This document shows, one piece after another, positions 1 to 64,000 of a stretch of DNA of 64,000 nt (position 1 is its first letter; each line of letters opens with the position of its first letter). The stretch spans positions 1-64,000 of the forward strand of contig JAFRGC010000066.1 of assembly GCA_017434025.1 (NCBI GenBank), given 5' to 3'. Under the pieces are notes generated by a model that was not told where the DNA came from, searched no databases, and was given only the letters and a program-made list of their open reading frames with translations. Position numbers and translations under genes: made by a program. This DNA comes from Mogibacterium sp. Lineage in GTDB: Bacteria > Bacillota > Clostridia > Peptostreptococcales > Anaerovoracaceae.

Positions 1-1
1 C

Positions 2-112
2 CGCGTCGATCTCAAAACCGTCTGTGAACAGATGGGCAGATCCCCTGAATGGATGCCGGATATCCTTCTTCGGGCAGATGGGTATGAGACACAATTCTAT
101 AAAAAAGACTGA
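2..112 (+). CDS. C-terminal end of an unidentified protein (partial)
   Basis: A plus-strand reading frame enters from the left edge and runs 36 codons to TGA at 110-112; the start lies outside the window. The visible tail is polar and ends in FYKKD. A strong hairpin follows at once, which supports this being a real gene end. I do not recognise the family from so short a tail; a vague resemblance to short DUF4250-type proteins is not strong enough to use. Confidence 0.45.
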   Translation, partial: RVDLKTVCEQMGRSPEWMPDILLRADGYETQFYKKD

Positions 113-119
113 ATCAGAA

Positions 120-157
120 AAGCGGCTCCCGGTTCTTTACTACGCCGGAGGCCGCTT
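120..157. terminator. Bidirectional terminator-like hairpin
   Basis: The arms AAGCGGC and GCCGCTT pair perfectly and extend inward through a partly paired CCGG segment, with A-rich sequence on the left and T-rich on the right. It sits between the end of the plus-strand gene at 112 and the end of the minus-strand gene at 182, so it can serve both convergent genes. Confidence 0.7.
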
Positions 158-181
158 ATTCTTTAGCTGTCCTTTCCACCT

Positions 182-364
182 CTATGATATGGGGCTTTGT
201 CCTTCCATATCACTCCATGCCTTGCCTTTATCTGGATTAAGAATATCTGCCTGCTGCTCCTCAGTCCAGTCTCGGGTCGCCTTCCCTTCCTGAACTAATT
301 GTTGCTCTCTTTCCCATGCCAGTCTTATTGCTTTGTTTCTCTCCTTCATACTTGTTTTTGACAT
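182..364 (-). pseudogene. Short protein resembling the front of an HNH-type toxin nuclease, probably truncated
   Basis: This 60-residue frame starts 4 bp after the SUKH gene stop and is probably co-transcribed with it. Residues 28-36 (KATRDWTEE) and the following QQADIL..KGKAW..MEGQ resemble the segment before the EGQH catalytic motif in HNH/Endo VII-fold toxin tips of polymorphic toxins. Here the protein stops five residues after EGQ, so the histidine-rich catalytic part is missing. I read it as a broken or domesticated toxin tip beside its immunity gene. The resemblance is from memory; it could instead be an unrelated small protein. Confidence 0.4.
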
Positions 365-368
365 AGGA

Positions 369-794
369 TCACTCTCCTATCCCAAGCAAGTCATAAAGAT
401 CGTCCAAGAAAGCAAAAAAATCGTCGTATGTTAGTTCTTCATCAAGTTCTCCAGTCTCGTGGTCATATACATATATTTTTTCATCACCTTTCTGGAATAA
501 TACAGGATCTCCAGATGCCAATGCACCGATTACGACATAACTGTCATCAGGTCTGTCATCGTTCTTGCCATCGATTATCGGCTTATGATCAACACCATAC
601 ATCTGTACACCAGCAGGCAGGAAAAACTCACCGCCATCACAGAAAAGTAGCCACTCCTTATATTTTGACGGCAACACGATGTCATTATCTTTTTCAAATT
701 GAGTAATCTGGTCTTCTGTTGCCCCTTCAATAAAAATCATTTTCCCTTGCTCGTTAAATCTTTCAACTAGTTTTCCAAATTCATCAGATGTCAT
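369..794 (-). CDS. SMI1/KNR4 (SUKH) family immunity-type protein
   Basis: The 141-residue protein has the SUKH layout: an N-terminal helix, a pair like 'ATEDQITQFEKDNDIVLP' followed by YKEWLLFCDGGEF, central strands with a VVIG..ASGDPV stretch, and an acidic C-terminal helix (residues about 118-141). SUKH proteins usually act in the cytoplasm as immunity proteins that bind and block nuclease or deaminase toxins of contact-dependent systems. The next gene (182-364) looks like the remains of such a nuclease, which fits. The immunity role is inferred from family and context; the fold assignment is firm. Confidence 0.8.
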   Translation of the reverse strand: MTSDEFGKLVERFNEQGKMIFIEGATEDQITQFEKDNDIVLPSKYKEWLLFCDGGEFFLPAGVQMYGVDHKPIIDGKNDDRPDDSYVVIGALASGDPVLFQKGDEKIYVYDHETGELDEELTYDDFFAFLDDLYDLLGIGE

Positions 795-851
795 GATAAC
801 CTCCTATCGCGCATTTTTCTCGGTTTTGTCGTTGCCGCAAGAAGATCCACC

Positions 852-2246
852 TTATAATCCGCAAGCACTTCTTAATATCTCCAGCATCTCATTTCCATGC
901 TCTTCATAGGCGCTCTCTTTCCATTCCTTATTTGGATTAATACCCTCATGGATCATGTCTCTTACGATTTCTGCCATTATCCTCAGCTTTATACTTCCTT
1001 TTGAAATCATATCTTCAAATGTACTTTGTTTTGATTCCGGCGACATATTAGAGAACTTTGAATTAACATTTCTCTGAATAATACATAGGTTTCCAAAACT
1101 ATTAACGCCGGCATCTGGTGCCCACTGCTCAAACGTCCCCTCTGACGGATGCTGTGGATACCAGTGCTCAACTGAATTCCGGAATTCAAATACAAAATTC
1201 GAGTATTTGCTCTGATCACGTTTCCAAAGAAGATAATCCAAGTAGTTAAAGACTAAATGCGGTGTATTTACACCCATATCATAATCCCCAGCATCAAGAT
1301 AATCTTTTACGGTGACACTTCCATTTGCACTGCTTTCCACACCAAAGCATATGTACTCTTCGATCACGGATTCAAACTGGCTCATATCGTCTCTATTCGA
1401 ATCTATATACAACCATCTCAGAAGCTCTGTTATCCAGTGCATGATTTTGGGAGATGTGTATGATACTCTCAGAAGCGACTGAAGCATAAGAACTCTCCTA
1501 TGCCTTGCATCGTATGTTTGTTTCCATTCACCCTTAACTCCGATATAGCTGTTTGAATAGTATGGCTTCTTCTTTGACTGCTGCCCAGAGGAATGAAACG
1601 CTTTAATGCTCCAGCTCCCATCAGAATCATCGTTCACAAACTCCCTTTTTACAATGTATTTATCAAACAGAAATCTGCATTTCAAAAGACACTTAACAAA
1701 TCCCTTGGAAAAGGAAGCTTTGTCGAGTAAATCCCCATTCTTCGTCCCTTCCTCAATTACACTTGTAAAAGTCTCAGACAATTTCTTATCATCAAGCAAT
1801 TCATTTATATGGGCATCAATTCCATTTGCCCATACATAAATCTTCAATACGTGCAGTAAAAAGTAAGGGAAGGTAATAATGCTTTCAAATCGAACCCTGT
1901 CATCCGAATCCGCAATTATGCTTTTATGATCAACAACAAACTTCGGATCAATAATGTCTTTGATACTTTTTCCGCTCTTGCTGCGGTCATGTACTTTAAT
2001 CTTACAATTTGGTTCATATTCCCACTCAGAGCCAAATATCTCTGCTCGAATATCGGTATCAAAATGCATTTGAACATAGCCGGTCATATCGCTGCAGGCA
2101 TCCCATATCTTTGAGAAAGTTGCCATATACCTATTGTCCAAATAACTCATTAACTGAGCTTTCAGAATATCCTGCTGTTCAAGTTGTTCACCACGGGTAT
2201 TCATGATTTCAAAATAATGATTGGCAATATTTCTGAATCCACTCAT
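852..2246 (-). pseudogene. N-terminally deleted GmrSD-like (DUF262/DUF1524) restriction protein
   Basis: The 464-residue frame opens with FRNIANHYFEIMNTRGEQLEQ..ILKAQLM, which in DUF262 proteins is an internal motif (the NTRG-x-x-L..ILKA segment) preceded by about 150-250 residues with the ParB-like DGQQR nucleotide-binding site. That part is absent. Near the C-terminus are SVEHWYPQHP and VNSFGNLCIIQRNVNSKFSN, typical of the DUF1524 HNH-like nuclease domain. Full-length GmrSD-type proteins are modification-dependent (type IV) restriction enzymes. The frame begins inside the end of the RHH gene 2209-2424, so a deletion seems to have joined the two. The long intact frame leaves open a trimmed but expressed protein. 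Confidence 0.65.
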
Positions 2247-2424
2247 GAAGAAGATCGCTGACGGTAGTGTGATTTTTCAAGGCATACATTTTCACGGCGT
2301 CGCTGTCTTCCTGAGTGATAGAAAGTGTAATCTTTTTCTTGGCTGTCTCTTTGGGAGCTCCGCTTACAGTTGCCTGTTCACTGGCCTGATTCGTTAAATC
2401 GAAAGCATTCGTTTTCTTAACCAT
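2209..2424 (-). CDS. Small ribbon-helix-helix-like DNA-binding protein
   Basis: A 71-residue protein with a basic N-terminal half (KETAKKK) followed by ITLSITQEDSDAVKMYALKNHTTVSDLLHEW: one strand and two helices of the ribbon-helix-helix/ParD-CopG type. Such proteins bind operator DNA as dimers and are common as plasmid copy-control, partition or antitoxin proteins. No toxin partner is visible; the next frame downstream is the truncated GmrSD gene, which overlaps its last 38 bp in another frame. That overlap suggests the original downstream gene was lost. RHH family likely; biological partner unknown. Confidence 0.6.
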   Translation of the reverse strand: MVKKTNAFDLTNQASEQATVSGAPKETAKKKITLSITQEDSDAVKMYALKNHTTVSDLLHEWIQKYCQSLF

Positions 2425-2778
2425 TATCTATTCCTCCTCATAGCAGAGCAGTTACATCTGTACGTATGTAATTATATCCGTAAATACTTCCGAGGTCAAA
2501 GTATGAAGAGTAAATAATATGCTCAAAGTCAAGAAAAGCCCTCTACCAGGTTCATTTACGATTTAGGACGATTATAGCCTGTATCACCCATCCCTATGAT
2601 CGCTGTAGATACGTCATTTAGCTGAGTGGGAGCCTAGTGAGATTTGTTTTGCCGGGATATATTTCATTTCACACGCCCCTTCATTTACCTGATTCTAACC
2701 CTCTGCTGCTAGGATTCTATCAAAAAAAATGTAACAAAAAACGCCCACAAGAGTGAGCGAATTGTTAGCCTTAGGCCC
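2425..2778. other. Intergenic stretch, AT-rich
   Basis: About 350 bases without a supported gene. It must hold the minus-strand promoter for the RHH gene; an AT-rich stretch with TACGTATGTA at about 2461-2470 could be an RHH operator, but the evidence is weak. I see no RNA gene or mobile-element end here. Confidence 0.3.
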
Positions 2779-3048
2779 TTATCTAATGCATGACATCAAG
2801 TACTGATTGATCTCCACATCTGTCATATCAGAATAGTTTTCCGGCACCCCTCTCCTGAGTGTATCTAAGTATGATTCACAAGGCTCATTGTAAGGACGTA
2901 TTCCATCATTAGTTATGGTTACCACTTCACATCCGTCCAGTGTCCCCAAGCTCTTGATGGTGTTATACCAGTTAGGACAGCATTCTGGTGGATTTCCGCT
3001 GTTCTCTTCATAGGCGACATGATTAAATTGCTCTCGCGCATGATACAT
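2779..3048 (-). CDS. Hypothetical protein, possibly a gene fragment
   Basis: An 89-residue frame with two cysteines (ECCPNWY), an aromatic-rich first half and an acidic C-terminus. I do not recognise it. It lies alone between the island's RHH gene and the TIR gene, in DNA more AT-rich than the rest of the window. It has the look of the tail of a larger accessory protein that lost its front. Coding status uncertain. Confidence 0.35.
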   Translation of the reverse strand: MYHAREQFNHVAYEENSGNPPECCPNWYNTIKSLGTLDGCEVVTITNDGIRPYNEPCESYLDTLRRGVPENYSDMTDVEINQYLMSCIR

Positions 3049-3210
3049 GCTTCAACAAAAACATGCGTATGTTTTAAAGAACAAAAAAATGGGCAGACCA
3101 TTGCGCCTGCCCTATCCTATCTATCTTTTCATTTCTGATTTATGCCCTTCAGTTCATTACTTTATAAAGGAGCTTTCAGTGACGTTCGCAGCTGAAACGA
3201 ATGCCAACCG

Positions 3211-4752
3211 CTAAGTTTCTTTATGAACATAACAGGTTGCCTCAGAGCATAAGGTTACCTGCTCGCCTTTGATTTTTTCTAATGGATTGTTTTCATCTCT
3301 CTTCATCGGTCTATAGTATAAGAAACTTTTTGTAATTAATTCACACGTTTCGGTGATATCTTCCCGAACCCGGGCTTTGTATTGGATGACACCTGGAATG
3401 TCCGGACCGTAGAGACCGGTGTTGATTCCGTTTAATGCAATCGCGTCGCATAGCTTTCTTCCATATACGTAAGATGACGTATGGTCTTGTTCGGGAATCG
3501 AATATAGAATTGTCGTATCTGGAATGAGTTCTAGTTCCTTCGGCAGCTCGTCACGGAAGGTAACATCTTCAATATCATCGTAATGATCATTATGCATAGT
3601 AATGCGAAAGGTAAGGATGTCACCAGGCACCACTGCAATCCGGTCAGCAAAAGTCCGTCTGTCAACGGAAACTGTGCGCTGGAAAGACACCTTGCGTATA
3701 GGTTTTACAATAAACTGAAATTCAATCCTGCAGCTGTACTCTATTCCTCCGGGCAGCATTCCACTACGTTTGTTAAATCCAATATAAACACCTTCACTGA
3801 ATAGAACTGTACCGAGCCCTTCTCCATTCAGTTTTCCGAAGGTATATATTTTTGAGGTAGCACTTACGTATTCGATGATCGCATCTGCGGGACAGACGAG
3901 TGCAATTTGATCCCATACACGATACCACTCTGGTCCTTGATCTCTCCACCATATTTCGGCTTGCAGAATTTCCGGAGAACCAGCCTTAAGTGCTTTTGGA
4001 AGATCAACGGCGACTTTGATATTGTCCGCAATAGTCTTTCCGGTCTTGTTTAATTCCGGATTTGCGTCATTACAGACATAAATCTCAGCGGTGTATACTG
4101 AGCCCGGCTGTACTTGCACAAGGTGATCTTCTGGCTTCTGTGAATTCCCATTTATGGCGAGAAAATGCCGTTCATCCCCATACAGAGGATTGTCTATCAG
4201 CGAATTCATCGTGATTTGATCTGGAGGAGCTTCCCCAAAGAAAAAACCATCTCTTGCGGGACCCCAGTTAACACCTTCGACATAGCGGAAAGCATCACGG
4301 CAATCCTCCAGCTTACCACTGTTAATTAGTTGCTCAACAACTTCTGATGCAGGCATATCGATAGCAGAGATCATCTGCTTTGGGGCGAGTATCATGCCGA
4401 GACCGCCGGATATATTTGCAGTCTCTAATTGAATCGTTATCATTTCCATGGGGTCAAATTCGGTGTCAGATTCACTTATGCGCCGTTTCGCCTCGCTATC
4501 TGCCCAGTATATCTCAGCTTTACAATACTCCGACTTAATTGACTCCACGGAACACATATAAAGAAAGACGCGACAGTTCTTTACGCGTTCTGCGAGCTCG
4601 TCCCGCCAATCATTACCAGCATGAAGTCCCTCATCGAACCAAACATGATACCCATTATTCTGTAAATGATCGATGATTGAAGAGACAAGATCCCGATCTG
4701 AACGTGAGTAACTGACGAAAATAAACGGATCATCACCACTGTATGCTTTCAT
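3211..4752 (-). CDS. TIR-domain protein with C-terminal DUF11-like domain
   Basis: The 513-residue protein starts with a TIR domain (about 9-150): strand A FIFVSYSRSD, the BB-loop region WFDEGLHAGNDW and SIKSEYCKAEI, where Glu80 is the expected NADase glutamate (S..C..E context). After a linker, residues about 200-510 form beta-rich modules; VVPGDILTFRITMHN..IEDVTFRDELPKEL is characteristic of DUF11-type repeats normally seen in surface proteins. There is no signal peptide or membrane helix, so the protein looks cytoplasmic. Bacterial TIRs commonly cleave NAD+ in antiphage or effector roles; the DUF11-like part may be the sensor or target-binding portion (inference). Confidence 0.8.
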   Translation of the reverse strand: MKAYSGDDPFIFVSYSRSDRDLVSSIIDHLQNNGYHVWFDEGLHAGNDWRDELAERVKNCRVFLYMCSVESIKSEYCKAEIYWADSEAKRRISESDTEFDPMEMITIQLETANISGGLGMILAPKQMISAIDMPASEVVEQLINSGKLEDCRDAFRYVEGVNWGPARDGFFFGEAPPDQITMNSLIDNPLYGDERHFLAINGNSQKPEDHLVQVQPGSVYTAEIYVCNDANPELNKTGKTIADNIKVAVDLPKALKAGSPEILQAEIWWRDQGPEWYRVWDQIALVCPADAIIEYVSATSKIYTFGKLNGEGLGTVLFSEGVYIGFNKRSGMLPGGIEYSCRIEFQFIVKPIRKVSFQRTVSVDRRTFADRIAVVPGDILTFRITMHNDHYDDIEDVTFRDELPKELELIPDTTILYSIPEQDHTSSYVYGRKLCDAIALNGINTGLYGPDIPGVIQYKARVREDITETCELITKSFLYYRPMKRDENNPLEKIKGEQVTLCSEATCYVHKET

Positions 4753-5033
4753 GACGGTTTCCTTTACTAATACCTTTATGTGTTTTGATGCAGTAGATAC
4801 ACCTGTATTTGCTGACTTCTAAATACTTCGCCTATAATACAGATATTGATCCGATTATATCATGCAGATTTACTTTATGCACGCCTGCCCCTATCCTATC
4901 TATATCTTTCCTTCTTTTTTATCCTGCCATGCGAGAACTAATTCTGGGTTCTGCTCATACGCCAATCTCGTTGATTAGGTCTACTAGTTGATATACAGTC
5001 ATTTCATTGTAATCCATTATTATCTGCTTTCTT

Positions 5034-5552
5034 CTACCTCTCCTGCCACCTATATGTCCTGTCATCATACTCATACTTCAGATCTCTTCGCGCCAGATAT
5101 TCCCGCGCTTCCGCACCTTCCCGGAACTCTTTTACCGCATCTTTCAGGTTCCTCACTTCATCGAGAACACCGTTTGTAAAGTGCAGCTCCAGCGCTTCTT
5201 CATAGTTGAGATAGCACTCAAGGAAGTCCGAGATCCTGTATTCCTCTGCATCATCACCTGCTATGATGCAGCTTCCGGTATAATGCAGTCTCTTCATTTC
5301 CGGAGAGATCGTTTTGTCCGCAGGATCTCTGTCTTCATCATAAGCACCGCCCTTGGATCTGATCACATATAAGCAGTCATCGATGATAAAGTAGTCTGCC
5401 GTATACCCTCTCCAGCACGCAGTGCATACCCAGCGTTCCTCCAGAGGACCCGGGCCCGGCAGTTCGCCGATCATGCTTTTGCCCATCTCGATATCGATGA
5501 GCGTAAACTTCCTCCCGTTGTATGTAACATAGTCCGCCATCTGTACAGTCAT
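5034..5552 (-). CDS. Hypothetical protein
   Basis: A 172-residue acidic protein with a good ribosome site (AAGGAG before ATG). It contains CTACWRGYTADYFIIDDCLYVI and a charged C-terminal helix (about 125-172). No signal peptide or membrane segment. The start lies 27 bp after the stop of the ADP-ribosylglycohydrolase gene, so the two probably form a transcription unit. I do not recognise the family; a link to ADP-ribose metabolism is only suggested by the neighbour. Confidence 0.65.
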   Translation of the reverse strand: MTVQMADYVTYNGRKFTLIDIEMGKSMIGELPGPGPLEERWVCTACWRGYTADYFIIDDCLYVIRSKGGAYDEDRDPADKTISPEMKRLHYTGSCIIAGDDAEEYRISDFLECYLNYEEALELHFTNGVLDEVRNLKDAVKEFREGAEAREYLARRDLKYEYDDRTYRWQER

Positions 5553-5579
5553 AGTCCCAACTCCTTTGTCATTACAGTG

Positions 5580-6386
5580 TTATTCTATTCTACCATAGAA
5601 CTTCCGCAGCATCTCCGCCATATCATCCGGCAGACGCTTCTCGCACTCCGCCTTCAGCTCGTCAGGAACGCCGTAGAACGCTTCTGCGATCGACCCTGCG
5701 ATGCATGTCAGCGTATCGCAGTCTCCGCCAAGCGAGACGGCCGTCCTGATGACATCCTCGAAATCACTGCCCTCGAGGAATGCTGTGATCGCTTCCGGTA
5801 CGGTCTCCTGGCACGACTCCACATGGTGATAACCAGGCCTGATCTCATCACAGGTCCTGCTGAGGTCATAGCCAAATACTTTGATGACAAGATCTCTGAT
5901 CTCTTCTTTGCTGCTTCCGTGCCTCGCCAGCCAGATCGCTGCAGCGGTCGCTTCCGCGCCTTTGACCCCTTCCGGATGGTTGTGAGTGACCTCGGAAGTC
6001 CATCTCGCGATCCTGCGTGTCGTCTCCAGATCATCGAACAGCCAGCCGGCTGCCGCCACTCTCATGGCCGAGCCATTGCCCCAGCTGTTGTAAGGTTCAC
6101 GCTCGTTGTTGTGCAGCCAGGTGCGGAATCTCCCGCCGTAGCCGGAGTTCGGATACTTGCGGCCCCATTTGTGCATCATATCTACGAGGAGGTCTTTGGT
6201 CGCCTTCTCGTCATCGATCACCTTCATGCCGCATGCACGCATCAATGCCTCAGCGACAGCGATCGTCATGACGCTATCGTCCGTATAAGTCGCACCCTTG
6301 TCGAAGAACGGGAAATCTTTGGTTTTGGCCCCTCTGTCGAATTCGTAAGGGCTGCCGATCATATCTCCTAATATTGCTCCATACAT
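5580..6386 (-). CDS. ADP-ribosylglycohydrolase (DraG/ARH family)
   Basis: The 268-residue protein has the family hallmarks: an N-terminal GDMIGSPYE (residues 7-15), the metal-binding TDDS at 35-38, and GGDCDT at about 220-225, which supplies the second half of the dinuclear Mg2+ site. The family hydrolyses ADP-ribose from arginine or other acceptors, or related ADP-ribose conjugates, in the cytoplasm. Length is typical. Start chosen by GAAGGAGG 8-9 bp upstream. With the TIR proteins and the macrodomain in this window it adds to an NAD+/ADP-ribose theme. Exact substrate cannot be told from sequence. Confidence 0.9.
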   Translation of the reverse strand: MYGAILGDMIGSPYEFDRGAKTKDFPFFDKGATYTDDSVMTIAVAEALMRACGMKVIDDEKATKDLLVDMMHKWGRKYPNSGYGGRFRTWLHNNEREPYNSWGNGSAMRVAAAGWLFDDLETTRRIARWTSEVTHNHPEGVKGAEATAAAIWLARHGSSKEEIRDLVIKVFGYDLSRTCDEIRPGYHHVESCQETVPEAITAFLEGSDFEDVIRTAVSLGGDCDTLTCIAGSIAEAFYGVPDELKAECEKRLPDDMAEMLRKFYGRIE

Positions 6387-6492
6387 AAGTGTTGCCCTCC
6401 TTCTCTTAACGATTCCTCTGTCTTACACCTGTATTATACATGATAGCTGACAGCGTTGGTCGCCGCGCATGCGACAAATGCGATTTCGCAGC

Positions 6493-6520
6493 AAAACAGC
6501 GCCTCACATCGCGAGGCGCT
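6493..6520 (-). terminator. Terminator of tRNA operon A
   Basis: AGCGCCTC and GAGGCGCT form an 8-bp stem; on the minus strand it is followed by a TTTT run. It lies just downstream of the last tRNA of operon A. Confidence 0.85.
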
Positions 6521-6539
6521 ATGCGTTTTGGCGAGAATC

Positions 6540-6615
6540 TGGCACTCCCCAAGAGATTCGAACTCTTATCAATGGCTTAGAAGGCCACTGCTCTGTCCGT
6601 TGAGCTAAAGGAGTA
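6540..6615 (-). tRNA. tRNA-Arg (TCT)
   Basis: Full cloverleaf with seven-pair acceptor, D-loop GG, anticodon loop CTTCTAA (TCT, reads AGA/AGG), normal T-loop TTCGAAT and encoded CCA. Last gene of operon A. Confidence 0.95.
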
Positions 6616-6619
6616 TATT

Positions 6620-6695
6620 GGTGATCCCCGTGGGATTCGAACCCACATCACCCGGATTAAGAGTCCGGTGTCTTGAGCCGTTAGACTAGAGGATC
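6620..6695 (-). tRNA. tRNA-Lys (CTT)
   Basis: Cloverleaf with acceptor GATCCTC/GGGGATC, anticodon loop CTCTTAA (CTT, reads AAG), T-loop TTCGAAT and encoded CCA. The leader peptide of this operon uses only AAG for lysine. Confidence 0.95.
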
Positions 6696-6696
6696 A

Positions 6697-6771
6697 TGGA
6701 GCTCCCAGTCGGATTTGAACCGACAATCCACTGCTTACAAGGCAGGTGCGATACCGTTACGCTACAGGAGC
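6697..6771 (-). tRNA. tRNA-Thr (TGT)
   Basis: Cloverleaf with acceptor GCTCCTG, anticodon loop CTTGTAA (TGT), T-loop TTCAAAT and encoded CCA. Threonine is among the commonest residues in the leader peptide of this operon. Confidence 0.95.
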
Positions 6772-6780
6772 ACAAGCAAC

Positions 6781-6914
6781 GTCCGAGAATATCAGAAACA
6801 GTGTTTATACCCGCTCTTCCGTTAAGCTACTGCCGCATAGATGGCGCGGCAGATTGGAGTCGAACCAACACATGGGGATTAGCGATCCGATGTAACTGTC
6901 TCACCGCTTCGGAC
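6781..6914 (-). ncRNA. Permuted tRNA-like RNA, copy 1
   Basis: Read on the minus strand, the element begins GTCCGA and ends TCGGAC, which pair. Inside the order is: an ACAGT strand, a T-arm with TTCGACT loop, acceptor strand CTGCCGC, loop GCCATCTAT, acceptor strand GCGGCAG, a D-arm with GG, then ACTGT pairing with ACAGT. So the two tRNA halves are in swapped order, joined through the acceptor end, and the closing stems occupy the anticodon-arm position. The acceptor loop starts with a discriminator G and CCA. Conserved with copies 2 and 3: CCGAAGCGG near the 5' end and TATTCTCGG at the 3' end. No normal anticodon loop is present. Function unknown. Confidence 0.75.
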
Positions 6915-6931
6915 ATTATTGCTTGATCAAG

Positions 6932-7006
6932 TGGTATCCCGTGCAGGAGTCCAACCCGCATCTCGGAGTCCGTAGCTCCGCGTCCTCTGCATTAGACGAA
7001 CGAGAT
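6932..7006 (-). tRNA. tRNA-Arg (ACG), altered elbow
   Basis: Acceptor ATCTCGT/ACGGGAT, anticodon loop CTACGGA (ACG, reads CGN), A discriminator and CCA. The T-loop is TTGGACT (G56) and the D-loop has GC where GG is usual, so the 19-56 tertiary pair becomes C-G instead of G-C. Confidence 0.9.
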
Positions 7007-7011
7007 ATATG

Positions 7012-7090
7012 TGGTCGGGGTGGAGAGATTCTAACTCTCGGCCTTCCGGGCCCAGACCGGACGCTCTACAGCAAGCTGAGCTACACCCCG
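7012..7090 (-). tRNA. tRNA-Pro (TGG), altered elbow and C33
   Basis: Acceptor CGGGGTG/CACCCCG, stem TCCGG/CCGGA, loop TCTGGGC giving anticodon TGG with C at position 33. T-loop TTAGAAT has A56 and the lengthened D-loop has no GG, only GCTGT. First gene of operon A, starting only a few bases after the attenuator T-run. Confidence 0.85.
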
Positions 7091-7093
7091 AAG

Positions 7094-7124
7094 AAAAAAC
7101 GCCTGTCTCAATGAGACAAGCGTT
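7094..7124 (-). terminator. Attenuator terminator A
   Basis: Minus-strand hairpin AACGCTTGTCTCA / TGAGACAGGCGTT (13 positions, one G-U) followed by six T's, directly before tRNA-Pro. Its 5' arm CTTGTCTCATT can alternatively pair with AATGAGACAGG inside the 42-codon leader frame (11 pairs, one G-U). Confidence 0.85.
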
Positions 7125-7195
7125 CGTGGGTCAATCTGTGATCGATCGTTAGTCGATCTATTGCCGATCTAAAGCCGATCAAGCAATGCGTGCGG

Positions 7196-7324
7196 CTATC
7201 TCTTCACATGCCGCGCACCCGTCATTCCTGTCTCATTTTCGTACACAAAACCAGTTCCCTTACCAACGCGCGGGAATCTTGTGGTCCTGTTATTCGTTCT
7301 CGGCAGACGACGTGTGTTCAGCAT
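7196..7324 (-). CDS. 42-residue leader peptide A of the tRNA operon
   Basis: A frame of 42 codons plus TAG with AAAGGA seven bases before ATG. Residues 2-24 contain 14 Arg, Thr, Pro or Lys (RR, PRT, RTTR, PR, K), the very amino acids of the tRNAs in this operon; both Lys codons are AAG, matching the encoded tRNA-Lys(CTT). The C-terminal part GFVYENET..GARHV resembles leaders B and C in both reading frame and spacing. The codons NET overlap the antiterminator segment. I infer a regulatory leader whose translation controls terminator A, not a stable protein. Confidence 0.8.
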   Translation of the reverse strand: MLNTRRLPRTNNRTTRFPRVGKGTGFVYENETGMTGARHVKR

Positions 7325-7372
7325 TGTAGTTTCCTTTCCGGCCTTGCAGCCTAATTTCTTATTCGCGCTTAG

Positions 7373-7401
7373 AATATATCACGCGGCAGCGAGGCTGTCT
7401 A
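7373..7401 (-). promoter_or_regulatory. Promoter of tRNA operon A
   Basis: On the minus strand, -35 TAGACA and -10 TATATT are separated by exactly 17 bases and lie about 50 bases upstream of the leader ATG. Both hexamers differ by one base from the sigma-70/A consensus. Confidence 0.65.
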
Positions 7402-7469
7402 TCAACCTGTAGTTTAATATCCTTCGGTGAAGCCAGCTCACAGCAGGCAGTATCAGCCCTTTCATAATA

Positions 7470-7560
7470 TAAGTTGATCCGGGGTGCAGTAGTGTTGCAG
7501 AGAATTTCTTACTTCTCCTTAGTTGATCAATCCAGGCCGTGTTTAAAAAATATCAGATAT
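7470..7560 (-). pseudogene. Remnant copy of the 3' end of the gene at 8953-9321
   Basis: This stretch closely matches 8912-8990, covering the last codons and downstream flank of the hypothetical gene there. In the remnant the frame carries TGA where the intact gene has TGG, and the upstream part is missing. So a second, decayed copy of that gene once lay on the other side of thrE. The rest of 7402-7616 shows nothing else I can support apart from the thrE upstream region. Confidence 0.6.
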
Positions 7561-7637
7561 TAAAAGGTATTGAAAGCTGCAAGGCATTGTGATAGCCTAT
7601 CTGCCGTTCGTTCAATGTGATCATGGGAGGAATCGAA

Positions 7638-8396
7638 GTGGACTACAAACAGATACTGAAAGTGATACTGGATATTGGTGAGCAGATGATCAACAGCGGC
7701 GCTGAAATCGGGCGTGTCGAAGACAGCATGTACCGACTTTGCCGCAGCTATGGATTCATCAGAGCCAATTGCTGGGTCATTTCATCGAATATACAGGCAA
7801 CAGCTGAAACTCCGGAAGGTGACATCTTCACACAGATCCGCCACGTGCCGGGCGGCGAAATGAATTTTGACAGGCTCGATTATCTCAACAGCCTGTCCCG
7901 CAGAGTGTGCCGGGAAACGCCTGACGCGCCTGAACTGAGACGGCAGCTCGACGAGGTTCTCGCAAGACCTGCCCAGCCAAAATGGATGCACTATCTGGCG
8001 GGCGTGCTCGGTGGCACCGGTTTTGCCGTCTTCTTCAACTGCGACCTGGCGGACAGTCTTGTCGCGCTGATTGCATCGCTCATGATAGTTGCACTCGGGG
8101 ATGCTCTCGCCAAAATCGAGACTAATCCGCTGGTTTTCAATGCCATCATTTCATTCATCGTGGAAGCGTTCATCCTTCTTGCCGTCAGACTCGGCCTCGG
8201 ACATCACGCCGGCAACATCACCGTCGGCGTAGTGATGCTGCTGATCTCGGGAATCGGATTCACCAACGGCATCAGCAATCTGCTGCACAGGGATACTTTA
8301 TCGGGGATCATCAATATATCCAAAGCGGTTCTTGGAGCAACGGGAATCGCAATAGGGATCGCGCTCCCGATCCTGCTCCTGAAGGGGGTGATGTAG
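7638..8396 (+). CDS. ThrE-type exporter, large subunit (DUF1212)
   Basis: The 252-residue protein has the cytoplasmic N-terminal domain of the ThrE family (ILDIGEQMINSGAEIGRVEDS, a strongly conserved motif at the start) followed by about five hydrophobic segments from residue 118. The family exports threonine and serine, often as two proteins encoded side by side, as here. The start is GTG at 7638, six bases after GGGAGGA; an upstream ATG has no such site. The partner gene begins two bases after the stop. Substrate is inferred from family. Confidence 0.85.
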   Translation: MDYKQILKVILDIGEQMINSGAEIGRVEDSMYRLCRSYGFIRANCWVISSNIQATAETPEGDIFTQIRHVPGGEMNFDRLDYLNSLSRRVCRETPDAPELRRQLDEVLARPAQPKWMHYLAGVLGGTGFAVFFNCDLADSLVALIASLMIVALGDALAKIETNPLVFNAIISFIVEAFILLAVRLGLGHHAGNITVGVVMLLISGIGFTNGISNLLHRDTLSGIINISKAVLGATGIAIGIALPILLLKGVM

Positions 8397-8397
8397 C

Positions 8398-8856
8398 ATG
8401 ATGGAACTCGCTCCAAGCCTCGTGGTACAGCTCATCTCGTGTACAGCCGCATGCGTGGGCTTTGCCTACTGGTTCAATGTGAAGGGAATCCAAGTCATGT
8501 ATGCAGGAATTGGCGCATTCTTCACGTGGCTTGTATACGCGCTGCTGTACAACGCCGGATACAGCAACTTCATAGCAACACTTATCGGCTCAATATTTGT
8601 AGCCGCGTATGCTCAGGTGATGGCCCGAGTCAACAAAGCTCCCGCTACCATCTTCCAGACAATATGCGTCTTCCCGCTCGTGCCGGGGCCAAACCTGTAT
8701 TACATGATGTACTGCATAGTAATGGAACAACAAGATACGGCGGTGTCCGAAGCGATCACGCTGATCGTCACCTGCCTCGGGATCGCACTGGGCTTCATAG
8801 TCGTTGAGATCCTGAACAAATACATATTCAGGCTGCTTTTCAAGATCAAGGCATAG
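8398..8856 (+). CDS. ThrE-type exporter, small subunit (ThrE_2/DUF3815)
   Basis: A 152-residue membrane protein with about four to five transmembrane segments and a PLVPGPNLYYMM motif near residue 98, typical of the C-terminal half of ThrE as a separate polypeptide. It is translated with the preceding gene (2-bp gap, GGGGGTG ribosome site inside the upstream gene). The two together make one threonine/serine export unit in the inner membrane. A terminator follows. Confidence 0.85.
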   Translation: MMELAPSLVVQLISCTAACVGFAYWFNVKGIQVMYAGIGAFFTWLVYALLYNAGYSNFIATLIGSIFVAAYAQVMARVNKAPATIFQTICVFPLVPGPNLYYMMYCIVMEQQDTAVSEAITLIVTCLGIALGFIVVEILNKYIFRLLFKIKA

Positions 8857-8876
8857 AGAATTCCAGGCATTAGCAT

Positions 8877-8906
8877 AAAACCCCCGCGCCAATGGTGCGG
8901 GGGTTT
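8877..8906 (+). terminator. Terminator of the thrE pair
   Basis: CCCCCGCGCC and GGTGCGGGGG form a GC-rich stem with an AAT loop, followed by TTT, 20 bases after the stop codon. Confidence 0.85.
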
Positions 8907-8952
8907 CTGAATATAAATTGATCAAGGATGCAATACTGTTGTAGGGAATCTC

Positions 8953-9321
8953 TTACTTCCCCTTTGTTGACCAATGCGGGTTGTTATTATCGCAGATCAT
9001 AAATCTGATCCCCGACTCCCTCTCAATGTCAAATCCATTGTACCTGCGGTTCAGCTCATCCGCCTCTTCCGGGGAATCCACCGGGAAATAGTCCTTGTAG
9101 TAGCTGTCATCGCCATCCGTAAAACTGTGATATTCCGAAGACTGCACCAGAACATATCCGCCGCATGATCGGCACCTGCACAGATAGCGCTCCCCGTCAT
9201 CCCAAGTGTGAAGGATATTACCGTAGGCCTTGCTGCCATAATCCTCGACAAGCTCCAGCTTCATGTGCCTGTATGCCTGAGCCGCATCCTTCATCTTGAA
9301 TCCTATACATGCTCTTTCCAT
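8953..9321 (-). CDS. Hypothetical protein with a CRCRSC motif
   Basis: A 122-residue soluble protein with ribosome site AAGGAGG. It has a CRCRSCGGYVLVQSSEYHS core; the closely spaced cysteines could bind zinc. The middle is acidic and aromatic (DGDDSYYKDYFPV), reminiscent of small immunity-type proteins, but I cannot name a family. A decayed duplicate of its 3' end lies at 7470-7560. Confidence 0.65.
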   Translation of the reverse strand: MERACIGFKMKDAAQAYRHMKLELVEDYGSKAYGNILHTWDDGERYLCRCRSCGGYVLVQSSEYHSFTDGDDSYYKDYFPVDSPEEADELNRRYNGFDIERESGIRFMICDNNNPHWSTKGK

Positions 9322-9409
9322 TTCCGTTGCCCTCCTTACACCATTATGATAGGAGGTCTTCCAACCTTATAGAAGCGAGCAGGAGTTGAACTTGCGAATA
9401 AATATTCAA

Positions 9410-9510
9410 GCAGAGCTTGAGTTCGAATTGGTCCAAATCTGCTGTTAGGCAACTCTGCAGCGCTGCAGCTATGCAGCTGTGCCGCTATTCATCTATGCAG
9501 CTATGCAGCT
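9410..9510. repeat. Short CTATGCAGCT-type repeats
   Basis: Several imperfect copies of a 10-12 base unit containing GCAGCTATGCAGCT cluster here and run into the end of the small gene at 9501. It looks like local slippage expansion. Confidence 0.55.
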
Positions 9511-9698
9511 TCGCCGATCCGGCATCCAACCAGACGCCAGCCATTATCCTGCAGATCCAGCGGCAAACAAGTGCCGATACTGTCAGGAGTCTTCAGCTCG
9601 ATACATTCCCCATTGTCCCTGAATAACATCTGGTCCGGAACATCAGTAGATAACGTCTTGAACACATTCATGATGAAATCGATCTTAGTCATATCCAT
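9501..9698 (-). CDS. Small hypothetical protein
   Basis: A 65-residue frame starting at MDMTKID with AAAGGCGG eight bases upstream. It contains DQMLFRDNGECIELKTPDS and reads like a small single-domain protein. Its C-terminus ends in the repeat tract, so the natural end may be altered. Not recognised. Confidence 0.45.
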   Translation of the reverse strand: MDMTKIDFIMNVFKTLSTDVPDQMLFRDNGECIELKTPDSIGTCLPLDLQDNGWRLVGCRIGEAA

Positions 9699-9867
9699 AT
9701 CAAATACCGCCTTTCCCGTCCGGTGTAACCCCACTTGATAACCTCTGATGGTTACATCCTACAGGAATAGCTGTGTAAAAAAACGCCCAGCACCATATTT
9801 CAAGAGTGCCGGGAGCCATGGAATTTCAATGAAAGAGCGCAAAAGATAGCAGGGGCACTCCTACTAT

Positions 9868-10332
9868 TTATGAAAGCTCTGAGAGCTTCTTATAGATCCT
9901 GACATTGACCTCGGTGTAGTATGCCAGATCAGCATCCGACAGACTGTCCTCGTCAATCTCGTCCAGTTTTTCCATGAATTCCGCATACCTCGTCATGTAA
10001 TCCGCGAAATCGGACATCATGCTCACAGGATCATCGGTATTCTCATACTTCTTCATGAACTCAACGTATTCATCGAAGAATTCTTCGTAACTGTCCATAG
10101 CTGCCTTGAACTCCGGTGTCACCGCAGATTCGAGCAGACCTTCCGGCTCCTCCTCAGGTTCTTCCTCGGATTCCTCTTCCGGTTCTTCCTCAGGTACCAC
10201 CTCTTCAGTCATCTCGGTCTCCGGATCCCCGGCTGCCTCGGTCCCGGAAGTTGCATCACTGCCTCCTCCGCATGCCGTGCAAACGAGTACCAGCAAGCAA
10301 GCCAACATGGCCAGTATCAGCTTTTTACTCAT
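9868..10332 (-). CDS. Lipoprotein with acidic linker, DUF6591-like
   Basis: The 154-residue protein begins MSKKLILAMLACLLVLVCTAC, a type II signal peptide with lipobox LVCTAC, so it should be lipid-anchored outside the membrane. A Glu/Pro-rich repeated linker (about 40-65) leads to a helical domain (about 68-150) rich in acidic and aromatic residues (AMDSYEEFFDEYVEFMKKY). This layout is common for small clostridial lipoproteins of unknown function; the DUF6591 assignment is tentative. The first 80-bp direct repeat lies immediately upstream and probably includes part of its promoter region. Confidence 0.8.
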   Translation of the reverse strand: MSKKLILAMLACLLVLVCTACGGGSDATSGTEAAGDPETEMTEEVVPEEEPEEESEEEPEEEPEGLLESAVTPEFKAAMDSYEEFFDEYVEFMKKYENTDDPVSMMSDFADYMTRYAEFMEKLDEIDEDSLSDADLAYYTEVNVRIYKKLSELS

Positions 10333-10351
10333 ATCTTGCTCCTTTCTTGCA

Positions 10352-10431
10352 CAAGAAAAACGCCCTCCGTCGAGAGCGCCTCAGTTTGCATGATGTGCCC
10401 CTGCTATTATAGGGGCTGTAATTTTTGCGAA
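10352..10431. repeat. 80-bp direct repeat, left copy
   Basis: Identical over 80 bases to 10841-10920. It contains a minus-strand terminator-like hairpin (GCGCTCTC/GAGGGCGT followed by TTTTC) and a second small hairpin around CCCCTGCTATTATAGGGG. It flanks the 62-bp array on the lipoprotein side. Confidence 0.95.
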
Positions 10432-10489
10432 TTACTCTTTCAATTCTTTTGTCATCTTTATTTCAGCAGCGGCAATCCTCCTGTCATGG

Positions 10490-10797
10490 GCCTGAAATAG
10501 CACGGATATAGTTATGGTTCGGCAGCAATTTAAAACGGTAACTATAAATGAGTCTGAAATTGCCTGGATATAGTTACGGTTCATCAGCAATTCAAAACGG
10601 TAACTATAAATGAGTCTGAAATTGCCTGGATATAGTTACGGTTCATCAGCAATTTAAAACGGTAACTATAAAACAGCCTGAAATTGCCTGGATATAGTTA
10701 CGGTTCATCAGCAATTCAAAACGGTAACTATAAATGAGACTGAAATTGCCTGGATATAGTTACGGTTCATCAGCAATTCAAAACGGTAACTATATCA
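10490..10797. repeat. 62-bp tandem hairpin repeat array, five units
   Basis: Five units with a constant 62-bp period (anchor GGATATAGTTA at 10504, 10566, 10628, 10690, 10752). Each unit has the inverted arms ATAGTTACGG and CGGTAACTAT separated by about 18 bases, so each can form a stem-loop. Units are nearly identical, with a few substitutions in the first. A related array lies at 48252-48510. No cas genes, and no variable spacers. Confidence 0.95.
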
Positions 10798-10840
10798 AGA
10801 AGTGAGGACACAGTTTCGGCTCTGTAGATATTTAAACCGG

Positions 10841-10920
10841 CAAGAAAAACGCCCTCCGTCGAGAGCGCCTCAGTTTGCATGATGTGCCCCTGCTATTATA
10901 GGGGCTGTAATTTTTGCGAA
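10841..10920. repeat. 80-bp direct repeat, right copy
   Basis: Exact second copy of 10352-10431, starting 11 bases past the acylphosphatase stop. Its hairpin plus T-run is well placed to terminate the acylphosphatase transcript, so this copy is probably the original. Confidence 0.95.
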
Positions 10921-10931
10921 CGCATTGCTGT

Positions 10932-11201
10932 TCAGTATGCTGTCCTGAAGTCGTGTTCTGTCTCTATGACCGGGATGGTCTTGACGTCCATCCGCTCGAT
11001 GCGTATGAACCGGCCGCGTTCTATCGCGATGATCACTTGGTCGATCTGTTCCTGGGTCCCCTGGATCTCCATGGTTACGGTATCATCCGGGTTGTTCCTG
11101 ACCCAGCCGGTGGCTCCATACGTATAGGCCGCATGCCTTGCCATGTACCGGAAGCCTACGCCCTGGACCCATCCATGGAAAACGATTCTCTGCCGTATCA
11201 T
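10932..11201 (-). CDS. acyP: Acylphosphatase
   Basis: An 89-residue protein with the two family signatures: VQGVGFRY (catalytic Arg18) and GWVRNN (catalytic Asn36). The enzyme hydrolyses acyl-phosphates such as acetyl- or carbamoyl-phosphate in the cytoplasm. Size is typical. ATG at 11201 overlaps the nitroreductase stop (TGATG), indicating translational coupling. A GTG three bases earlier is an alternative start. Confidence 0.95.
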   Translation of the reverse strand: MIRQRIVFHGWVQGVGFRYMARHAAYTYGATGWVRNNPDDTVTMEIQGTQEQIDQVIIAIERGRFIRIERMDVKTIPVIETEHDFRTAY

Positions 11202-11746
11202 CACTTGATCCTGCTGATGTTCTCTTCGCGCAAATCATGCGCCGGTTTGGTATCTGTCGCATAGCCGAGGGACAGTGCGATCACGAAATCGTAACCTTCC
11301 GGGCAATCGAGTTTGGCTCTCAGTTCATCGGCTTTGTCGCCTTCGAAAGCTGCCCTCGGGAGTCCGAGAATGACGCTGCCTATGCCGAGTCCCTCTGCAG
11401 CAAGGGCCATGTTCTCTACTGCGATGCCGCAATCTACATGGGACCAGTAGAATTCTTTGTCTGCGAAGATGAAGATCACGGTCGGTGCGTAATAGAAGAT
11501 CTGGAATTCAGGATTGCTGTAGGTTGCGCTGCCACCATTGGCTAATCTCACTTTGGCTGCCTCGTCGTGGACTTCCTGAATGAGCTCAGCGTTCTGCACG
11601 ACGGTATAGTGCCACGGCTGCCTGTTCCTGGCGCTCGGAGCTTCCAGGCCGGCCTTGAGGATCTTGCCCAGCACATCCTCAGGCAGCTGGTCGGCCTTGT
11701 ACACACGGTGGGATCTGCGGTTCGATATAGTCTGTAAAACGTCCAT
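11201..11746 (-). CDS. Nitroreductase-family flavoprotein
   Basis: A 181-residue protein with the nitroreductase layout: N-terminal RRSHRVY FMN-phosphate contact, EAPSARNRQPWHY (residues about 36-48) and C-terminal GLGIGSVILG. Family members are FMN-dependent, NAD(P)H-using homodimers that reduce nitro compounds, quinones or enones. It lies between an auxin-efflux-type transporter and acylphosphatase in a minus-strand gene string. Substrate unknown. Confidence 0.9.
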   Translation of the reverse strand: MDVLQTISNRRSHRVYKADQLPEDVLGKILKAGLEAPSARNRQPWHYTVVQNAELIQEVHDEAAKVRLANGGSATYSNPEFQIFYYAPTVIFIFADKEFYWSHVDCGIAVENMALAAEGLGIGSVILGLPRAAFEGDKADELRAKLDCPEGYDFVIALSLGYATDTKPAHDLREENISRIK

Positions 11747-11762
11747 AAATATGTCCTTTCCC

Positions 11763-12713
11763 CTATCCTATCAATGAAACAAACATGAATAACAGCGGTA
11801 TTGTCACCAGACAGCCGACTGTCGTCACGAATATAATGGTTGCGGCATAGTCTGTGTCCAGTTTGTATTGTTCTGTAATTGCGCAGCCTATCGTATATGT
11901 CGGGCAGCCTGCGACCAGCATCAGGATGATGCTCTCGGTCTCCGGCAGGAACCGCGATACGACTGCGTAAATAATCATAGGAGCGATCAGGAGCTTTGTC
12001 AACGCCATGACGCTTGCATTTCTTATCAGCTGAATACTTCCTATCTGCATGAAGAAGATCATGGCTCCGACATACACCAGGCTAAGGCTTGCGCAGATGC
12101 CTCCGAGCTCTGAACAGGCATCCATGATCGGGGCCGGCACCTCTACCGACAGTGAGTTTAGCGTCAGCATGGTCAGGATAGCGACCATCACCGGATGCAG
12201 CAGTTTCCTGCCGATCATCGCCAGTCTGGACTTTTCCCCTGTATCTATCCCGCGTGTGAACAGTGATATTGTCAGGGTCCAAACCGTTATAGTGTCCACC
12301 GCTGAGCAGATCGGGATGTACTGCTGTCCGTCATCAACGGGAAACATTGCCAGGATCAGCGGTATCACGATATATGCGTAATTGCCACCGACCATGCAGC
12401 CCTGATGCACATTCCTGGTGGTGCCTGTCAGCCCAAGCATATTGCTTACCAGTATGCCGGATACCGTCAGAACAAAGTACCCGAACAGCTGCCCTGCTAT
12501 CATTTTCCTGTATGACAGCAGATCCATGAATGTGGTCCCATGCTGAGCCATGATCGAGACCACCAGCAGAGGCAGCAGAACATTGATCAGCATGCTTGCG
12601 ATCGTAGGCAGTCCCTCTCTCCTGATCACGCCAAATCGGGATACACCGTATCCCACCGAAATGAATATCAGGAATTTGATCAGATTAGGCAGCAGTATTG
12701 CAAAATAGTTCAT
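11763..12713 (-). CDS. AEC-family transporter
   Basis: A 316-residue membrane protein with about ten hydrophobic segments and the auxin efflux carrier fold pattern (an N-terminal helix bundle, GLTGTTRNVHQGCMVGGNYAY in the middle, and a C-terminal repeat with AGCPTYTIG). Bacterial AEC proteins carry malate, malonate or other small organic anions. The start lies six bases after the mobB stop, so it is in the same operon. Substrate not determinable. Confidence 0.85.
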   Translation of the reverse strand: MNYFAILLPNLIKFLIFISVGYGVSRFGVIRREGLPTIASMLINVLLPLLVVSIMAQHGTTFMDLLSYRKMIAGQLFGYFVLTVSGILVSNMLGLTGTTRNVHQGCMVGGNYAYIVIPLILAMFPVDDGQQYIPICSAVDTITVWTLTISLFTRGIDTGEKSRLAMIGRKLLHPVMVAILTMLTLNSLSVEVPAPIMDACSELGGICASLSLVYVGAMIFFMQIGSIQLIRNASVMALTKLLIAPMIIYAVVSRFLPETESIILMLVAGCPTYTIGCAITEQYKLDTDYAATIIFVTTVGCLVTIPLLFMFVSLIG

Positions 12714-12719
12714 ATCTGT

Positions 12720-13214
12720 TCACACGACACTCAGACCGGTTCTCTTCTTGACTTCCGAAATAATGAAATTGATATCGTCTAGAGCTGCAGTTCTCTCATG
12801 GGGGAAGTACTGAGGGCAGTCTGTTGCTATCAGAAATCGCCCTTCAGGATTGGAGACAGCTCTTCGCGATACCTCTTCCCTGACTACTTCTATCTTGGGC
12901 AATGTACTGTCCTTGAGGCCTTCAGCCAGAATGATATCCGCCTCAGGAAACATGCTTGTCATCTGCTCGAAATTCTCTCCGCTTCCTGCTCGGTGAACAA
13001 ACATACGGTTCCCGGAATAGCATGCCACTCCGTATGCTCCGTTCGCAGAGAACTCATATGTATCTGTCCCGGGGATATCGCAGGCAAAATCATGCCCGTC
13101 ATGCTTGATGACCGCTACTTTGACCCCTTCTCCGGAAAGGTGTCGTATCAGCTTAGACACCAGTGTTGTTTTTCCCGAATTCTTGACGCCGCAAATCGCT
13201 ACTATTCTGGACAT
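12720..13214 (-). CDS. mobB: Molybdopterin-guanine dinucleotide adapter protein MobB
   Basis: A 164-residue GTPase-like protein with P-loop GVKNSGKTT (residues 9-17), followed by VKHDGHDF and GSDTYEF-like motifs typical of MobB. It assists in attaching nucleotides to, or delivering, the molybdopterin cofactor. It sits directly after moeA, nine bases away. Together with the aldehyde ferredoxin oxidoreductase upstream it suggests this gene string supplies the pterin cofactor for a tungsten or molybdenum enzyme. Confidence 0.9.
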   Translation of the reverse strand: MSRIVAICGVKNSGKTTLVSKLIRHLSGEGVKVAVIKHDGHDFACDIPGTDTYEFSANGAYGVACYSGNRMFVHRAGSGENFEQMTSMFPEADIILAEGLKDSTLPKIEVVREEVSRRAVSNPEGRFLIATDCPQYFPHERTAALDDINFIISEVKKRTGLSVV

Positions 13215-13223
13215 CCGTCCTCC

Positions 13224-14444
13224 TCATAACAATATCACATTCACTTCAGCACCTGCCATTAGTTCTCCGGATCCGGAAGGAACATCTATCATAGCGTTCA
13301 TGTGTCTTCCTGACGAGATGTCTCCATTACCGCCCGTATGGCCATCAATATATGCTTTGCCATCCTGAACGAAGGCTCTGATGAATCTCCTGACAGGGCT
13401 CTTCCGGTCATAACCGTTCGCCAGAACAGCTGTGCCCCTTATCATTTCCAGTCTGTTATTACCGGTAAGTCTGGACAGCGTCGGTCTAACGATCATGTGA
13501 AGATCCACATATGCAGCATAAGGATTGCCTGATAAGGATAGTATCACAGTATTCCCGAACTTGCCAGCCAGCACTGCTGCGCCTGGTTTCATTCCGACCT
13601 TCCAGAATATTCTGTCGATCCCGAGCATCGAGAATACCTCATGCATGATATCCTTCTTGCCAACCGACACGCCTCCGCTGGTGACGATCAGGTCCGCAGC
13701 ATTTGCATATCTGCGTATCATCTCCTCAGCTTGTTCCGCTCTGTCGGAGGAATGCATCGCTGCGATCACATCAACATTCCAGTCTTTCAGCTGGTTCACT
13801 ATTGTGTACAGGTTCGAGTCATAGATCTTGCCTGCGGTAAGAGGCTGTCCCGGATAGATGATCTCATCACCGGTCGAGATCACGACTGCCCGAGGTTTTC
13901 TCTGCACAAAGACTTCGCAGATGCCCGCGCTCGCCAGGATCCCCACTTCGACCGGTCCGATGTACTCACCTTTCTCCAGGAGCACTGAACCTTGCCGGTA
14001 GTCCTCCCCGGCGAAAATATAATTCTGATGATCTCTCATCTCCCTGTAGATCCGGACTCTGTCTTCACCATAATCGGTCTCTTCCTGCTTGATAACAGCA
14101 TCAGCCCCTTCAGGGATCGGTGCCCCTGTCATGATTCGCACAGCCTGGCCGGGAGCAACGGTCTCACCGAACCATCCGCCGGCATCCACTTCACCGATGA
14201 CCTCAAGGACAACCGGTGTTTCCTGACCTGCACCCTCAGTGTCTCTGCTCCTCACTGCATAACCGTCAAATGGCGATCTCGGGAAAGGCGGCTGATCATG
14301 AGGTGCGATAATATCTTCCGCAAGGATCCTGCCCCGCACATCATCAAGCGTGCATTTCTCACTATCTGTAATTATATCAGTCTGATCCTGAATGAGTCGG
14401 ATAACTTCTTCAAGCTGGAGCGGTTTGGTTATTTCTTTATTCAT
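13224..14444 (-). CDS. moeA: Molybdopterin molybdenumtransferase MoeA
   Basis: A 406-residue protein with MoeA signatures: PFPRSPFDGYAVR near the N-terminus, GQAVRIMTGAPIPEGAD, the STGDEI motif and TSGGVSVGKKD in the central MPT-binding domain, and a C-terminal beta domain. MoeA inserts molybdate or tungstate into adenylylated molybdopterin. The ATG at 14444 has GGAG 11 bases upstream; a TTG three codons earlier is too close to it. Next to an AOR gene the metal may be tungsten (inference). Confidence 0.92.
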   Translation of the reverse strand: MNKEITKPLQLEEVIRLIQDQTDIITDSEKCTLDDVRGRILAEDIIAPHDQPPFPRSPFDGYAVRSRDTEGAGQETPVVLEVIGEVDAGGWFGETVAPGQAVRIMTGAPIPEGADAVIKQEETDYGEDRVRIYREMRDHQNYIFAGEDYRQGSVLLEKGEYIGPVEVGILASAGICEVFVQRKPRAVVISTGDEIIYPGQPLTAGKIYDSNLYTIVNQLKDWNVDVIAAMHSSDRAEQAEEMIRRYANAADLIVTSGGVSVGKKDIMHEVFSMLGIDRIFWKVGMKPGAAVLAGKFGNTVILSLSGNPYAAYVDLHMIVRPTLSRLTGNNRLEMIRGTAVLANGYDRKSPVRRFIRAFVQDGKAYIDGHTGGNGDISSGRHMNAMIDVPSGSGELMAGAEVNVILL

Positions 14445-14473
14445 AGTCTGCAATGCTCCTCTATTGGAATCTT

Positions 14474-14519
14474 AGAAAACAATTGCAGCCTCCTTGGTAT
14501 CATCAATGAGACTGCAATT
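14474..14519 (-). terminator. Terminator downstream of the NRAMP-like gene
   Basis: AATTGCAG and CTGCAATT pair around a loop; on the minus strand the hairpin is followed by TTGTTTTC. It separates the transporter from moeA. Confidence 0.65.
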
Positions 14520-14559
14520 GCTGTTATATCAGTTGTGATGCACTAAAGCATCTCTTCTA

Positions 14560-15843
14560 TTAACCGAACAGAGTTGGGAGTACGTTGTACAGTGTACGGA
14601 TTCCAAGTACGATCGTAACGAGAATGACGAGTACACCGAGGATGTTCCACTTTCTGTTGTTGCTGTATTCTCCGAGTGCCTGCTTGTTGTTAGCCATGAT
14701 CATCAGGATGATAGCGGAGATCGGGAGCATGATTCCGTTGAATGCCTGTGCTGAGAGGATGACTGTAACAGGGCTGTATCCGGAAGCGGTAACCAGAGTT
14801 CCTGCAAGAAGCACGATGATCCAGATGATACGGAACTTCTTGTCTTTCATATCAGTTGACCAGCGCATTACGCTGCAGAGAGCATATGCTGCGCTCATTG
14901 GTGCGGACAGCGAAGATGTGATACCTGCTGCGAAGAGACCGATACCGAATACGTATCTTGCCCAGCTGCCTGCCAGAGGCTCCAGCTGCTTAGCCATATC
15001 AAGACCATTTGCGATAGTAACGCCGCTTCCGAACATGGATGCTCCGGTGATGATAACGCAGATCGTGATCAGTCCGCAGAGAACCATGCTGAAGATCGTG
15101 TCAAAGTTACTCTCGATCAGAGCGTTGTGGATGTTTCTGTTTGCCCACTTCTTGGATGTGAGGCTGGAGTGCAGGAACAGGAGGTGCGGGATAACGGTTG
15201 TACCGATAACACCAATCGTTACGAGGATAGCTCCTGACGGAATCCTTGGGATGAGGCCTGCTGCCATTCTGCCGAAATCAGGTTTTACAACGACTGCAGT
15301 GATGACGAAGAGGATGACCATGACGAATACCAGTACGGTCATGATCTTCTCGATCATCTGAGTCTTACCTGTCCACAGAAGAGCAAACGCGATAGCTGCG
15401 ATGATCAGTGCTGCAACAGGTGTGGAGATATCTACTACAGCTTTGATACCCAGAACAGCACCTGCCATGTTACCACTCTGGAAAGCAGAGTTACCGAATC
15501 CGAGGCAGACGAAGATGATCACTGCAAACAGATATCTGAGCCATGTTCCGTCATAGGTATCGTAGATAACTTCACCAAGGCTGCGTCCGGAAGCGATTCC
15601 GAGGCGGGATGAGATCATCTGCAGAATGATCGCTGCGATGGTTGCGAAGATAGCCGCCCAGATCAGTGCGTATTCAAAATTGACACCAGCCAGTGTGCAT
15701 GTTGTTACAGTTCCAGGACCGATGATAGTCGCGCAGACGACTGCGCCAGGTCCGATCGTCCTGAGCAGTTCCAGGAACGAGTACTTCTTGTCAGGTTCAT
15801 TAGGATTCCCGACATTAGGGGTGTTAACCACTTTGTTTTCCAT
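14560..15843 (-). CDS. NRAMP-superfamily transporter lacking the canonical metal motifs
   Basis: A 427-residue protein with eleven hydrophobic segments in NRAMP order. The first helix, where classical NRAMP proteins have DPGN, reads IGPGTVTT; helix six, usually MPH, reads VIPHLLFLHSS. Thus the Mn2+/Fe2+-binding Asp, Asn and Met are replaced. This resembles the divergent NRAMP clades for other cations. It sits between creatininase and moeA genes in the AOR gene string, 35 bp from its neighbour. A role as Mn2+ importer is doubtful; the true substrate is unknown. Confidence 0.85.
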   Translation of the reverse strand: MENKVVNTPNVGNPNEPDKKYSFLELLRTIGPGAVVCATIIGPGTVTTCTLAGVNFEYALIWAAIFATIAAIILQMISSRLGIASGRSLGEVIYDTYDGTWLRYLFAVIIFVCLGFGNSAFQSGNMAGAVLGIKAVVDISTPVAALIIAAIAFALLWTGKTQMIEKIMTVLVFVMVILFVITAVVVKPDFGRMAAGLIPRIPSGAILVTIGVIGTTVIPHLLFLHSSLTSKKWANRNIHNALIESNFDTIFSMVLCGLITICVIITGASMFGSGVTIANGLDMAKQLEPLAGSWARYVFGIGLFAAGITSSLSAPMSAAYALCSVMRWSTDMKDKKFRIIWIIVLLAGTLVTASGYSPVTVILSAQAFNGIMLPISAIILMIMANNKQALGEYSNNRKWNILGVLVILVTIVLGIRTLYNVLPTLFG

Positions 15844-15878
15844 TTTCTTCCTCCTACCAGTTAATCATACAATAACCT

Positions 15879-16667
15879 TCAAGCCTCATAAGTCCTATAC
15901 CAATTAATAAACTTGACGAGATTCTCGACCATGTTGTCGTGATACTTCTTGCCCATCTCAGCTGATCCGAAATCTGATGCTGAGAAGTTGCCCCTCGGTG
16001 CGAATTTCTCCTGCTGGATGCTGTTCCACATGAGCTCTACAGTCGGATGCGGACCGCTGAACAGGTCTTTCTTGATGTAGTCACCGAAGACATCTCCGAG
16101 ACTGACATCGACGGACGGGCGCTTGTCTTCTTTGACAAGTCCCGGGAATTTATACATTACGTGAGAGATCTCCAGTACTCCCGCGTGATGTTCAGAGTGA
16201 TCACCCTTGCATTCATTTGCGTTGGTGCACAGATAGAGCGGATCCGTCAGCGCCATTCTCGCGTCAGTCAGTTCATACTGCTGGATCTCGCGGCATGCCA
16301 GTGTCAGTGCCGGGATATTGGTGCCTTTGTGACCGTTGATCACGATGAATTTCCTGAATCCGTTTCTGTACAGCGAATGCACGATATCCTTCACGACGTT
16401 GATCAGGGTTTCCGGTCTCAGTGAGATCGTTCCCGGAAAATTCAGGTGATGCGGCGCATCACTGAACCAAAGCGGCGGTGTAGTCAGAACATCCGCGCCT
16501 TTCGCAGCATCCTCTGCAATAGCGATCGCTGCATATGCATCTACTCCGAGCGGACCGGCCGGTCCGTGCTGCTCTGTGCTGCCGACAGGAATGAGTGCGA
16601 TATTGTCCCTCTTCAGATAATCTTCAACATCTTCCCATGTCAGCTCATTGATCCATACTGATTTCAT
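15879..16667 (-). CDS. Creatininase-family amidohydrolase
   Basis: A 262-residue protein with the metal-binding set of the creatininase fold: VGSTEQHGPAGPLGVDAY (Glu, His and Asp ligands, residues about 27-44) and INGHKGTN (about 109-116). The family opens cyclic amides or dephosphorylates/deformylates small heterocycles with Zn2+ or Mn2+. NGHKGTN differs from the usual NGHGGN by an inserted bulk. It follows the AOR gene in the same orientation; its substrate is unknown. Confidence 0.85.
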   Translation of the reverse strand: MKSVWINELTWEDVEDYLKRDNIALIPVGSTEQHGPAGPLGVDAYAAIAIAEDAAKGADVLTTPPLWFSDAPHHLNFPGTISLRPETLINVVKDIVHSLYRNGFRKFIVINGHKGTNIPALTLACREIQQYELTDARMALTDPLYLCTNANECKGDHSEHHAGVLEISHVMYKFPGLVKEDKRPSVDVSLGDVFGDYIKKDLFSGPHPTVELMWNSIQQEKFAPRGNFSASDFGSAEMGKKYHDNMVENLVKFINWYRTYEA

Positions 16668-16745
16668 TTCTTACTCCTTTGCTGTCCTCTTCCCGGTCTG
16701 TAGCCGGAGAAATATTGTCTGTATATGTATCGGATATCTCCTCAG

Positions 16746-18692
16746 TTACTTGACCAGGTCCTCATGAATGAAGGCGTGGCCCGGTACCTGTGCCGGCTGC
16801 ATGAGATCCGGGATCAGATTGTCAAGACCGAGACTGTGAAGTGTCTCCGGTGTCGGGGTACCTGTCTCAGTATCCCAGCCGTGGATCTCATAATAGTGAT
16901 CCAGCATAGCGTTCCATTTATCGTAGTCGAGCACAGCTCCCTTGGCAGGGCCGCTCGGTACCTTCTCCTTGAACAGCCTTTCTTTAGGCATATCGTCTTC
17001 TCTGGTGAATCCCGCGTGGCAGTAGTTGAAGACCTTCTCCAGACTCAGTTCTGCCATCATGCGTTCTCTCAGCTCTTCAGCAGTGATCTCAAGTCCTACC
17101 GAGTATTTGAGGAGATCTGCGAGATCCTGATGATCCAGCATGTGGATCTGCTGCCAGTCGCTTACGAAGATGCAGAGTCCCATCGAGCTGCATGCTCTTG
17201 TCAGGGATTCGTAATATGTTACGATCTCTGCTTTGCCATCATATGCGAGCGGATCATTGAAAGTCTTGACTTTGAACTTCCTGAACGCCATCTCGCGCTC
17301 AGCTTCATTGAACTTGCTCGATTCACACACCGGTGAGCCGAGTACGTGGCTGCCTCCGCGTGTGCTGACCGCTGCACCGAATCCGTAACCGATCAGTGGT
17401 CTGAGGATCTCATACAGATCGTTGCCTTTCATGTGGATGCCATAGTACTCTGTCTCTCTCGAGAAAGATGCAGCTGCTCTCGCAACACCCTCAGCCAGAA
17501 TATCTCCGACCCCCTTCCTGTAGCCGATCATTTTGATCAGTTCGAGCGAGTTCTTCTCCTCTCCGAACGGCAGGTCCATTCCGTTGATCTGCTCTGCAGT
17601 GATCAGTCCCTTCTCATAGCATTCCATCAGCCAGCCGAGGATCTCAGCGACAGCGTCCATGTCCATACCGAGATCATTGCAGAGCCATGTGGCTTCCACG
17701 CAGAACCCGTAGTTCGTCACGTCCAGTTTGGTGCCGAAGTTCAGAACTGAGTTGAACGGTGCTCCGCCGACGACTTTTCCGGCATTATCTCCGGACAGCA
17801 TTCTGTGGTGGTTCTGACATCCGACGAAGCAGCCTCCGCATGATGACTGATGTACACGATACGTGCCAACGATGTTGTCCGGGTCATACGCTTCAGCCAT
17901 TTCCTTAGGAATGTTCAGATCCTGTCCGTGGCGGAAGCTGAATCCCGCTGTGAGGTATTTGCCTGGAATATGGCAAAGTGTGCCGTAATCCATCAGATGC
18001 TTGTAATTCGCGTTGGAATCGATGCGTGCGTAGATGTCATCGAGTTTCTTCTTGAGTCCGTACAGGTCTGCCGGCTTGACCGAGCCTTCCGAACCATCCG
18101 CAACGATCGCCTTGAGGTTTTTGGAACCCATGACAGCGCCAAATCCGCACTTGCCTATGACTCTGAACCGGTCGATCGTCACGCATGCGTAACGTACCAG
18201 GTTCTCTCCTGCAGGTCCGATACACATGCTGCTGACCTGGCGGCCATGTTTCTCTTCAAACCAGTCAACGCTTTCGCCGACTGTCTTGCCGCTGATCTCA
18301 TCAGCGCTGAGGAGTTTAGCCTCTCCATTTCTCAGATAGAGATACACAGGTTTCCTTGAACGGCCTTCAAATACGATGTAATCGAATCCGGCGTATTTCA
18401 TCTTCGGAGCAAATACTCCGCCCGCGTTGCCTGACGCGATTCCTGTTGTCATCGGGGATTTCGTAACAGCTGCGATCCTGCCGCTGCCCGGACAGAGCAT
18501 GCCTGTCATAGCTCCTGTCGCAACGATGAATCTGTTGCCCGGATCAAATGGGCTCATCCAAGGTTTAACTTCATCGTAGAGGATCTGCTGCGCTACGCCG
18601 ATGCCGCCGATCCATTTCTCATAACGGTCAGCGCTTTCTCTGGTCATCTTGCCTGTTGTCAGATTGACTCTCAGGATCGTTCCCATATCCAT
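16746..18692 (-). CDS. aor: Aldehyde ferredoxin oxidoreductase (tungsten type)
   Basis: A 648-residue protein of full AOR length. It shows the N-terminal domain motifs SGNAGGVFAPKMKYAGFDY, the CIGPAGENLVRYA cofactor segment, cysteines in SSCGGCFVGC (about 285-294) and a distant cysteine in SSMGLCIF that together hold the 4Fe-4S cluster. AOR enzymes carry a tungsten bis-pterin and oxidise aldehydes to acids with ferredoxin in the cytoplasm. The start overlaps the stop of the ferredoxin-like gene (TAATG), so the two are translationally coupled. Aldehyde substrate not known. Confidence 0.92.
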   Translation of the reverse strand: MDMGTILRVNLTTGKMTRESADRYEKWIGGIGVAQQILYDEVKPWMSPFDPGNRFIVATGAMTGMLCPGSGRIAAVTKSPMTTGIASGNAGGVFAPKMKYAGFDYIVFEGRSRKPVYLYLRNGEAKLLSADEISGKTVGESVDWFEEKHGRQVSSMCIGPAGENLVRYACVTIDRFRVIGKCGFGAVMGSKNLKAIVADGSEGSVKPADLYGLKKKLDDIYARIDSNANYKHLMDYGTLCHIPGKYLTAGFSFRHGQDLNIPKEMAEAYDPDNIVGTYRVHQSSCGGCFVGCQNHHRMLSGDNAGKVVGGAPFNSVLNFGTKLDVTNYGFCVEATWLCNDLGMDMDAVAEILGWLMECYEKGLITAEQINGMDLPFGEEKNSLELIKMIGYRKGVGDILAEGVARAAASFSRETEYYGIHMKGNDLYEILRPLIGYGFGAAVSTRGGSHVLGSPVCESSKFNEAEREMAFRKFKVKTFNDPLAYDGKAEIVTYYESLTRACSSMGLCIFVSDWQQIHMLDHQDLADLLKYSVGLEITAEELRERMMAELSLEKVFNYCHAGFTREDDMPKERLFKEKVPSGPAKGAVLDYDKWNAMLDHYYEIHGWDTETGTPTPETLHSLGLDNLIPDLMQPAQVPGHAFIHEDLVK

Positions 18693-18967
18693 TACGCTTC
18701 ACCTCCTTCTTCTGTATTCAGAATGAATGCTTTCAGAGCATCTTTCGCTCTGTAGCAGTACTTTACACACTGGTAATTGTTCTCTCCCTCGCCTTCGCAA
18801 GTGTCGCATGTCATAGGATCCTTGAAAGCTATGCTGTAGCCTTCCTTCTCCCACTGGATCTCGATGCTGGAGTGTCTGAACCCGAATCCGTCTGTATGAT
18901 GCATGCTGCAAGCCATTTCACAGGCTTTGCATCCGACACAGCCTTTAAGCATCTTTCTTGTTTCCAT
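18692..18967 (-). CDS. Two-cluster 4Fe-4S ferredoxin-like electron partner of AOR
   Basis: A 91-residue protein with CVGCKACEMAC (C-x2-C-x2-C-x3-C) and later CDTCEGEGENNYQCVKYC, matching two 4Fe-4S clusters with a small insertion in the second. Position immediately before aor with a one-base overlap makes it the electron carrier or small subunit of the oxidoreductase. ATG at 18967 has AGGAGGAAG upstream; a start ten codons earlier is less likely. Confidence 0.88.
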   Translation of the reverse strand: METRKMLKGCVGCKACEMACSMHHTDGFGFRHSSIEIQWEKEGYSIAFKDPMTCDTCEGEGENNYQCVKYCYRAKDALKAFILNTEEGGEA

Positions 18968-18984
18968 CTGTCTTCCTCCTACAA

Positions 18985-19830
18985 TTAATTCATCCAATCC
19001 GGCTGTTCACTTTCTTCAAGACCGCTGTACCTGCAGTCTTTATACTTACAGGTTCTGCAGTCGCCTTTGATCCCCCGGATCGCGGGTTCTCCCTTGACCT
19101 CTTTCTCAAGGAAAGAGACAAATGCCTCGATCTGCGGTTCTTCTCCGTTGAAGACCAGTGTCACTGCGCCTTCATTGCCGCCGATCCCTCCTGCTGCAAC
19201 GAGTGTGCCTTCCAGTCCGAACAGCAGCTTCGCTGCTTCGATCTCTGTAACGACTATCGTATTCGTCAGGACGAACATTCCGCCGGCCGCTCCCATCGTG
19301 ATGTCGATATTCTGGGCGCCGTTGAATGCTTTGGCCGCCAGAGGAACGGATGGAACCAGTTTCTCCAGTCCCACAGGTGTGATGAATGTGATCCCTTTGG
19401 ACGTTATCGGGCCGATGACCCGAGGGATCGTTCCTCCATCAAAACCTGTAGTGATGATCCCGATGTTTCCCTCAGGATCTATCGCGTTGGCGCCTTTGAT
19501 CACTACCGTTTCGCGGTGATGATCGGCAAGCGCTTCAGCGAACGATGTTCCTTCAACCGCTTTGCCTTTGTAGAAAACATTGGCGTATGACTTGCGGTTC
19601 TTAGGTATATTCACACATAGCAGGCCTGCTGTACTCAGACCGATCGTGCTGCCGCCTGCGGCTATCGACCTGTCCTCAAGCAGTTCCTGCTTGATAAATG
19701 CATTCGTTGTCCCGTCTGCTATCAGCACATAGGCCTTGTCCCATGCATCTCTGACGGCATCCATACGGGATACCGCCTTAGCGATCAGCCTCTTTGATTC
19801 ACTTGGTGTTAAGGTAACAACCGCTTTCAT
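18985..19830 (-). CDS. Conserved-looking unknown protein in the AOR gene string
   Basis: A 281-residue protein I cannot name. It has glycine-rich segments (GGSTIGLSTAG, GAAGGMFVLTNT, AAGGIGGNEGA) and ends with CRTCKYKDCRYSG, a C-x2-C-x4-C cluster that could bind metal or Fe-S. No signal peptide or clear membrane helix. The start with AAGGAGTG six bases upstream lies 14 bp past the preceding stop, and the ferredoxin gene begins 17 bp after its stop. Tight linkage suggests a role in the pathway, such as a substrate-processing or maturation step; this is inference. Confidence 0.75.
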   Translation of the reverse strand: MKAVVTLTPSESKRLIAKAVSRMDAVRDAWDKAYVLIADGTTNAFIKQELLEDRSIAAGGSTIGLSTAGLLCVNIPKNRKSYANVFYKGKAVEGTSFAEALADHHRETVVIKGANAIDPEGNIGIITTGFDGGTIPRVIGPITSKGITFITPVGLEKLVPSVPLAAKAFNGAQNIDITMGAAGGMFVLTNTIVVTEIEAAKLLFGLEGTLVAAGGIGGNEGAVTLVFNGEEPQIEAFVSFLEKEVKGEPAIRGIKGDCRTCKYKDCRYSGLEESEQPDWMN

Positions 19831-19844
19831 CTGATCACTCCTTA

Positions 19845-21137
19845 TCAGCAATTCACCATCATGTTGCAGATCTCTTTGTTGGTCTCGCTCATCGCGACAC
19901 GGCCCAGATAGCCAAAATTCGCTATCGATGCCTCTACTCCAGTAAGTACAAGTCCGTCTCCTCCGTAGAACTGCTGTCCGTCCTTGTACATCTCATAGCC
20001 CATGATCCCAGCTTCTACTGCTATCGCGATCTTGGCTGCGCAGGAAGGTTTCGCTCCGTCACAAACGATCCCGGATGTTATTGCCAGAGCATTGACGATT
20101 GTATGAGAGATCGTGTCGAGCTCGCCGCTGCACACATATGCGATCCCGGCTCCGGCGCCTGCGCCGGCAGTGATCGCTCCGCAGTACGCAGAGAGTCTTC
20201 CGATTCCTGTTTTGGCATGGGTCGTTACCAGATTGGAGATCAGCAGTCCCCTGAGCATCGTCTCGCGGGAGACGTTATTCTCTCTCGCATAGACGATGAC
20301 AGGAAGTGATGCTGTCATTCCCTGGTTCCCACTGCCGGAATTGATGATGACCGGCATCTCACAGCCGCTCATACGAGCGTCAGAGCCGGCAGCAGCCATC
20401 GCTCTTGCCTTCGTCTTGGTGCTGTTCTCGTTGTTATTTAGGAGGTTCTTTCCGATGCATGCACCCCAGTCATTTCTCAGGCCTTCTTCCGCGATCGCTG
20501 TATTGCATGCGATCTGTGCATCCAGGATCTCTTCCACATCTTCCAGATCGCAGGAGACAGCAAAGTCGTATATGTCCGCAACGTTCAGGAGTTCATATTC
20601 TTTCGCCGCTTCAAGCTGAGCATCACTGTCTTCGTCAGCAGCTGCGTCTTTCTGATATATGATCTCCCCGTCTTTCTCGATGCATACGATGTTGGTATGC
20701 TCGTTTACTATATGTACCATCGCGCTGGATGTTCCCTTGAAGACTGTGATCTCAACATCCAGAAGCGATTCTGAATCAAGTACTTCTACAGTGATATCTG
20801 TATTAGCTATATAAACAGGCAGCTCGTCTTTGACAGCGTCTGTTACATTGGCGATGACCAGCAGCTCTGCGTCTTCATCTCCGCCCAGAACACCGAGAGC
20901 AGCAGCGGCAGGAATGCCTTTCCTTCCATCGGAATTCGGTACGATGACGCTCTTGACGTTCTTGATGATGTTCCCGCTTGCCGCGATCACGATTTTGTCC
21001 GGAATATCTCCGAGAGTTGCACGGGCCTTGGCCGCAGCGTAAGCAACAGCAATCGGCTCAGTGCATCCCATTGCTTTGACAAGTTCTCTCTTCAGAATGT
21101 TTACATATGCTGAATATCTGATATCATCCTTGTTCAT
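19845..21137 (-). CDS. L-cysteine desulfidase / UPF0597 (CyuA/YhaM-like) protein
   Basis: A 430-residue protein with MGCTEPIAVAYAAA near the N-terminus and the C-terminal serine-dehydratase-alpha-like part (NSGSGNQGMTASLPVIVYA, CGAITAGAGAGAGIAY). Family members are 4Fe-4S enzymes that convert L-cysteine to pyruvate, ammonia and sulfide, or relatives acting on other amino acids. Several cysteines suitable for the cluster are present. It lies between the racemase-like gene and the unknown gene of the AOR string. Confidence 0.85.
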   Translation of the reverse strand: MNKDDIRYSAYVNILKRELVKAMGCTEPIAVAYAAAKARATLGDIPDKIVIAASGNIIKNVKSVIVPNSDGRKGIPAAAALGVLGGDEDAELLVIANVTDAVKDELPVYIANTDITVEVLDSESLLDVEITVFKGTSSAMVHIVNEHTNIVCIEKDGEIIYQKDAAADEDSDAQLEAAKEYELLNVADIYDFAVSCDLEDVEEILDAQIACNTAIAEEGLRNDWGACIGKNLLNNNENSTKTKARAMAAAGSDARMSGCEMPVIINSGSGNQGMTASLPVIVYARENNVSRETMLRGLLISNLVTTHAKTGIGRLSAYCGAITAGAGAGAGIAYVCSGELDTISHTIVNALAITSGIVCDGAKPSCAAKIAIAVEAGIMGYEMYKDGQQFYGGDGLVLTGVEASIANFGYLGRVAMSETNKEICNMMVNC

Positions 21138-21185
21138 CTTGTTCCGGTCCTTTCATGTATGCTGTTGATCTGTGATATGTGTCGT

Positions 21186-21911
21186 CTATAGATGCTCTCT
21201 CATCAGGATTCCCAGATTGTCGATCCTGACAGGTGCTTCCAGGATCCGAAGAGTATCCCAGAGACAGCACAGATTGCTGGATATTACAGGTTTATGATAT
21301 TTCTGTTCCAGCATCTGACAGATGTGAAAGCCTTCTACATTCGTACAGCTTATGAAGATCACATCTGCTTCATCAGATTCTGCTTCTGCTATCATCTGAT
21401 CGATCACTTCCACCGGCTGCGTACGCATTTCTTCCGGATCTGTGATTCCGAGACCCTTCATGCCGCAAACGGTGTATCCTTCGTTTGCCAGAAATTCTCT
21501 CTCTTTCTGATTGATCGAATCGAGGTATGGTGTAACGAGTGTTATGGTCTTGGCACCGAGTGTATCCAGAGCATCCAGTACAGCGCGGGAAGCTGTGACT
21601 ACCGGGCAGCCGCATATGTGGGAAATCGCGTTGCACAACTTTTTCTCGCCTTCTGCTCCTTTGACGAGACTCCCGCTCGTACATCCGAAGATGATTGCTT
21701 CCGGGTATACATCTCTGATCATCTCTGCAGCATAGGCTACATCCTGCTCCATGTGGATCAGACCCTCTTCTGTTACCTTGTCCAGCTTGATCCTGGTGGT
21801 GTAGAAATTAAAATCAGACAGTTCAGGACAACGGTAGTATTCAGGCTCCAATCTTATATTGATGGATGGCATGATCATTCCGATTCTTCTTCTGTCTGAG
21901 TCGAATTTCAT
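21186..21911 (-). CDS. Asp/Glu racemase-superfamily protein (maleate isomerase/AMDase-like)
   Basis: A 241-residue protein with the two-cysteine catalytic layout of this superfamily: FGCTSGS (about residue 80) and ISCTN (about 193), plus GMIMPSIN at the N-terminus. Relatives isomerise maleate, racemise Asp/Glu or hydantoins, or decarboxylate arylmalonates. I start at MKFDSD because the upstream extension is arginine-rich and lacks a ribosome site. It is the first gene of the string that runs to aor and is divergent from the LysR gene. Substrate unknown. Confidence 0.8.
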   Translation of the reverse strand: MKFDSDRRRIGMIMPSINIRLEPEYYRCPELSDFNFYTTRIKLDKVTEEGLIHMEQDVAYAAEMIRDVYPEAIIFGCTSGSLVKGAEGEKKLCNAISHICGCPVVTASRAVLDALDTLGAKTITLVTPYLDSINQKEREFLANEGYTVCGMKGLGITDPEEMRTQPVEVIDQMIAEAESDEADVIFISCTNVEGFHICQMLEQKYHKPVISSNLCCLWDTLRILEAPVRIDNLGILMREHL

Positions 21912-22128
21912 TGCTCTTCTGCGATCTTGGGGGCATCGCCAGACCCACTTTTTGTCTCGCCGACAGTTTCTTTCATCTGTCTGCTCTTCTCTTAAGAAGA
22001 GTCTAACATCCGGCATAACTGTAAAAACAGCTAATAATTCTTATACGAAATATTAGGAAATCTGATATAATTAAGGCGGTAGCAGGAATGGTGTATTGAC
22101 CGGATAATTTGATAAAGGAAGGGATAGT

Positions 22129-23001
22129 ATGAGACAGTCGAAATATTCTTTCTTCGTTGAAATATACCAATGCGGGAGCTTTTCCAAGGCAGCGGAGAAG
22201 CTGAACTATACCCAGTCAGCCATCAGCCAGTTTGTTCAGAGTCTGGAGAATGACCTTGGCGTCACGCTTCTGCACAGGAGCAAGAAAGGATTTGTGCTGA
22301 CGACAGATGGCGAGCGTATGCTCCCGATTTTCACGGATATCCATGATTCCGAGAAGACGCTGAGTGATATGCTCGCAGATAATCCTGAGCAGCTCAAGAG
22401 CAAGATCAGAATCGGAGTTTTCCCGAGTATTTCCTGCTCCATCCTGCCAGAGGCTATGCAGTCTTTCTCGCAGAAATATCCTCTGATCGATTATCAGGTG
22501 CTGCAGGGTAACTACAACGAAGTCGAAGACTATATCGTGAACGGAAAGGTGGACTTCGGTTTCATACATTACCCTTCTATCCATCAATTGGATAATCATG
22601 TATTTGACCCTGAGCCGCTGGTAGTATTCTTCAGGCAAGATCATCCGTTTTCCGGCAGAAGCGTTATTCCGATCACAGAAATGGAGAATGAGAAATTCAT
22701 TCTGAATGATGACGGCGGAGTGACCGCCTTCCTGGATCATTTCAGAAAGAATCATGTCAGGCTGAACATCACGCAGATCGTCAAAGGAAACCTGTCTCAG
22801 ATAGGATTTGTCACAGCGGGTCTCGGTATAGGAATGCTGCCTCAGTCGATGATCCCTATCCTTCCGAGTACTGTTTCATGGTGCCAGCTGGATAATCCGC
22901 CTACCCGCACCATAGCACTTGCGTGTCGTGACTACAGGCGCTTGTCTAAGGTGAACAAGCTATTCTATAGCGAGATCCTGGCTGTCCATAAGAATAAATA
23001 A
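22129..23001 (+). CDS. LysR-family transcriptional regulator
   Basis: A 290-residue protein with the N-terminal winged helix (SFSKAAEKLNYTQSAISQFVQSLE, residues about 17-40) and a periplasmic-binding-protein-like effector domain. Divergent transcription from the racemase-like gene across about 215 bases is the classic LysR arrangement, so it probably controls the string toward aor in response to a pathway metabolite. Ribosome site GGAAGGG precedes ATG. Confidence 0.9.
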   Translation: MRQSKYSFFVEIYQCGSFSKAAEKLNYTQSAISQFVQSLENDLGVTLLHRSKKGFVLTTDGERMLPIFTDIHDSEKTLSDMLADNPEQLKSKIRIGVFPSISCSILPEAMQSFSQKYPLIDYQVLQGNYNEVEDYIVNGKVDFGFIHYPSIHQLDNHVFDPEPLVVFFRQDHPFSGRSVIPITEMENEKFILNDDGGVTAFLDHFRKNHVRLNITQIVKGNLSQIGFVTAGLGIGMLPQSMIPILPSTVSWCQLDNPPTRTIALACRDYRRLSKVNKLFYSEILAVHKNK

Positions 23002-23014
23002 GTGACGGTAAAAC

Positions 23015-23056
23015 AAAACCGCCGGCGACAATCTCATCTTGTCACCGGCGGTTTTT
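23015..23056. terminator. Bidirectional terminator
   Basis: AAAACCGCCGG.GACA and TGTC.CCGGCGGTTTT form a long perfect stem with runs of A and T on the two sides. It ends both lysR (plus) and tRNA operon C (minus). Confidence 0.92.
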
Positions 23057-23082
23057 GCAAACACTTTTGTCCTATAATATTC

Positions 23083-23158
23083 TGGTGGTAAAGGCTGGCA
23101 TTGAACCAGCGGCCTTCCGGGCTTCAACCGAACGCTCTACCCGCTGAGCTACTTTACC
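23083..23158 (-). tRNA. tRNA-Phe (GAA)
   Basis: Acceptor GGTAAAG/CTTTACC, anticodon loop TTGAAGC (GAA), normal elbow, encoded CCA. Last gene of operon C. Confidence 0.95.
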
Positions 23159-23161
23159 ATA

Positions 23162-23238
23162 TGGAGAGCACGGTTGGATTCGAACCAACGGACAACGGGG
23201 TTGCAATCCGCCTCCTTGGACCACTCGGAAACGTGCTC
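23162..23238 (-). tRNA. tRNA-Cys (GCA)
   Basis: Acceptor GAGCACG/CGTGCTC, loop TTGCAAC (GCA), U73 as expected for cysteine, CCA encoded. The last pair of the anticodon stem is A-C. Confidence 0.88.
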
Positions 23239-23243
23239 AAATT

Positions 23244-23319
23244 TGGGTGGAGGGACAGGAATCGAACCTGCGACAACCGGGGCCACAATCCGGTGCTCTA
23301 CCATTGAGCTACCAACCAC
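23244..23319 (-). tRNA. tRNA-His (GTG) with a mismatched acceptor stem
   Basis: Loop TTGTGGC gives GTG; extra G at -1 and C73 are the histidine identity pair; CCA encoded. The acceptor strands TGGTTGG and CCCTCCA leave positions 4 and 5 unpaired (T-T, T-C), which is unusual. Confidence 0.9.
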
Positions 23320-23323
23320 ATAT

Positions 23324-23411
23324 TGGAGGATGGTGTGGGATTTGAACCCACAGGGCTGACGCCACATCGGTTTTCTGAACCGCGCCGTTATATCCATTTC
23401 GGTAACCATCC
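23324..23411 (-). tRNA. tRNA-Ser-like (AGA) with C33
   Basis: Class II tRNA: acceptor GGATGGT/ACCATCC, variable arm GGC/GCC, T-loop TTCAAAT, CCA. Stem GCGGT/ACCGA leaves loop TCAGAAA, giving anticodon AGA with C at position 33. Discriminator is U, not the usual serine G. If the loop frame were shifted the anticodon would be CAG, but the stem then fails. Confidence 0.75.
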
Positions 23412-23415
23412 TTAT

Positions 23416-23504
23416 TGGAGGAGAGAAGAGGATTTGAACCTCCACGCCTGTGCGGCTACTCACGGTTTAGCAAACCGGCCCCTTACCATTAGGGTTATCT
23501 CTCC
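23416..23504 (-). tRNA. tRNA-Ser (GCT)
   Basis: Class II tRNA with acceptor GGAGAGA/TCTCTCC, anticodon loop TTGCTAA (GCT, reads AGC/AGT), long variable arm, U73 and CCA. Leader C uses AGC five times. Confidence 0.93.
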
Positions 23505-23509
23505 GTAAG

Positions 23510-23588
23510 TGGTGCTCCAGACAGGAGTCGAACCTGCACTTGATGGTCTCTGAGGCCATTACCTCTACCATGTTTGGGCTACTGGAGC
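23510..23588 (-). tRNA. tRNA-Leu-like (CAG) with a short variable loop
   Basis: Acceptor GCTCCAG/CTGGAGC, loop CTCAGAG (CAG), A73, CCA. The variable region is only five bases, so it is class I, whereas bacterial tRNA-Leu is normally class II. Shares its scaffold with the tRNA at 26220. Confidence 0.85.
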
Positions 23589-23594
23589 ACATGT

Positions 23595-23614
23595 GTCAGA
23601 AGGCTGCCCTTCTG
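23595..23614. other. Hairpin between tRNA genes
   Basis: TCAGAAGG and CCTTCTGA pair across a four-base loop in the spacer between tRNA-Gly and tRNA-Leu; probably a processing spacer, as no T-run follows. Confidence 0.5.
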
Positions 23615-23619
23615 ACGGT

Positions 23620-23694
23620 TGGAGCGGCATACGGGACTCAAACCCGTACCATCAGTTTGGAAGACTGATACGCTGGTCGTTACGCTAATGCCAC
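23620..23694 (-). tRNA. tRNA-Gly (TCC), altered elbow
   Basis: Acceptor GTGGCAT/ATGCCGC, loop CTTCCAA (TCC), U73, CCA. T-loop TTTGAGT has U56 and the D-loop has GA in place of GG, so the 19-56 pair is A-U. Confidence 0.92.
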
Positions 23695-23721
23695 TTAATG
23701 GCGATTTGTACAAATCGCCAG

Positions 23722-24216
23722 TTATTTGCTGAGCCTGTCGGCGATCGTGGATGCTGTGAAAGAATCCGGTTTGACCTCGCAGTCGTAGCCCATCGCGTGG
23801 ACCCATCCTGTGAGTGCCTGGATCAGATCTCTGGTCTTGCCGTGTGGGGCGTTGCCTGCGTCGATGTGAATGGAGAGTGGGCAATTGTCGATCAGCATGC
23901 GATATGTGTCGTTGTCCATCTCGTCCAGCAGGGCTCCCGCCGTCTCAAGGCTGATGTAAGTCTCGGTCTCGAGCTTCTGCTTGACCGCTTTGATGAGCTC
24001 ACGGAGCTCTGTCTCGTAGAAGAAGATCCCGCCATGACCTCTGCAGATCATGGAAATTACCGTTACGATCTTTGTGCCGGATGCGTGGTTCTGGGAGTCG
24101 GTTCCGATCGCCAGTTCCATTGGTTCTCCGTATACAGCATTCCGGTCATAGAAAGCCTTCAGCTTGTCCGGAATGTCCTTGAGGCTCAGCTGTCCGTATG
24201 TCTGGGATTTCCACAT
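23722..24216 (-). CDS. YkuK-like (DUF458) predicted RNase H-fold protein inside the tRNA operon
   Basis: A 164-residue protein with the DUF458 pattern: ELAIGTDSQNH with the first acidic residue, a central helix pair, and NCPLSIHIDAGN..GKTRDLIQALTGWVHAMGYDCEVKPDS. The family is predicted to have an RNase H-like fold; B. subtilis YkuK belongs here. ATG at 24216 has AAAGGAGAG upstream. It lies between tRNA-Lys and tRNA-Gly in one orientation without a terminator, so it should be on the tRNA transcript. A role in tRNA processing or turnover is an inference from position. Confidence 0.82.
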   Translation of the reverse strand: MWKSQTYGQLSLKDIPDKLKAFYDRNAVYGEPMELAIGTDSQNHASGTKIVTVISMICRGHGGIFFYETELRELIKAVKQKLETETYISLETAGALLDEMDNDTYRMLIDNCPLSIHIDAGNAPHGKTRDLIQALTGWVHAMGYDCEVKPDSFTASTIADRLSK

Positions 24217-24261
24217 ATCTTTCTCTCCTTTCTGCAAAATTGTCACCCCGCTGCCGGGGTC

Positions 24262-24337
24262 TGGTGATCCCCGTGGGATTCGAACCCACACCATCCGGAT
24301 TAAAAGTCCGGTGTCGTAGCCGTTTGACCAGAGGATC
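24262..24337 (-). tRNA. tRNA-Lys (TTT)
   Basis: Acceptor GATCCTC/GGGGATC as in the CTT isoacceptor, anticodon loop CTTTTAA (TTT, reads AAA), CCA. Both lysine codons in leader C are AAA. Confidence 0.95.
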
Positions 24338-24349
24338 ATGGTCTGTAAT

Positions 24350-24425
24350 TGGCGATCCCCGTGAGACTTGAACTCACATCAACGGATTAACAGTCCGCCG
24401 TCCTGACCGATTGAACGAGAGGATC
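24350..24425 (-). tRNA. tRNA-Asn (GTT)
   Basis: Acceptor GATCCTC/GGGGATC, anticodon loop CTGTTAA (GTT), G73, T-loop TTCAAGT, CCA. Confidence 0.95.
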
Positions 24426-24426
24426 A

Positions 24427-24510
24427 TGGTCGGCAGGGCTGGACTCGAACCAGCGTGTTTCTACGTCGTGGGGTTACGGCCCACTGCAATCGCCGCTATG
24501 CCACCTGCCG
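24427..24510 (-). tRNA. tRNA-Tyr (GTA) with C33
   Basis: Class II tRNA, acceptor CGGCAGG/CCTGCCG, stem GTGGG/CCCAC, loop CCGTAAC (GTA) with C at position 33, A73, CCA. First gene of operon C, preceded by the attenuator. Confidence 0.9.
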
Positions 24511-24575
24511 ATATTGATACTTGTGTTATTGATACTTGTGTTGTTGGAGCCTGGGTCCTGACACCTCGGCCCATT

Positions 24576-24607
24576 GAAAAACCGCCTGCCTCGTTCGAGA
24601 CAAGCGG
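24576..24607 (-). terminator. Attenuator terminator C
   Basis: Hairpin CCGCTTGTCTCG/CGAGGCAGGCGG (12 positions, two G-U) followed by TTTTT. CTTGTCTC of its 5' arm is perfectly complementary to GAGACAAG inside leader frame C. Confidence 0.88.
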
Positions 24608-24642
24608 CCGTGGTTAACTGGTTTCCCGGAGGGTGCGCCTGG

Positions 24643-24771
24643 CTAGCTCTGTTCTTGCCGCGCGCCCACTATTCTTGTCTCTTTATTGCACACCAAGCTG
24701 CTTCCCAGCTCCGTGCTCTGGAATTTTGCTCTGCTATTCATGATCTCCGAATTATGATGGCAATATAGCAT
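24643..24771 (-). CDS. 42-residue leader peptide C of the tRNA operon
   Basis: Exactly 42 codons plus TAG, with AAAGGA and AGGA upstream of ATG. Residues 2-30 contain 20 of Leu, Tyr, Cys, His, Asn, Ser, Lys, Phe or Gly (it opens LYCHHNS and has LGSSLVCNK); all nine amino acids of the tRNAs of operon C are present at least once. Codons fit too: AAA for Lys, AGC for Ser (five), GGA for Gly. The tail LVCNKET..VGAR aligns with leaders A and B. The start lies 48 bases after the lipoprotein stop. I read it as an attenuator leader. Confidence 0.82.
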   Translation of the reverse strand: MLYCHHNSEIMNSRAKFQSTELGSSLVCNKETRIVGARQEQS

Positions 24772-24818
24772 TCCTGATTGTTCCTTTCCTGTTTCTTTCT
24801 TGTTTGCTCTTTCGTTAT

Positions 24819-25490
24819 CTAGTTCTTCAGCATCCATTCCGGGATCGAATCCAAAACTCCGTTGACTGCGCTCACAAGCCCTCCGGTCAGCACGTCTACG
24901 ATCGCGTCGTCTGACTTGAGCTCGTCGACGATCCACTGGTCTTCGACTTTGGTCATCGAGAGCGTCGCGGTCTTCTCGTAGTTCTTCGTGTTGAGCTGCG
25001 TGAGTTTGGCGGTCAGGGCTTCTGCTGCTTTGGCCGCGATCTCTTCTTCGGTGGCATTGGTCAGTGCCATCATGATGAAGGCCTGCGCGATGAAATCGTT
25101 GAAGGTCTCGGTAAAAGCTTCTCCCATCCCATAGGTCCTGATCTTGACGTCTACTGTTGCCTTGTCTCCGTCGATCTGCTCGTTGCTGAGTTCGTAGTCA
25201 AAATCCAGCAGTTTGGGCTTCATCTCCTCTTCGTAGACTGCGGAGAGCCCGGTGTCTTCGATGACTTTGTCCAGGTTGTCCATCTGGGCTGCGGTCGCGA
25301 GCAGATCCAGTTTTCCTCCGGCGTAAACTGTTGCCATGGTCTCATCGTCCTGGGTCTTCAGTGCCGTGAAGAATATATCTGCTGTAGCCGAAGGTTCTGC
25401 CGGCTCTGGCTGCTCCGGTGCCTTGGCGCCGCAAGCGCACAGGCTGATGAGCATTGCTGTGAGTAAAACTAATGTCAGTATCTTCTTCAT
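24819..25490 (-). CDS. Lipoprotein of unknown function
   Basis: A 223-residue protein starting MKKILTLVLLTAMLISLCAC, a lipoprotein signal with lipobox ISLCAC. The mature part (about 35-220) has TADIFFTALKTQDDETMATVYAGGK and DATVDVKIRTYGMGEAF-like strands, resembling DUF5105 or similar small clostridial lipoproteins, but I cannot fix a family. It sits between tRNA operon B and the leader of operon C in the same orientation, without an obvious terminator, so it may be read from the tRNA promoter. Confidence 0.82.
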   Translation of the reverse strand: MKKILTLVLLTAMLISLCACGAKAPEQPEPAEPSATADIFFTALKTQDDETMATVYAGGKLDLLATAAQMDNLDKVIEDTGLSAVYEEEMKPKLLDFDYELSNEQIDGDKATVDVKIRTYGMGEAFTETFNDFIAQAFIMMALTNATEEEIAAKAAEALTAKLTQLNTKNYEKTATLSMTKVEDQWIVDELKSDDAIVDVLTGGLVSAVNGVLDSIPEWMLKN

Positions 25491-25564
25491 ACTGCACCCC
25501 CTCTCTGTACGTTTTCTATTATGCGCCATCCGGGGGTGTCAGTGCTACTGTAATTTCGAATGAA

Positions 25565-25701
25565 AAGTCCGAGAATAACGCAACAGCCTTTTTTCCTGCT
25601 CTACCTACTGAGCTACTGTCGCATAGGTGCGACAGACTGGATTCGAACCAATGACTAGGGGATTTACATTCCGATGTAACTGTATACTCCGCTTCGGACT
25701 T
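25565..25701 (-). ncRNA. Permuted tRNA-like RNA, copy 2
   Basis: Same order of parts as copy 1. Closing stem AAGTCCGA/TCGGACTT, conserved AAGCGG, inner stem ACAGT/GCTGT, CATCGG, T-arm with TTCGAAT, acceptor strands CTGTCGC and GCGACAG joined by loop ACCTAT, and a normal D-arm. The acceptor pairs differ from copy 1 at one compensating position (C-G becomes T-A). The loop has ACC but not CCA. It starts two bases after tRNA-Ile and is the last element of operon B. Confidence 0.72.
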
Positions 25702-25703
25702 TA

Positions 25704-25783
25704 TGGTGCGCTATCATGGATTCGAACCATGGACCGCTCGCATATCAGACGAGAACTCTATACCAGACTGAGTTTAATAGCGC
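25704..25783 (-). tRNA. tRNA-Ile (GAT)
   Basis: Acceptor GCGCTAT/ATAGCGC, loop CTGATAT (GAT), enlarged D-loop with GG, T-loop TTCGAAT, A73, CCA. Confidence 0.92.
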
Positions 25784-25793
25784 ATACTTGTCA

Positions 25794-25832
25794 CAAGGGG
25801 GACCATCGAAGATGGTGGATCCCTTATGACGT
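25794..25832. other. Hairpin between tRNA-Trp and tRNA-Ile
   Basis: CCATC/GATGG nested within AAGGG/CCCTT and TCA/TGA forms an imperfect long stem in the spacer. No T-run, so more likely a processing feature than a terminator. Confidence 0.5.
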
Positions 25833-25833
25833 T

Positions 25834-25908
25834 TGGCACCCTGAGTAAGATTTTAACTCACATCTTACGGCTTTGGAGGCCGTTGTTCTGACATTGAACT
25901 ATCAGGGT
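25834..25908 (-). tRNA. tRNA-Trp (CCA), altered elbow
   Basis: Acceptor ACCCTGA/TCAGGGT, stem ACGGC/GCCGT, loop CTCCAAA (CCA), G73. T-loop TTAAAAT has A56 and D-loop AATGTCA has GT in place of GG: the 19-56 pair is U-A. Confidence 0.93.
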
Positions 25909-25913
25909 ATGTA

Positions 25914-25943
25914 CTAGTGCATGTTCCTGTGGATGCACTAGTG
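25914..25943. other. Perfect 10-bp inverted repeat
   Basis: ACTAGTGCAT and ATGCACTAGT flank a 10-base loop between tRNA-Trp and tRNA-Asp. No T-run. Confidence 0.6.
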
Positions 25944-25971
25944 CTGGCACCTGGGTAAGTGCCGGGTCAAA

Positions 25972-26046
25972 TGGCGGTCAGTATGGGAGTTGAACCCATG
26001 TCTTCCGATAGACAGTCGGAGATAATAGCCGTTATACGAACTGACC
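25972..26046 (-). tRNA. tRNA-Asp (GTC)
   Basis: Acceptor GGTCAGT/ACTGACC, stem TCCGA/TCGGA, loop CTGTCTA (GTC), G73, CCA. Confidence 0.95.
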
Positions 26047-26049
26047 ATG

Positions 26050-26124
26050 TGGTGATCCCCGTGGGACTCGAACCCAACATTGTCGGGGCGAAAGCCCGAT
26101 GTCCTACCTTTAGACGAGGAGACC
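26050..26124 (-). tRNA. tRNA-Glu (TTC)
   Basis: Acceptor GGTCTCC/GGGGATC with two G-U pairs, stem TCGGG/CCCGA, loop CTTTCGC (TTC), CCA. Confidence 0.92.
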
Positions 26125-26127
26125 ATG

Positions 26128-26204
26128 TGGTTGCGGAGGTCGGATTCGAACCGACGATCTTTTGGGTATGAGCCAAGAGAGCTAAACCGCTGCTCCACTC
26201 CGCA
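26128..26204 (-). tRNA. tRNA-Met (CAT), initiator-like
   Basis: Loop CTCATAC (CAT), A73, CCA. A11-U24 in the D-stem is an initiator mark, but the acceptor ends in a T1-A72 pair and only two of the three G-C pairs of the initiator anticodon stem are present. Confidence 0.88.
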
Positions 26205-26219
26205 ACAATGATAAAAATT

Positions 26220-26296
26220 TGGTGCTCCACACAGGATTCGAACCTGTACTGAATGGACTCTCAGCCCACTTCCTCTACCCATTGGGATACTGGAGC
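26220..26296 (-). tRNA. tRNA-Leu-like (GAG) with a short variable loop
   Basis: Acceptor GCTCCAG/GTGGAGC core, stem GTGGG/TCCAT, loop CTGAGAG (GAG), A73, CCA. Variable region of five bases, so class I. Close relative of the CAG tRNA at 23510. Confidence 0.85.
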
Positions 26297-26301
26297 AAAT
26301 G

Positions 26302-26435
26302 CGATGCCCGAGAATATAGAAACAGCCTTTTTCACATGCAAGCATGTGCGGCCGGATTCGAACCGGCAAGTTTCGTACCTTAAACAAAATGAATTCCAAT
26401 TCTCGATGAAGCTGTGTTCACCGCTTCGGGCATCG
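26302..26435 (-). ncRNA. Permuted tRNA-like RNA, copy 3 (no D-arm)
   Basis: Closing stem CGATGCCCGA/TCGGGCATCG (10 pairs), conserved AAGCGG and TATTCTCGG, inner stem ACAGC/GCTGT, CATCG, then a longer linker, T-arm GCCGG-TTCGAAT-CCGGC, and acceptor strands CACATGC and GCATGTG joined by only TT. No D-arm, just AAAAAG. The two-base acceptor loop cannot hold CCA, so this copy is unlikely to be charged as a tRNA. It is the first element after attenuator B. Confidence 0.72.
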
Positions 26436-26455
26436 ATTCAATAACAATTACATAA

Positions 26456-26487
26456 GAAAAACCGCTTATCCCATCTGAGACAAGCGG
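26456..26487 (-). terminator. Attenuator terminator B
   Basis: Hairpin CCGCTTGTCTC/GGGATAAGCGG (11 positions with G-U pairs), loop AGAT, followed by TTTTTC. TGTCTCAGAT, spanning arm and loop, is perfectly complementary to ATCTGAGACA in leader frame B. Confidence 0.88.
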
Positions 26488-26525
26488 CCTTGATTACTCT
26501 ATTCTATGCCCGGCACCTAATTACA

Positions 26526-26654
26526 TCACATTACATGCCGCACACACCCGCTGTATGTCTCAGATCTGCACACGAAACCATGCTCCAGGCAAATGTCCTG
26601 AAGATCAATGATCATATCAAATTCATTGAATGAATAACTCAGATATAGCATCAT
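26526..26654 (-). CDS. 42-residue leader peptide B of the tRNA operon
   Basis: 42 codons plus TGA from the first of two ATGs, with AAAGGA upstream. Residues 2-25 hold 14 Leu, Met, Glu, Asp or Ile, matching the tRNAs of operon B; Trp is absent. The other ten residues (Tyr, Ser, Phe, Asn, Cys, His, one Gln) except Gln are served by operon C downstream, which may be co-transcribed. Arg, Thr, Pro and Lys do not occur in this part. The tail GFVCRSET..CVRHV aligns with leaders A and C. Confidence 0.8.
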   Translation of the reverse strand: MMLYLSYSFNEFDMIIDLQDICLEHGFVCRSETYSGCVRHVM

Positions 26655-26712
26655 TTCGTGGTCCTTTCTAATTTCTTTGATCTAGTGGCCTTCCGGCCCT
26701 TCATCTGCAGAG

Positions 26713-26741
26713 ACTATATCACACATGCCAAACGTTGTAAA
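26713..26741 (-). promoter_or_regulatory. Promoter of tRNA operon B
   Basis: Minus-strand -35 TTTACA and -10 TATAGT separated by 17 bases, about 60 bases upstream of leader ATG, in the same position as promoter A; both have TGA before the -10 box. Confidence 0.65.
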
Positions 26742-26824
26742 TTCAACCCGTAGTTTAATCCAGTCTCTTGGCCTTGAGGCGGTGGCCGTTGGCCCTTGCA
26801 ATGAGCACCTTTGGCATCTGCATT

Positions 26825-26887
26825 GATCTCCACTGGCTTTGCAATGATCTCCACTGGCTTTGCAATGATCTCCACTGGCTTTGCAAT
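26825..26887. repeat. Three 21-bp tandem repeats
   Basis: GATCTCCACTGGCTTTGCAA-type unit repeated three times in a row without change, with decayed copies on either side. Confidence 0.9.
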
Positions 26888-26964
26888 AAGCTCTACCCTT
26901 CTTGCAATGATAGTATAGCAAGATCCCTAGTATTTGGGGTCGCTTCACAGGCGACAAGTCCCAT

Positions 26965-27380
26965 CCGACAGGCACAGCACACAATGGTTGTGTGCCTACA
27001 TGCCTTGTTACTGTGCAATCCGGTCACTCGGCACACAATAGTTGTGTGCCTACATGCCTTGTTACTGTGCAATCCGGGCCTTCGGCACACAATGGTTGTG
27101 TGCCTGACTGCCTTGTTACTGTGCAATCCGGTCACTCGGCACACAAAGGTTGTGTGCCCACATGCCTTATCACTGTGCAATCCGGTCACTCGGCACACAA
27201 TGGTTGTGTGCCTGACTGCCTTGTCACTGTGCAATCCGGGCCTTCGGCACACAATGGTTGAGTGCCTGACTGCCTTGTCACTGTGCAATCCGGGCCTTCG
27301 GCACACAATGGTTGTGTGCCTACATGCCTTGTCACTATGTAATCCGGTCACTTGGCACACAATGGTTGTGTGCTTTCCCG
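26965..27380. repeat. 54-bp tandem palindromic repeat array
   Basis: Eight copies of the hairpin GGCACACAA..TTGTGTGCC at 54-bp spacing, alternating with TGCCTTGTTACTGTGCAATC-type sequence. Some substitutions are shared by alternate copies (CTACATG versus CTGACTG; GGTCACTC versus GGGCCTTC), pointing to expansion by larger blocks. Because 54 is a multiple of three, long frames open on both strands; I do not treat these as genes. Confidence 0.93.
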
Positions 27381-27765
27381 CTGACCGACCTAGAATCTGT
27401 GTACTTTACACTCAACAATGATAGGATCGTTATTTACTGCATCTACTTATAAGGTGTTTTTCCACCCTAAACTGTTGCAACAAAGATGGATTGCATTCTG
27501 TTTATGCTGGTTGCTGCTCAGTTAAGGTTCAGTTGGGATTCAGTCTGGCTTCAGTTGGGGTTCAGTTGGGGTCCCATTGAAGTTCAGTTGAGATTCTGTT
27601 GAGCCTCACAGACCAAAAGAGACCGATCCTCGTATCTGAGTTCCGGTCTCTTGTCATGCATATTATTCGGATTGATGCGTCTGGCTGTTATGCACCAAAG
27701 TGCAACTGTGCCAAATTGTTTCTGTACCTTGCTGTTCTATGCCAAATTGCACTCGCGCCTTGCTG
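27381..27765. other. Intergenic stretch with TTCAGTTGGGG repeats
   Basis: Between the 54-bp array and the stop of the double-TIR gene. From 27515 to 27605 there are about six imperfect copies of TTCAGTTGGGGT. The rest shows no supported gene. Confidence 0.6.
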
Positions 27766-30309
27766 TTACCGCAGTTCTGCCAGTTCGTGCTGTGCTGCCA
27801 GGATGTAGTTTGCGTGCTGTGGGGCTCCGGTTGCTCTGTACAGGGCGGTCCCGATCCGGTACATGTCTTCCAGGTAGTGCTTCCGCTCTGCTGCCGGAAG
27901 TGTATCCAGGGTTCCGAGCTTGTAGCAGTTGACTGCCAGGTTTTCCATGGTCAGTATGGAAACGCCTCCGTCTCCTTCACTGCCTTCTCCTTCATCTCCG
28001 CCGCCTTCTCCTTCATCTTCGCCACTGCCTTCGACGCCTTCGGCTTCATCTTCTTCTTCGTCCTCAGCTTCTGCGTCTTCGGCTTCTGCGGCTGCTATCT
28101 GCAGTATGTAGGCTCTGTTCTGGTCATACCACTCCTTTGCGAAGTCGTTCTTGCCCATGAGCACGTACAGGTCGCCCAGTTTGAGGCAAATGCCTGCTCG
28201 GTTCCGCATGGACTCGATGGTTTCTGTCATCTCGCAGATGTCGTCCCACTTGTCTTCGCACTGGAAGTACCACTCGCGGGCTTCTTCCAGCTTGCTCTTT
28301 GCACCGCTCTGGTCGGCCTTACTTCCTACGCTGCTATGGTCGCCCCTGCTTCCTGCAATGCCTGAACTAGCTTTGCTCTCTGCCACGCACAGGTCTGCCA
28401 TGTATTCGTATACGACTGCCAGGTTCCAGAGGGTTTCGAGGGTCTCAGCTTCGTAATAGGCTTGTCTGCACAACTCGATGTCTTTCTCGTACCAGTGCCG
28501 GGCTTCGTAGGTGTTGCCTTCTTTCTGGCTCGCAAAACCCAACCGCCCGTACGCGACTCCCAGATCCTGTGTGGCTTCTGCTGTGCCGGTCTCTTCGTAG
28601 AGGGCTTTGCTGATTTCCACGTCCTTGTGGTACCAGTTCCGGGCTTCATCCCAGTTGCCGGCTTCCCCGTAAACGTCACCGATCTTGTTGTAGGTGTCTG
28701 CCAGAGGTTTGCGCGCGGCATCGCCCTCGGCCATCAGCCGGATGTCCAGCTCTTTGTTGTACCATTCCAGTGCTTCGTCGTGTCTACCTTCTGCCCTGCA
28801 GATGTCGCCCATTCTGGAATAGGAGAAGCCGAGATCGCTTTCCGCTTCCGGAGTTCCCTCCTGTGCGGCGATCTCTTCTCTGGCCTCCAGCGCCTGTTCG
28901 TACCAGTCTCTGGCTTCGTCCATGTCGCCATTGTCATAGCAGATATCGCCGAGTCTTTCGTACGCGACGGAAAGATCCCAGAGGGCCTTCTCGTGGCCAA
29001 ACGCCCTGACTCGCTCCGCTGCTTCTTGCAGCCTCATCGCGGTATCATAGGCATCTTCGGACTCGTCCTGGTCTGCCTGATACTGCTCCAGATAAGCGAG
29101 TGCGGTGAAATAATCCTGGTAAGCCTGCCCGGTCTGTTCCGCCTCGGCTTTCTCGGCCAAGACATCTGCGTACTCTTCCTGCCAGGCGATCGCCTCGTCA
29201 AAATCACGCTCGACTGCGTCGCCTGTCCGGAACATGTCGACCATCTTCTCGTACGCTTCAGGGAGTTTGCCGTCCTCTGCCGCCTCAGCGATCAGACTCA
29301 CTGCCAGACCCTGATTGATCTCGACATCGACACCGGAGAGATACGCGAGGCCCATGAGGAATTTGTGCTCAGGGTCGTTCCTCTTGGTGCCCAGAACGAC
29401 ATCCTTGAGGAGCTCTTTGAGCCTCATTGCGATCGCGACTGGATCGCTCAGCGGGAAGCACTGGCCGATGTTCTCATACATCTGGCGCAGGTCCCCCTGA
29501 TCCGTCTCTGCAGTCTCTACAGGCAGGGTCTTCATCCCCATGTCCTGAGCGGCCGGATACTCCGTCGTCTGGACATAGTTGCCTTGTTCGAGGAGGTTCG
29601 GTGTGACGACCAAAGTGAAGAGTTCGCTCTTGCGCATGGCCTCCCGGATCTCATCATTGAAATCCTCGCCCGGCGTCAGGAACTCGTCGTACCAGATCGC
29701 CATGTCGCGACAGGCTTTGATCTGGTGGATCCTGTTCATGACCTTCTGCGCTGCCGCCCTGTCTTTCTTGCGGTAGCTCAGGAAGATGTACGCGTCAAAA
29801 GCGCTCCGGATCCGCTCTGCCGTCTTATCATCGACCAGGACCGATCCGAGAAATCTCTTGAGTTTGTCCCTGTAAGGAAGTGCCGTCGAGTCAGTCCTCG
29901 CCGCCCTCTCGTCCAGGAACTGCAGGTCTCCGCAGATCATGCCAAAATGCTCCGCAAGCCCGGATTCCTGCATCAGCGGCAGCACCGGGATGTGGTGCTC
30001 TTCCGCAAACTCGAATTCCACCGTTCTCGCAGGATCATCCGTGAAGAGGAAGTTGGAGGTCACCGGCACGACGAAAAGCTGCATGAGCGCCAGGTCTTCC
30101 AGGAACTCTTCAGTGTCCGGGAACGACATATCCGGATCGCGGTACCAGATCGCAGCATTCCGCTGGATGTCCAGGATCTCGTCCGTGATCCTGTCGAAAT
30201 ACTTACCGAAGTCTTCCTCGTGGCAGCAGAAATACACGCGCGGCCGCCCCTGCGGACTGGCCCCGCCTCTGGTCTTGTAATTCAGGATCGATCCGAGGTC
30301 ATGGTTCAT
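27766..30309 (-). CDS. Double-TIR and tetratricopeptide-repeat protein
   Basis: An 847-residue protein. Two TIR-like domains lie at about 22-150 (PRVYFCCHEEDF..; candidate Glu in ARTVEFEFA) and 172-290 (AYIFLSYRKKDRAAAQ; WYDEFLTPGEDF; NYVQTTEYPAA with the candidate Glu). Residues about 320-720 hold Sel1/TPR helices with repeated EARDWY/EARNWY and LGDI phrases. Around 740-785 is a pure acidic/Gly tract. TIR domains may cleave NAD+ or signal; TPRs are the usual sensing scaffold. ATG overlaps the YbaK stop (TAATG). Adjacent MoxR/VWA genes suggest a conflict or stress-response module (inference). Confidence 0.82.
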   Translation of the reverse strand: MNHDLGSILNYKTRGGASPQGRPRVYFCCHEEDFGKYFDRITDEILDIQRNAAIWYRDPDMSFPDTEEFLEDLALMQLFVVPVTSNFLFTDDPARTVEFEFAEEHHIPVLPLMQESGLAEHFGMICGDLQFLDERAARTDSTALPYRDKLKRFLGSVLVDDKTAERIRSAFDAYIFLSYRKKDRAAAQKVMNRIHQIKACRDMAIWYDEFLTPGEDFNDEIREAMRKSELFTLVVTPNLLEQGNYVQTTEYPAAQDMGMKTLPVETAETDQGDLRQMYENIGQCFPLSDPVAIAMRLKELLKDVVLGTKRNDPEHKFLMGLAYLSGVDVEINQGLAVSLIAEAAEDGKLPEAYEKMVDMFRTGDAVERDFDEAIAWQEEYADVLAEKAEAEQTGQAYQDYFTALAYLEQYQADQDESEDAYDTAMRLQEAAERVRAFGHEKALWDLSVAYERLGDICYDNGDMDEARDWYEQALEAREEIAAQEGTPEAESDLGFSYSRMGDICRAEGRHDEALEWYNKELDIRLMAEGDAARKPLADTYNKIGDVYGEAGNWDEARNWYHKDVEISKALYEETGTAEATQDLGVAYGRLGFASQKEGNTYEARHWYEKDIELCRQAYYEAETLETLWNLAVVYEYMADLCVAESKASSGIAGSRGDHSSVGSKADQSGAKSKLEEAREWYFQCEDKWDDICEMTETIESMRNRAGICLKLGDLYVLMGKNDFAKEWYDQNRAYILQIAAAEAEDAEAEDEEEDEAEGVEGSGEDEGEGGGDEGEGSEGDGGVSILTMENLAVNCYKLGTLDTLPAAERKHYLEDMYRIGTALYRATGAPQHANYILAAQHELAELR

Positions 30310-30776
30310 TATTTCTTGAGTGGCATCAGTTCGTATGGCTGGACTTTGGCAAATTCGTCAAGGGTGAGCTCAACGAGGTATCCGCCGCCTCCGCCGTTGA
30401 TGATGACGTCTTTCATGCTGCCGGCGCACTCGTCGAAGATGACTCTGTACTGGTTGGTCATTCCAAGCGGGGATGTGCCGCCGTGCATGTATCCGGTGAG
30501 GGCTTTGAGCTCAACTGGCTTTATCATCTCAAGAGCGTGCTCGCCGAGTGCTCTTGCGGTCTGTCTCTGTGAAAGCTTTGCAAGCGCCGGTACGACGAAT
30601 ACGTAGATGCTGCCGGTGGTGTCGCCCTTCATGACGAGAGTCTTGAACAGTCTGTCAGCTTTGTCAGCTCCCAGCATTCTGAAATAGTCCTCGCCGCTGA
30701 TGGCTCCCGGGCACTCCAGGAATTCGTACTTAGCATTTACTGCGTCAAGCGCTTCTGTAGCAGGTGTTTTGATCAT
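30309..30776 (-). CDS. ybaK: YbaK/EbsC-type Cys-tRNA(Pro)/Cys-tRNA(Cys) deacylase
   Basis: A 155-residue protein with the YbaK fold motifs: LFKTLVMKGD (catalytic-site lysine near residue 49), a GEHALEMIKPVELKALTGYMHGG-type helix-turn, and GGGGGYLVELTLDEFAKV at the end. The family hydrolyses mischarged Cys-tRNA(Pro). It is placed between the MoxR ATPase gene and the double-TIR gene and is translationally coupled to the latter, an odd partner for an editing enzyme. Confidence 0.88.
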   Translation of the reverse strand: MIKTPATEALDAVNAKYEFLECPGAISGEDYFRMLGADKADRLFKTLVMKGDTTGSIYVFVVPALAKLSQRQTARALGEHALEMIKPVELKALTGYMHGGTSPLGMTNQYRVIFDECAGSMKDVIINGGGGGYLVELTLDEFAKVQPYELMPLKK

Positions 30777-30809
30777 TAGTGTTCCCCTTTCATCTTGAAA
30801 TAGTGCTTG

Positions 30810-32321
30810 TTATAGTTCGAGGTCCTCTATCACTTTGAGGATCTCGTTCTGTCTCTCGTAGAACAGCAGCTCCTTGTTGTGCTCGAAATACTTGCTGCAC
30901 CCGTGTCTGCTGATGTAATGGGCAGAGTAGGAGCCTTTGGTCAGTTCCGTAACTATTATAAGCATCTCCTGCCCATCCGTGAATGCTTTTTCTGCAAAAA
31001 CAAACATATTCTCGAGTTCTGCTGCGATTGCATCCACATATTTCCGGTGATCCGCCCTTCTCGCGTTGAAATCCTGCCGGATGATCTCGAACGCCGCTGC
31101 TCCTTCCGGACCGCCTGCCTGTGCCAAAGCCGATACCGCCGCTTCCAGATCTGCGATGATCCCGTGCAAAATCCTCCGCCTGTCGTCAGACAGCGAATTG
31201 GAGCGTTTGCCCGTATCGAGTTCGGTGTGCTTTGCCACAAGCTCCGCCTCCAGCATCTGCGCGACGGAAGCTGACGGGTCGGCGAGCGCCGCTTTGATCT
31301 TCCTGAAGAAAGCCAGTTCTTCGGTCAGCACCTGTTCTCTGTAGTAGAACTTCCGCAGGTCGCTCCCCACTCTGTCGAGGATCAGGCCGAGCAGCGACAG
31401 GCGCTCGTCGTATCTGGCAGCCTTCGCGCGCTCGATGATCTCATCGGAAGCCTTGCCGGCAAGGATGTCATCGATCTGGTAGTCGGATCTGTATTTGTTG
31501 AAGAGATCGTAATAATTCGAGAATGATTTGGAGATCCGCGGGTCCTGCAGGTACTGCCCGATCATCTTCTCGTCGACTGCGATGCCGTTCTGTTCGTAGA
31601 GCCGGATCATGTCCGAGAGGTTGAGCCACGCGCGGGCAGTCACGATCGTTTTGCCCTCGACGGTCGTCTCGACCCGGTAGAAATCACCGCTCTTGATGTC
31701 GAGATAGGTCGAGATCGATGGATGGACGCCGCGGTCCAGCGCGTACTCTTTCCAGATCTGATAGTCCGGCTCGATATCGATGCGTTTGAGGCGGTCCCAG
31801 GTGACGGTGTCGAATTCGCGCACGGAATTGTTGTATTCCGGAGGGTTGCCGGCTGTGACGACGATCCAGCCGTCCGGAACACGGTGGCGGCCAAATGTCT
31901 TGAACTGCAGGAACTGCAGCATCGACGGGGTCAGTGTCTCGGACACGCAGTTGATCTCGTCGAGGAACAGGATGCCTTCCTTGAGCCCGGTCTCTTCCAT
32001 CAGATCGTAGACCGAAGCGATGATCTCGGACATCGTGTACTCGGAAACGCTGTATTCCTTGCCCCCGTAATTCTTGGTCAGGATGTACGGCAGGCCGAGC
32101 GCGGACTGTCTGGTGTGATGCGTCATCGAATAAGATACCAGTCCTACGCCGAGCTCGGAAGCGATCTGTTGCATGATCGCAGTCTTGCCGATGCCCGGAG
32201 GGCCCATCAGGAAAACAGGTCTCTGGTCCTCAATGGCGATCTGGTATTCTCCGTATTCGTCCTTGGTGAAGTAAGCGATGATCGCGTTACGGATCTGGTC
32301 TTTGGCATCTCTGATATTCAC
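30810..32321 (-). CDS. MoxR-type AAA+ ATPase
   Basis: A 503-residue AAA+ protein with Walker A GPPGIGKTA, Walker B GILFLDEINCV, sensor 1 VVTAGNPPEYN, and a long C-terminal helical extension (about 300-500). MoxR ATPases act as chaperones or activators with VWA proteins, and the neighbour upstream is one. I start at GTG 32321 (GGGAGG six bases before it, 11 bp past the VWA stop); a longer frame would overlap the VWA gene. Confidence 0.9.
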   Translation of the reverse strand: MNIRDAKDQIRNAIIAYFTKDEYGEYQIAIEDQRPVFLMGPPGIGKTAIMQQIASELGVGLVSYSMTHHTRQSALGLPYILTKNYGGKEYSVSEYTMSEIIASVYDLMEETGLKEGILFLDEINCVSETLTPSMLQFLQFKTFGRHRVPDGWIVVTAGNPPEYNNSVREFDTVTWDRLKRIDIEPDYQIWKEYALDRGVHPSISTYLDIKSGDFYRVETTVEGKTIVTARAWLNLSDMIRLYEQNGIAVDEKMIGQYLQDPRISKSFSNYYDLFNKYRSDYQIDDILAGKASDEIIERAKAARYDERLSLLGLILDRVGSDLRKFYYREQVLTEELAFFRKIKAALADPSASVAQMLEAELVAKHTELDTGKRSNSLSDDRRRILHGIIADLEAAVSALAQAGGPEGAAAFEIIRQDFNARRADHRKYVDAIAAELENMFVFAEKAFTDGQEMLIIVTELTKGSYSAHYISRHGCSKYFEHNKELLFYERQNEILKVIEDLEL

Positions 32322-32332
32322 GGTGATCCTCC

Positions 32333-33760
32333 CTATATATCTTCGTTCTGCAGTACCAGCCTGATTGCCCAAGGCGGTACTTCCGGTTCGTTGTATTCGT
32401 TGTCCAGGAAGACGAAAGCGGTCTCGTATGACGGTTTGCGCACCGGATAGGTCCCGCGTCCGTCGGTGAAATAGATCAGTCCCCGCAGGTCTGCGAACTC
32501 GCCCTGCTCGATCAGTTCGTCCACGAAGTGGAACACCGGCCTGAAATCGGTCCCGCCGAGTCCGTGGATGTCCATCTCGCTGATGTACCGGTCGAACTCC
32601 TCTTCCGATGTGACTTTGACATGCTCCTGGATCGCTGCGTCACACTGTATGATGTGCACGTTGATCTTCGAGAAGTAACTCTCGGTCGATTTGAGGATGT
32701 TGTATGTCTTCTGGAGAAACCGCTGGACCAGGTCGCCCGAAGTGCTCCCCGAGGTGTCGATGGCGATCACGAATTCCCGGATCCGCCTGACTTCCTTGTA
32801 TTCGAGAGGTTCAACGAGCGGCATGTTTTTGTACAGCTTGAGTCCGTACGTGTAGAAAATATAGTCGAATTCCTCGTCGTTCACGATCATGTTTTCTCCA
32901 AGCACGGAGAACTTCCTGAGGAATGCCGTGTAGTCGTATCTCTCCCGGTTGACCTCCAGCAGGTTCTGCATGAGACCGCCGGCGGTGTCGCCCTGCTCTC
33001 TGGAGAAGGTCTCGAGGTCCTCCTGGATCTTCTCGGCGATCTTCTTCCACTCCTCCATGATCTCTTCCAGCGGGAGGCTCTCGGCCTGCTCCTCTGCATC
33101 GACCGCATCGTTCCTGCCGTCCTGCGTCTCGGTGTCAAAGAGGTCATTGCGCCCGCCGCTCTTGCCCGGAACGTCGTTGAAGTCCCTGTCCGGCTTGTTG
33201 CTGTACCAGCCCCGGTGCTCATCGGCCTCGAAGAGCTTGCCCAGCATGTCGATCTCGAATTCCTGGATGCCGCCTTCCTTGTAGTAGTGGTAGATCTTCT
33301 CAGCCGTCAGAGTCTTGAGCTCTGCTCTGAGCCGCTCGATCTCCGGGTCCTGGGCCATCCTCCGCACCGATCCCCACGGGTTGATCCCGAGGTCACCGAT
33401 CGTGCTCTCTACCGCGATGTCGCAGGCGAGATTCCACAGCCTGCGGTCGACATCCGGTCCGATGAACATGTGGCTGAAGATGCAGTGGAGCACCACGTGG
33501 AGATACTCCTGCGCCGGTTTGTCGCGGTCGTTCCTGAAGCACATGAGAACATGCCGTGGCCCGTACTTCAGCCTGACACCGTCCGTCGCGAGCGTCGCGT
33601 CGTCTGAAGGGACCATCTCCAGCCTGCTCAAAGCGATATCGAGGAAGCGCAGCTTGACCATCAAAGTGTTGCGGGCAAGCGTCAGCACGTCCTGCGCGGC
33701 TTTGGCGATCAGGTCATCCTGTGAAACTGTATTCTTAACGTTGTTGTCGTTGTCGGTCAT
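32333..33760 (-). CDS. VWA-like protein with N-terminal metallopeptidase-like domain (DUF2201)
   Basis: A 475-residue protein. The N-terminal part has EYLHVVLHCIFSHMF, a zinc-peptidase-like helix with histidines, then WNLACDIAVE. The C-terminal part has a metal-dependent adhesion site, DTSGSTSG, with GGTDFRPVF. This is the two-part layout of DUF2201 proteins, which pair with MoxR ATPases. The middle (about 200-270) is acidic. Stop overlaps nothing; the LRR gene upstream overlaps its start by 4 bp, so the genes are co-translated. Confidence 0.85.
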   Translation of the reverse strand: MTDNDNNVKNTVSQDDLIAKAAQDVLTLARNTLMVKLRFLDIALSRLEMVPSDDATLATDGVRLKYGPRHVLMCFRNDRDKPAQEYLHVVLHCIFSHMFIGPDVDRRLWNLACDIAVESTIGDLGINPWGSVRRMAQDPEIERLRAELKTLTAEKIYHYYKEGGIQEFEIDMLGKLFEADEHRGWYSNKPDRDFNDVPGKSGGRNDLFDTETQDGRNDAVDAEEQAESLPLEEIMEEWKKIAEKIQEDLETFSREQGDTAGGLMQNLLEVNRERYDYTAFLRKFSVLGENMIVNDEEFDYIFYTYGLKLYKNMPLVEPLEYKEVRRIREFVIAIDTSGSTSGDLVQRFLQKTYNILKSTESYFSKINVHIIQCDAAIQEHVKVTSEEEFDRYISEMDIHGLGGTDFRPVFHFVDELIEQGEFADLRGLIYFTDGRGTYPVRKPSYETAFVFLDNEYNEPEVPPWAIRLVLQNEDI

Positions 33761-35049
33761 AATTCGTCAAGCAGCGGGTCGCCGTGCCAGCCCGACTCTG
33801 CCTGGCGCTCGAGGAGGAACGCAGTGCATTCCGGAGCGGCAAGCGAGATCGAACTGTCGATGATCTCTGTGATGTTCTCCTCGCCTATCAGGTCATGCTC
33901 GCACATGAACGCGAGCATGTCGATGTCTCTGTCGCGCAGCGCACGCTGCGCCATCCTGCCAAAATGTCTGTGCAGGTAGCCGTCGTACTGCTCGCGGGCA
34001 GTATCGGACAGGCCGTAAGGGAATTTGATCCGCGTGACTGCCTGTTTGTCCTTGCACCGCTGGTTCCACTTCATGCCGTCAAAGATGACGGTGTCGAGGA
34101 TCGTGTAGTCGAATGTATTGTCTTCCCGGAACGCCTCGGCCAGAGCGCTCCTGAGGTATGGATCGAAGTCTGAATACAGCGGCAGAAGTCCGATGACTTC
34201 ATCCGTCTGCTCGTCCAGCACAGTGATGTCGATCGAGCTCTCCCACAGGTAGAAATGGTCATCTTCATACTCTGGATCGGTCCGGTCATCCTTGAAGTAG
34301 TTCCTGAGCTCGTAGAGGGCCGGCCTGTAGATCCGGATGCTCTTCTTCCGGTCTGCCGGCCCGAAGCAGTTCCTCCCGATCGCCTCAACGTTCCCCGGAA
34401 CGGTGAGTCCGTTCTGGATGCTGCTGAAAGCGTCATCGCCGATCTCCCGCAGGCCGTCCGGCAGTCGCGAGACGATGAATGCGTCACAGCGGTAGAACGC
34501 TTTGGCCCCGATCTTCTCCGCTGCGTCATAGAGCACGCGGGTGAGCGCGCCGCAGCCCGAGAAAGCTTCCGCTCCGATCTCGCGCGCACCGCTGATATCT
34601 GCGTATGCCAGCGCGTTGCAGCTGCTGAACAGGTATGAAGGGATCTCGCTGAGCCAGTGCAGATCCGCGCGCCTTATGGACGTGTGTGAGAACGCGCCTG
34701 AGCCGACCGATCTGATCGAGCGCGGCAGCTGCGGGATGTCCAGCAGGCTGCAGCAGAAGAACGCCCGCTCTCCGACGTCTGTGATGTCTCCGATGACGAC
34801 GGTGCGGAGCGAGCGGCAGAATTCGAAAGCCAGCGGGTCGATCACAGTGACTTTGCTCATCACAACAGACTCCAGATTGGAGCAGTCCTGGAAAGCGCTG
34901 GTCCCGATCCGCCTGACATTCCTCAGGTCTACATGCCTGAGGCTCTTGTTCTTGGCGAAAGCCCCTTCTGCGACCTCCGTCACATCATCGGGCATCACGA
35001 AACGCTCTTCTGTCCCGTTGTATTCTGTGAAAACGACCTGATCACCCAT
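33757..35049 (-). CDS. Leucine-rich-repeat (BspA/LRR_5-type) protein, cytoplasmic
   Basis: A 430-residue protein with about seven LRR_5 repeats at residues 15-240 (VAEGAFAKNKSLRHVDL, GTSAFQDCSNLESVVM, IGAEAFSGCGALTRV and so on). The C-terminal half (about 250-430) is a different helical domain ending in ECTAFLLERQAE, ankyrin-like. No signal peptide, unlike classical BspA surface proteins. It overlaps hslO by 8 bp at its start and the VWA gene by 4 bp at its end, so it belongs to the MoxR/VWA unit, perhaps as a ligand-recognition part. Confidence 0.82.
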   Translation of the reverse strand: MGDQVVFTEYNGTEERFVMPDDVTEVAEGAFAKNKSLRHVDLRNVRRIGTSAFQDCSNLESVVMSKVTVIDPLAFEFCRSLRTVVIGDITDVGERAFFCCSLLDIPQLPRSIRSVGSGAFSHTSIRRADLHWLSEIPSYLFSSCNALAYADISGAREIGAEAFSGCGALTRVLYDAAEKIGAKAFYRCDAFIVSRLPDGLREIGDDAFSSIQNGLTVPGNVEAIGRNCFGPADRKKSIRIYRPALYELRNYFKDDRTDPEYEDDHFYLWESSIDITVLDEQTDEVIGLLPLYSDFDPYLRSALAEAFREDNTFDYTILDTVIFDGMKWNQRCKDKQAVTRIKFPYGLSDTAREQYDGYLHRHFGRMAQRALRDRDIDMLAFMCEHDLIGEENITEIIDSSISLAAPECTAFLLERQAESGWHGDPLLDEL

Positions 35050-35926
35050 TGTTTCTCGATGCCATGATCTCTTCCAGTTCCGCAACGCTGAACTTGTAGG
35101 CAGAGTTGCAGAAATAGCACTTCACTTCGATCTCTTCTCCATCGTTGATGATATCCTCGAGATCCTTGGTGCTGATCGTCGCGAGTGCTCCGGCTACTCT
35201 CTCCTTGGAGCATCCGCAGTAGTACCTGACCGGGAGCTTCTCGGTGATGACGAGCCCCAGATCTCCGAGGAAGTACTGCAGGATGTCTTCCGGCGTCATG
35301 CCTTTGTCCATCATCGTCGTGACCGGCTCAGCGGCAGAGACTTTGGCCTCTATCGCAGCGATCGTCTCTTCTGCCGCATCCGGCATGATCTGTATGATAA
35401 AACCTCCCGAATGCTTCACCGAGCTGTCTACGTCGACCATGACTCCGAGACCGACCGCCGAAGGTGTCTGCTCGGAAACGGTATAGTAATACGCCAGGTC
35501 GTCTCCGATCTCTCCAGTCTGGATCTCGACCTGTCCGTTATATGGCTCTTTGAGTCCGAGGTCCATGCTGACGGTCAGCATCCCCTTGCCAACCGCACCG
35601 CCGACATCGAGTTTGCCGGCCCACTTCCTCGGGATATTGACAGACGGATTGGCCGGGAAGCCTTTGACATTGCCGTGACTGTCGACGGTGACCGTCATCT
35701 GGCCGATCGGGCCGTCGCCCTTCATCTGGATCGTCAGTTTGTCATTCTCTCCCTTCATCATGGAGCCCATCATCGCACCTGCGCTCAGCAGTCTGCCGAG
35801 TGCAGCCGTCACGACCGGGAACGTGTGGTGGATCTCCCTCGCCTCTGCCGTCAGTTCTGTCGATCTGATCGCGAATGCCCTGACCGTCTCGCCAGCTGCA
35901 GTCGCTCTAATGATATAGTCATGCAT
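35042..35926 (-). CDS. hslO: Redox-regulated chaperone Hsp33
   Basis: A 294-residue protein of full Hsp33 length, with GPIGQMTVTVDSHGNVKGF in the N-terminal substrate-binding domain and the C-terminal zinc switch YCGCSKER (C-x-C) and CYFCNSAY (C-x2-C). Oxidation of these cysteines activates holdase function in the cytoplasm. It heads the run toward the LRR/VWA/MoxR genes with overlapping frames. Confidence 0.95.
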   Translation of the reverse strand: MHDYIIRATAAGETVRAFAIRSTELTAEAREIHHTFPVVTAALGRLLSAGAMMGSMMKGENDKLTIQMKGDGPIGQMTVTVDSHGNVKGFPANPSVNIPRKWAGKLDVGGAVGKGMLTVSMDLGLKEPYNGQVEIQTGEIGDDLAYYYTVSEQTPSAVGLGVMVDVDSSVKHSGGFIIQIMPDAAEETIAAIEAKVSAAEPVTTMMDKGMTPEDILQYFLGDLGLVITEKLPVRYYCGCSKERVAGALATISTKDLEDIINDGEEIEVKCYFCNSAYKFSVAELEEIMASRNNG

Positions 35927-35986
35927 AGTAAATGCCCTCTCTGAAAAAATGTATTTTCACGCGGATCGCTCTCCGAAGTATGCTTA

Positions 35987-36820
35987 TCAGAAGAGCCCCT
36001 CGTAATATTCCTTGTCTTCGTCTTTGAATACGTTGAAGACGACTCTGTCCATTGTGTCCGGGTTATTGGTCAGCCAATCCGAGACGGTCCTGACAGCGAT
36101 CTCTGCCGCTCTCTCGCCCGGGAACATGAACACGCCTGTCGAGATGCAGCAGAATGCTACGGTCCTGAGGCCGTTCTCCCGGCACATGTCCAGGACATTC
36201 CGGTAGCACTCGGCGAGCTTCTGCTCATGCTCCGGAGTCAGCCCGTACTGCACGATCGGTCCCACGATGTGGATGACCTTCTTCGCTGGCAGGTTGTACG
36301 CGTCTGTCAGCATCGGGACGGCTGTAGGCTGCTCGTATTCTTCGCCAAACTTCAGCCTCATCGAGTTCATCTTCCTGCTGCATTCCGCGCGCAGCTGCAC
36401 CCCTGCGTAGGTGTGGATGCAGTTGTCGATGCAGTTGTGCATCGGGATAAAACAGCCGATCATCTGTGAGTTTGCCGCATTCACGATCGCGTCCGCGGCG
36501 ATGCGGGTGATGTCGCCCTGCCAGACCGAGATCAGGGTCGCGCATGGATGTGTACTGCCGAGGCTCTCCTCAACCGTCTCTATATTATTGATGTTGACGA
36601 TACCCTTCTCCAGCGCGCGTCCTCTGAGATAGATGTCCTGCACGGACAGCACCGAAGCCGGAGCCGGCCTGGCGTCCCGGATATTCATCAGGGATCTCAG
36701 CAGGCGCTGCTTCCCTTCTGTATCGTTCGGGATCCTCACCCTGCGGTATTCAGGCTTCTCATCCTTGAACCGCTGCACCAGATAATCCAGTCTCTGTTCC
36801 TGCGTAATGGTCTCGCTCAT
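35987..36820 (-). CDS. Zinc-type macrodomain protein-ADP-ribose hydrolase
   Basis: A 277-residue protein with a helical N-terminal part (1-80) and a macrodomain: ISVWQGDITRIAADAIVNAANSQMIGCF, MHNCIDNCIHTYAG, and GPIVQYG..ISTGVFMFPGERAAEIA. The Cys/His residues in the GCF..MHNCID loop match zinc-bearing macrodomains found with SirTM sirtuins, which remove ADP-ribose from proteins. No SirTM or lipoyl carrier gene is next to it here. Start placed at MSETIT, the first in-frame ATG with plausible spacing. Confidence 0.88.
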   Translation of the reverse strand: MSETITQEQRLDYLVQRFKDEKPEYRRVRIPNDTEGKQRLLRSLMNIRDARPAPASVLSVQDIYLRGRALEKGIVNINNIETVEESLGSTHPCATLISVWQGDITRIAADAIVNAANSQMIGCFIPMHNCIDNCIHTYAGVQLRAECSRKMNSMRLKFGEEYEQPTAVPMLTDAYNLPAKKVIHIVGPIVQYGLTPEHEQKLAECYRNVLDMCRENGLRTVAFCCISTGVFMFPGERAAEIAVRTVSDWLTNNPDTMDRVVFNVFKDEDKEYYEGLF

Positions 36821-36933
36821 AATTCCCTCGCTTGATTCTCTCAATGCCCATACATAATAAGTATACATCAGTTGGCACGCACTATGCTAATCGCAGATGC
36901 GCTGTTTCTGCAAATCCTGAATATCTGCATTGA

Positions 36934-36958
36934 AAGAGCGGGCTTAACGCCCGCTCTT
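36934..36958 (-). terminator. Terminator downstream of the dicarboxylate symporter
   Basis: AAGAGCGGGC and GCCCGCTCTT pair perfectly around TTAA; short T-run follows on the minus strand. Confidence 0.8.
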
Positions 36959-36986
36959 CGTGATTTGTCTCTATGTAATTCTGCGA

Positions 36987-38216
36987 TTACTTCTTGCCTT
37001 CCTTGGCTTCTCTTCTGTTCTCGTAGTCGCTGATGATCATTGCAGCGGAGAGGTCTCCTACTACATTGATTCCGGTACGGCCCATGTCGAAGATCTTATC
37101 AACGCCGGCAACGAGAGCGATACCTTCAACCGGCAGACCTACAGACTGGAGTACCATAGCGAGCATGATCATGCCTGCACCAGGTGTTCCTGCTGTTCCG
37201 ATGGATGCCAGTGTAGCTGTGAGAACGATGGTGATCATCTGTCCCAGTGTCAGCTGGATGCCGAAGCAGCTGGCGATGAAGATCGCGCATACGCCCTGAT
37301 AGATCGCAGTACCATCCATGTTGATGGTAGCTCCGAGCGGAAGTGTGAAGCCTGCAACGTCCTTACGCGCACCCATATCCTCTGCGCATTCCATGGTGAC
37401 CGGAAGGGTTCCGATCGAGGATGTGCTGGAGAATGCGAACAGGAATGCAGGGAATGCACCCTTGAGGAACTCTACCGGGCTCATGTGACCAAGTGTCTTG
37501 ACAGCCACCGAGTATGTGAACAGTGCATGTACCGCGTAAGCGATGTATGCTGTCAGGAGTACCATAGCAAGTGATCCGAGAACCTGCGGTCCGTTTACGG
37601 CAACGACTGGTACGATGAGACAGAATACAGCGATCGGAGTGACCTTGATGATTCCTCTCATGATGACCATGAATACTTCATAAGCACTGTCGATCCATTC
37701 TTTGAATGGCAGACCCTTGTCGCCGGCAATGATGATACCGAATCCGACGAAGAGTGCGATCACGATGACCTGCAGCATAGTGCTGTCTACCATAGGCTGG
37801 AACAGGTTCGACGGGAAGATGTTGACGATCGTATCCATGAACTTGGTAGGCTCAGCAGCTTCATATGTCAGATCAGATGTCTCGAGTACCTGGTAAGATC
37901 CCTTGAAGATGTTCGCGAAGATCAGGCCGATAACGATAGCGAATGCTGTTGTGCAGAAATAGTAGATGATGGTACGAAGACCGATGGTTCCGACTTTCTT
38001 GACATCGGAGAGTGAAACGACACCCTGGATGATCGATGTGAGTACGATCGGAACTACGATGAATTTGAGCAGGTTAAGGAAGATCGTTCCGAATGGCTTG
38101 ATGTATGCTGTCGTGAAGTCAGCAAGGCCAAGTGCCAGGAAGATCAGACCTGCAACAATACCCAGACCTAGAGCAATAAAGATCTGAAGCGGCAGTGAAT
38201 TTTTGATTTTCTCCAT
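36987..38216 (-). CDS. Dicarboxylate/amino acid:cation symporter (DAACS family)
   Basis: A 409-residue membrane protein with the glutamate-transporter layout: eight hydrophobic helices, the serine-rich reentrant loop AFSSTSSIGTLPVT, the TM7 motif NMDGTAIYQG and the second loop GIPGAG-like IGTAGTPGAGMIML. The aspartate/glutamate-binding Asp/Arg region in TM8 is partly changed (VAGVDKIFDMGRTGINV). It imports acidic amino acids or C4 dicarboxylates with Na+ or H+. It is downstream of aspartate racemase and an aminotransferase, so aspartate is the likely substrate (inference). Confidence 0.9.
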   Translation of the reverse strand: MEKIKNSLPLQIFIALGLGIVAGLIFLALGLADFTTAYIKPFGTIFLNLLKFIVVPIVLTSIIQGVVSLSDVKKVGTIGLRTIIYYFCTTAFAIVIGLIFANIFKGSYQVLETSDLTYEAAEPTKFMDTIVNIFPSNLFQPMVDSTMLQVIVIALFVGFGIIIAGDKGLPFKEWIDSAYEVFMVIMRGIIKVTPIAVFCLIVPVVAVNGPQVLGSLAMVLLTAYIAYAVHALFTYSVAVKTLGHMSPVEFLKGAFPAFLFAFSSTSSIGTLPVTMECAEDMGARKDVAGFTLPLGATINMDGTAIYQGVCAIFIASCFGIQLTLGQMITIVLTATLASIGTAGTPGAGMIMLAMVLQSVGLPVEGIALVAGVDKIFDMGRTGINVVGDLSAAMIISDYENRREAKEGKK

Positions 38217-38320
38217 ACTTAATACCTCTCTTAAATACCTCTAAAATACCTATAAACTACCTCTATAAACCTCTATAATTTCTATAAATCTCTAGTAAAC
38301 CTCAATACCTCCTCCGTGCC
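38217..38320. repeat. Short AGAGGTATTT-type repeats before the symporter gene
   Basis: On the minus strand about six degenerate copies of TATAGAGGTTT / AGAGGTATTT precede the start codon. Each carries a Shine-Dalgarno-like AGAGG, the last being the actual ribosome site. Confidence 0.6.
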
Positions 38321-38360
38321 TGCGGGAACGGCTCCGAGTGACACATCCGCATGCGATGCC

Positions 38361-38401
38361 TAAAGTGCCGGATAGAGAGCCGTCCTCTATCCGGCACTTT
38401 A
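38361..38401. terminator. Long hairpin after the aspartate racemase gene
   Basis: Seventeen-base arms TAAAGTGCCGGATAGAG and CTCTATCCGGCACTTTA pair perfectly around a seven-base loop. The T-run is short, but position nine bases after the racemase stop fits a terminator. Confidence 0.75.
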
Positions 38402-38409
38402 TTAACTTG

Positions 38410-39132
38410 TCAATAGCGAGTTCCCGGCTTGACTTCGGCTCCTGCCTCTCTGACGGCGGCTGCTGCCAGGATGCCTGTCGCATCCGCAACATTCTCTCCG
38501 TTAAAGCCCATGATGCTGAAAGCCAGCGGAAGCTCGGTGCAGGCCAGAAGGAGCTGCTGCGCGCCTCTGGCCTCAAGAGATTCGATCAGTGACTTCATTT
38601 CTTCGTATGGCAATGCTTCAGGATCTGTGATGCCTTTCTTGATATAGTCATAGATGACCGACATCACCAGACGCTGCTGCTCAGCGGTAGGATAGATCAC
38701 CTCTATATCATAGTCGCCAAGCGCCTTCCCGTAGATCCCGCTTTGCACGACACCGTCGGTGCCGAGCACGGCGACTTTATCCACTCCGGCTTTGCTGAGA
38801 AACTTTGCTGATTCCTCAAGCATGCTCACGAGCGGGATACCTATCTCCTTCTGGATATACGGCCGGAAGTAATGCGCTGTATTGCAGGGCATGATCAGGA
38901 AATCTGCTCCGCCGGCCTCGAGCCGCCTGGCGCTGCGGAGCATCTCCGGCAGCGGGCTCTCTCCGCCATGCAGTATGGCTGCGGTCCTGTCTGTGATCCT
39001 TGTATTCAAGTCTACCAGCATAGGAATGTGATCCTGATCGCAGCTCGCTTCGGTCATGCTGATGATCTTGTCCATCAGATCGACAGTCGCTGCCGGTCCC
39101 ATACCGCCTATGATGCCAATAGTCTTAAGCAT
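38410..39132 (-). CDS. Aspartate racemase
   Basis: A 240-residue protein with IGGMGPAATVDLM at the N-terminus, catalytic cysteines in IMPCNTAHY (about residue 82) and LLACTELP (about 194). It interconverts L- and D-aspartate without PLP. ATG at 39132 has TAGGAGAGG upstream; the frame before it lies in the preceding gene's stop. Placed between an aminotransferase and an acidic-amino-acid transporter in an aspartate-use gene string. Confidence 0.9.
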   Translation of the reverse strand: MLKTIGIIGGMGPAATVDLMDKIISMTEASCDQDHIPMLVDLNTRITDRTAAILHGGESPLPEMLRSARRLEAGGADFLIMPCNTAHYFRPYIQKEIGIPLVSMLEESAKFLSKAGVDKVAVLGTDGVVQSGIYGKALGDYDIEVIYPTAEQQRLVMSVIYDYIKKGITDPEALPYEEMKSLIESLEARGAQQLLLACTELPLAFSIMGFNGENVADATGILAAAAVREAGAEVKPGTRY

Positions 39133-39143
39133 TGTGACCTCTC

Positions 39144-40364
39144 CTACTTCCTGATCAGTGCAGCGATAGCCTCTGCACACTTCACGCACTTCTCCTTGGA
39201 GATCGATGCGATGGATACTCTGATGCCCTTAGGCAGAGCCAGAGCGAAAATGTCCTGTGCCTCGAGTGCAGCTCCTACTGCAGCCGGATCGTCACAGCCT
39301 ACCGTTACGAAGAATCCCGCGCTGAACGGCACACACTTGACGCCGTTGTCATTGAGGGTCTTCTCGAACACTCTGCCTCTCTCGAGCAGCATGTCACGGT
39401 ATCCTCTTCTCTCTTCGTCTACCTTGGCGAGCAGTTCAGGATCGCTGTAGATCTTGCCCATCAGGACCTGTGCGGAACGGTTGCAGTTCGACCATGTCGA
39501 ACGGGCAAAATACTCGGAAGCGCGCTTGAACTCAACTGCAGTCTGCTCGTCCTTCGTTACGAGAACGATAGCGCCGCAGCGCATTCCGTAAGCAGTCAGA
39601 GTCTTGGAAGCACTGTATCCGTAGATCGTGATAACGTGATCGCCGAGCGCTTCAAACTTAGGCATGAACGCTCTGACCTCGTCTTCCTCACCTGCATAGT
39701 CGATATATGCTACGTCCAGGAAGAGTACGACATTGCATGGTGCATTGTTGACGATCCTGACAACATTGTCCCAGTCCTCAAGCGACAGTGAGTAGCCTGT
39801 AGGGTTGTGTGCAGGGCTGTTGATCATCAGGACGATCTGATCCTGTTCCTTCGCAAGCTCATTAAGCTGCTCTTCGAGATCCGCGCTGTCGAACTTACCC
39901 TCTTCATCGAAGAATCTGAAGGTCTTGAGCTTGCGGCCCTGCTGGCTGCAGATGTTCCTGTAGTTCGCCCAGCACCAGTCGTGTGTCAGTACCGCATCAC
40001 CGACATTGGTGTAGTTAGCTACGACACTGGAGATACTTCCGGTACCACCCGGCGTAACGCTGACTTCAATGAATCCTTCCGGAACGAATTTGCCGAACAG
40101 TGCCTTCTTGACAGCCTCTCTGAAAGCAGGTGTGCCTGAGATCGGCGCGTATTCCGCATAGTCGACCGGTCCGAGAGTCTTGATAGCATCTACAACGGAT
40201 GACATTACGACCAGGTCGCCGTTGTCATCGAGCAGAGCTCCGATAACGGCGTTGATAACTTTGTCCTTACCCTTCTCAGCAGTCGCTGCCTTGGCGCGTC
40301 CGTTGAGTGCAAATACTTTGTCAGCAACAGGAATCGTCCTGTTGTTTTCTTTAAGGAATCCCAT
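39144..40364 (-). CDS. PLP-dependent class I/II aminotransferase
   Basis: A 406-residue protein with NSPAHNPTGYSL, DVAYIDYAG and the PLP lysine in YGYSASKTLTAYGMRCG. Sequence style is close to aromatic/aspartate aminotransferases. Given neighbours (aspartate racemase, oxaloacetate decarboxylase alpha, Na+ pump) it likely converts aspartate to oxaloacetate (inference). Confidence 0.9.
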   Translation of the reverse strand: MGFLKENNRTIPVADKVFALNGRAKAATAEKGKDKVINAVIGALLDDNGDLVVMSSVVDAIKTLGPVDYAEYAPISGTPAFREAVKKALFGKFVPEGFIEVSVTPGGTGSISSVVANYTNVGDAVLTHDWCWANYRNICSQQGRKLKTFRFFDEEGKFDSADLEEQLNELAKEQDQIVLMINSPAHNPTGYSLSLEDWDNVVRIVNNAPCNVVLFLDVAYIDYAGEEDEVRAFMPKFEALGDHVITIYGYSASKTLTAYGMRCGAIVLVTKDEQTAVEFKRASEYFARSTWSNCNRSAQVLMGKIYSDPELLAKVDEERRGYRDMLLERGRVFEKTLNDNGVKCVPFSAGFFVTVGCDDPAAVGAALEAQDIFALALPKGIRVSIASISKEKCVKCAEAIAALIRK

Positions 40365-40390
40365 GAGAGTGTACCTCCTTCTCTGTCAGG

Positions 40391-41791
40391 CTATACCGGA
40401 TAGGCTTTGTTCTTGGTGTCGATCGCATTCGGATCCATTTTGGCCTTCCTGGCTGCTCTCTTCTTGAAGAAGTCCATAGCGACATTCGCGAAGAGTGCGT
40501 ATGTCAGAACGTCTTCATCCTGTTCCTTGTAGTCCCCTACCTCTTCCTCAAGCTTCTTGAGTTCCGGCTCGAGCAGGTCTGCCGGACGGCATGTGATCCT
40601 CTCGCTCTGATCGATCTTAGCGAGAACTTCAGGGTTCATCGGCATTGGTGTAGCGCCGTATTTGCCCTTGAGGATCTGCTGGGTCTCTTTGGAGAGAACT
40701 TTGTATCTCTCGCCCATCAGGACGTTGAGTACAGCCTGTGTTCCTACGATCTGTGAGGACGGTGTTACCAGCGGTGGCATGCCGAGGTCGTCTCTTACGC
40801 GAGGAACTTCCTGCAGTACTTCGAGGTACTTATCCTCAGCGTTCTGATCCTTGAGCTGGGATACCAGGTTGGAAAGCATTCCGCCAGGTACCTGATAGAT
40901 CAGGGTCTTGATATCTGTGCCGAGAACCTTGGTGTTCATGAGTCCGCTCTTGAGATCCTTATCTCTGATCTTCTGGAAGTGAGCAGCGATCTTCTCCAGC
41001 TTGGCGATATCCAGGCCTGTGTCGTACTCAGTTCCCTTGAAGGTCTCTACCATTACCTCTGTAGATGGCTGGCTGGTGCCGCCTGAGAATGGCGAGATCG
41101 CTGTGTCGATGATATCTACGCCTGCCAGTGTAGCGCAGTAATATGTGATCGGCGCTACGCCGCTGGTGCAGTGTGTGTGCAGCTGGATAGGAATATCCAC
41201 GTTAGCCTTGAGCATGGATATCATCTCTGTTGCTGCGGTCGGTAGCATGAGGCCGGCCATGTCCTTGATGCAGATCGAGTCAGCGCCGAGTTCCTGGATG
41301 CGCAGCGCGCGGTCTTTCCAGTACTCCGGTGTGTACGGCTCGCCGATCGTGTAGGACATCGCTACCTGAGCATGTGCACCGTACTGTTTGGTCGCTCTGA
41401 CTGCTGTCTCTACGTTACGCAGGTCGTTCAGAGCGTCGAAAATTCTGATGTTGTCGATACCGTTGTCGATGGACTTCTTGACAAAGTAATCGACTACGTC
41501 ATCCGAATAGTGCCTGTATCCGAGAAGGTTCTGGCCTCTGAGCAGCATCTGGAGCTTGGTGTTAGGCATTGCTGCACGGAGCTTCCTGAGTCTGTCCCAC
41601 GGATCCTCATCGAGGAATCTGATGCAGGAGTCGAATGTAGCTCCGCCCCAGCACTCGATCGCTTCATATCCGACACTGTCCATCAGCGCCAGAGCTGGCT
41701 CCATGTCCTCGAACGGCATTCTTGTCGCGATCAGAGACTGCTGTCCGTCTCTGATGCAGGTTTCCATGATTTTGAGTCTCTTTTTTTCCAT
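40391..41791 (-). CDS. oadA: Oxaloacetate decarboxylase alpha / transcarboxylase 5S-type subunit without biotin domain
   Basis: A 466-residue protein with the pyruvate-carboxyltransferase barrel: METCIRDGQQSLIATR, catalytic lysine in CIKDMAG, metal ligands in LHTHCTSG, and a C-terminal conserved region (GTQAVLNVLMGERYK). It transfers CO2 from oxaloacetate to carrier biotin, giving pyruvate. Classical OadA ends in its own biotinyl domain; this one stops before it, and a separate biotin carrier (42986-43345) lies upstream. Confidence 0.92.
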   Translation of the reverse strand: MEKKRLKIMETCIRDGQQSLIATRMPFEDMEPALALMDSVGYEAIECWGGATFDSCIRFLDEDPWDRLRKLRAAMPNTKLQMLLRGQNLLGYRHYSDDVVDYFVKKSIDNGIDNIRIFDALNDLRNVETAVRATKQYGAHAQVAMSYTIGEPYTPEYWKDRALRIQELGADSICIKDMAGLMLPTAATEMISMLKANVDIPIQLHTHCTSGVAPITYYCATLAGVDIIDTAISPFSGGTSQPSTEVMVETFKGTEYDTGLDIAKLEKIAAHFQKIRDKDLKSGLMNTKVLGTDIKTLIYQVPGGMLSNLVSQLKDQNAEDKYLEVLQEVPRVRDDLGMPPLVTPSSQIVGTQAVLNVLMGERYKVLSKETQQILKGKYGATPMPMNPEVLAKIDQSERITCRPADLLEPELKKLEEEVGDYKEQDEDVLTYALFANVAMDFFKKRAARKAKMDPNAIDTKNKAYPV

Positions 41792-41854
41792 GTTCTGTAT
41801 TCCTCCATTGAACGAGGTCTCATCACGTATGATGTGAAATCTATACTGTAGAAA

Positions 41855-42970
41855 CTATACACCGAATATCGCCATGAATACTCCGGCTGCTACGGCTGTA
41901 CCGATAACTCCCGCTACGTTCGGACCCATCGCGTGCATGAGCAGGAAGTTTGTCGGATCTGCTTCAGCGCCGACCTTCTGCGAAACTCTTGCAGCCATAG
42001 GTACTGCGGATACTCCGGCAGAACCGATGAGCGGATTGATCTTGCCGCCTGAAAGTTTGCACATGAGCTTGCCGAACAGGACTCCGGCAGCGGTACCGAA
42101 TGCAAATGCTACCAGACCGAGGATAACGATCTTGATCGTTGTCCATTTGAGGAATGCTTCAGCGCTTGTCGTAGCTCCTACGGAAGTTCCGAGGAAGATT
42201 ACTACGATGTACATCATAGCGTTGGAAGCGGTTTCCTGCAGCTGACGTACAACACCGCTCTCACGGAACAGGTTGCCCAGCATCAGCATTCCGACCAGCG
42301 GAGCTGTTGACGGAAGAAGTGTACATACGACGATTGTTACGATGATCGGGAACAGGATCCTCTCTCTCTTGGAAACGGAACGGAGCTGCTCCATCTTGAT
42401 CTTTCTCTCTGCTTCTGTTGTAAGAGCCTTCATGATAGGCGGCTGAATGATCGGTACCAGCGCCATGTATGAGTACGCTGCTACGGCGATCGGGCCCATG
42501 AGTTCTCTCTGTCCGAGCTTCATAGCGAGGAAGATGGAAGTCGGTCCGTCAGCTCCTCCTATGATACTTACGGCAGCAGCCTGTGCTTCAGTGAAGCCCA
42601 TGGCCATCGCCATGAAGAACGCTCCGAATACTCCGAACTGAGCAGCCGCGCCGAGTACGAAACTCTTAGGGTTGGCGATCAGCGGTCCGAAGTCTGTAAG
42701 TGCTCCGACGCCCATGAATATCAGCGACGGCAGGATGGTCCACTCATCCAGCATGAAGAAGTAGTGCAGAAGACCGCCATCTTCCATGATTGGTGGATAG
42801 AGGTTGACCAGCAGCATACCGAAGGATATAGGCAGGAGCAGTAATGGCTCATACTCTTTGACTATCGCCAGATACAACAGGACAAGGGCAACAACGACCA
42901 TGATGACGTTGCCGAATGTCAGGTTGAAAAAGGCGGTCTGGTGAGCCAGATTAACTAACGTATCACCCAT
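41855..42970 (-). CDS. Na+-translocating decarboxylase beta subunit
   Basis: A 371-residue membrane protein with about ten helices and the conserved [14 protein letters not shown] motif of the OadB/GcdB/MmdB family, plus [16 protein letters not shown] near the C-terminus. It decarboxylates carboxybiotin and exports Na+. The biotin carrier gene is 15 bp upstream. Confidence 0.95.
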
Positions 42971-42985
42971 ATTAGGCCTCCTATA

Positions 42986-43345
42986 TTATCCGATGTATGC
43001 TACTGCCTGTCCTGCTGTTGTGCTGTCTCCTTCTTTGACAACGATCGAGCTGACTGTGCCGTCCTTAGGAGCGACTACAGGGATCTCCATCTTCATTGCT
43101 TCGAGGATGATAACTGTATCTCCGGACTTGACTGCATCGCCTTCCTTGGCAACTACCTTGAAGACTTTACCGGCAGTACCGCATATTACAGGCTCGCCCT
43201 TACCTGCTGCCTTCTTAGGCGCTGCTGCCTTAGGTGCAGGTGCTGCAGGTGCTGTTGCTGCGAATGTAGGAGCTGTATCGCTGCCGACCTTCTCAACTTC
43301 TACTTCAAATTCTGTTCCGTTTACTCTTACTATATACGTTTCCAT
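42986..43345 (-). CDS. Biotin carboxyl carrier protein of the Na+-pump decarboxylase
   Basis: A 119-residue protein: a charged N-terminus, an Ala/Pro linker (about 25-50) and a biotinyl domain with EAMKMEI (biotinylated Lys). It shuttles CO2 between carboxyltransferase and beta subunit. Its start overlaps the OadG-like gene by 16 bp. Confidence 0.95.
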   Translation of the reverse strand: METYIVRVNGTEFEVEVEKVGSDTAPTFAATAPAAPAPKAAAPKKAAGKGEPVICGTAGKVFKVVAKEGDAVKSGDTVIILEAMKMEIPVVAPKDGTVSSIVVKEGDSTTAGQAVAYIG

Positions 43346-43653
43346 TGTGCCCTCCGTACATTCCTAACTATGTATCCTTCAGTTGCGGCTTCTCCTTGTT
43401 CGTCTGCGATCATCTGATGTATCGCTGCTGTGATCACTGCTACAGTCTCCGGCGTGAAACCGTCAAATGCGTCTTCTGGAGCAGCTTCCGGCTGTGGCGC
43501 TGCTGCCGCGGCTGCCGTTGCAGCTGCCTTCGGTGCGCATAATTTGCCCATCAGCCAGATACAGAAAGCGATGAAGATCAGTATGCAGAATACTGTTCCC
43601 ATACCAAGTACAGTATCGATCGCACCTACTTTCAGTATTTCTCCTATACTCAT
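43330..43653 (-). CDS. OadG-family (delta/gamma) membrane subunit
   Basis: A 107-residue protein with one N-terminal transmembrane helix (about 14-36), an Ala-rich linker and a soluble tail with TVAVITAAIHQM, the typical OadG pattern. It anchors the carboxyltransferase to the beta subunit. Confidence 0.88.
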   Translation of the reverse strand: MSIGEILKVGAIDTVLGMGTVFCILIFIAFCIWLMGKLCAPKAAATAAAAAAPQPEAAPEDAFDGFTPETVAVITAAIHQMIADEQGEAATEGYIVRNVRRAQWKRI

Positions 43654-43661
43654 ATGATCAC

Positions 43662-45008
43662 CTACCTGCTGTTAACGAAGGTCTGCAGTGCGCCAATCAG
43701 GTACTTTCTTGTATCTTCCGGTGCGATGACCTTGTCTGCAAATCCGTGTCTTGCAAGTGCAACAGCGCTGGACTGGTCGTCACGATACTGCTGCTCAAGC
43801 TCTTCTGACCATTTGCCGAAAATGATCTCTGTAGCCTGTCTTGGCTCGACTATGCTGATATCTGCGCCTTCCCACATGAATACGTAGTCAGCACCGAGGC
43901 CCTTGGAATTCAGAAGGCTGAATGCGCTTCCTACCACGCGGCCTGTTACCACGCTGAGCTTAGGAACGGTAGCTGTGATGAGTGCCTTGAGCAGTCTTCC
44001 TGCGGATTCCGGCAGATACTTCTCGTTCTCGGATGTCGTCTGATATCCGTCAGTATCGATCAGTGTCAGTACCGGGATGCCGAATCTGCTGCATACATCC
44101 ACCATTGCAGCGGCTTTGCTGCATCCGTCAGCAGAGAGTCTCTTCTCTCCGTTGACCTTGTTGCACGCTACGCATCCTACTGTCTGTCCTGCAAGTCTGA
44201 TAAAGCCGGTGATCATATCCTGGCCGAAATCAGGCTGTGCTTCCAGAACGTCATTGTTGTCGGAGAGCTCGGCAAGGAGTGCTCTTCCATCACCGATCAT
44301 CGACTCGATGTCCGGGCATACGCGGTTGAGCTCTTCAATGCTTGTCTCAAGGACTTCAGGAGCAAATCCTACTGCCGGCGGCAGAAGTCCGACGAGCTTG
44401 CGGATCTTCTTGGCGATCTCCGGCCATGTGAATGTACCGTCATCAACGGCCTTGACATAAGGATTGTCGCCGATCGCATTTCCTACAACGCTCTGAGGGT
44501 TGACGAAAATGCTGCCCTTGTCCTTCTCAATAAATACGAAATCTGCCTGCTTGGCTGCGATCGACATTCCGCCGCCGCACTGTCCGATGACAGCTACGAT
44601 CTGCGGGATCTTGCCGGATGCTTCCGACTGCCTCTTGTACAGTTTGGCAAACTGATACAGTCCATCCAGGCCTTCCTCGATACGGAACCCTGCACAGTCA
44701 AGAAGTCCGATGATCGGCGCATTCGCCTTCATCGCATGCTCATACAGATCTACGATCTTGCGGCCATGCTGCTCGCCGAATGTTCCGCCCATGACTTCAC
44801 TGTCCTGCGCATAAACAAAGACGAGGTTGCCGTCTATCGTGCCGTAACCGGTGATCACACCGTCGGACTCTGTTACAGCGTCCGGATGGTAGAACTCGGT
44901 ATATCTGGCCGATACACGCTCGCCCACTTCCATGAAGCTACCAGCATCCAGCAGCTGCATTATTTTGCCGGCTGCGGTAGTTCTCTCTTCGCTAGGTTTT
45001 ACCTTCAT
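43662..45008 (-). CDS. Acyl-CoA carboxyltransferase (12S/MmdA-like), short form
   Basis: A 448-residue protein of the crotonase-like carboxyl transferase family: GGTFGEQHGRKI, IGQCGGGMSI in the first half and GRVVGSAFSLLNSKGLGADY in the second. Typical MmdA/PccB proteins have about 510-520 residues; here the N-terminal region is short. With its own pump genes it would decarboxylate an acyl-CoA such as methylmalonyl-CoA, yet an oxaloacetate-type alpha subunit shares the operon. Confidence 0.88.
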   Translation of the reverse strand: MKVKPSEERTTAAGKIMQLLDAGSFMEVGERVSARYTEFYHPDAVTESDGVITGYGTIDGNLVFVYAQDSEVMGGTFGEQHGRKIVDLYEHAMKANAPIIGLLDCAGFRIEEGLDGLYQFAKLYKRQSEASGKIPQIVAVIGQCGGGMSIAAKQADFVFIEKDKGSIFVNPQSVVGNAIGDNPYVKAVDDGTFTWPEIAKKIRKLVGLLPPAVGFAPEVLETSIEELNRVCPDIESMIGDGRALLAELSDNNDVLEAQPDFGQDMITGFIRLAGQTVGCVACNKVNGEKRLSADGCSKAAAMVDVCSRFGIPVLTLIDTDGYQTTSENEKYLPESAGRLLKALITATVPKLSVVTGRVVGSAFSLLNSKGLGADYVFMWEGADISIVEPRQATEIIFGKWSEELEQQYRDDQSSAVALARHGFADKVIAPEDTRKYLIGALQTFVNSR

Positions 45009-45195
45009 CAGTACCTCCTTTTATCAGTAAATGTTTATGATTTACATATACCTATACATCTTCTATTATACCTAATTACTTTGTTACAAAGCAATCAAAC
45101 TGACGTATTAGCGTGTATTTTTGGGACATTTGCGATTGTTTTTTTGACTGGTTGACCGCCGGCCATCATGGCGTGAGGCGATTGGATTTTGGCCG

Positions 45196-45231
45196 CAAAA
45201 AAGAGAGGCAGCTGTCGCCAGCTGCCCCTCT
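45196..45231 (-). terminator. Terminator of pckA
   Basis: AGAGGGGCAGCTG and CAGCTGCCTCT form a strong stem with a GCGA loop, then a run of seven T's on the minus strand, 23 bases past the pckA stop. Confidence 0.92.
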
Positions 45232-45253
45232 GTGAAAGGTCGATTATCAGCGA

Positions 45254-46867
45254 TTAGAGTGCAGGACCTGCAGCAACGAGTGCCTTGCCGGCATCGTTTG
45301 TTGTGTACTTGTCGAAGTTCTTGATGAATCTTCCGGCAAGGTCCTTAGCCTTCTCATCCCATACTGCAGGATCAGCATATGTGTCTCTCGGATCGAGGAT
45401 TCCTGGGTCAACTCCTGGGAGTTCTGTAGGAACTTCGAAGTTGAAGTACGGGATCTTCTTGGTCGGAGCCTTGAGTACATCGCCGTTCAGGATAGCGTCG
45501 ATGATGCCTCTTGTATCCTTGATGGAGATACGCTTGCCTGTTCCGTTCCAGCCTGTGTTGACCAGATAAGCCTTAGCGCCGCTCTTCTCCATTCTCTTGA
45601 CGAGCTCCTCAGCATACTTGGTCGGGTGCAGCTCGAGGAATGCCTGTCCGAAGCAAGCGGAGAATGTAGGTGTAGGCTCGGTGATGCCTCTCTCTGTTCC
45701 TGCCAGCTTAGCTGTGAAACCGCTGAGGAAGTAGTACTGTGTCTGCTCCGGTGTCAGGATCGATACTGGCGGCAGTACTCCGAATGCGTCAGCGGACAGG
45801 AAGATAACATTGTCTGCCTGTGGGCCAGCGGACTTGCCGTTGACCTTCTTAGCGATGTTGGTGATGTGCTCGATCGGATAGGATACACGAGTGTTCTCTG
45901 TGACGCTCTTGTCTGCGAAGTCGATCTTGCCCTCTGCGTCAACTGTTACGTTCTCAAGGAGAGCGTTACGCTTGATAGCATTGTAGATATCAGGCTCGGA
46001 TTCCTTATCGAGGTTGATTACCTTAGCATAGCAGCCGCCCTCGAAGTTGAATACGCCTTCATCGTCCCAGCCGTGCTCGTCATCGCCGATGAGGAGTCTC
46101 TTAGGGTCTGTGGAAAGTGTGGTCTTGCCTGTTCCGGAGAGTCCGAAGAAGATAGCTGTGTTCTTACCTTCCATATCGGTGTTAGCGGAGCAGTGCATGG
46201 AAGCGATGCCCTTGAGTGGCAGATAGTAGTTCATCATTGAGAACATGCCCTTCTTCATCTCGCCGCCATACCATGTATTGATGATGCACTGTTCACGGCT
46301 TGTGATGTTGAATGCTGCGCAGGTCTCGCTGTTGAGGCCGAGTTCCTTATAGTTCTCAACCTTAGCCTTGGAAGCGTTGTAAACAACGAAGTCAGGCTCG
46401 AAGTTCTCAAGCTCTTCGTCTGTAGGAACGATGAACATGTTCTTGACGAAGTGTGCCTGCCATGCAACTTCCATGATGAAACGGATAGCCATACGGGTGT
46501 CTTCGTTAGTTCCGCAGAAAGCGTCAACTACGAACAGTCTCTTGTTGCAGAGCTCTTCGATCGCGAGCTTCTTGATCTCTGCCCATACTTCCTCTGACAT
46601 CGGATGGTTGTCGTTCTTGTAACCCTCTGTGGTCCACCATACAGTGTCCTTGGAGTTCTTGTCCATTACGATGTATTTGTCCTTAGGCGAACGTCCTGTG
46701 TAAATTCCTGTCATGACATTGACAGCGTCAAGCTCTGTGAGCACGCCCTTGTCATATCCTTCAAGTTCAGGCTTCATCTCCTCTTCGAAGAGGAATTCAA
46801 AGGATGGATTGTAAACTAGTTCTGTGGTACCGGTAATACCGTACTTGGTCAGATCAACTTTCGCCAT
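45254..46867 (-). CDS. pckA: Phosphoenolpyruvate carboxykinase (ATP)
   Basis: A 537-residue protein with [13 protein letters not shown] (P-loop), WYGGEMKKG, the kinase-2 region [13 protein letters not shown] and [11 protein letters not shown]-dependent PEPCK. It interconverts oxaloacetate and PEP with ATP; in fermenting anaerobes it may run either way. Neighbouring oxaloacetate-producing and -consuming genes fit. Full length. Confidence 0.97.
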
Positions 46868-47157
46868 TATATGCCTCCTATTTCGTTTATATAATGAATA
46901 ATTATGATTATCTGATTCTGAGGTTCTCTCAAGTCCCCATTTGAAGTAATTATAATATGCGGGCTCTTATTGTATCAACTTGTATTTCTGCCGCAGCCCA
47001 TGCCTGCCGGAACCCTGCGATATGTATAATAAGAATTATCAATAATCGTCATTAAGAATCGGCAGTTATCCACATTAAGAATCGGCCAGCATCACTGAGA
47101 ATCGGCAGTTATCATCGCTGCTGACTGCTGGGATCGGCCGCATGAAGGAGGTTTCGC
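46868..47157. other. Intergenic region between pckA and ansA
   Basis: Divergent promoters must lie here. From 47050 to 47115 there are three copies of AGAATCGGC(C)AG with TTATC, a short direct repeat that could be a regulator site or slippage product. Confidence 0.45.
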
Positions 47158-48174
47158 ATGGCAAGGAGTAAGGTCTGCATTCTGTATACCGGGGGAACGA
47201 TCGGGATGCTGCGGACGGCGAATGGTTTTGCGCCGGCACAGGGGTATTTTGGCAGAGAGCTCGAAGCGATCCGTGATCTGCACTCGCCTTTGATGCCGGA
47301 ATGGGATCTTGTGGAATTCGATCCGCTGCTGGATTCGTCCAACATTTCTTATGTGCAGTGGAACCAGATCGCCGAAGCGATCCGCGACAGATATGATGAT
47401 TACGACGGATTTGTCGTGCTGCACGGCACTGACACCATGGCTTACAGCACCTCAGCGCTCTCGTTCATGCTGGAGGGGCTGGACAAACCGGTCATCTTCA
47501 CGGGGTCGCAGATCCCTCTCAGTGAACTGCGAAGCGACGGCAAGGACAACCTGATCACGTCAGTCATGATCGCCGGTGAAGGCAAAGTGCGCGAAGTGTG
47601 TCTGTATTTTGGCAACGAACTGCTCCGAGGCTGCCGCGCGACCAAACACTCCGCTGACGAGCTGGTCGCGTTCCAGTCTCCTAATTATCCGCAGCTCGCG
47701 ACCGCCGGCATAGACATCCATTACAAAACAAAATATCTCCGTGATGTCGACGAGTCCACGCCGTTCAGCATCCGCGAACTGCGCAAAACTAGGATCGGCG
47801 TCATCAAGGTTTTCCCGGGCATCCAGTTTGACCTGTTCTCCCCTATCGTCAAGGAGGACCTGGAGGGTTTGATCCTGGAGACTTTCGGCACCGGCAACAT
47901 CCCGGATTATGATGACGCGCTTTCCACCCTGATCAGCGACGCCGCTCAGCAAGGCGCGATCGTTGTCGTGTGCACCCAGTGCCCGCAGGGCTCAGTCAAG
48001 CTCGGCGCTTATGAAGCCGGCTCCGCCCTCGTCAAGGCAGGCGCCGTCAGCGGCTACGACATGACCACCGAAGCCGCCGTCACCAAACTCTCCTATCTGC
48101 TCAGCCAGGACCTCAGCCGGGAAAGCATCAGCATCCTGATGGAGACAGACATGCGGGGAGAACTCAGCAAATAA
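47158..48174 (+). CDS. ansA: Type I (cytoplasmic) L-asparaginase
   Basis: A 338-residue protein with YTGGTIGML (first catalytic Thr) and VVLHGTDTMAY (second Thr/Asp), no signal peptide, and type I length. It hydrolyses asparagine to aspartate and ammonia, feeding the aspartate genes to its left. GAAGGAGG precedes the ATG. Confidence 0.95.
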   Translation: MARSKVCILYTGGTIGMLRTANGFAPAQGYFGRELEAIRDLHSPLMPEWDLVEFDPLLDSSNISYVQWNQIAEAIRDRYDDYDGFVVLHGTDTMAYSTSALSFMLEGLDKPVIFTGSQIPLSELRSDGKDNLITSVMIAGEGKVREVCLYFGNELLRGCRATKHSADELVAFQSPNYPQLATAGIDIHYKTKYLRDVDESTPFSIRELRKTRIGVIKVFPGIQFDLFSPIVKEDLEGLILETFGTGNIPDYDDALSTLISDAAQQGAIVVVCTQCPQGSVKLGAYEAGSALVKAGAVSGYDMTTEAAVTKLSYLLSQDLSRESISILMETDMRGELSK

Positions 48175-48251
48175 ACAGGGGCATCAGGGCGTGGCCGCAT
48201 AGATCAGCCAAGCACTTCGCAGAGGCCCATATAGTTCCCATTTTGAATTTC

Positions 48252-48510
48252 AGCTAAACCGTAACTATATCTGTTCACAATATAGTTACGGTTTTAATTT
48301 CTTCTCAATCTGTAACTATATCTCAGGTATTTCCGGCTCTGTTTATAGTTACGGTTATATTTCCTTCTCATTTCGTAACTATATTTCAGGATTTTTCATT
48401 CTGTTTATAGTTACGGTTTTAAATCTTTCTCAATCCATAACTATATTTCAGGATTTCCTGTTCTGTTTATAGTTACGGTTTTAAATCTTTCTCAATCCGT
48501 AACTATAGAC
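48252..48510. repeat. 62/63-bp tandem hairpin array, related to 10490-10797
   Basis: Four units (TATAGTTACGG anchors at 48281, 48344, 48406, 48468). Arms TATAGTTACGG and CCGTAACTATA pair. Period and arm sequence match the array at 10.5 kb while loops and linkers differ, so both belong to one dispersed family. Confidence 0.93.
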
Positions 48511-48617
48511 CTGGCTTTAACTGTAAATTGCCTACAACCCCACAACTAACATCGGCAATTCAGATTGAAATGCAGGTCATTCAGTAGCTGAACAGAGGCA
48601 ATTGGCCCACACATCCC

Positions 48618-48814
48618 TGTGCCAGCGGTGGCATGTATGTCAATTGATAGTTGAGCACCGGCAAATGACATACAACTTGATCTTGAATCACTGAAGTTTG
48701 AGCTGAAATGTATGCCATAATTAAGGTTCTAACAGGGAAATGGCATACACAACCTTTGTGCCAGCGGTGGCATGTATGTCAATTGATAGTTGAGCACCGG
48801 CAAATGACATACAG
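48618..48814. repeat. 58-bp direct repeat (two copies, 139 bp apart)
   Basis: 48618-48675 and 48757-48814 share the unit starting TGTGCCAGCGGTGGCATG and ending AAATGACATACA. CACAACTAA..CGGCAATTCAG also occurs twice nearby (about 48540 and 48817). Together with the hairpin array it fills the 850-bp gap between ansA and the amylase gene; I see no gene in it. Confidence 0.88.
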
Positions 48815-49021
48815 CTCCACAACTAATACCGGCAATTCAGTTGGTTTTGTGGTTTCCATTTGCCGAAATTTTGATTCGGGAACCATATGTACTGCCCCGA
48901 CAGGAGAATTCCGAAATAAAAACGGCTGCTCCCTGTTCAGATCTCCATAGTGGTCTGATTGGTCACAGCCGTTCCTACTTTTGAATAGTTCTTTCTATGC
49001 ATCCTATGAGTCTAGGCCGGC

Positions 49022-52000
49022 TCACTGTCTTCCGGTCTTCTCTGCCAGATCTCTGAACCAGGCTGCTCTCTCTGCTGCATCCGGGAAGGCTGCTTTGACT
49101 GAGTCGCCTGGGATCTTCCAGGTCCAGTTGCCTTCTGCAATGCCCGGGACGTTCATCCGGGCTTCTGTGCCAAGCATGAACATGTCCTGCAGCTGGACCA
49201 TCGCCAGCGAAGCCGGGCTCTCGTAGATCTGCCTGATGATATCGAGGGCTTCTGTCTCTGCGAGTTTCTGGAGTTTGTTCCCGGCTTCCGCGTCTCTGCC
49301 AAAACCATCTGCCCCATGCGCATCACCCGCACTTGCGCCTGTATACGAGCTGCCTGAATGCGTGCTTCCTGCATACAAATTGCTCTGATGTGTGCTGCCT
49401 GCATCCACGCTGCTCGGGTGGATTGTGCTTGCGTGTATTGCCATCAGGTATTTCGCGAGCTCTTCCGACGTTAGTTTGGTGAAGTCATGCGGAAGGTGTC
49501 TGGCGACTTCTTCTGAAAGGTATCTGGCGGCTTCGTATGGAGGGAGTTTGGCGAGCTTGTCCGGGATGACTTTCTCCAGAACGAACCCGATGAGGGTGTC
49601 GTTGTCGTGAGTCCCTGTGTAGAAGGCTCTGCGGGCGGCTGCTTCCGGCTCCAGTGCCAGCATCTCTGCTGCTGTGAACTGCCAGATGTCCATGCCCGGC
49701 AGGCCGGACAGTTTGAGCAGGTTCTTGACGCCTGCGTCGAGGAAGCCGAGGTCTTCTGCGAGCACTTTCATGCCGAGGCCTTCGTCCGCGAGCATTTTCC
49801 TGATCGCTCTGAAGAACCCGATGCCCGCGCTGTGCTGCCACACGCCCTGAAGCGGTTTCTCCCCGTAAGGGATCGCGTAGTACTCGGAGAGTCCTCTGAA
49901 GTGGTCGAGTCTCAGGATGTCATATCTCTCCGCGCACTGCTTGAGTCTCCTGAGCCACCATCCGTAATCGTCGTCGCGGAGTTTGTCCCAGTCGTACAAC
50001 GGGTTGCCCCAGTCCTGACCGTCTTTGCTGAACGCGTCAGGCGGTACTCCTGCGTGGACTTTGAGCCTGCCGTCCTCGTCCAGGCGGAACACTTCCTTGT
50101 TTGCCCAGACATCCGCGCTGTTCTCTGCCATATACATCGGCAGATCTCCCATCATGCGGATGCCGAGACCGTTCGCGTATTCCTTGAGGTCCTTCCACTG
50201 TTCGTGGAAATAGTACTGATCCCTGAACAGCTTGTCGATCTCCTCCGCATGATCCGCCGAGAGTTTGTCGAGCAGTTCCGCCGGGTCTCCGTCTCTGTAC
50301 TCTTCCGGCCAAACGTGCCAGCTCTTCCTGCGATGCATCTTGCTCAGCACCGTAAACGCAGCGTACTCTGTCAGCCAGTCATGGTTCTCACGGCAAAAGC
50401 TCTCATATCCGCTGTCGTCCGGCAGTTCGTCGCGATTGATGAATGCAGGGTTGCCGGCAAAAGCAGCGTAGCTGCTGTACGGTGACCCGCCAAGTCCCGC
50501 AGGGTTGAGCGGCAGCACCTGCCAAACCTTCATGCCCGCGTCGGACAGATAATCCGCGAACTCTTTCGCCGGTGTTCCCAGAACGCCTTTGCCCAGAGAG
50601 CTGATGTGGCATATCACGCCTGCAGCCCTTCCGAGGTCTTCTCTCAACGGCTCCTCGTCCATGATGCAGATGACCATAGCGGACAGTCTCTCCATGTGGA
50701 TGACTTCACCCAGGCCTTCCCTGCCGACCTTGACCTCTTCGGAAGTCAGCAGTTCCAGAGCGTATCCTCCGGCTGTCTCAGCACACTTCCTCAGATCGAC
50801 ATCGACCGGTCCATAGCTCCTGTTTGCCAGGACCAGGACCCTCTCGCCTCTGCCGCCGCGTTCGCAGCGTACGAATGCAAACACATCATCACTGATGCCT
50901 TCCCTGCCGGAAAGCATCACTACATCACCGTGTTTGAGCACAGGGTGTTCGTCATAGATCAGGCCAAGCATCCTGTAATGATACCCGAGGTCGAGATTCT
51001 CGAATCCCCAAGGATATCCGTTCCTGTTCAGCGGATCGACTCCGCCGGTCAGGCCGACCTCATCTCCGTAATAGATGCAAGGAACACCCGGAAGCGCGTA
51101 CTGCAGCACGGAGAGCAGTCTCACCTTGCGGACCGCCGACGGATAGTCCTCCTCAGCAGCCATCGCGGTAATGATCCTCTCCCTGTCATGACTTCCTATG
51201 AGGTTGAGCCCCGCATAGAAGTTCGCCTCTGGGTAGTTCTCTTTGAGACTCAGCAGCATCTCTCCTGCCTGCCCCGACGAGATCGTATAATTGACATAAT
51301 CAAGGAGCAGCGATCTGAGCGGATAATTCATCACTCCGTCCAGCTCGTCTCCCATGAAATATTTGCGCCGTTCGCCGTAGCTGATCTTATTGCTGGCATC
51401 CTCCCAGACCTCTCCGATGAGAAGCCCTTCAGGGTCGATGCTGCGGATCCGCTCTCTTGCTTCCTGAATAAAGGAATCCGGCAGCTCATCCGCCACATCC
51501 AGCCTCCAGCCTGACGCGCCGGCTTTCATCCAGTGCGATACCGCGCCTTCCTCACCGAGGATCAGCTCCCTGAATCCCGGATCATTCTCTTCGACTTCCG
51601 GCAGATCCTCAACGCCCCACCAGCATTTGTAACCGCTTGGCTCGTTCTTATCGAACCGGAACCAGCTCCTGTACGGAGAGTCCTTATGCTTGTAGGCTCC
51701 GAGATTGCCGTCCGCCTCGTAATTGCCGTACATATCGAAGTATTTGCTGTCCGCGCCGGTATGGCTGAAAACTCCGTCGAGGATCAACCGGATCCCGCGT
51801 TTACGGGCTTCCGCTGCCAGATGCGCAAAATCTTCTTCCGTTCCGAGCGACGGATCGATTTTCATGTAGTCCGCCGTATCGTAATGGTGATTGGACGTCG
51901 ACTCAAACACCGGGTTGAGATAGATCCCGGTCACACCAAGCGACTTGAGGTAATCGAGTTTGTCTTCGATGCCCCTCAGACTTCCGCCGTAAATCGGCCA

Positions 52001-52591
52001 GTCCGTGACTTTGTTCTGCTCGTCGCGGATATAATAAGCCGGCCTGTTCCAATCTTCCTGCAGGATGCGGTTCTCACCCGGTCTGCTGTTGACCTCTCTG
52101 ACGGATGCCTCGACACGCTCTTTCCAGTTCTTATCGCGCGCAAAACGGTCCGGGAATACCTGGTAGATGATCCCGTCCGTATACCACGACGGCACATCCG
52201 CAGGTTTGTATACGGTGATCTGGAACGGTGCAGGGGTATCTCCGGTAAACTCGTGCTCGTGATAAACTCTTCCCTCTCCACCGGTCCTCCCGTCATTATT
52301 GCCGTAATAGATGTAACCGCGGTCATCGTCGCTGCCAACCTGTATCGCAAACGCGTACCACAGCAGGCATCCGGTCTTCGGCGCGTTGATCACAGCAGAA
52401 TACATCCCGTCTCCGACCGACTTCATATCGATCATCGACGGCATGCCTGCCTCGTCACGCCACAGCATCAGGCTGACATTCTCAGGATACAGCCCATTAA
52501 TCTCAATAAAAAGTTCGATCGCTGTACCAACTGGTACAGCGCCGAACGGTTTCCTGTATTTCTCTTGTCTTGAATCGTGTATTATTCTCAT
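49022..52591 (-). CDS. GH13 alpha-amylase/pullulanase-like – GH77 4-alpha-glucanotransferase fusion
   Basis: An 1189-residue protein. Residues about 1-130 are a beta domain (CBM34-like); about 140-640 is a GH13 barrel (GWRLDVADEL nucleophile Asp, LLIGEVWED acid Glu, IGSHDRERI Asp). From about 680 to the end is a MalQ-type GH77 domain (GKGVLGTPAKEFADYL, DILRLDHFRGL, VLAEDLG, GTHDNDT). So one chain would both hydrolyse and transfer glucans. Within GH77, at about 1065-1115, is a Ser/Thr/Gly/His-rich insertion with near-repeats. Start MRIIHD lies 5 bp after the glgA stop; a longer frame overlaps glgA. Confidence 0.9.
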   Translation of the reverse strand: MRIIHDSRQEKYRKPFGAVPVGTAIELFIEINGLYPENVSLMLWRDEAGMPSMIDMKSVGDGMYSAVINAPKTGCLLWYAFAIQVGSDDDRGYIYYGNNDGRTGGEGRVYHEHEFTGDTPAPFQITVYKPADVPSWYTDGIIYQVFPDRFARDKNWKERVEASVREVNSRPGENRILQEDWNRPAYYIRDEQNKVTDWPIYGGSLRGIEDKLDYLKSLGVTGIYLNPVFESTSNHHYDTADYMKIDPSLGTEEDFAHLAAEARKRGIRLILDGVFSHTGADSKYFDMYGNYEADGNLGAYKHKDSPYRSWFRFDKNEPSGYKCWWGVEDLPEVEENDPGFRELILGEEGAVSHWMKAGASGWRLDVADELPDSFIQEARERIRSIDPEGLLIGEVWEDASNKISYGERRKYFMGDELDGVMNYPLRSLLLDYVNYTISSGQAGEMLLSLKENYPEANFYAGLNLIGSHDRERIITAMAAEEDYPSAVRKVRLLSVLQYALPGVPCIYYGDEVGLTGGVDPLNRNGYPWGFENLDLGYHYRMLGLIYDEHPVLKHGDVVMLSGREGISDDVFAFVRCERGGRGERVLVLANRSYGPVDVDLRKCAETAGGYALELLTSEEVKVGREGLGEVIHMERLSAMVICIMDEEPLREDLGRAAGVICHISSLGKGVLGTPAKEFADYLSDAGMKVWQVLPLNPAGLGGSPYSSYAAFAGNPAFINRDELPDDSGYESFCRENHDWLTEYAAFTVLSKMHRRKSWHVWPEEYRDGDPAELLDKLSADHAEEIDKLFRDQYYFHEQWKDLKEYANGLGIRMMGDLPMYMAENSADVWANKEVFRLDEDGRLKVHAGVPPDAFSKDGQDWGNPLYDWDKLRDDDYGWWLRRLKQCAERYDILRLDHFRGLSEYYAIPYGEKPLQGVWQHSAGIGFFRAIRKMLADEGLGMKVLAEDLGFLDAGVKNLLKLSGLPGMDIWQFTAAEMLALEPEAAARRAFYTGTHDNDTLIGFVLEKVIPDKLAKLPPYEAARYLSEEVARHLPHDFTKLTSEELAKYLMAIHASTIHPSSVDAGSTHQSNLYAGSTHSGSSYTGASAGDAHGADGFGRDAEAGNKLQKLAETEALDIIRQIYESPASLAMVQLQDMFMLGTEARMNVPGIAEGNWTWKIPGDSVKAAFPDAAERAAWFRDLAEKTGRQ

Positions 52592-52595
52592 TATC

Positions 52596-54050
52596 CTACT
52601 TTCCCAGGAGTCCTGCGTACAGCTTGCGGTATTCTTCTGCGGATTCTTCCCAGCCGAAATGCTTAGCCATAGCATTCGCCTGGAGAGTCTTCCATGTATC
52701 CTTGTGTTCATACCACAGTTCTACAGCAAGCTCGATGGCTTTCCTCAGTCCGTTGACATCGAAGTCTTTGAACGAGAATCCATTCGCATTCTCTCCTGCG
52801 TCCCAATATCCGTCTACCGTATCCTTGAGTCCGCCTGTCTCTCTGACGAGCGGCAGTGTGCCGTATCTCATGGAGATCATCTGAGCAAGGCCGCATGGCT
52901 CGAACTCGGATGGCATCAGGAATACATCCGCGCCGGCGTAGAAACGTCTCGACATCGCTTCGTTGAAGGTGATCCTTGCAGCGAAACTGTCCTGATGTTC
53001 ATACGCAAATCTGCCGATCGCGTTCTCAAATCTGAAGTCTCCCGTTCCGAGGATAGCGACCTGCAGATCGCCGCGCTTGGCGAGTTCAGGAAGGAGCTCT
53101 GTGAGGAGATTTGCGCCTTTCTGCTGTGTAAGCCTGCTGACCATAGCGAACAGCGGAACATCAGGATCTTCCTTCAGTCCGAGTTCTCTCTGGAGAGCGA
53201 GCTTGTCCTCGACCTTCTTGCCCAGATCATTCGCAGAGTAGTTCACGAAGATATTTTGGTCGGTCTTAGGATCGTAGTTGCGGCGGTCAATACCGTTGAT
53301 GATACCGTAGAGTTTGTACTTCCTGGATCTGAACAGACCGTCCAGACCTTCTCCGTATTGCTCTGTGCAGATCTCTTCAGCATATGTCGGGCTTACAGTA
53401 GTGACTGCATCTGAATAGATGACAGCACCCTGCATGAAGTTGACCGCGTTCCTGGTCTCCAGCTGGCCTTCGGCCGGGGTCTTGTGCAGACCAAGTACAT
53501 CTCCAATCATGTACTTGTCATACATGCCCTGGAATTTGAGGTTGTGGATCGTAAATACGGTCTTGATGCGGTCAAAACGTCCGTCCCCCCTGTACAGCTC
53601 ACGCAGGAACACCGGTACAAGAGCGGTGTGCCAGTCGTTGCAGTGAAGGATGTCCGGCGCATAATTCTTGCTGATATGCTTGATACTCTCAAGCACAGCA
53701 GCTGAGAAGAACGCGACTCTCTCGCCGTCATCATGCTCTCCGTAAACACTGCCTCTCCTGAAGTAATACTCGTTGTCGAGGAAGTAGTAAACTACGTTGG
53801 CTTTGCGGAGTGTGTACAGTCCGCAATACTGCCTTCTCCATCCGAGCGGTACTTCATAGCTGTCGACGAATCTCATCTTCTTCCGGTATTCTTCCGGAAT
53901 CGTATTGAGCAGCGGCAGAATGACTCTCGCATCAAAATTGTCATTCTTGATATATGCAGGCAAAGAACCTGCTACATCGCCGAGTCCGCCCGTCTTGATG
54001 AACGGGGTGGCTTCGAACGCGGCGAATAACACTCTGGTCTTGTCACCCAT
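52596..54050 (-). CDS. glgA: Glycogen synthase
   Basis: A 484-residue GT5 enzyme with KTGGLGDVAGSLP (ADP-glucose binding) and the C-terminal PSEFEPCGLAQ..YGTLPLVRETGGLKDTV signature. It extends alpha-1,4-glucan from ADP-glucose. Gene order glgB-P-C-D-A on the minus strand is a complete glycogen unit. Confidence 0.97.
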   Translation of the reverse strand: MGDKTRVLFAAFEATPFIKTGGLGDVAGSLPAYIKNDNFDARVILPLLNTIPEEYRKKMRFVDSYEVPLGWRRQYCGLYTLRKANVVYYFLDNEYYFRRGSVYGEHDDGERVAFFSAAVLESIKHISKNYAPDILHCNDWHTALVPVFLRELYRGDGRFDRIKTVFTIHNLKFQGMYDKYMIGDVLGLHKTPAEGQLETRNAVNFMQGAVIYSDAVTTVSPTYAEEICTEQYGEGLDGLFRSRKYKLYGIINGIDRRNYDPKTDQNIFVNYSANDLGKKVEDKLALQRELGLKEDPDVPLFAMVSRLTQQKGANLLTELLPELAKRGDLQVAILGTGDFRFENAIGRFAYEHQDSFAARITFNEAMSRRFYAGADVFLMPSEFEPCGLAQMISMRYGTLPLVRETGGLKDTVDGYWDAGENANGFSFKDFDVNGLRKAIELAVELWYEHKDTWKTLQANAMAKHFGWEESAEEYRKLYAGLLGK

Positions 54051-54059
54051 GGGACCCTC

Positions 54060-55163
54060 CTAGATGGTCTTTTCTTTTCCAATGATGATAGGGTCACCGT
54101 CACCGCCGTAGATCTTGATGCCTTCGTTGATCGTGACATACTTGTCGCAGATAACGTTGTCAAGAACTGCGCCTTCTCCGATCTCGCCGTGCATCATGAT
54201 CACGCTGTTCTTGACGACAGCATTTTTACCGATGTTGACGGTACGGAATATGATGCTGTTCTCAACGCGGCCTTCGATCCTGCAGCCTGCAGAGATAACG
54301 GAGTTCCTTACATCGGAACCCGGGAGGAAGAGTGCCGGAGCTTCGTCCTGTGTCTTAGTGAAGATCAGTCTCTCCGGATTGCAGAAAACTTCGTTACGGA
54401 TATCATAGTCAGTCATCGCCTGGTTGACCTTGAGCAGATCAGCAGCATTGTAGATCTTGCCGAGATATCCCTTGAATTCGAAGGTTCCGATATCGATCGT
54501 ATCCAGATTGTCTCTGAGGATATCGATCATATCCATGTGATCCAGTGCGCCGAACCAGTCGATGAAGTCTTCCATGTAGTCTCTGTCGATGATGAAGCAG
54601 TCTGCAAAGTAGTTGGACCATCCGAAGCCTTCTCTTGCGATGGATGTTACTTTGCCGTCTTCGTCAGTTTCCAGGAAATATCCATGGTGATTCTCTCCCC
54701 TAGGTACCTTCTTGAATACCATAGTGATCGGGTCTGATGATTCGCTGTGCTGTTTGATCAGTGGTTCAAAATCGATGTTCCATACATCGCTGCTGCCCAT
54801 GCAGATGACGAAATCTGCGTCATCTCTCTCGAAGAACTTCCTGTTCTTGACGATATCTCTCAGGAGGAATCTGCTTCCTTCTGACTTCAGGCCATATACC
54901 GAGCCCGGCATCAGGAACAGGCCGCCTGTCTTACGTCCCAGGGACCATGGGTTGCCGATACCGATGTGGTCGATCAGCGATCCTGAATTGTAAGGAGCGA
55001 TGATTCCTACGGTCGTGATACCCGAGTTGACCAGGTTGGAAAGTGCAAAGTCGATAAGTCTGTATCTGCCGCCGTATGGGATCGACGCCATTGTCCTGTC
55101 CTTGGTGAGTTCGCCGAGACTGGAGCTGTCGTAATTAGCGGAAATCAATCCAATAGTCTTCAT
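54060..55163 (-). CDS. glgD: GlgD, regulatory-type glucose-1-phosphate adenylyltransferase subunit
   Basis: A 367-residue homologue of GlgC in which the N-terminal GGxGxRL loop is replaced by ISANYDSSSLGELT, so it is unlikely to be catalytic alone. In Firmicutes GlgD pairs with GlgC and raises activity. It retains YGGRYRLIDFALSN and a C-terminal beta-helix. It lies between glgC and glgA. Confidence 0.95.
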   Translation of the reverse strand: MKTIGLISANYDSSSLGELTKDRTMASIPYGGRYRLIDFALSNLVNSGITTVGIIAPYNSGSLIDHIGIGNPWSLGRKTGGLFLMPGSVYGLKSEGSRFLLRDIVKNRKFFERDDADFVICMGSSDVWNIDFEPLIKQHSESSDPITMVFKKVPRGENHHGYFLETDEDGKVTSIAREGFGWSNYFADCFIIDRDYMEDFIDWFGALDHMDMIDILRDNLDTIDIGTFEFKGYLGKIYNAADLLKVNQAMTDYDIRNEVFCNPERLIFTKTQDEAPALFLPGSDVRNSVISAGCRIEGRVENSIIFRTVNIGKNAVVKNSVIMMHGEIGEGAVLDNVICDKYVTINEGIKIYGGDGDPIIIGKEKTI

Positions 55164-55182
55164 TTCTTACGCCTCCTTATCC

Positions 55183-56313
55183 TTAAACTGTCAGTCTGGC
55201 ATTGCCGTGGACTATAACTTCTCCGTCTTCACTGCCGACAACTGCATTATCTTCAACGATAGTACCTTCGTTGATGATCGCTTTGGTGATGCGGCAGTTC
55301 CTGCCGATCCATGCGTTCGGCAGAACGATCGAATCTTCGATAACTGTTCCGTCACCGATCACCGCACCGGATCCGATGATCGAGTGCTTGACTGTGCCGT
55401 AAACTGTGCAGCCATTGCAGATCATGGACTTGCCGATGTTAGCATTCGGTCCGAGATACTGAGGCGGATACATATTGGAGTTGGAGAATACTCTCATGTC
55501 TCTGTTGAATACATTGATGTTCTCCAGATCGTCCATCAGATCCATCTGGCTGTCATAGTAGCTCTTGACAGTTCCGACGTCTCTCCAGTAACCCTCGAAC
55601 CTGTAGACGTGCAGGCTCTGGCCTTCTGCGAGCATCTTAGGAATGATATCCTTACCGAAGTCATGGCTGGATTCTTTATCAGCATGGTCTTCAAGAAGAG
55701 CTTTGCGGAGCGCCTTCCATGAGAAGATATAGATACCCATCGAAGCGAGATTGCTGTCCGGTTCTTTCGGCTTCTCGGAGAACTTCACGATCCTGCCCTC
55801 TTCGTCAGCGGTCATGATACCGAATCTGCTGGCTTCTTCCCAAGGGACCTCGATGACAGATACTGTAAGGTCTGCATTATTATCTGTATGCGCCTTCAGC
55901 ATCTTCTTGTAGTCCATCTTGTAGATATGGTCGCCGGAAAGGATCAGTACATTCTCAGGATCATACATGTCTATGAAGTCGATGTTGTGGTAGATCGCGT
56001 CTGCGGTTCCTTCATACCACTCACCGCCGGTCTCCCCGGCATACGGAGGCAGGATATGTACTCCTCCATCATTGACAGCCATGTCCCAGGACTCTCCTGT
56101 GCCGACGTATTTGTTCAGCACCAGCGGTTTGTACTGTACCAGGATACCTACCGTATCGATCCCCGAATTCTTACAGTTCGATAGACCGAAGTCGATGATC
56201 CTGTACTTGCCGCCGAATGAAACGGCCGGCTTGGCGATGCTCGAAGTCAGGCTGCCCAGTCTGCTTCCCTGACCTCCGGCCAGGAGCATCGCAATCATTT
56301 TTTTCTTCTTCAT
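55183..56313 (-). CDS. glgC: Glucose-1-phosphate adenylyltransferase
   Basis: A 376-residue protein with [10 protein letters not shown] near the N-terminus, the sugar-nucleotide motifs [19 protein letters not shown] and IVPKML-like region, and a left-handed beta-helix tail. It makes ADP-glucose, the committed step. Start at MKKKKM because GAGGAGG lies nine bases upstream. Confidence 0.97.
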
Positions 56314-56412
56314 GATCTTATGCCTCCTCATTTCTTGAAGTACTGTTTATTATCTGTCTCAATTGTACCCTAAAACAGGTATCAATAATTATTATCAACC
56401 ACAAGAAGTACA

Positions 56413-58830
56413 TTAAAGTACATGCCAGATATCCTCTGCATACTCTCTTATCGTCCTGTCACTGCTGAAGAATGCTGAATTCGCGACATTAGCGAGCGCC
56501 ATCTTGTTCCATTTCGCACGGTCGCTGTACGTTCTGTCGAGTTCTTCCCATGTCTTGACGTAAGAATCGAAGTCTCCGAGTACGAAGAATTCATCATTCT
56601 GATTGAGCAGAGCATCGCGGATGCCCCAGAAGTCCTGACCGCTGCCTCTGAAGAAACCGTCGATCAGCTGATCTGTGATGCGGATCAGTCTAGGGTCGCT
56701 GTCACGAGTGATCTGTGAGGAATATCCGCCGTGTCTGTAGAAATTGTCTACCTCGTCTGACGAATAACCGAAGATAAACATGTTGTCGTCACCGACGAGC
56801 TGATTGATCTCGACATTCGCTCCGTCCATCGTTCCGAGTGTGACTGCGCCGTTCATCATGAATTTCATGTTGCCGGTGCCGCTGGCTTCCTTGCCGGCTG
56901 TCGAGATCTGCTCACTGACATCAGCTGCAGGATAGATCAGCTGTGCATTCGAGACGCAGAAGTTCTCGATGTATACGACCTTGATCTTCTTGCTGACGAC
57001 AGGATCAGAGTTGACAATGTCCGCAAGGCTGTTGATGAACTTGATGACTTCCTTGGCGAACACATATCCCTGAGCAGCTTTGCCCGCGAAGATGAATGTG
57101 TAGTTGTTGATAGGCAGATCAGGGTTCTCCTTGAGTCTGTTGTACAGATCCAGGATCTTGAACGCGTTGAGCAGCTGTCTCTTGTACGCGTGGATCCTCT
57201 TGACCTGGACATCGAATATGGAATCAGGATCGACATCGATCTCCATATTCTTCCTGATGTACTCAGCAAGTCTGAGCTTGTTCTGCCTCTTGGCATCAGC
57301 AAACTCGCTCAGGAATACAGGGTCATCCATGTAATCGTTGAGCATATTGAGTCTGGAGAGATCGCTCTGCCACTTGTTGCCGATCGTCTTGTTGAACAAT
57401 GCGGTCATCGGAGGATTTGCCTGGATCAGGAATCTCCTGTGGCTGATGCCGTTGGTCTTGTTATTGAATTTATTAGGATTGAGTTCGTAGAACTTCTTGA
57501 AAACGGTCTTGGTCAGGATATCGCTGTGAAGAGCCGATACGCCGTTGACTGAGTGGCTGCCGATGACGGAAAGATTTGCCATCTTGACTTCGCCGTCCCA
57601 CAGAGCGGATGTCTCTCTCGAGAGTTCCTGCCAGTCAGGCGCCTCGATAGGCAGGCTCTTCTGCCAGCGTCTGTTGATCTCGTCGATGATCATGTAGATC
57701 CTCGGAAGCAGTTCCTGGAACTGCGGGATCTGCCACTTCTCGAGCGCTTCCGGAAGTACTGTATGGTTGGTGAAGGAAATGGTGTTCCTGGTGATCTGCC
57801 ATGCGTCCTTCCACTCCAGACCTTCTTCGTCCATCAGAACTCTCATGAGTTCAGGGATGCACATCGTCGGATGTGTATCATTGATATGGATCTGTACTCT
57901 CTCAGGGAGCTTCTCCCACTCTGTTCCGTATTTCGACTTGTATTCGCGGATGATCATTCCGATACCCGCAGCGACCAGGAAGTACTCCTGTCTGAGTCTC
58001 AGCTTCTTGCCGATACCCTGTCTGTCATCCGGATACAGAATGCTGGTGAGAGCTTCGATCTCACTTCTTTCCTTCATAGCAAGGCTGTAATTGCCGGCAT
58101 TGAACGCATCCATGTCGATGGTGTCGTGTACAGGCTGAGCGTCCCACAGGTGGAGTGTGTTGATCGTCGTTCCGCCAAAACCGAGGATCGGCACTTCGTA
58201 TGGCACCGCCCTGATCGTGGTGTAATCGACATGCTCGTATTCCATCACGCCGTCTTTGTACTGTCTGTCGACATGTCCTCCGAATCTTACGATCACGGAT
58301 TCATAAGGAAGCGGTCTTTCCCAGAGATAGCCCTCGTCAAGCCATGCGTCCGGCAGCTCGATCTGATATCCGTTCTCGATCTTCTGCTTGAAGAGACCGA
58401 ACTTATATCTGAGGCCCATTCCGTCGCCCTTGATCCCCAGCGCTGCCATCGAATCGATGAAGCACGCTGCCAGTCTTCCGAGGCCGCCGTTGCCGAGGCC
58501 CGGATCCGGCTCGACCGCACAAAGGGTCTCCAGGTCTGTTCCGAATGACTTGAGGGCTTCGTCAGCCTGATCTCTGATGCCCAGATTGATGAGGTAGTTC
58601 TCCATCAGTTTGCCGATCAGGAACTCCATGGAGAAGTAATATACTTTCTTGCCTTCCGGTGGTGCTGCAGGATCTGTAACAGCTGATCTGCGGACCGCTG
58701 CCTCGCGGTTGACCAGTCTTACGAGTACTGCGAACTTGTCTCTGTCGTTGAGCTTCTCCGGATGTCTCTCGAATAACTCTTCAGCTATACTTGCAAATTC
58801 TCTCTTGAAACTTTCTGTTGTTTTGATCAT
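56413..58830 (-). CDS. glgP: Glycogen phosphorylase
   Basis: An 805-residue GT35 enzyme with the PLP site KEASGTGNMKF and the family motif around NGGLGRLAACFIDSMA. It releases glucose-1-phosphate from glycogen. Full length; the start lies 37 bp after the glgB stop. Confidence 0.97.
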   Translation of the reverse strand: MIKTTESFKREFASIAEELFERHPEKLNDRDKFAVLVRLVNREAAVRRSAVTDPAAPPEGKKVYYFSMEFLIGKLMENYLINLGIRDQADEALKSFGTDLETLCAVEPDPGLGNGGLGRLAACFIDSMAALGIKGDGMGLRYKFGLFKQKIENGYQIELPDAWLDEGYLWERPLPYESVIVRFGGHVDRQYKDGVMEYEHVDYTTIRAVPYEVPILGFGGTTINTLHLWDAQPVHDTIDMDAFNAGNYSLAMKERSEIEALTSILYPDDRQGIGKKLRLRQEYFLVAAGIGMIIREYKSKYGTEWEKLPERVQIHINDTHPTMCIPELMRVLMDEEGLEWKDAWQITRNTISFTNHTVLPEALEKWQIPQFQELLPRIYMIIDEINRRWQKSLPIEAPDWQELSRETSALWDGEVKMANLSVIGSHSVNGVSALHSDILTKTVFKKFYELNPNKFNNKTNGISHRRFLIQANPPMTALFNKTIGNKWQSDLSRLNMLNDYMDDPVFLSEFADAKRQNKLRLAEYIRKNMEIDVDPDSIFDVQVKRIHAYKRQLLNAFKILDLYNRLKENPDLPINNYTFIFAGKAAQGYVFAKEVIKFINSLADIVNSDPVVSKKIKVVYIENFCVSNAQLIYPAADVSEQISTAGKEASGTGNMKFMMNGAVTLGTMDGANVEINQLVGDDNMFIFGYSSDEVDNFYRHGGYSSQITRDSDPRLIRITDQLIDGFFRGSGQDFWGIRDALLNQNDEFFVLGDFDSYVKTWEELDRTYSDRAKWNKMALANVANSAFFSSDRTIREYAEDIWHVL

Positions 58831-58867
58831 ATAATCTCGTTTATCCCTTCTGTTAGTTATATTGTAT

Positions 58868-60781
58868 CTATCTCTTCTTGCGGAAAATCGCGCCTCCTAC
58901 CACCGGCAGTTTGACGGTGATCGAGTACGGCATTCCGTGTGCAGGTTTCTTCTTCGCTCTGACCTGCCTTGTATTGACTCTGTTGCTGCCTGCGTATTTC
59001 GCAGCGTCAGAGTTGAAGATCTCTTTGTAAAATCCCTTCTCAGGAACTCCTATCGTGAATTCATCAAAGGCTACGACTGCCGTGTTCAGAGCTACTACCA
59101 GCAGCTCGTCTTCGGAGCCGTCCTTCGCTGCCCCATGACTCATCCTCGTATATGTATAGATGTTCTGCGCAGCATTGTCGGCATCGATCCACTTGAATCC
59201 TTCCCAGGAATTATCATCGGCCCAGAGTGCAGGATGCTCCAGATATACTGCGTTCAGATCGTGGATGTACTTCTGATACTTCGCGTGATTGTCGTATCCG
59301 AGCAGGAACCACTCGAGCTGCTCGTATTCGCGCCACTCGATGAACTGTCCGATCTCATAGCCCATGAAATTGAGCTTCTTGCCCGGATGTGTCATCTGAT
59401 ACAGCGCCAGCAGCCTGATCCCCGCAAACTGTCTCCAGATATCGCCCGGCATCCTGCCGATCAGCGAGAGTTTGCCATGCACGACTTCATCGTGCGACAG
59501 TGGCAGGATATAGTTCTCGCTGTACGCGTAAGTCATGGAGAAAGTCAGTTTGTTATGACCGGTGCTCCTGTATGGGAAGTCATACTTCATGTATTCGAGC
59601 GTATCGTTCATCCAGCCCATGTTCCACTTGTAGTGGAATCCCAGGCCGCCATCTTCAGGCGGTTTGGTCACCATCGGCCACGCAGAGCTCTCTTCCGCTA
59701 CGGTGAAAACGCCCTTGAATGACGTTCCGACCATGTAGTTGAACTCCCTCAGGAAATCGATAGCGTCCAGGTCAGCGTCTCCGCCTTCCTTGTTGGTCCT
59801 CTTAGCCGATGGATCCGTGACACCGAAGTTCAGGTACAGCATGCTGCTGACTCCGTCCACTCTGATACCGTCAATGTGATATTCATCGAGCCAGTACATA
59901 GCGTTGGACAGGAGGAAACTCCTGACCTGCGTCCTGCCGAAGTCGAATTTGTATGTACCCCAGTCAGGATGGATCACGCTCTCATAGAGCTTGCCTCCGT
60001 TGAAGTTGGCAAGTCCCTGTTCGTCCGGACAGAGATGTCCCGGCACCCAGTCGATGATCACGCCAATACCGTCCCTGTGGCAGGCATCGATAAAGTATTT
60101 GAAGTCTTTCGGCGTTCCGTATCTCGCTGTCGGGGCATAGTAACCTGTGACCTGATAGCCCCAGGACGCGTCGAGCGGATGCTCCATCACAGGCAGCAGT
60201 TCGATATGCGTATATCCCATGTCCTTGACATATGGGATCAGCTCGTCTGCACATTCCCTGTAATTATAGAATCCGTCCTCGCCCGGATGTCTCTTCCAGG
60301 AGCCGAGATGCACTTCGTAGATATTCATCGGAGAAGTGAACGAGTCCGTCTGCTCTCTCCTGCTGATCCACTCCGCGTCATTCCACCTGTATGAGATATC
60401 TCTGATCACAGATGCGGTCCCCGGTCTTCTCTCCGCTCCGAACGCGAACGGATCGGCCTTGAGCACATGCTCGCCTGACAGGAACTCTATGTCGTATTTG
60501 TATCTGTCACCGACGCCGGCTCCCTCAACGAAGCCGGTATAGATACCGGTATCTCCTATGCACTCCAGCACGAACTCCTCATCCGACGGATTCCAAGCAT
60601 TGAAATCACCCGTGACCCTGACCTCCTTCACATCAGGTGCCCAGACAGTGAACTGGACTCCGCCGTTGGTTATATGCGCACCAAAAGTCCGGTAGGCGTG
60701 ATAGCACTTGCCGGTATTGTACAGATAGATCAGCTCATTGCTGAGCTTCTCCCTAATTGGATTGGTCTGATATTGTTTCAT
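58868..60781 (-). CDS. glgB: 1,4-alpha-glucan branching enzyme
   Basis: A 637-residue GH13 protein with an N-terminal CBM48 domain (VQFTVWAPDVKEVRVTGDFN), catalytic Asp in DGIRVDGVSSMLY, Glu in TVAEESSAWP and Asp in LSHDEVVHG. It introduces alpha-1,6 branches. First gene of the glycogen unit. Start at MKQYQT; six extra codons upstream lack support. Confidence 0.96.
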   Translation of the reverse strand: MKQYQTNPIREKLSNELIYLYNTGKCYHAYRTFGAHITNGGVQFTVWAPDVKEVRVTGDFNAWNPSDEEFVLECIGDTGIYTGFVEGAGVGDRYKYDIEFLSGEHVLKADPFAFGAERRPGTASVIRDISYRWNDAEWISRREQTDSFTSPMNIYEVHLGSWKRHPGEDGFYNYRECADELIPYVKDMGYTHIELLPVMEHPLDASWGYQVTGYYAPTARYGTPKDFKYFIDACHRDGIGVIIDWVPGHLCPDEQGLANFNGGKLYESVIHPDWGTYKFDFGRTQVRSFLLSNAMYWLDEYHIDGIRVDGVSSMLYLNFGVTDPSAKRTNKEGGDADLDAIDFLREFNYMVGTSFKGVFTVAEESSAWPMVTKPPEDGGLGFHYKWNMGWMNDTLEYMKYDFPYRSTGHNKLTFSMTYAYSENYILPLSHDEVVHGKLSLIGRMPGDIWRQFAGIRLLALYQMTHPGKKLNFMGYEIGQFIEWREYEQLEWFLLGYDNHAKYQKYIHDLNAVYLEHPALWADDNSWEGFKWIDADNAAQNIYTYTRMSHGAAKDGSEDELLVVALNTAVVAFDEFTIGVPEKGFYKEIFNSDAAKYAGSNRVNTRQVRAKKKPAHGMPYSITVKLPVVGGAIFRKKR

Positions 60782-60861
60782 ATGCAAATAATACCACATA
60801 TTGTGGCCTGATTGGAAATTTTAATGGATGAACTTAGGATTGTTGTTTAATTCACACTATT

Positions 60862-60892
60862 GAAAAGCCCCGCCGGTCCATCCGGCAGGGCT
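60862..60892 (-). terminator. Terminator between the STAS module and glgB
   Basis: AGCCCTGCCGG and CCGGCGGGGCT pair around TGGAC/ATGGA loop bases; TTTTC follows on the minus strand. It ends the anti-sigma module before the glycogen operon. Confidence 0.88.
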
Positions 60893-60925
60893 AATGTCTC
60901 CTCATATTACGATATTACGGCTGTT

Positions 60926-61354
60926 TTAGAGCAGTTTGAGTATCCTGACGATATTATGGCCGCCTGAGAACTCATATGTGACTTCGTCCATGGATTTCTT
61001 GACCATGAAGATCCCAAGTCCGCCGATCTCCCTCTCCTCGGCTGGCATTGTCACATCAGGATCCTCTTTCGCCAGCGGATCGTAAGGGATCCCTGAATCC
61101 TCGAAGGTGATCTCTACCGCCTTCGGATCCTCCAGGTGTCTGATCCTGATAACGGCTTCGCCTGTACCCGGTTCATAGGCGTACTTGGCGATATTAGTGT
61201 ACAGTTCTTCGGCCGCGATCTCGATCATCATCTGGGTTTTCATGTCACAGCCAACCGATTCGAGTTCAGTGTCGACGAACTCGAGCACATCAGGCAGATT
61301 TGATACCTCTGCCTGTACCGTAAGAGTTGTATACGCGTCTGCGCAGTTTCTCAT
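60926..61354 (-). CDS. RsbW/SpoIIAB-like anti-sigma ATP-binding kinase
   Basis: A 142-residue HATPase: N-box EIAAEELYTNIAKYAY, G1-type DSGIPYDPL, G2 GGLGIFMVKKS. Such kinases bind sigma or other partners and phosphorylate STAS antagonists. Start at MRNC because GGAG lies eight bases upstream. Two STAS-domain proteins upstream are the probable substrates. Confidence 0.9.
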   Translation of the reverse strand: MRNCADAYTTLTVQAEVSNLPDVLEFVDTELESVGCDMKTQMMIEIAAEELYTNIAKYAYEPGTGEAVIRIRHLEDPKAVEITFEDSGIPYDPLAKEDPDVTMPAEEREIGGLGIFMVKKSMDEVTYEFSGGHNIVRILKLL

Positions 61355-61378
61355 GGCTGTATCTCCAAAATGCAATGA

Positions 61379-62536
61379 TCAGATAGCAAGAGAATCGACT
61401 TTGTCCAGCAGCGATATGAGTTCGCCTTTCCACAGCTCGATCTCTGCCTTGCCGTCTTCCGTCTCAAGGCCTTTGCGTCTTATGGAACGGCGGATGAGTC
61501 TGGTGTATCCCACGATCTTCGCCTTGTCCTCGATGCCCTTGATGACATCCGGATCATCGGTGCCCGCGTATGCCTTGAGGACCTTGTCCCAGAACTTTGC
61601 AGCTGTTTCGTAGTCAAATCCCTGGAATTCGAGGATCTTGTTATGATCGTATTCACTGAATCCTATGAACGCGTTGAACATCGATCCGAGCTCGAACACC
61701 GGATCTCCGACCGCAAGTGTATCCATGTCGATCAGCAGGACTTCTTCATCCGTAAGTTCGACGTTCTTGGTATGATAATCTCCGTGGATCATATGGTCAT
61801 TGTGCGGTACTGCTTCGACCAGCGCACGGAGCTTGCTGCCTTCCTCTTCCGGCAGATATTCACTGGTAAACTTCGCCCAATCGAGTGCTGTCTCCTTCAT
61901 GTCAGGGAGTTTGCCCTCCGGAACGACAGTGCTGTGGATCTTCCTCAGCAGATCAACATACTCGTTGACACACCAGTCGAGTTTGTCCGGTTCTGTTGCG
62001 AGGATCGTGGAGAAGGATCTGGCGTTGAGCAGCTCAAATACGGAACCATAGGTGTCACCGACTCTGACGACATCGTACGAAATTGCCGTAGGTATGCCGA
62101 GGATCAGCGCGAGTTTGGCCACTTCGCGCTCATGTTCGATCTCTTCAAGTGCGTCAGAATTATTGAATACTTTGACTACGTTGTCCTTGTCGATACGGTA
62201 GATGGTCCCGTTCGCTCCTTTGCCGATCACTTCGCAGCCCTCAATGGACACTTCCTTATATGCTCTGTGGATTTCCATCATCTGTGTGAATCCGGTCATA
62301 TCGAAGATATCGTATACCTCCGGGCTGACATTGATGATGGTGAGCTGTTCATGATCCTTGCGCAGCTGAAGTATAGCCCTCAGTCCTGCGCTCGAGATGT
62401 ATTCGAGATCCTGGGCATCCAGGATCACCGGCGTGTCTCTGTCATCTCCCGCACGGCTCAGAAGGTCCTTCTTGACTTCCTCTGCATTACCGGAATCGAT
62501 GCGTCCGGTCAGTTCTATTTTGATTGCATCACTCAT
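61379..62536 (-). CDS. STAS – aminoglycoside-phosphotransferase-like kinase fusion
   Basis: A 385-residue protein. Residues 1-100 are a STAS domain with the phosphorylatable serine in DLEYISSAGLRAILQ. From about 115 a kinase-like fold follows: GKGANGTIYRI..VVKVF (lysine loop), HGDYHTKN (catalytic Asp/Asn) and LLIDMDT (metal-binding Asp). TIGR02172-like small-molecule kinases resemble the second half. The join of an anti-sigma antagonist with a kinase is not usual. It sits between a free STAS protein and the RsbW-like gene. Confidence 0.87.
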   Translation of the reverse strand: MSDAIKIELTGRIDSGNAEEVKKDLLSRAGDDRDTPVILDAQDLEYISSAGLRAILQLRKDHEQLTIINVSPEVYDIFDMTGFTQMMEIHRAYKEVSIEGCEVIGKGANGTIYRIDKDNVVKVFNNSDALEEIEHEREVAKLALILGIPTAISYDVVRVGDTYGSVFELLNARSFSTILATEPDKLDWCVNEYVDLLRKIHSTVVPEGKLPDMKETALDWAKFTSEYLPEEEGSKLRALVEAVPHNDHMIHGDYHTKNVELTDEEVLLIDMDTLAVGDPVFELGSMFNAFIGFSEYDHNKILEFQGFDYETAAKFWDKVLKAYAGTDDPDVIKGIEDKAKIVGYTRLIRRSIRRKGLETEDGKAEIELWKGELISLLDKVDSLAI

Positions 62537-62660
62537 GGTTACGGTTACTCTTTCTGTACTGCGACAACTGCTGTCCTGCCCATCCTCTGCATACGAAAAC
62601 CCTCCGGAAGCGTCAGCAATCGGAAGGTCTTGTCGCATCAGAATCCTCTGATGCAGCAGA

Positions 62661-62957
62661 TCATTCTATTGTGAGGATATCGGTGAATCCTGTGACTTCA
62701 AAGATCTCTTTGACGATATCGTTAACGCCCCTGACGATCATCTCACCCTGATTGTTCATCATTCTCTGCGCTCTGAGCAGAACTCTGAGTCCGGCAGATG
62801 AAATATACTCAAGGTCACTGAAATCGATCGTGAGTTTCGTCACGCCCTGAAGGCCGTCTTCAAGTTCGCGTTCGAGTTCCGGAGCTGTGGTCGTGTCCAG
62901 CCTTCCTGATACCTTGACCAGGAAATCACCGTCGTTTCTGGTTTTCTCGATTGTCAT
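62661..62957 (-). CDS. STAS-domain anti-sigma factor antagonist
   Basis: A 98-residue single STAS domain with DLEYISSAGLRVLLRAQ (phosphorylatable serine). It would release sigma, or another target, from the RsbW-like kinase when dephosphorylated. Its STAS sequence closely matches that of the fused protein downstream, suggesting duplication. Confidence 0.93.
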   Translation of the reverse strand: MTIEKTRNDGDFLVKVSGRLDTTTAPELERELEDGLQGVTKLTIDFSDLEYISSAGLRVLLRAQRMMNNQGEMIVRGVNDIVKEIFEVTGFTDILTIE

Positions 62958-62972
62958 GTGACTGTCCCCTTA

Positions 62973-64000
62973 TTACTGTTCCCAAGTTCCCAAAGCCTTG
63001 CTGAGGTGGACTATGAAGTCCTGCACGTTGGTGATGATGCCCTTCGCGCTTAGGCTGCCTCTGTCAGCCAGTTTGTTGACTGTGAATTCTGAGATGTCTA
63101 CACAGTAGAAGTATACCTGTCTTACCGTGCCGTCTTCAAGTACTCTGTATGAAGGTGTCATGTTGCCCACAGCGATGGAATGCAGCATCGTTGCCATGCA
63201 GATCACTGTTGTGGCACCTCTGACTTCATCACGCATCCTGTCCTGTGCTTCATATACATCGCCGAAAACAGGAGGCAGCGGGCCGTCATCTCTGATCGAT
63301 CCGCCGAGTACGTACGGAATGCCCATCTTCTCACACGCGTAGATGATACCGTTGTCGACGTGCTCTTCCTCGAGGAATTTCGCGACTGTCCCGTGATATC
63401 TCACGCGGTTGATCGTCTCAAGGTGATTGTAATGTCCGTTGTGGACGCTTTCCTGTGTATAGATGTTCTGTCCGAGAGCGGTCTTGAGATATGCTCCTTC
63501 GAGGTCGTGCGCAGCGAGCGCGTTGCCCGCGAGCAGAGCGTGTACATAACCGCCTTCAACGATCCCCTGAAAAGCTCTTCGCGCGTCGTGGTCGAACGCG
63601 AACGCAGGTCCCATGACCCAGACGATCTTGCCATGGTCCTTCTCGTATCTGAGAACTTCATACAGTTCGTCGTAATCTACCGAGAACGCGGTTTCTCTGG
63701 ATCTTGAAGTCCTGAACGCGAAAACGTCTTTCTCTATTGCCTTGCCTTCCGAGAAACCGTACGGATATACGTAGATACCGTCTTCGCCGTTCTCGGTCCT
63801 GCCGACCGCTACCATGTCGCCCTTGTTCAGGTTGCGGAACTCCACTACGTGGATCTTGCCGTCTCTGAGTACCGGAACACAGTCCATTCGGCTCTCCTCT
63901 GCCAGGAGCCACTTCCCGTCTACCTTGAAGTATTCAGGGAAGATGCTCATCGCGTGGAAGTTCTCCGGTGCAACGCCGTCAAATGGTGCAGGTTCGAAAA
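62973..64000 (-). CDS. TIGR00300-like (LOR/SDH, AgrE C-domain-like) protein, partial
   Basis: The frame is open to the right edge, so the N-terminus is missing. The visible 340 residues include PAPFDGVAPENFHA..IFPEYFKVDG, typical of the start of the LOR/SDH conserved domain, then VWVMGPAFAFDHDARRAFQ, a HDLEGAYLKTALGQ core and YVLGGSIRDDGPLPPVFGD. Relatives act in arginine/ornithine or saccharopine metabolism (for example ornithine cyclodeaminase-type). Function here unknown; the stop is 15 bp before the STAS gene start, so it may be in one operon with the regulators. Confidence 0.75.
   Translation of the reverse strand, partial: FEPAPFDGVAPENFHAMSIFPEYFKVDGKWLLAEESRMDCVPVLRDGKIHVVEFRNLNKGDMVAVGRTENGEDGIYVYPYGFSEGKAIEKDVFAFRTSRSRETAFSVDYDELYEVLRYEKDHGKIVWVMGPAFAFDHDARRAFQGIVEGGYVHALLAGNALAAHDLEGAYLKTALGQNIYTQESVHNGHYNHLETINRVRYHGTVAKFLEEEHVDNGIIYACEKMGIPYVLGGSIRDDGPLPPVFGDVYEAQDRMRDEVRGATTVICMATMLHSIAVGNMTPSYRVLEDGTVRQVYFYCVDISEFTVNKLADRGSLSAKGIITNVQDFIVHLSKALGTWEQ

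Follow-up and report, generated by a model that had tools for sequence, protein, structure and literature searches.

What controls a tRNA operon whose first gene begins a few nucleotides behind an intrinsic terminator? The question is raised by tRNA operon A of a Mogibacterium sp. contig (JAFRGC010000066.1, assembly GCA_017434025.1), of which the first 64,000 nt were analyzed and are referred to here as the window. The preliminary description of this locus had proposed a leader-peptide attenuator, reporting a promoter, a ribosome site, a 42-codon frame and a six-T terminator just before tRNA-Pro, and all of these were confirmed in place. The genes it had assigned to the operon (tRNA-Pro, two tRNA-Arg, tRNA-Thr and tRNA-Lys) were also returned by ARAGORN. 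Two further operons, B and C, are present on the same (minus) strand, each with a leader upstream, and these leaders do share the design and the 42-codon length of leader A, as had been claimed, while the first 24 residues vary by operon type. As judged from sequence, a short leader frame with a ribosome site followed by an intrinsic terminator provides features of ribosome-mediated attenuation. The analysis below makes it highly probable that operon A is governed by a leader rich in codons for its own tRNAs, together with a mutually exclusive terminator and antiterminator, an arrangement that would switch the operon on when ribosomes stall for scarce charged tRNAs.

tRNA operons and leaders of the window

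The source assembly is 2.22 Mb in 89 contigs and 83.8% complete, and the closest named relatives of the RtcB encoded by this genome come mainly from goat and rumen-type assemblies recorded as Mogibacterium sp. or uncultured Clostridiales. Ten of the 21 window anticodons have copies elsewhere in the genome (Met was matched by anticodon alone). Since these copies are merely 57–77% identical to the window tRNAs, the latter look like an auxiliary, diverged set rather than recent duplicates; for the remaining 11 anticodons, additional copies may lie in the part of the genome missing from this incomplete assembly. Coordinates of the operons and their control elements are given in Table 1.

Table 1. 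Features of the three tRNA operons, in window coordinates.
Feature	Position	Strand	Description
Operator-like box TTAAACTACAGGTTGA	7402..7417	-	Upstream of leader A promoter
Promoter-like site, operon A	7373..7401	-	TAGACA-17-TATATT, extended -10 with TG
Leader A reading frame	7196..7324	-	42 codons; control codons 2-24 rich in Arg/Thr/Pro/Lys
Antiterminator segment AATGAGACAGG, leader A	7227..7237	-	Codons 30-33
Stop-codon hairpin, leader A	7188..7218	-	Possible pause hairpin; limits set by eye
Terminator hairpin A	7097..7125	-	13 pairs; 5' arm 7120-7110
Operon A	6540..7090	-	tRNA-Pro(tgg), Arg(acg), Y-RNA-like element, Thr(tgt), Lys(ctt), Arg(tct) (ARAGORN)
Operator-like inverted repeat, operon B	26742..26758	-	
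Operator-like box and promoter-like site, operon B	26713..26758	-	
Leader B reading frame	26526..26654	-	42 codons, ATG 26654; antiterminator 26565-26556, partner 26482-26473
Terminator B	26458..26491	-	
Operon B tRNAs	25704..26296	-	Leu, Met, Glu, Asp, Trp, Ile
Leader C reading frame	24643..24771	-	42 codons, ATG 24771; antiterminator 24681-24674, partner 24604-24597
Terminator C	24577..24608	-	
Operon C	23083..24510	-	Tyr, Asn, Lys, RNase H-like gene (PF04308), Gly, Leu, Ser, Ser, His, Cys, Phe

The ribosome site of leader A (AAAGGAA) lies 6 nt upstream of the ATG at 7324, and the run of six T of its terminator (7099-7094) stops 3 nt ahead of the tRNA-Pro start at 7090. A segment within the frame had been described as complementary to the 5' arm of this terminator, and the two pair over 11 nt, AATGAGACAGG (7237-7227) with CTTGTCTCATT (7120-7110). 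The reported excess of cognate residues was reproduced as well: Arg, Thr, Pro and Lys make up 14 of the 23 residues at positions 2-24, compared with an average of 17% in nine other representatives (binomial P 2e-6). The hairpin at the stop codon recurs in the consensus fold of 18 leaders with 6 pairs, and at most 4 of the 18 sequences are broken at any one pair. The promoter scan gave 1 site (1.6 expected from shuffled sequence) and the terminator scan 2 (1.1 expected); these scans alone are close to the shuffled expectation, so their weight comes from conservation. Between its stop codon and terminator, leader A carries an insertion with GATCG repeats (7180-7130, minus strand) that is absent from most other leaders, and the corresponding gap is 109 nt, against 62–72 nt in the other leaders compared.

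No good promoter-like site was found for leader C (best scores 7/12) and no terminator-like site between operon B and leader C, so operons B and C may form one series. The gene after operon B, ahead of leader C, has a weak match to DUF5105, below cut-off. As would be expected of such a series, 23 of 24 control residues in leader B fall within the combined tRNA set of B and C, compared with 71% for five other leaders of the genus (P 0.003); leader L191 also scores high for this set (21/23 residues). A fourth leader, of 39 codons, was found elsewhere in the genome by a pattern search and precedes rtcB, the product of which matches PF01139 (RtcB, an RNA ligase).

Distribution of the leaders

Of 47 genomes in the genus, 17 were matched by a covariance model built from 18 leaders (R1). 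The 42 matches include training sequences and one partial reverse-strand match. The rtcB gene is present in 15 of the 47 genomes, and leader and rtcB occur together in 14 (Fisher P 3e-8). G028 alone carries rtcB without a leader, and a leader without rtcB is found in G001 and also in G023 and G068, where the match is to a different, Asn-rich leader. To give one case, the gene order in G008 is leader, rtcB, small HTH_3 gene, 15 tRNAs, second leader and 13 tRNAs.

The same leader design is found upstream of rtcB in Lachnospiraceae and other Clostridia, and could be anchored by eye at 50 of 66 loci. By script, a terminator candidate was detected at 57 of the 62 named non-genus rtcB loci with enough upstream sequence; a frame crosses the candidate antiterminator at 54 of these 57, some of the assignments being weak, and tRNAs adjoin rtcB at 28 of the 54. 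A second model (R2) was built from 42 non-genus leaders, none of them from the genus of the window. In the window's genome, the only R2 matches were leader B (32.7 bits), the rtcB leader and terminator C; leader A is not among them, and for leader C the terminator alone is covered. At 29–34 bits (rough E-values of 7e-5 to 6e-4), these matches are no stronger than R2 matches that were distrusted elsewhere. Across the class, R2 found matches in 16 of 391 genomes under strict filters that lose weak matches. The 17 matches outside the window's genome comprise 4 strong ones (74–103 bits) and 13 at 29–38 bits, some partial; these 13 were distrusted and the search was set aside as an estimate of frequency. 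Spread of the leaders by viruses was also considered. A pattern scan of viral contigs gave at least 120 stretches, and among the 80 loci checked the T run was in place in 11, three of which had an in-frame ATG and stems of only 3, 5 and 7 pairs; these hits were judged to be due to chance.

Conservation of the alternative pairing

Despite differing peptides and operons, the stretch most complementary to the terminator 5' arm begins at codon 28.7–32 in 40 of 41 leaders of the genus, and in 36 tRNA- or rtcB-type leaders the antiterminator starts 26–40 nt ahead of the stop codon. The pairing was tested on 86 leaders (73 distinct), of which 36 were from the genus and 50 were non-genus rtcB leaders (of L028-L093), all anchored on peptide motif and terminator, not on the pairing. 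Non-genus loci without upstream sequence or without a recognizable, unambiguous leader were dropped, four terminator arms were placed manually, and neither L195 nor the Asn-rich L198-L201 were included. In the fixed register, 76.5% of cells pair over the 73 distinct leaders, against 34–57% when the register is slid by 1–3, the 57% being reached at +2. Exchange of terminator arms between leaders gave z 8.3 over all 73 and z 6.6 in the 44 from outside the genus (0 of 5000 in each case). In the exchange test the 29 genus leaders did not reach significance by themselves (z 1.5, P 0.10), their antiterminator segment being nearly invariant. Paired changes are seen at single positions, with A-U in 33 and G-C in 32 leaders at one, and C-G in 30 and U-A in 16 at another. 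Such covariation points to a mutually exclusive antiterminator that is maintained across clostridial families. The attenuator reading depended on the conservation of the 42-codon frame and of the alternative pairing in relatives, and both are conserved; covariation of the pairing is found overall and outside the genus, and not within the genus by itself.

The peptides end in a conserved tail, FVCxYET in the genus and F[MV][CRP]SYK-like elsewhere. In genus leaders, the Phe-Val-Cys codons 26-28 (TTTGTGTGC) are conserved just upstream of the antiterminator, and pairing does not explain them. A role for these codons as one half of a protector helix was considered and set aside, the fold predicting that pairing with the terminator arm would win.

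Relationship between leader codons and tRNA genes

The control codons correspond to the tRNAs encoded by the operon. For each leader, the share of control residues belonging to the tRNA set of its operon was compared with that for swapped leader-operon pairs, using uncut loci with an assigned motif and at least 3 amino acids. Fourteen of the 28 non-genus leaders with nearby tRNAs qualified, and removal of relatives at 50% identity reduced these to eight. The share was 0.619 against 0.461 swapped in ten genus representatives (P 8e-5), 0.530 against 0.465 in the eight from outside the genus (P 2e-4), and 0.579 against 0.430 in all 18 (0 of 100,000 swaps). It held at 35% identity (7 genus representatives, P 8e-4; 7 others, P 4e-4), with some relatedness remaining among the representatives. 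For 19 of the 20 amino acids, all but Asn, the frequency is higher in leaders with the corresponding tRNA in their operon, and 17 of 19 agree after the stricter removal of relatives (35%). No such match was found in five other frames (two forward and three reverse), the peptide tail or the 5' UTR (z -0.6 to 1.8, against 5.6), the largest values coming from one of these frames (z 1.8, P 0.035) and the 5' UTR (z 1.6, P 0.054). The match is confined to the leader's own frame, upstream of the antiterminator. The codon enrichment expected of an attenuator thus withstood comparison with controls, leader content following the operon tRNAs against both swaps and other frames.

Leaders were chosen automatically for the swap test, and both automatically and by hand for the frame, tail and 5' UTR controls. 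With one leader per operon type, none of 720 assignments in the genus scored better than the true one. All 12 leaders surpassed the pooled others for their own tRNA sets, which did not always rank first for the leader concerned (ranks 1–8 of 12); both tests used hand-chosen leaders, including the best-matching member of two types. Two non-genus leaders (L052 and L073) match their tRNAs weakly. Leaders A, B and C together have 43 matching codons, of which 36 can be read by anticodons of the respective operon under simple wobble rules. Since the sensor peptide changes with the tRNA list, a leader can be read as an index of the tRNAs in its operon, and the reverse. Within one leader family, the control region contains four Arg by eye in L042 and L075, which have a tRNA-Arg nearby, and two or three in L066, L067, L076, L079 and L090, which do not.

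Predicted folding and proposed switch

Nine leaders picked from the 41 were folded with ribosome masking, each transcript ending before the terminator 3' arm. The predicted probability of the antiterminator is 0.85–1.0 without a ribosome and 0.59–1.0 with the ribosomal A site at codons 1-25. Between codons 28/29 and 37/38 (26-36 for the rtcB leader) it falls to about 0, returning to 0.85–1.0 once the ribosome is at the stop codon. Because the antiterminator is inside the frame, the segment should be left uncovered by a ribosome that has come to the stop codon, so the off state would need kinetic timing. The fold also gives the antiterminator without a ribosome, and an untranslated leader should therefore read through, unlike that of trp. 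The attenuation reading of the preliminary description holds as regards a conserved leader, pairing and codon match, and requires revision in its trp-like logic, the state without a ribosome being predicted to be on.

A kinetic scheme accounts for these predictions most economically. Until the 3' arm of the terminator is made, the 5' arm would pair with the leader segment unless a ribosome covers codons about 28-38, as the fold predicts. A freely moving first ribosome would mask the segment as the 5' arm emerges, allowing the terminator to form and leaving the operon off. If the ribosome were stalled at the control codons, or absent, the segment would be free, the terminator would fail and the tRNAs or RtcB would be made. 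The stop-codon hairpin could pause the polymerase and so set the timing. Because rtcB shares the control, the signal may be read as a shortage of usable tRNA, arising by starvation or by tRNA cleavage. It is likely, on these sequence comparisons, that the spare-tRNA operons of animal-gut clostridia are switched on by shortage of their own tRNAs via the leader, which would give a testable account of when such spare sets are used.

The conserved tail might also mark a drug- or stress-sensing arrest leader (compare Bacillus bmrB and erm-type leaders), in which the tail or an elongation inhibitor stalls the ribosome and the tRNA match is secondary. Read-through is predicted whenever ribosomes fail to cross codons 28-38, which would suit such a leader, and translation inhibitors are described as inducing the Anabaena tRNA operon and rtcB (PMC10272220). 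However, the tail encodes the antiterminator segment, so much of its conservation is explained; stalling over that segment would mask the antiterminator and turn the operon off, and the tRNA match is confined to the region upstream of the tail. We regard arrest as an improbable primary signal, and one that is partly compatible with attenuation by tRNA shortage. The leaders could instead be small proteins with a function of their own, the terminator merely tuning basal expression. Their frame is conserved, the ribosome sites are plausible, and pN/pS values of 0.51 and 0.46 indicate moderate purifying selection (a third-position excess is absent in one of two leader groups), yet the first 24 residues vary by operon type and track the tRNA list, and the part that is shared is mainly the RNA-pairing stretch, which makes this explanation very doubtful. 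That the operons are constitutive, the terminator ahead of them being an ordinary one and the frame accidental, would agree with the near-chance scores of the single promoter and terminator scans, but it is contradicted by the covariation, the fixed geometry, the codon match and the co-occurrence with rtcB, and is scarcely credible.

Comparison with known systems

Ribosome-mediated attenuation is known for amino-acid operons (trp, his, thr) and for pheST, and T-box riboswitches, in which tRNA charging controls a terminator in Firmicutes, do not need a reading frame. No T-box match was found in the window, where all 20 Rfam matches at gathering scores are to tRNA. The leaders described here resemble those of trp, his, thr and pheST in having control codons, a terminator and an exclusive antiterminator, and in that stalling is predicted to raise expression. 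They differ in preceding tRNA arrays and rtcB, in combining control codons for as many as a dozen or so amino acids, and in placing the antiterminator inside the frame, before the stop; it is also predicted to form even without a ribosome, so that no translation would mean on. If absence of translation does switch the operon on, the logic differs from that of trp. In classical attenuation a biosynthetic operon responds to one amino acid or a few; here the sensed molecule would be the product of the operon, tRNA.

Transcription attenuation mediated by the ribosome is described in a Firmicute for the BmrC/BmrD leader of Bacillus subtilis (PMC4191407); as presented there, the target is a drug transporter and the signal an antibiotic. 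A leaky terminator or attenuator is tied to a tRNA operon in E. coli glyV-X-Y (PMC10950094), but it lies downstream of the tRNA genes and limits read-through into datA, and the main text of that report does not use the word leader. In Anabaena, a trn operon and rtcB are described as being under the repressor TrcR and de-repressed under translational stress (PMC10272220). This is similar in placing an extra tRNA operon and rtcB under one regulator, and different in that the regulator is a protein repressor; the main text contains no wording on a leader, attenuation or a terminator. The Salmonella rsr-yrlBA-rtcBA operon combines rtcB with Y RNAs and a Ro60 gene and is induced by damaged tRNAs, and its rtcB is controlled by RtcR, a CARF activator that binds tRNA halves (PMC7790460). 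Compared with that description, the clostridial loci have a leader peptide and an HTH gene, and their operons include tRNA arrays. The preliminary description knew of no account of such attenuation in tRNA operons, and a search of the open-licence literature gave no report of leader peptides controlling tRNA operons or rtcB, subscription papers being mostly outside this search.

Promoter box, HTH gene and Y-RNA-like elements

A TTAAAC[TC]A-type box (TTAAAC..GTTGAA or GTTTAA) is found at or before the -35 in 34 of the 41 genus leaders. A related box, often an inverted repeat (TTATAC/GTATAA), lies within 700 nt upstream of rtcB at 43 of 62 non-genus loci, and an HTH gene of HTH_3 type follows rtcB at 68 of the 79 named loci with room for it. 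Together, the palindrome at the promoter and the HTH gene suggest that expression is also controlled at initiation, and the HTH protein encoded beside rtcB likely acts at this box.

Three gap elements lie on the minus strand (6893-6786, 25670-25574 and about 26436-26300), with shared flanks, read by eye, of G[TC]CCGAAGCGG ... TATTCTCGG[AG]C. They read as tRNA in permuted order, and were at one stage taken to be circularly permuted tRNA genes. In Rfam, two of them match the Y RNA family YrlA (RF02553; cut-off 69 bits) with sub-threshold scores of 38.8 and 24.2 bits, and the third gave no YrlA match; the earlier assignment was then set aside and the elements are termed Y-RNA-like. They sit in two of the window operons. 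Weak TROVE (Ro60) matches were found in 3 of 47 genus genomes, namely the window's genome (C8), G004 and G012, and in the last two they are on the contigs that carry the tRNA arrays.

A broader reading, which we hold in even balance, is that of a widespread clostridial emergency system. Spare, diverged tRNAs, RtcB and Y-RNA-like RNAs would be held off by the translation of bespoke peptides and come on when any such tRNA is lost, for example to anticodon nucleases; this would amount to an RNA-only sensor of tRNA damage in place of RtcR, under an HTH regulator acting at a shared palindrome. The leader switch itself would tie the feedback control of tRNA supply to RtcB-mediated RNA repair and to auxiliary tRNA arrays in gut bacteria.

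Other observations

The Asn-rich leaders (L198 1102 and L199 1058, forward; L200 1117 and L201 1428, reverse), one of which includes MKKLFVSVNVNNSNITLNNHQG..., have the same terminator type as the other leaders, and the gene downstream in L198 matches SAM-dependent methyltransferases. In the relative G009, rtcB carries an in-frame TAG (G009:C18:30216-30371). Upstream of operon B, CACACAACCATTGTGTG-type repeats were seen by eye at about 26890-27420 of the window. Beyond the promoter of operon A, a 101-nt direct repeat with 73% identity between its copies (7460-7560 and 8904-9004) flanks two transporter-like genes, apparently of the ThrE type, at 7617-8856.
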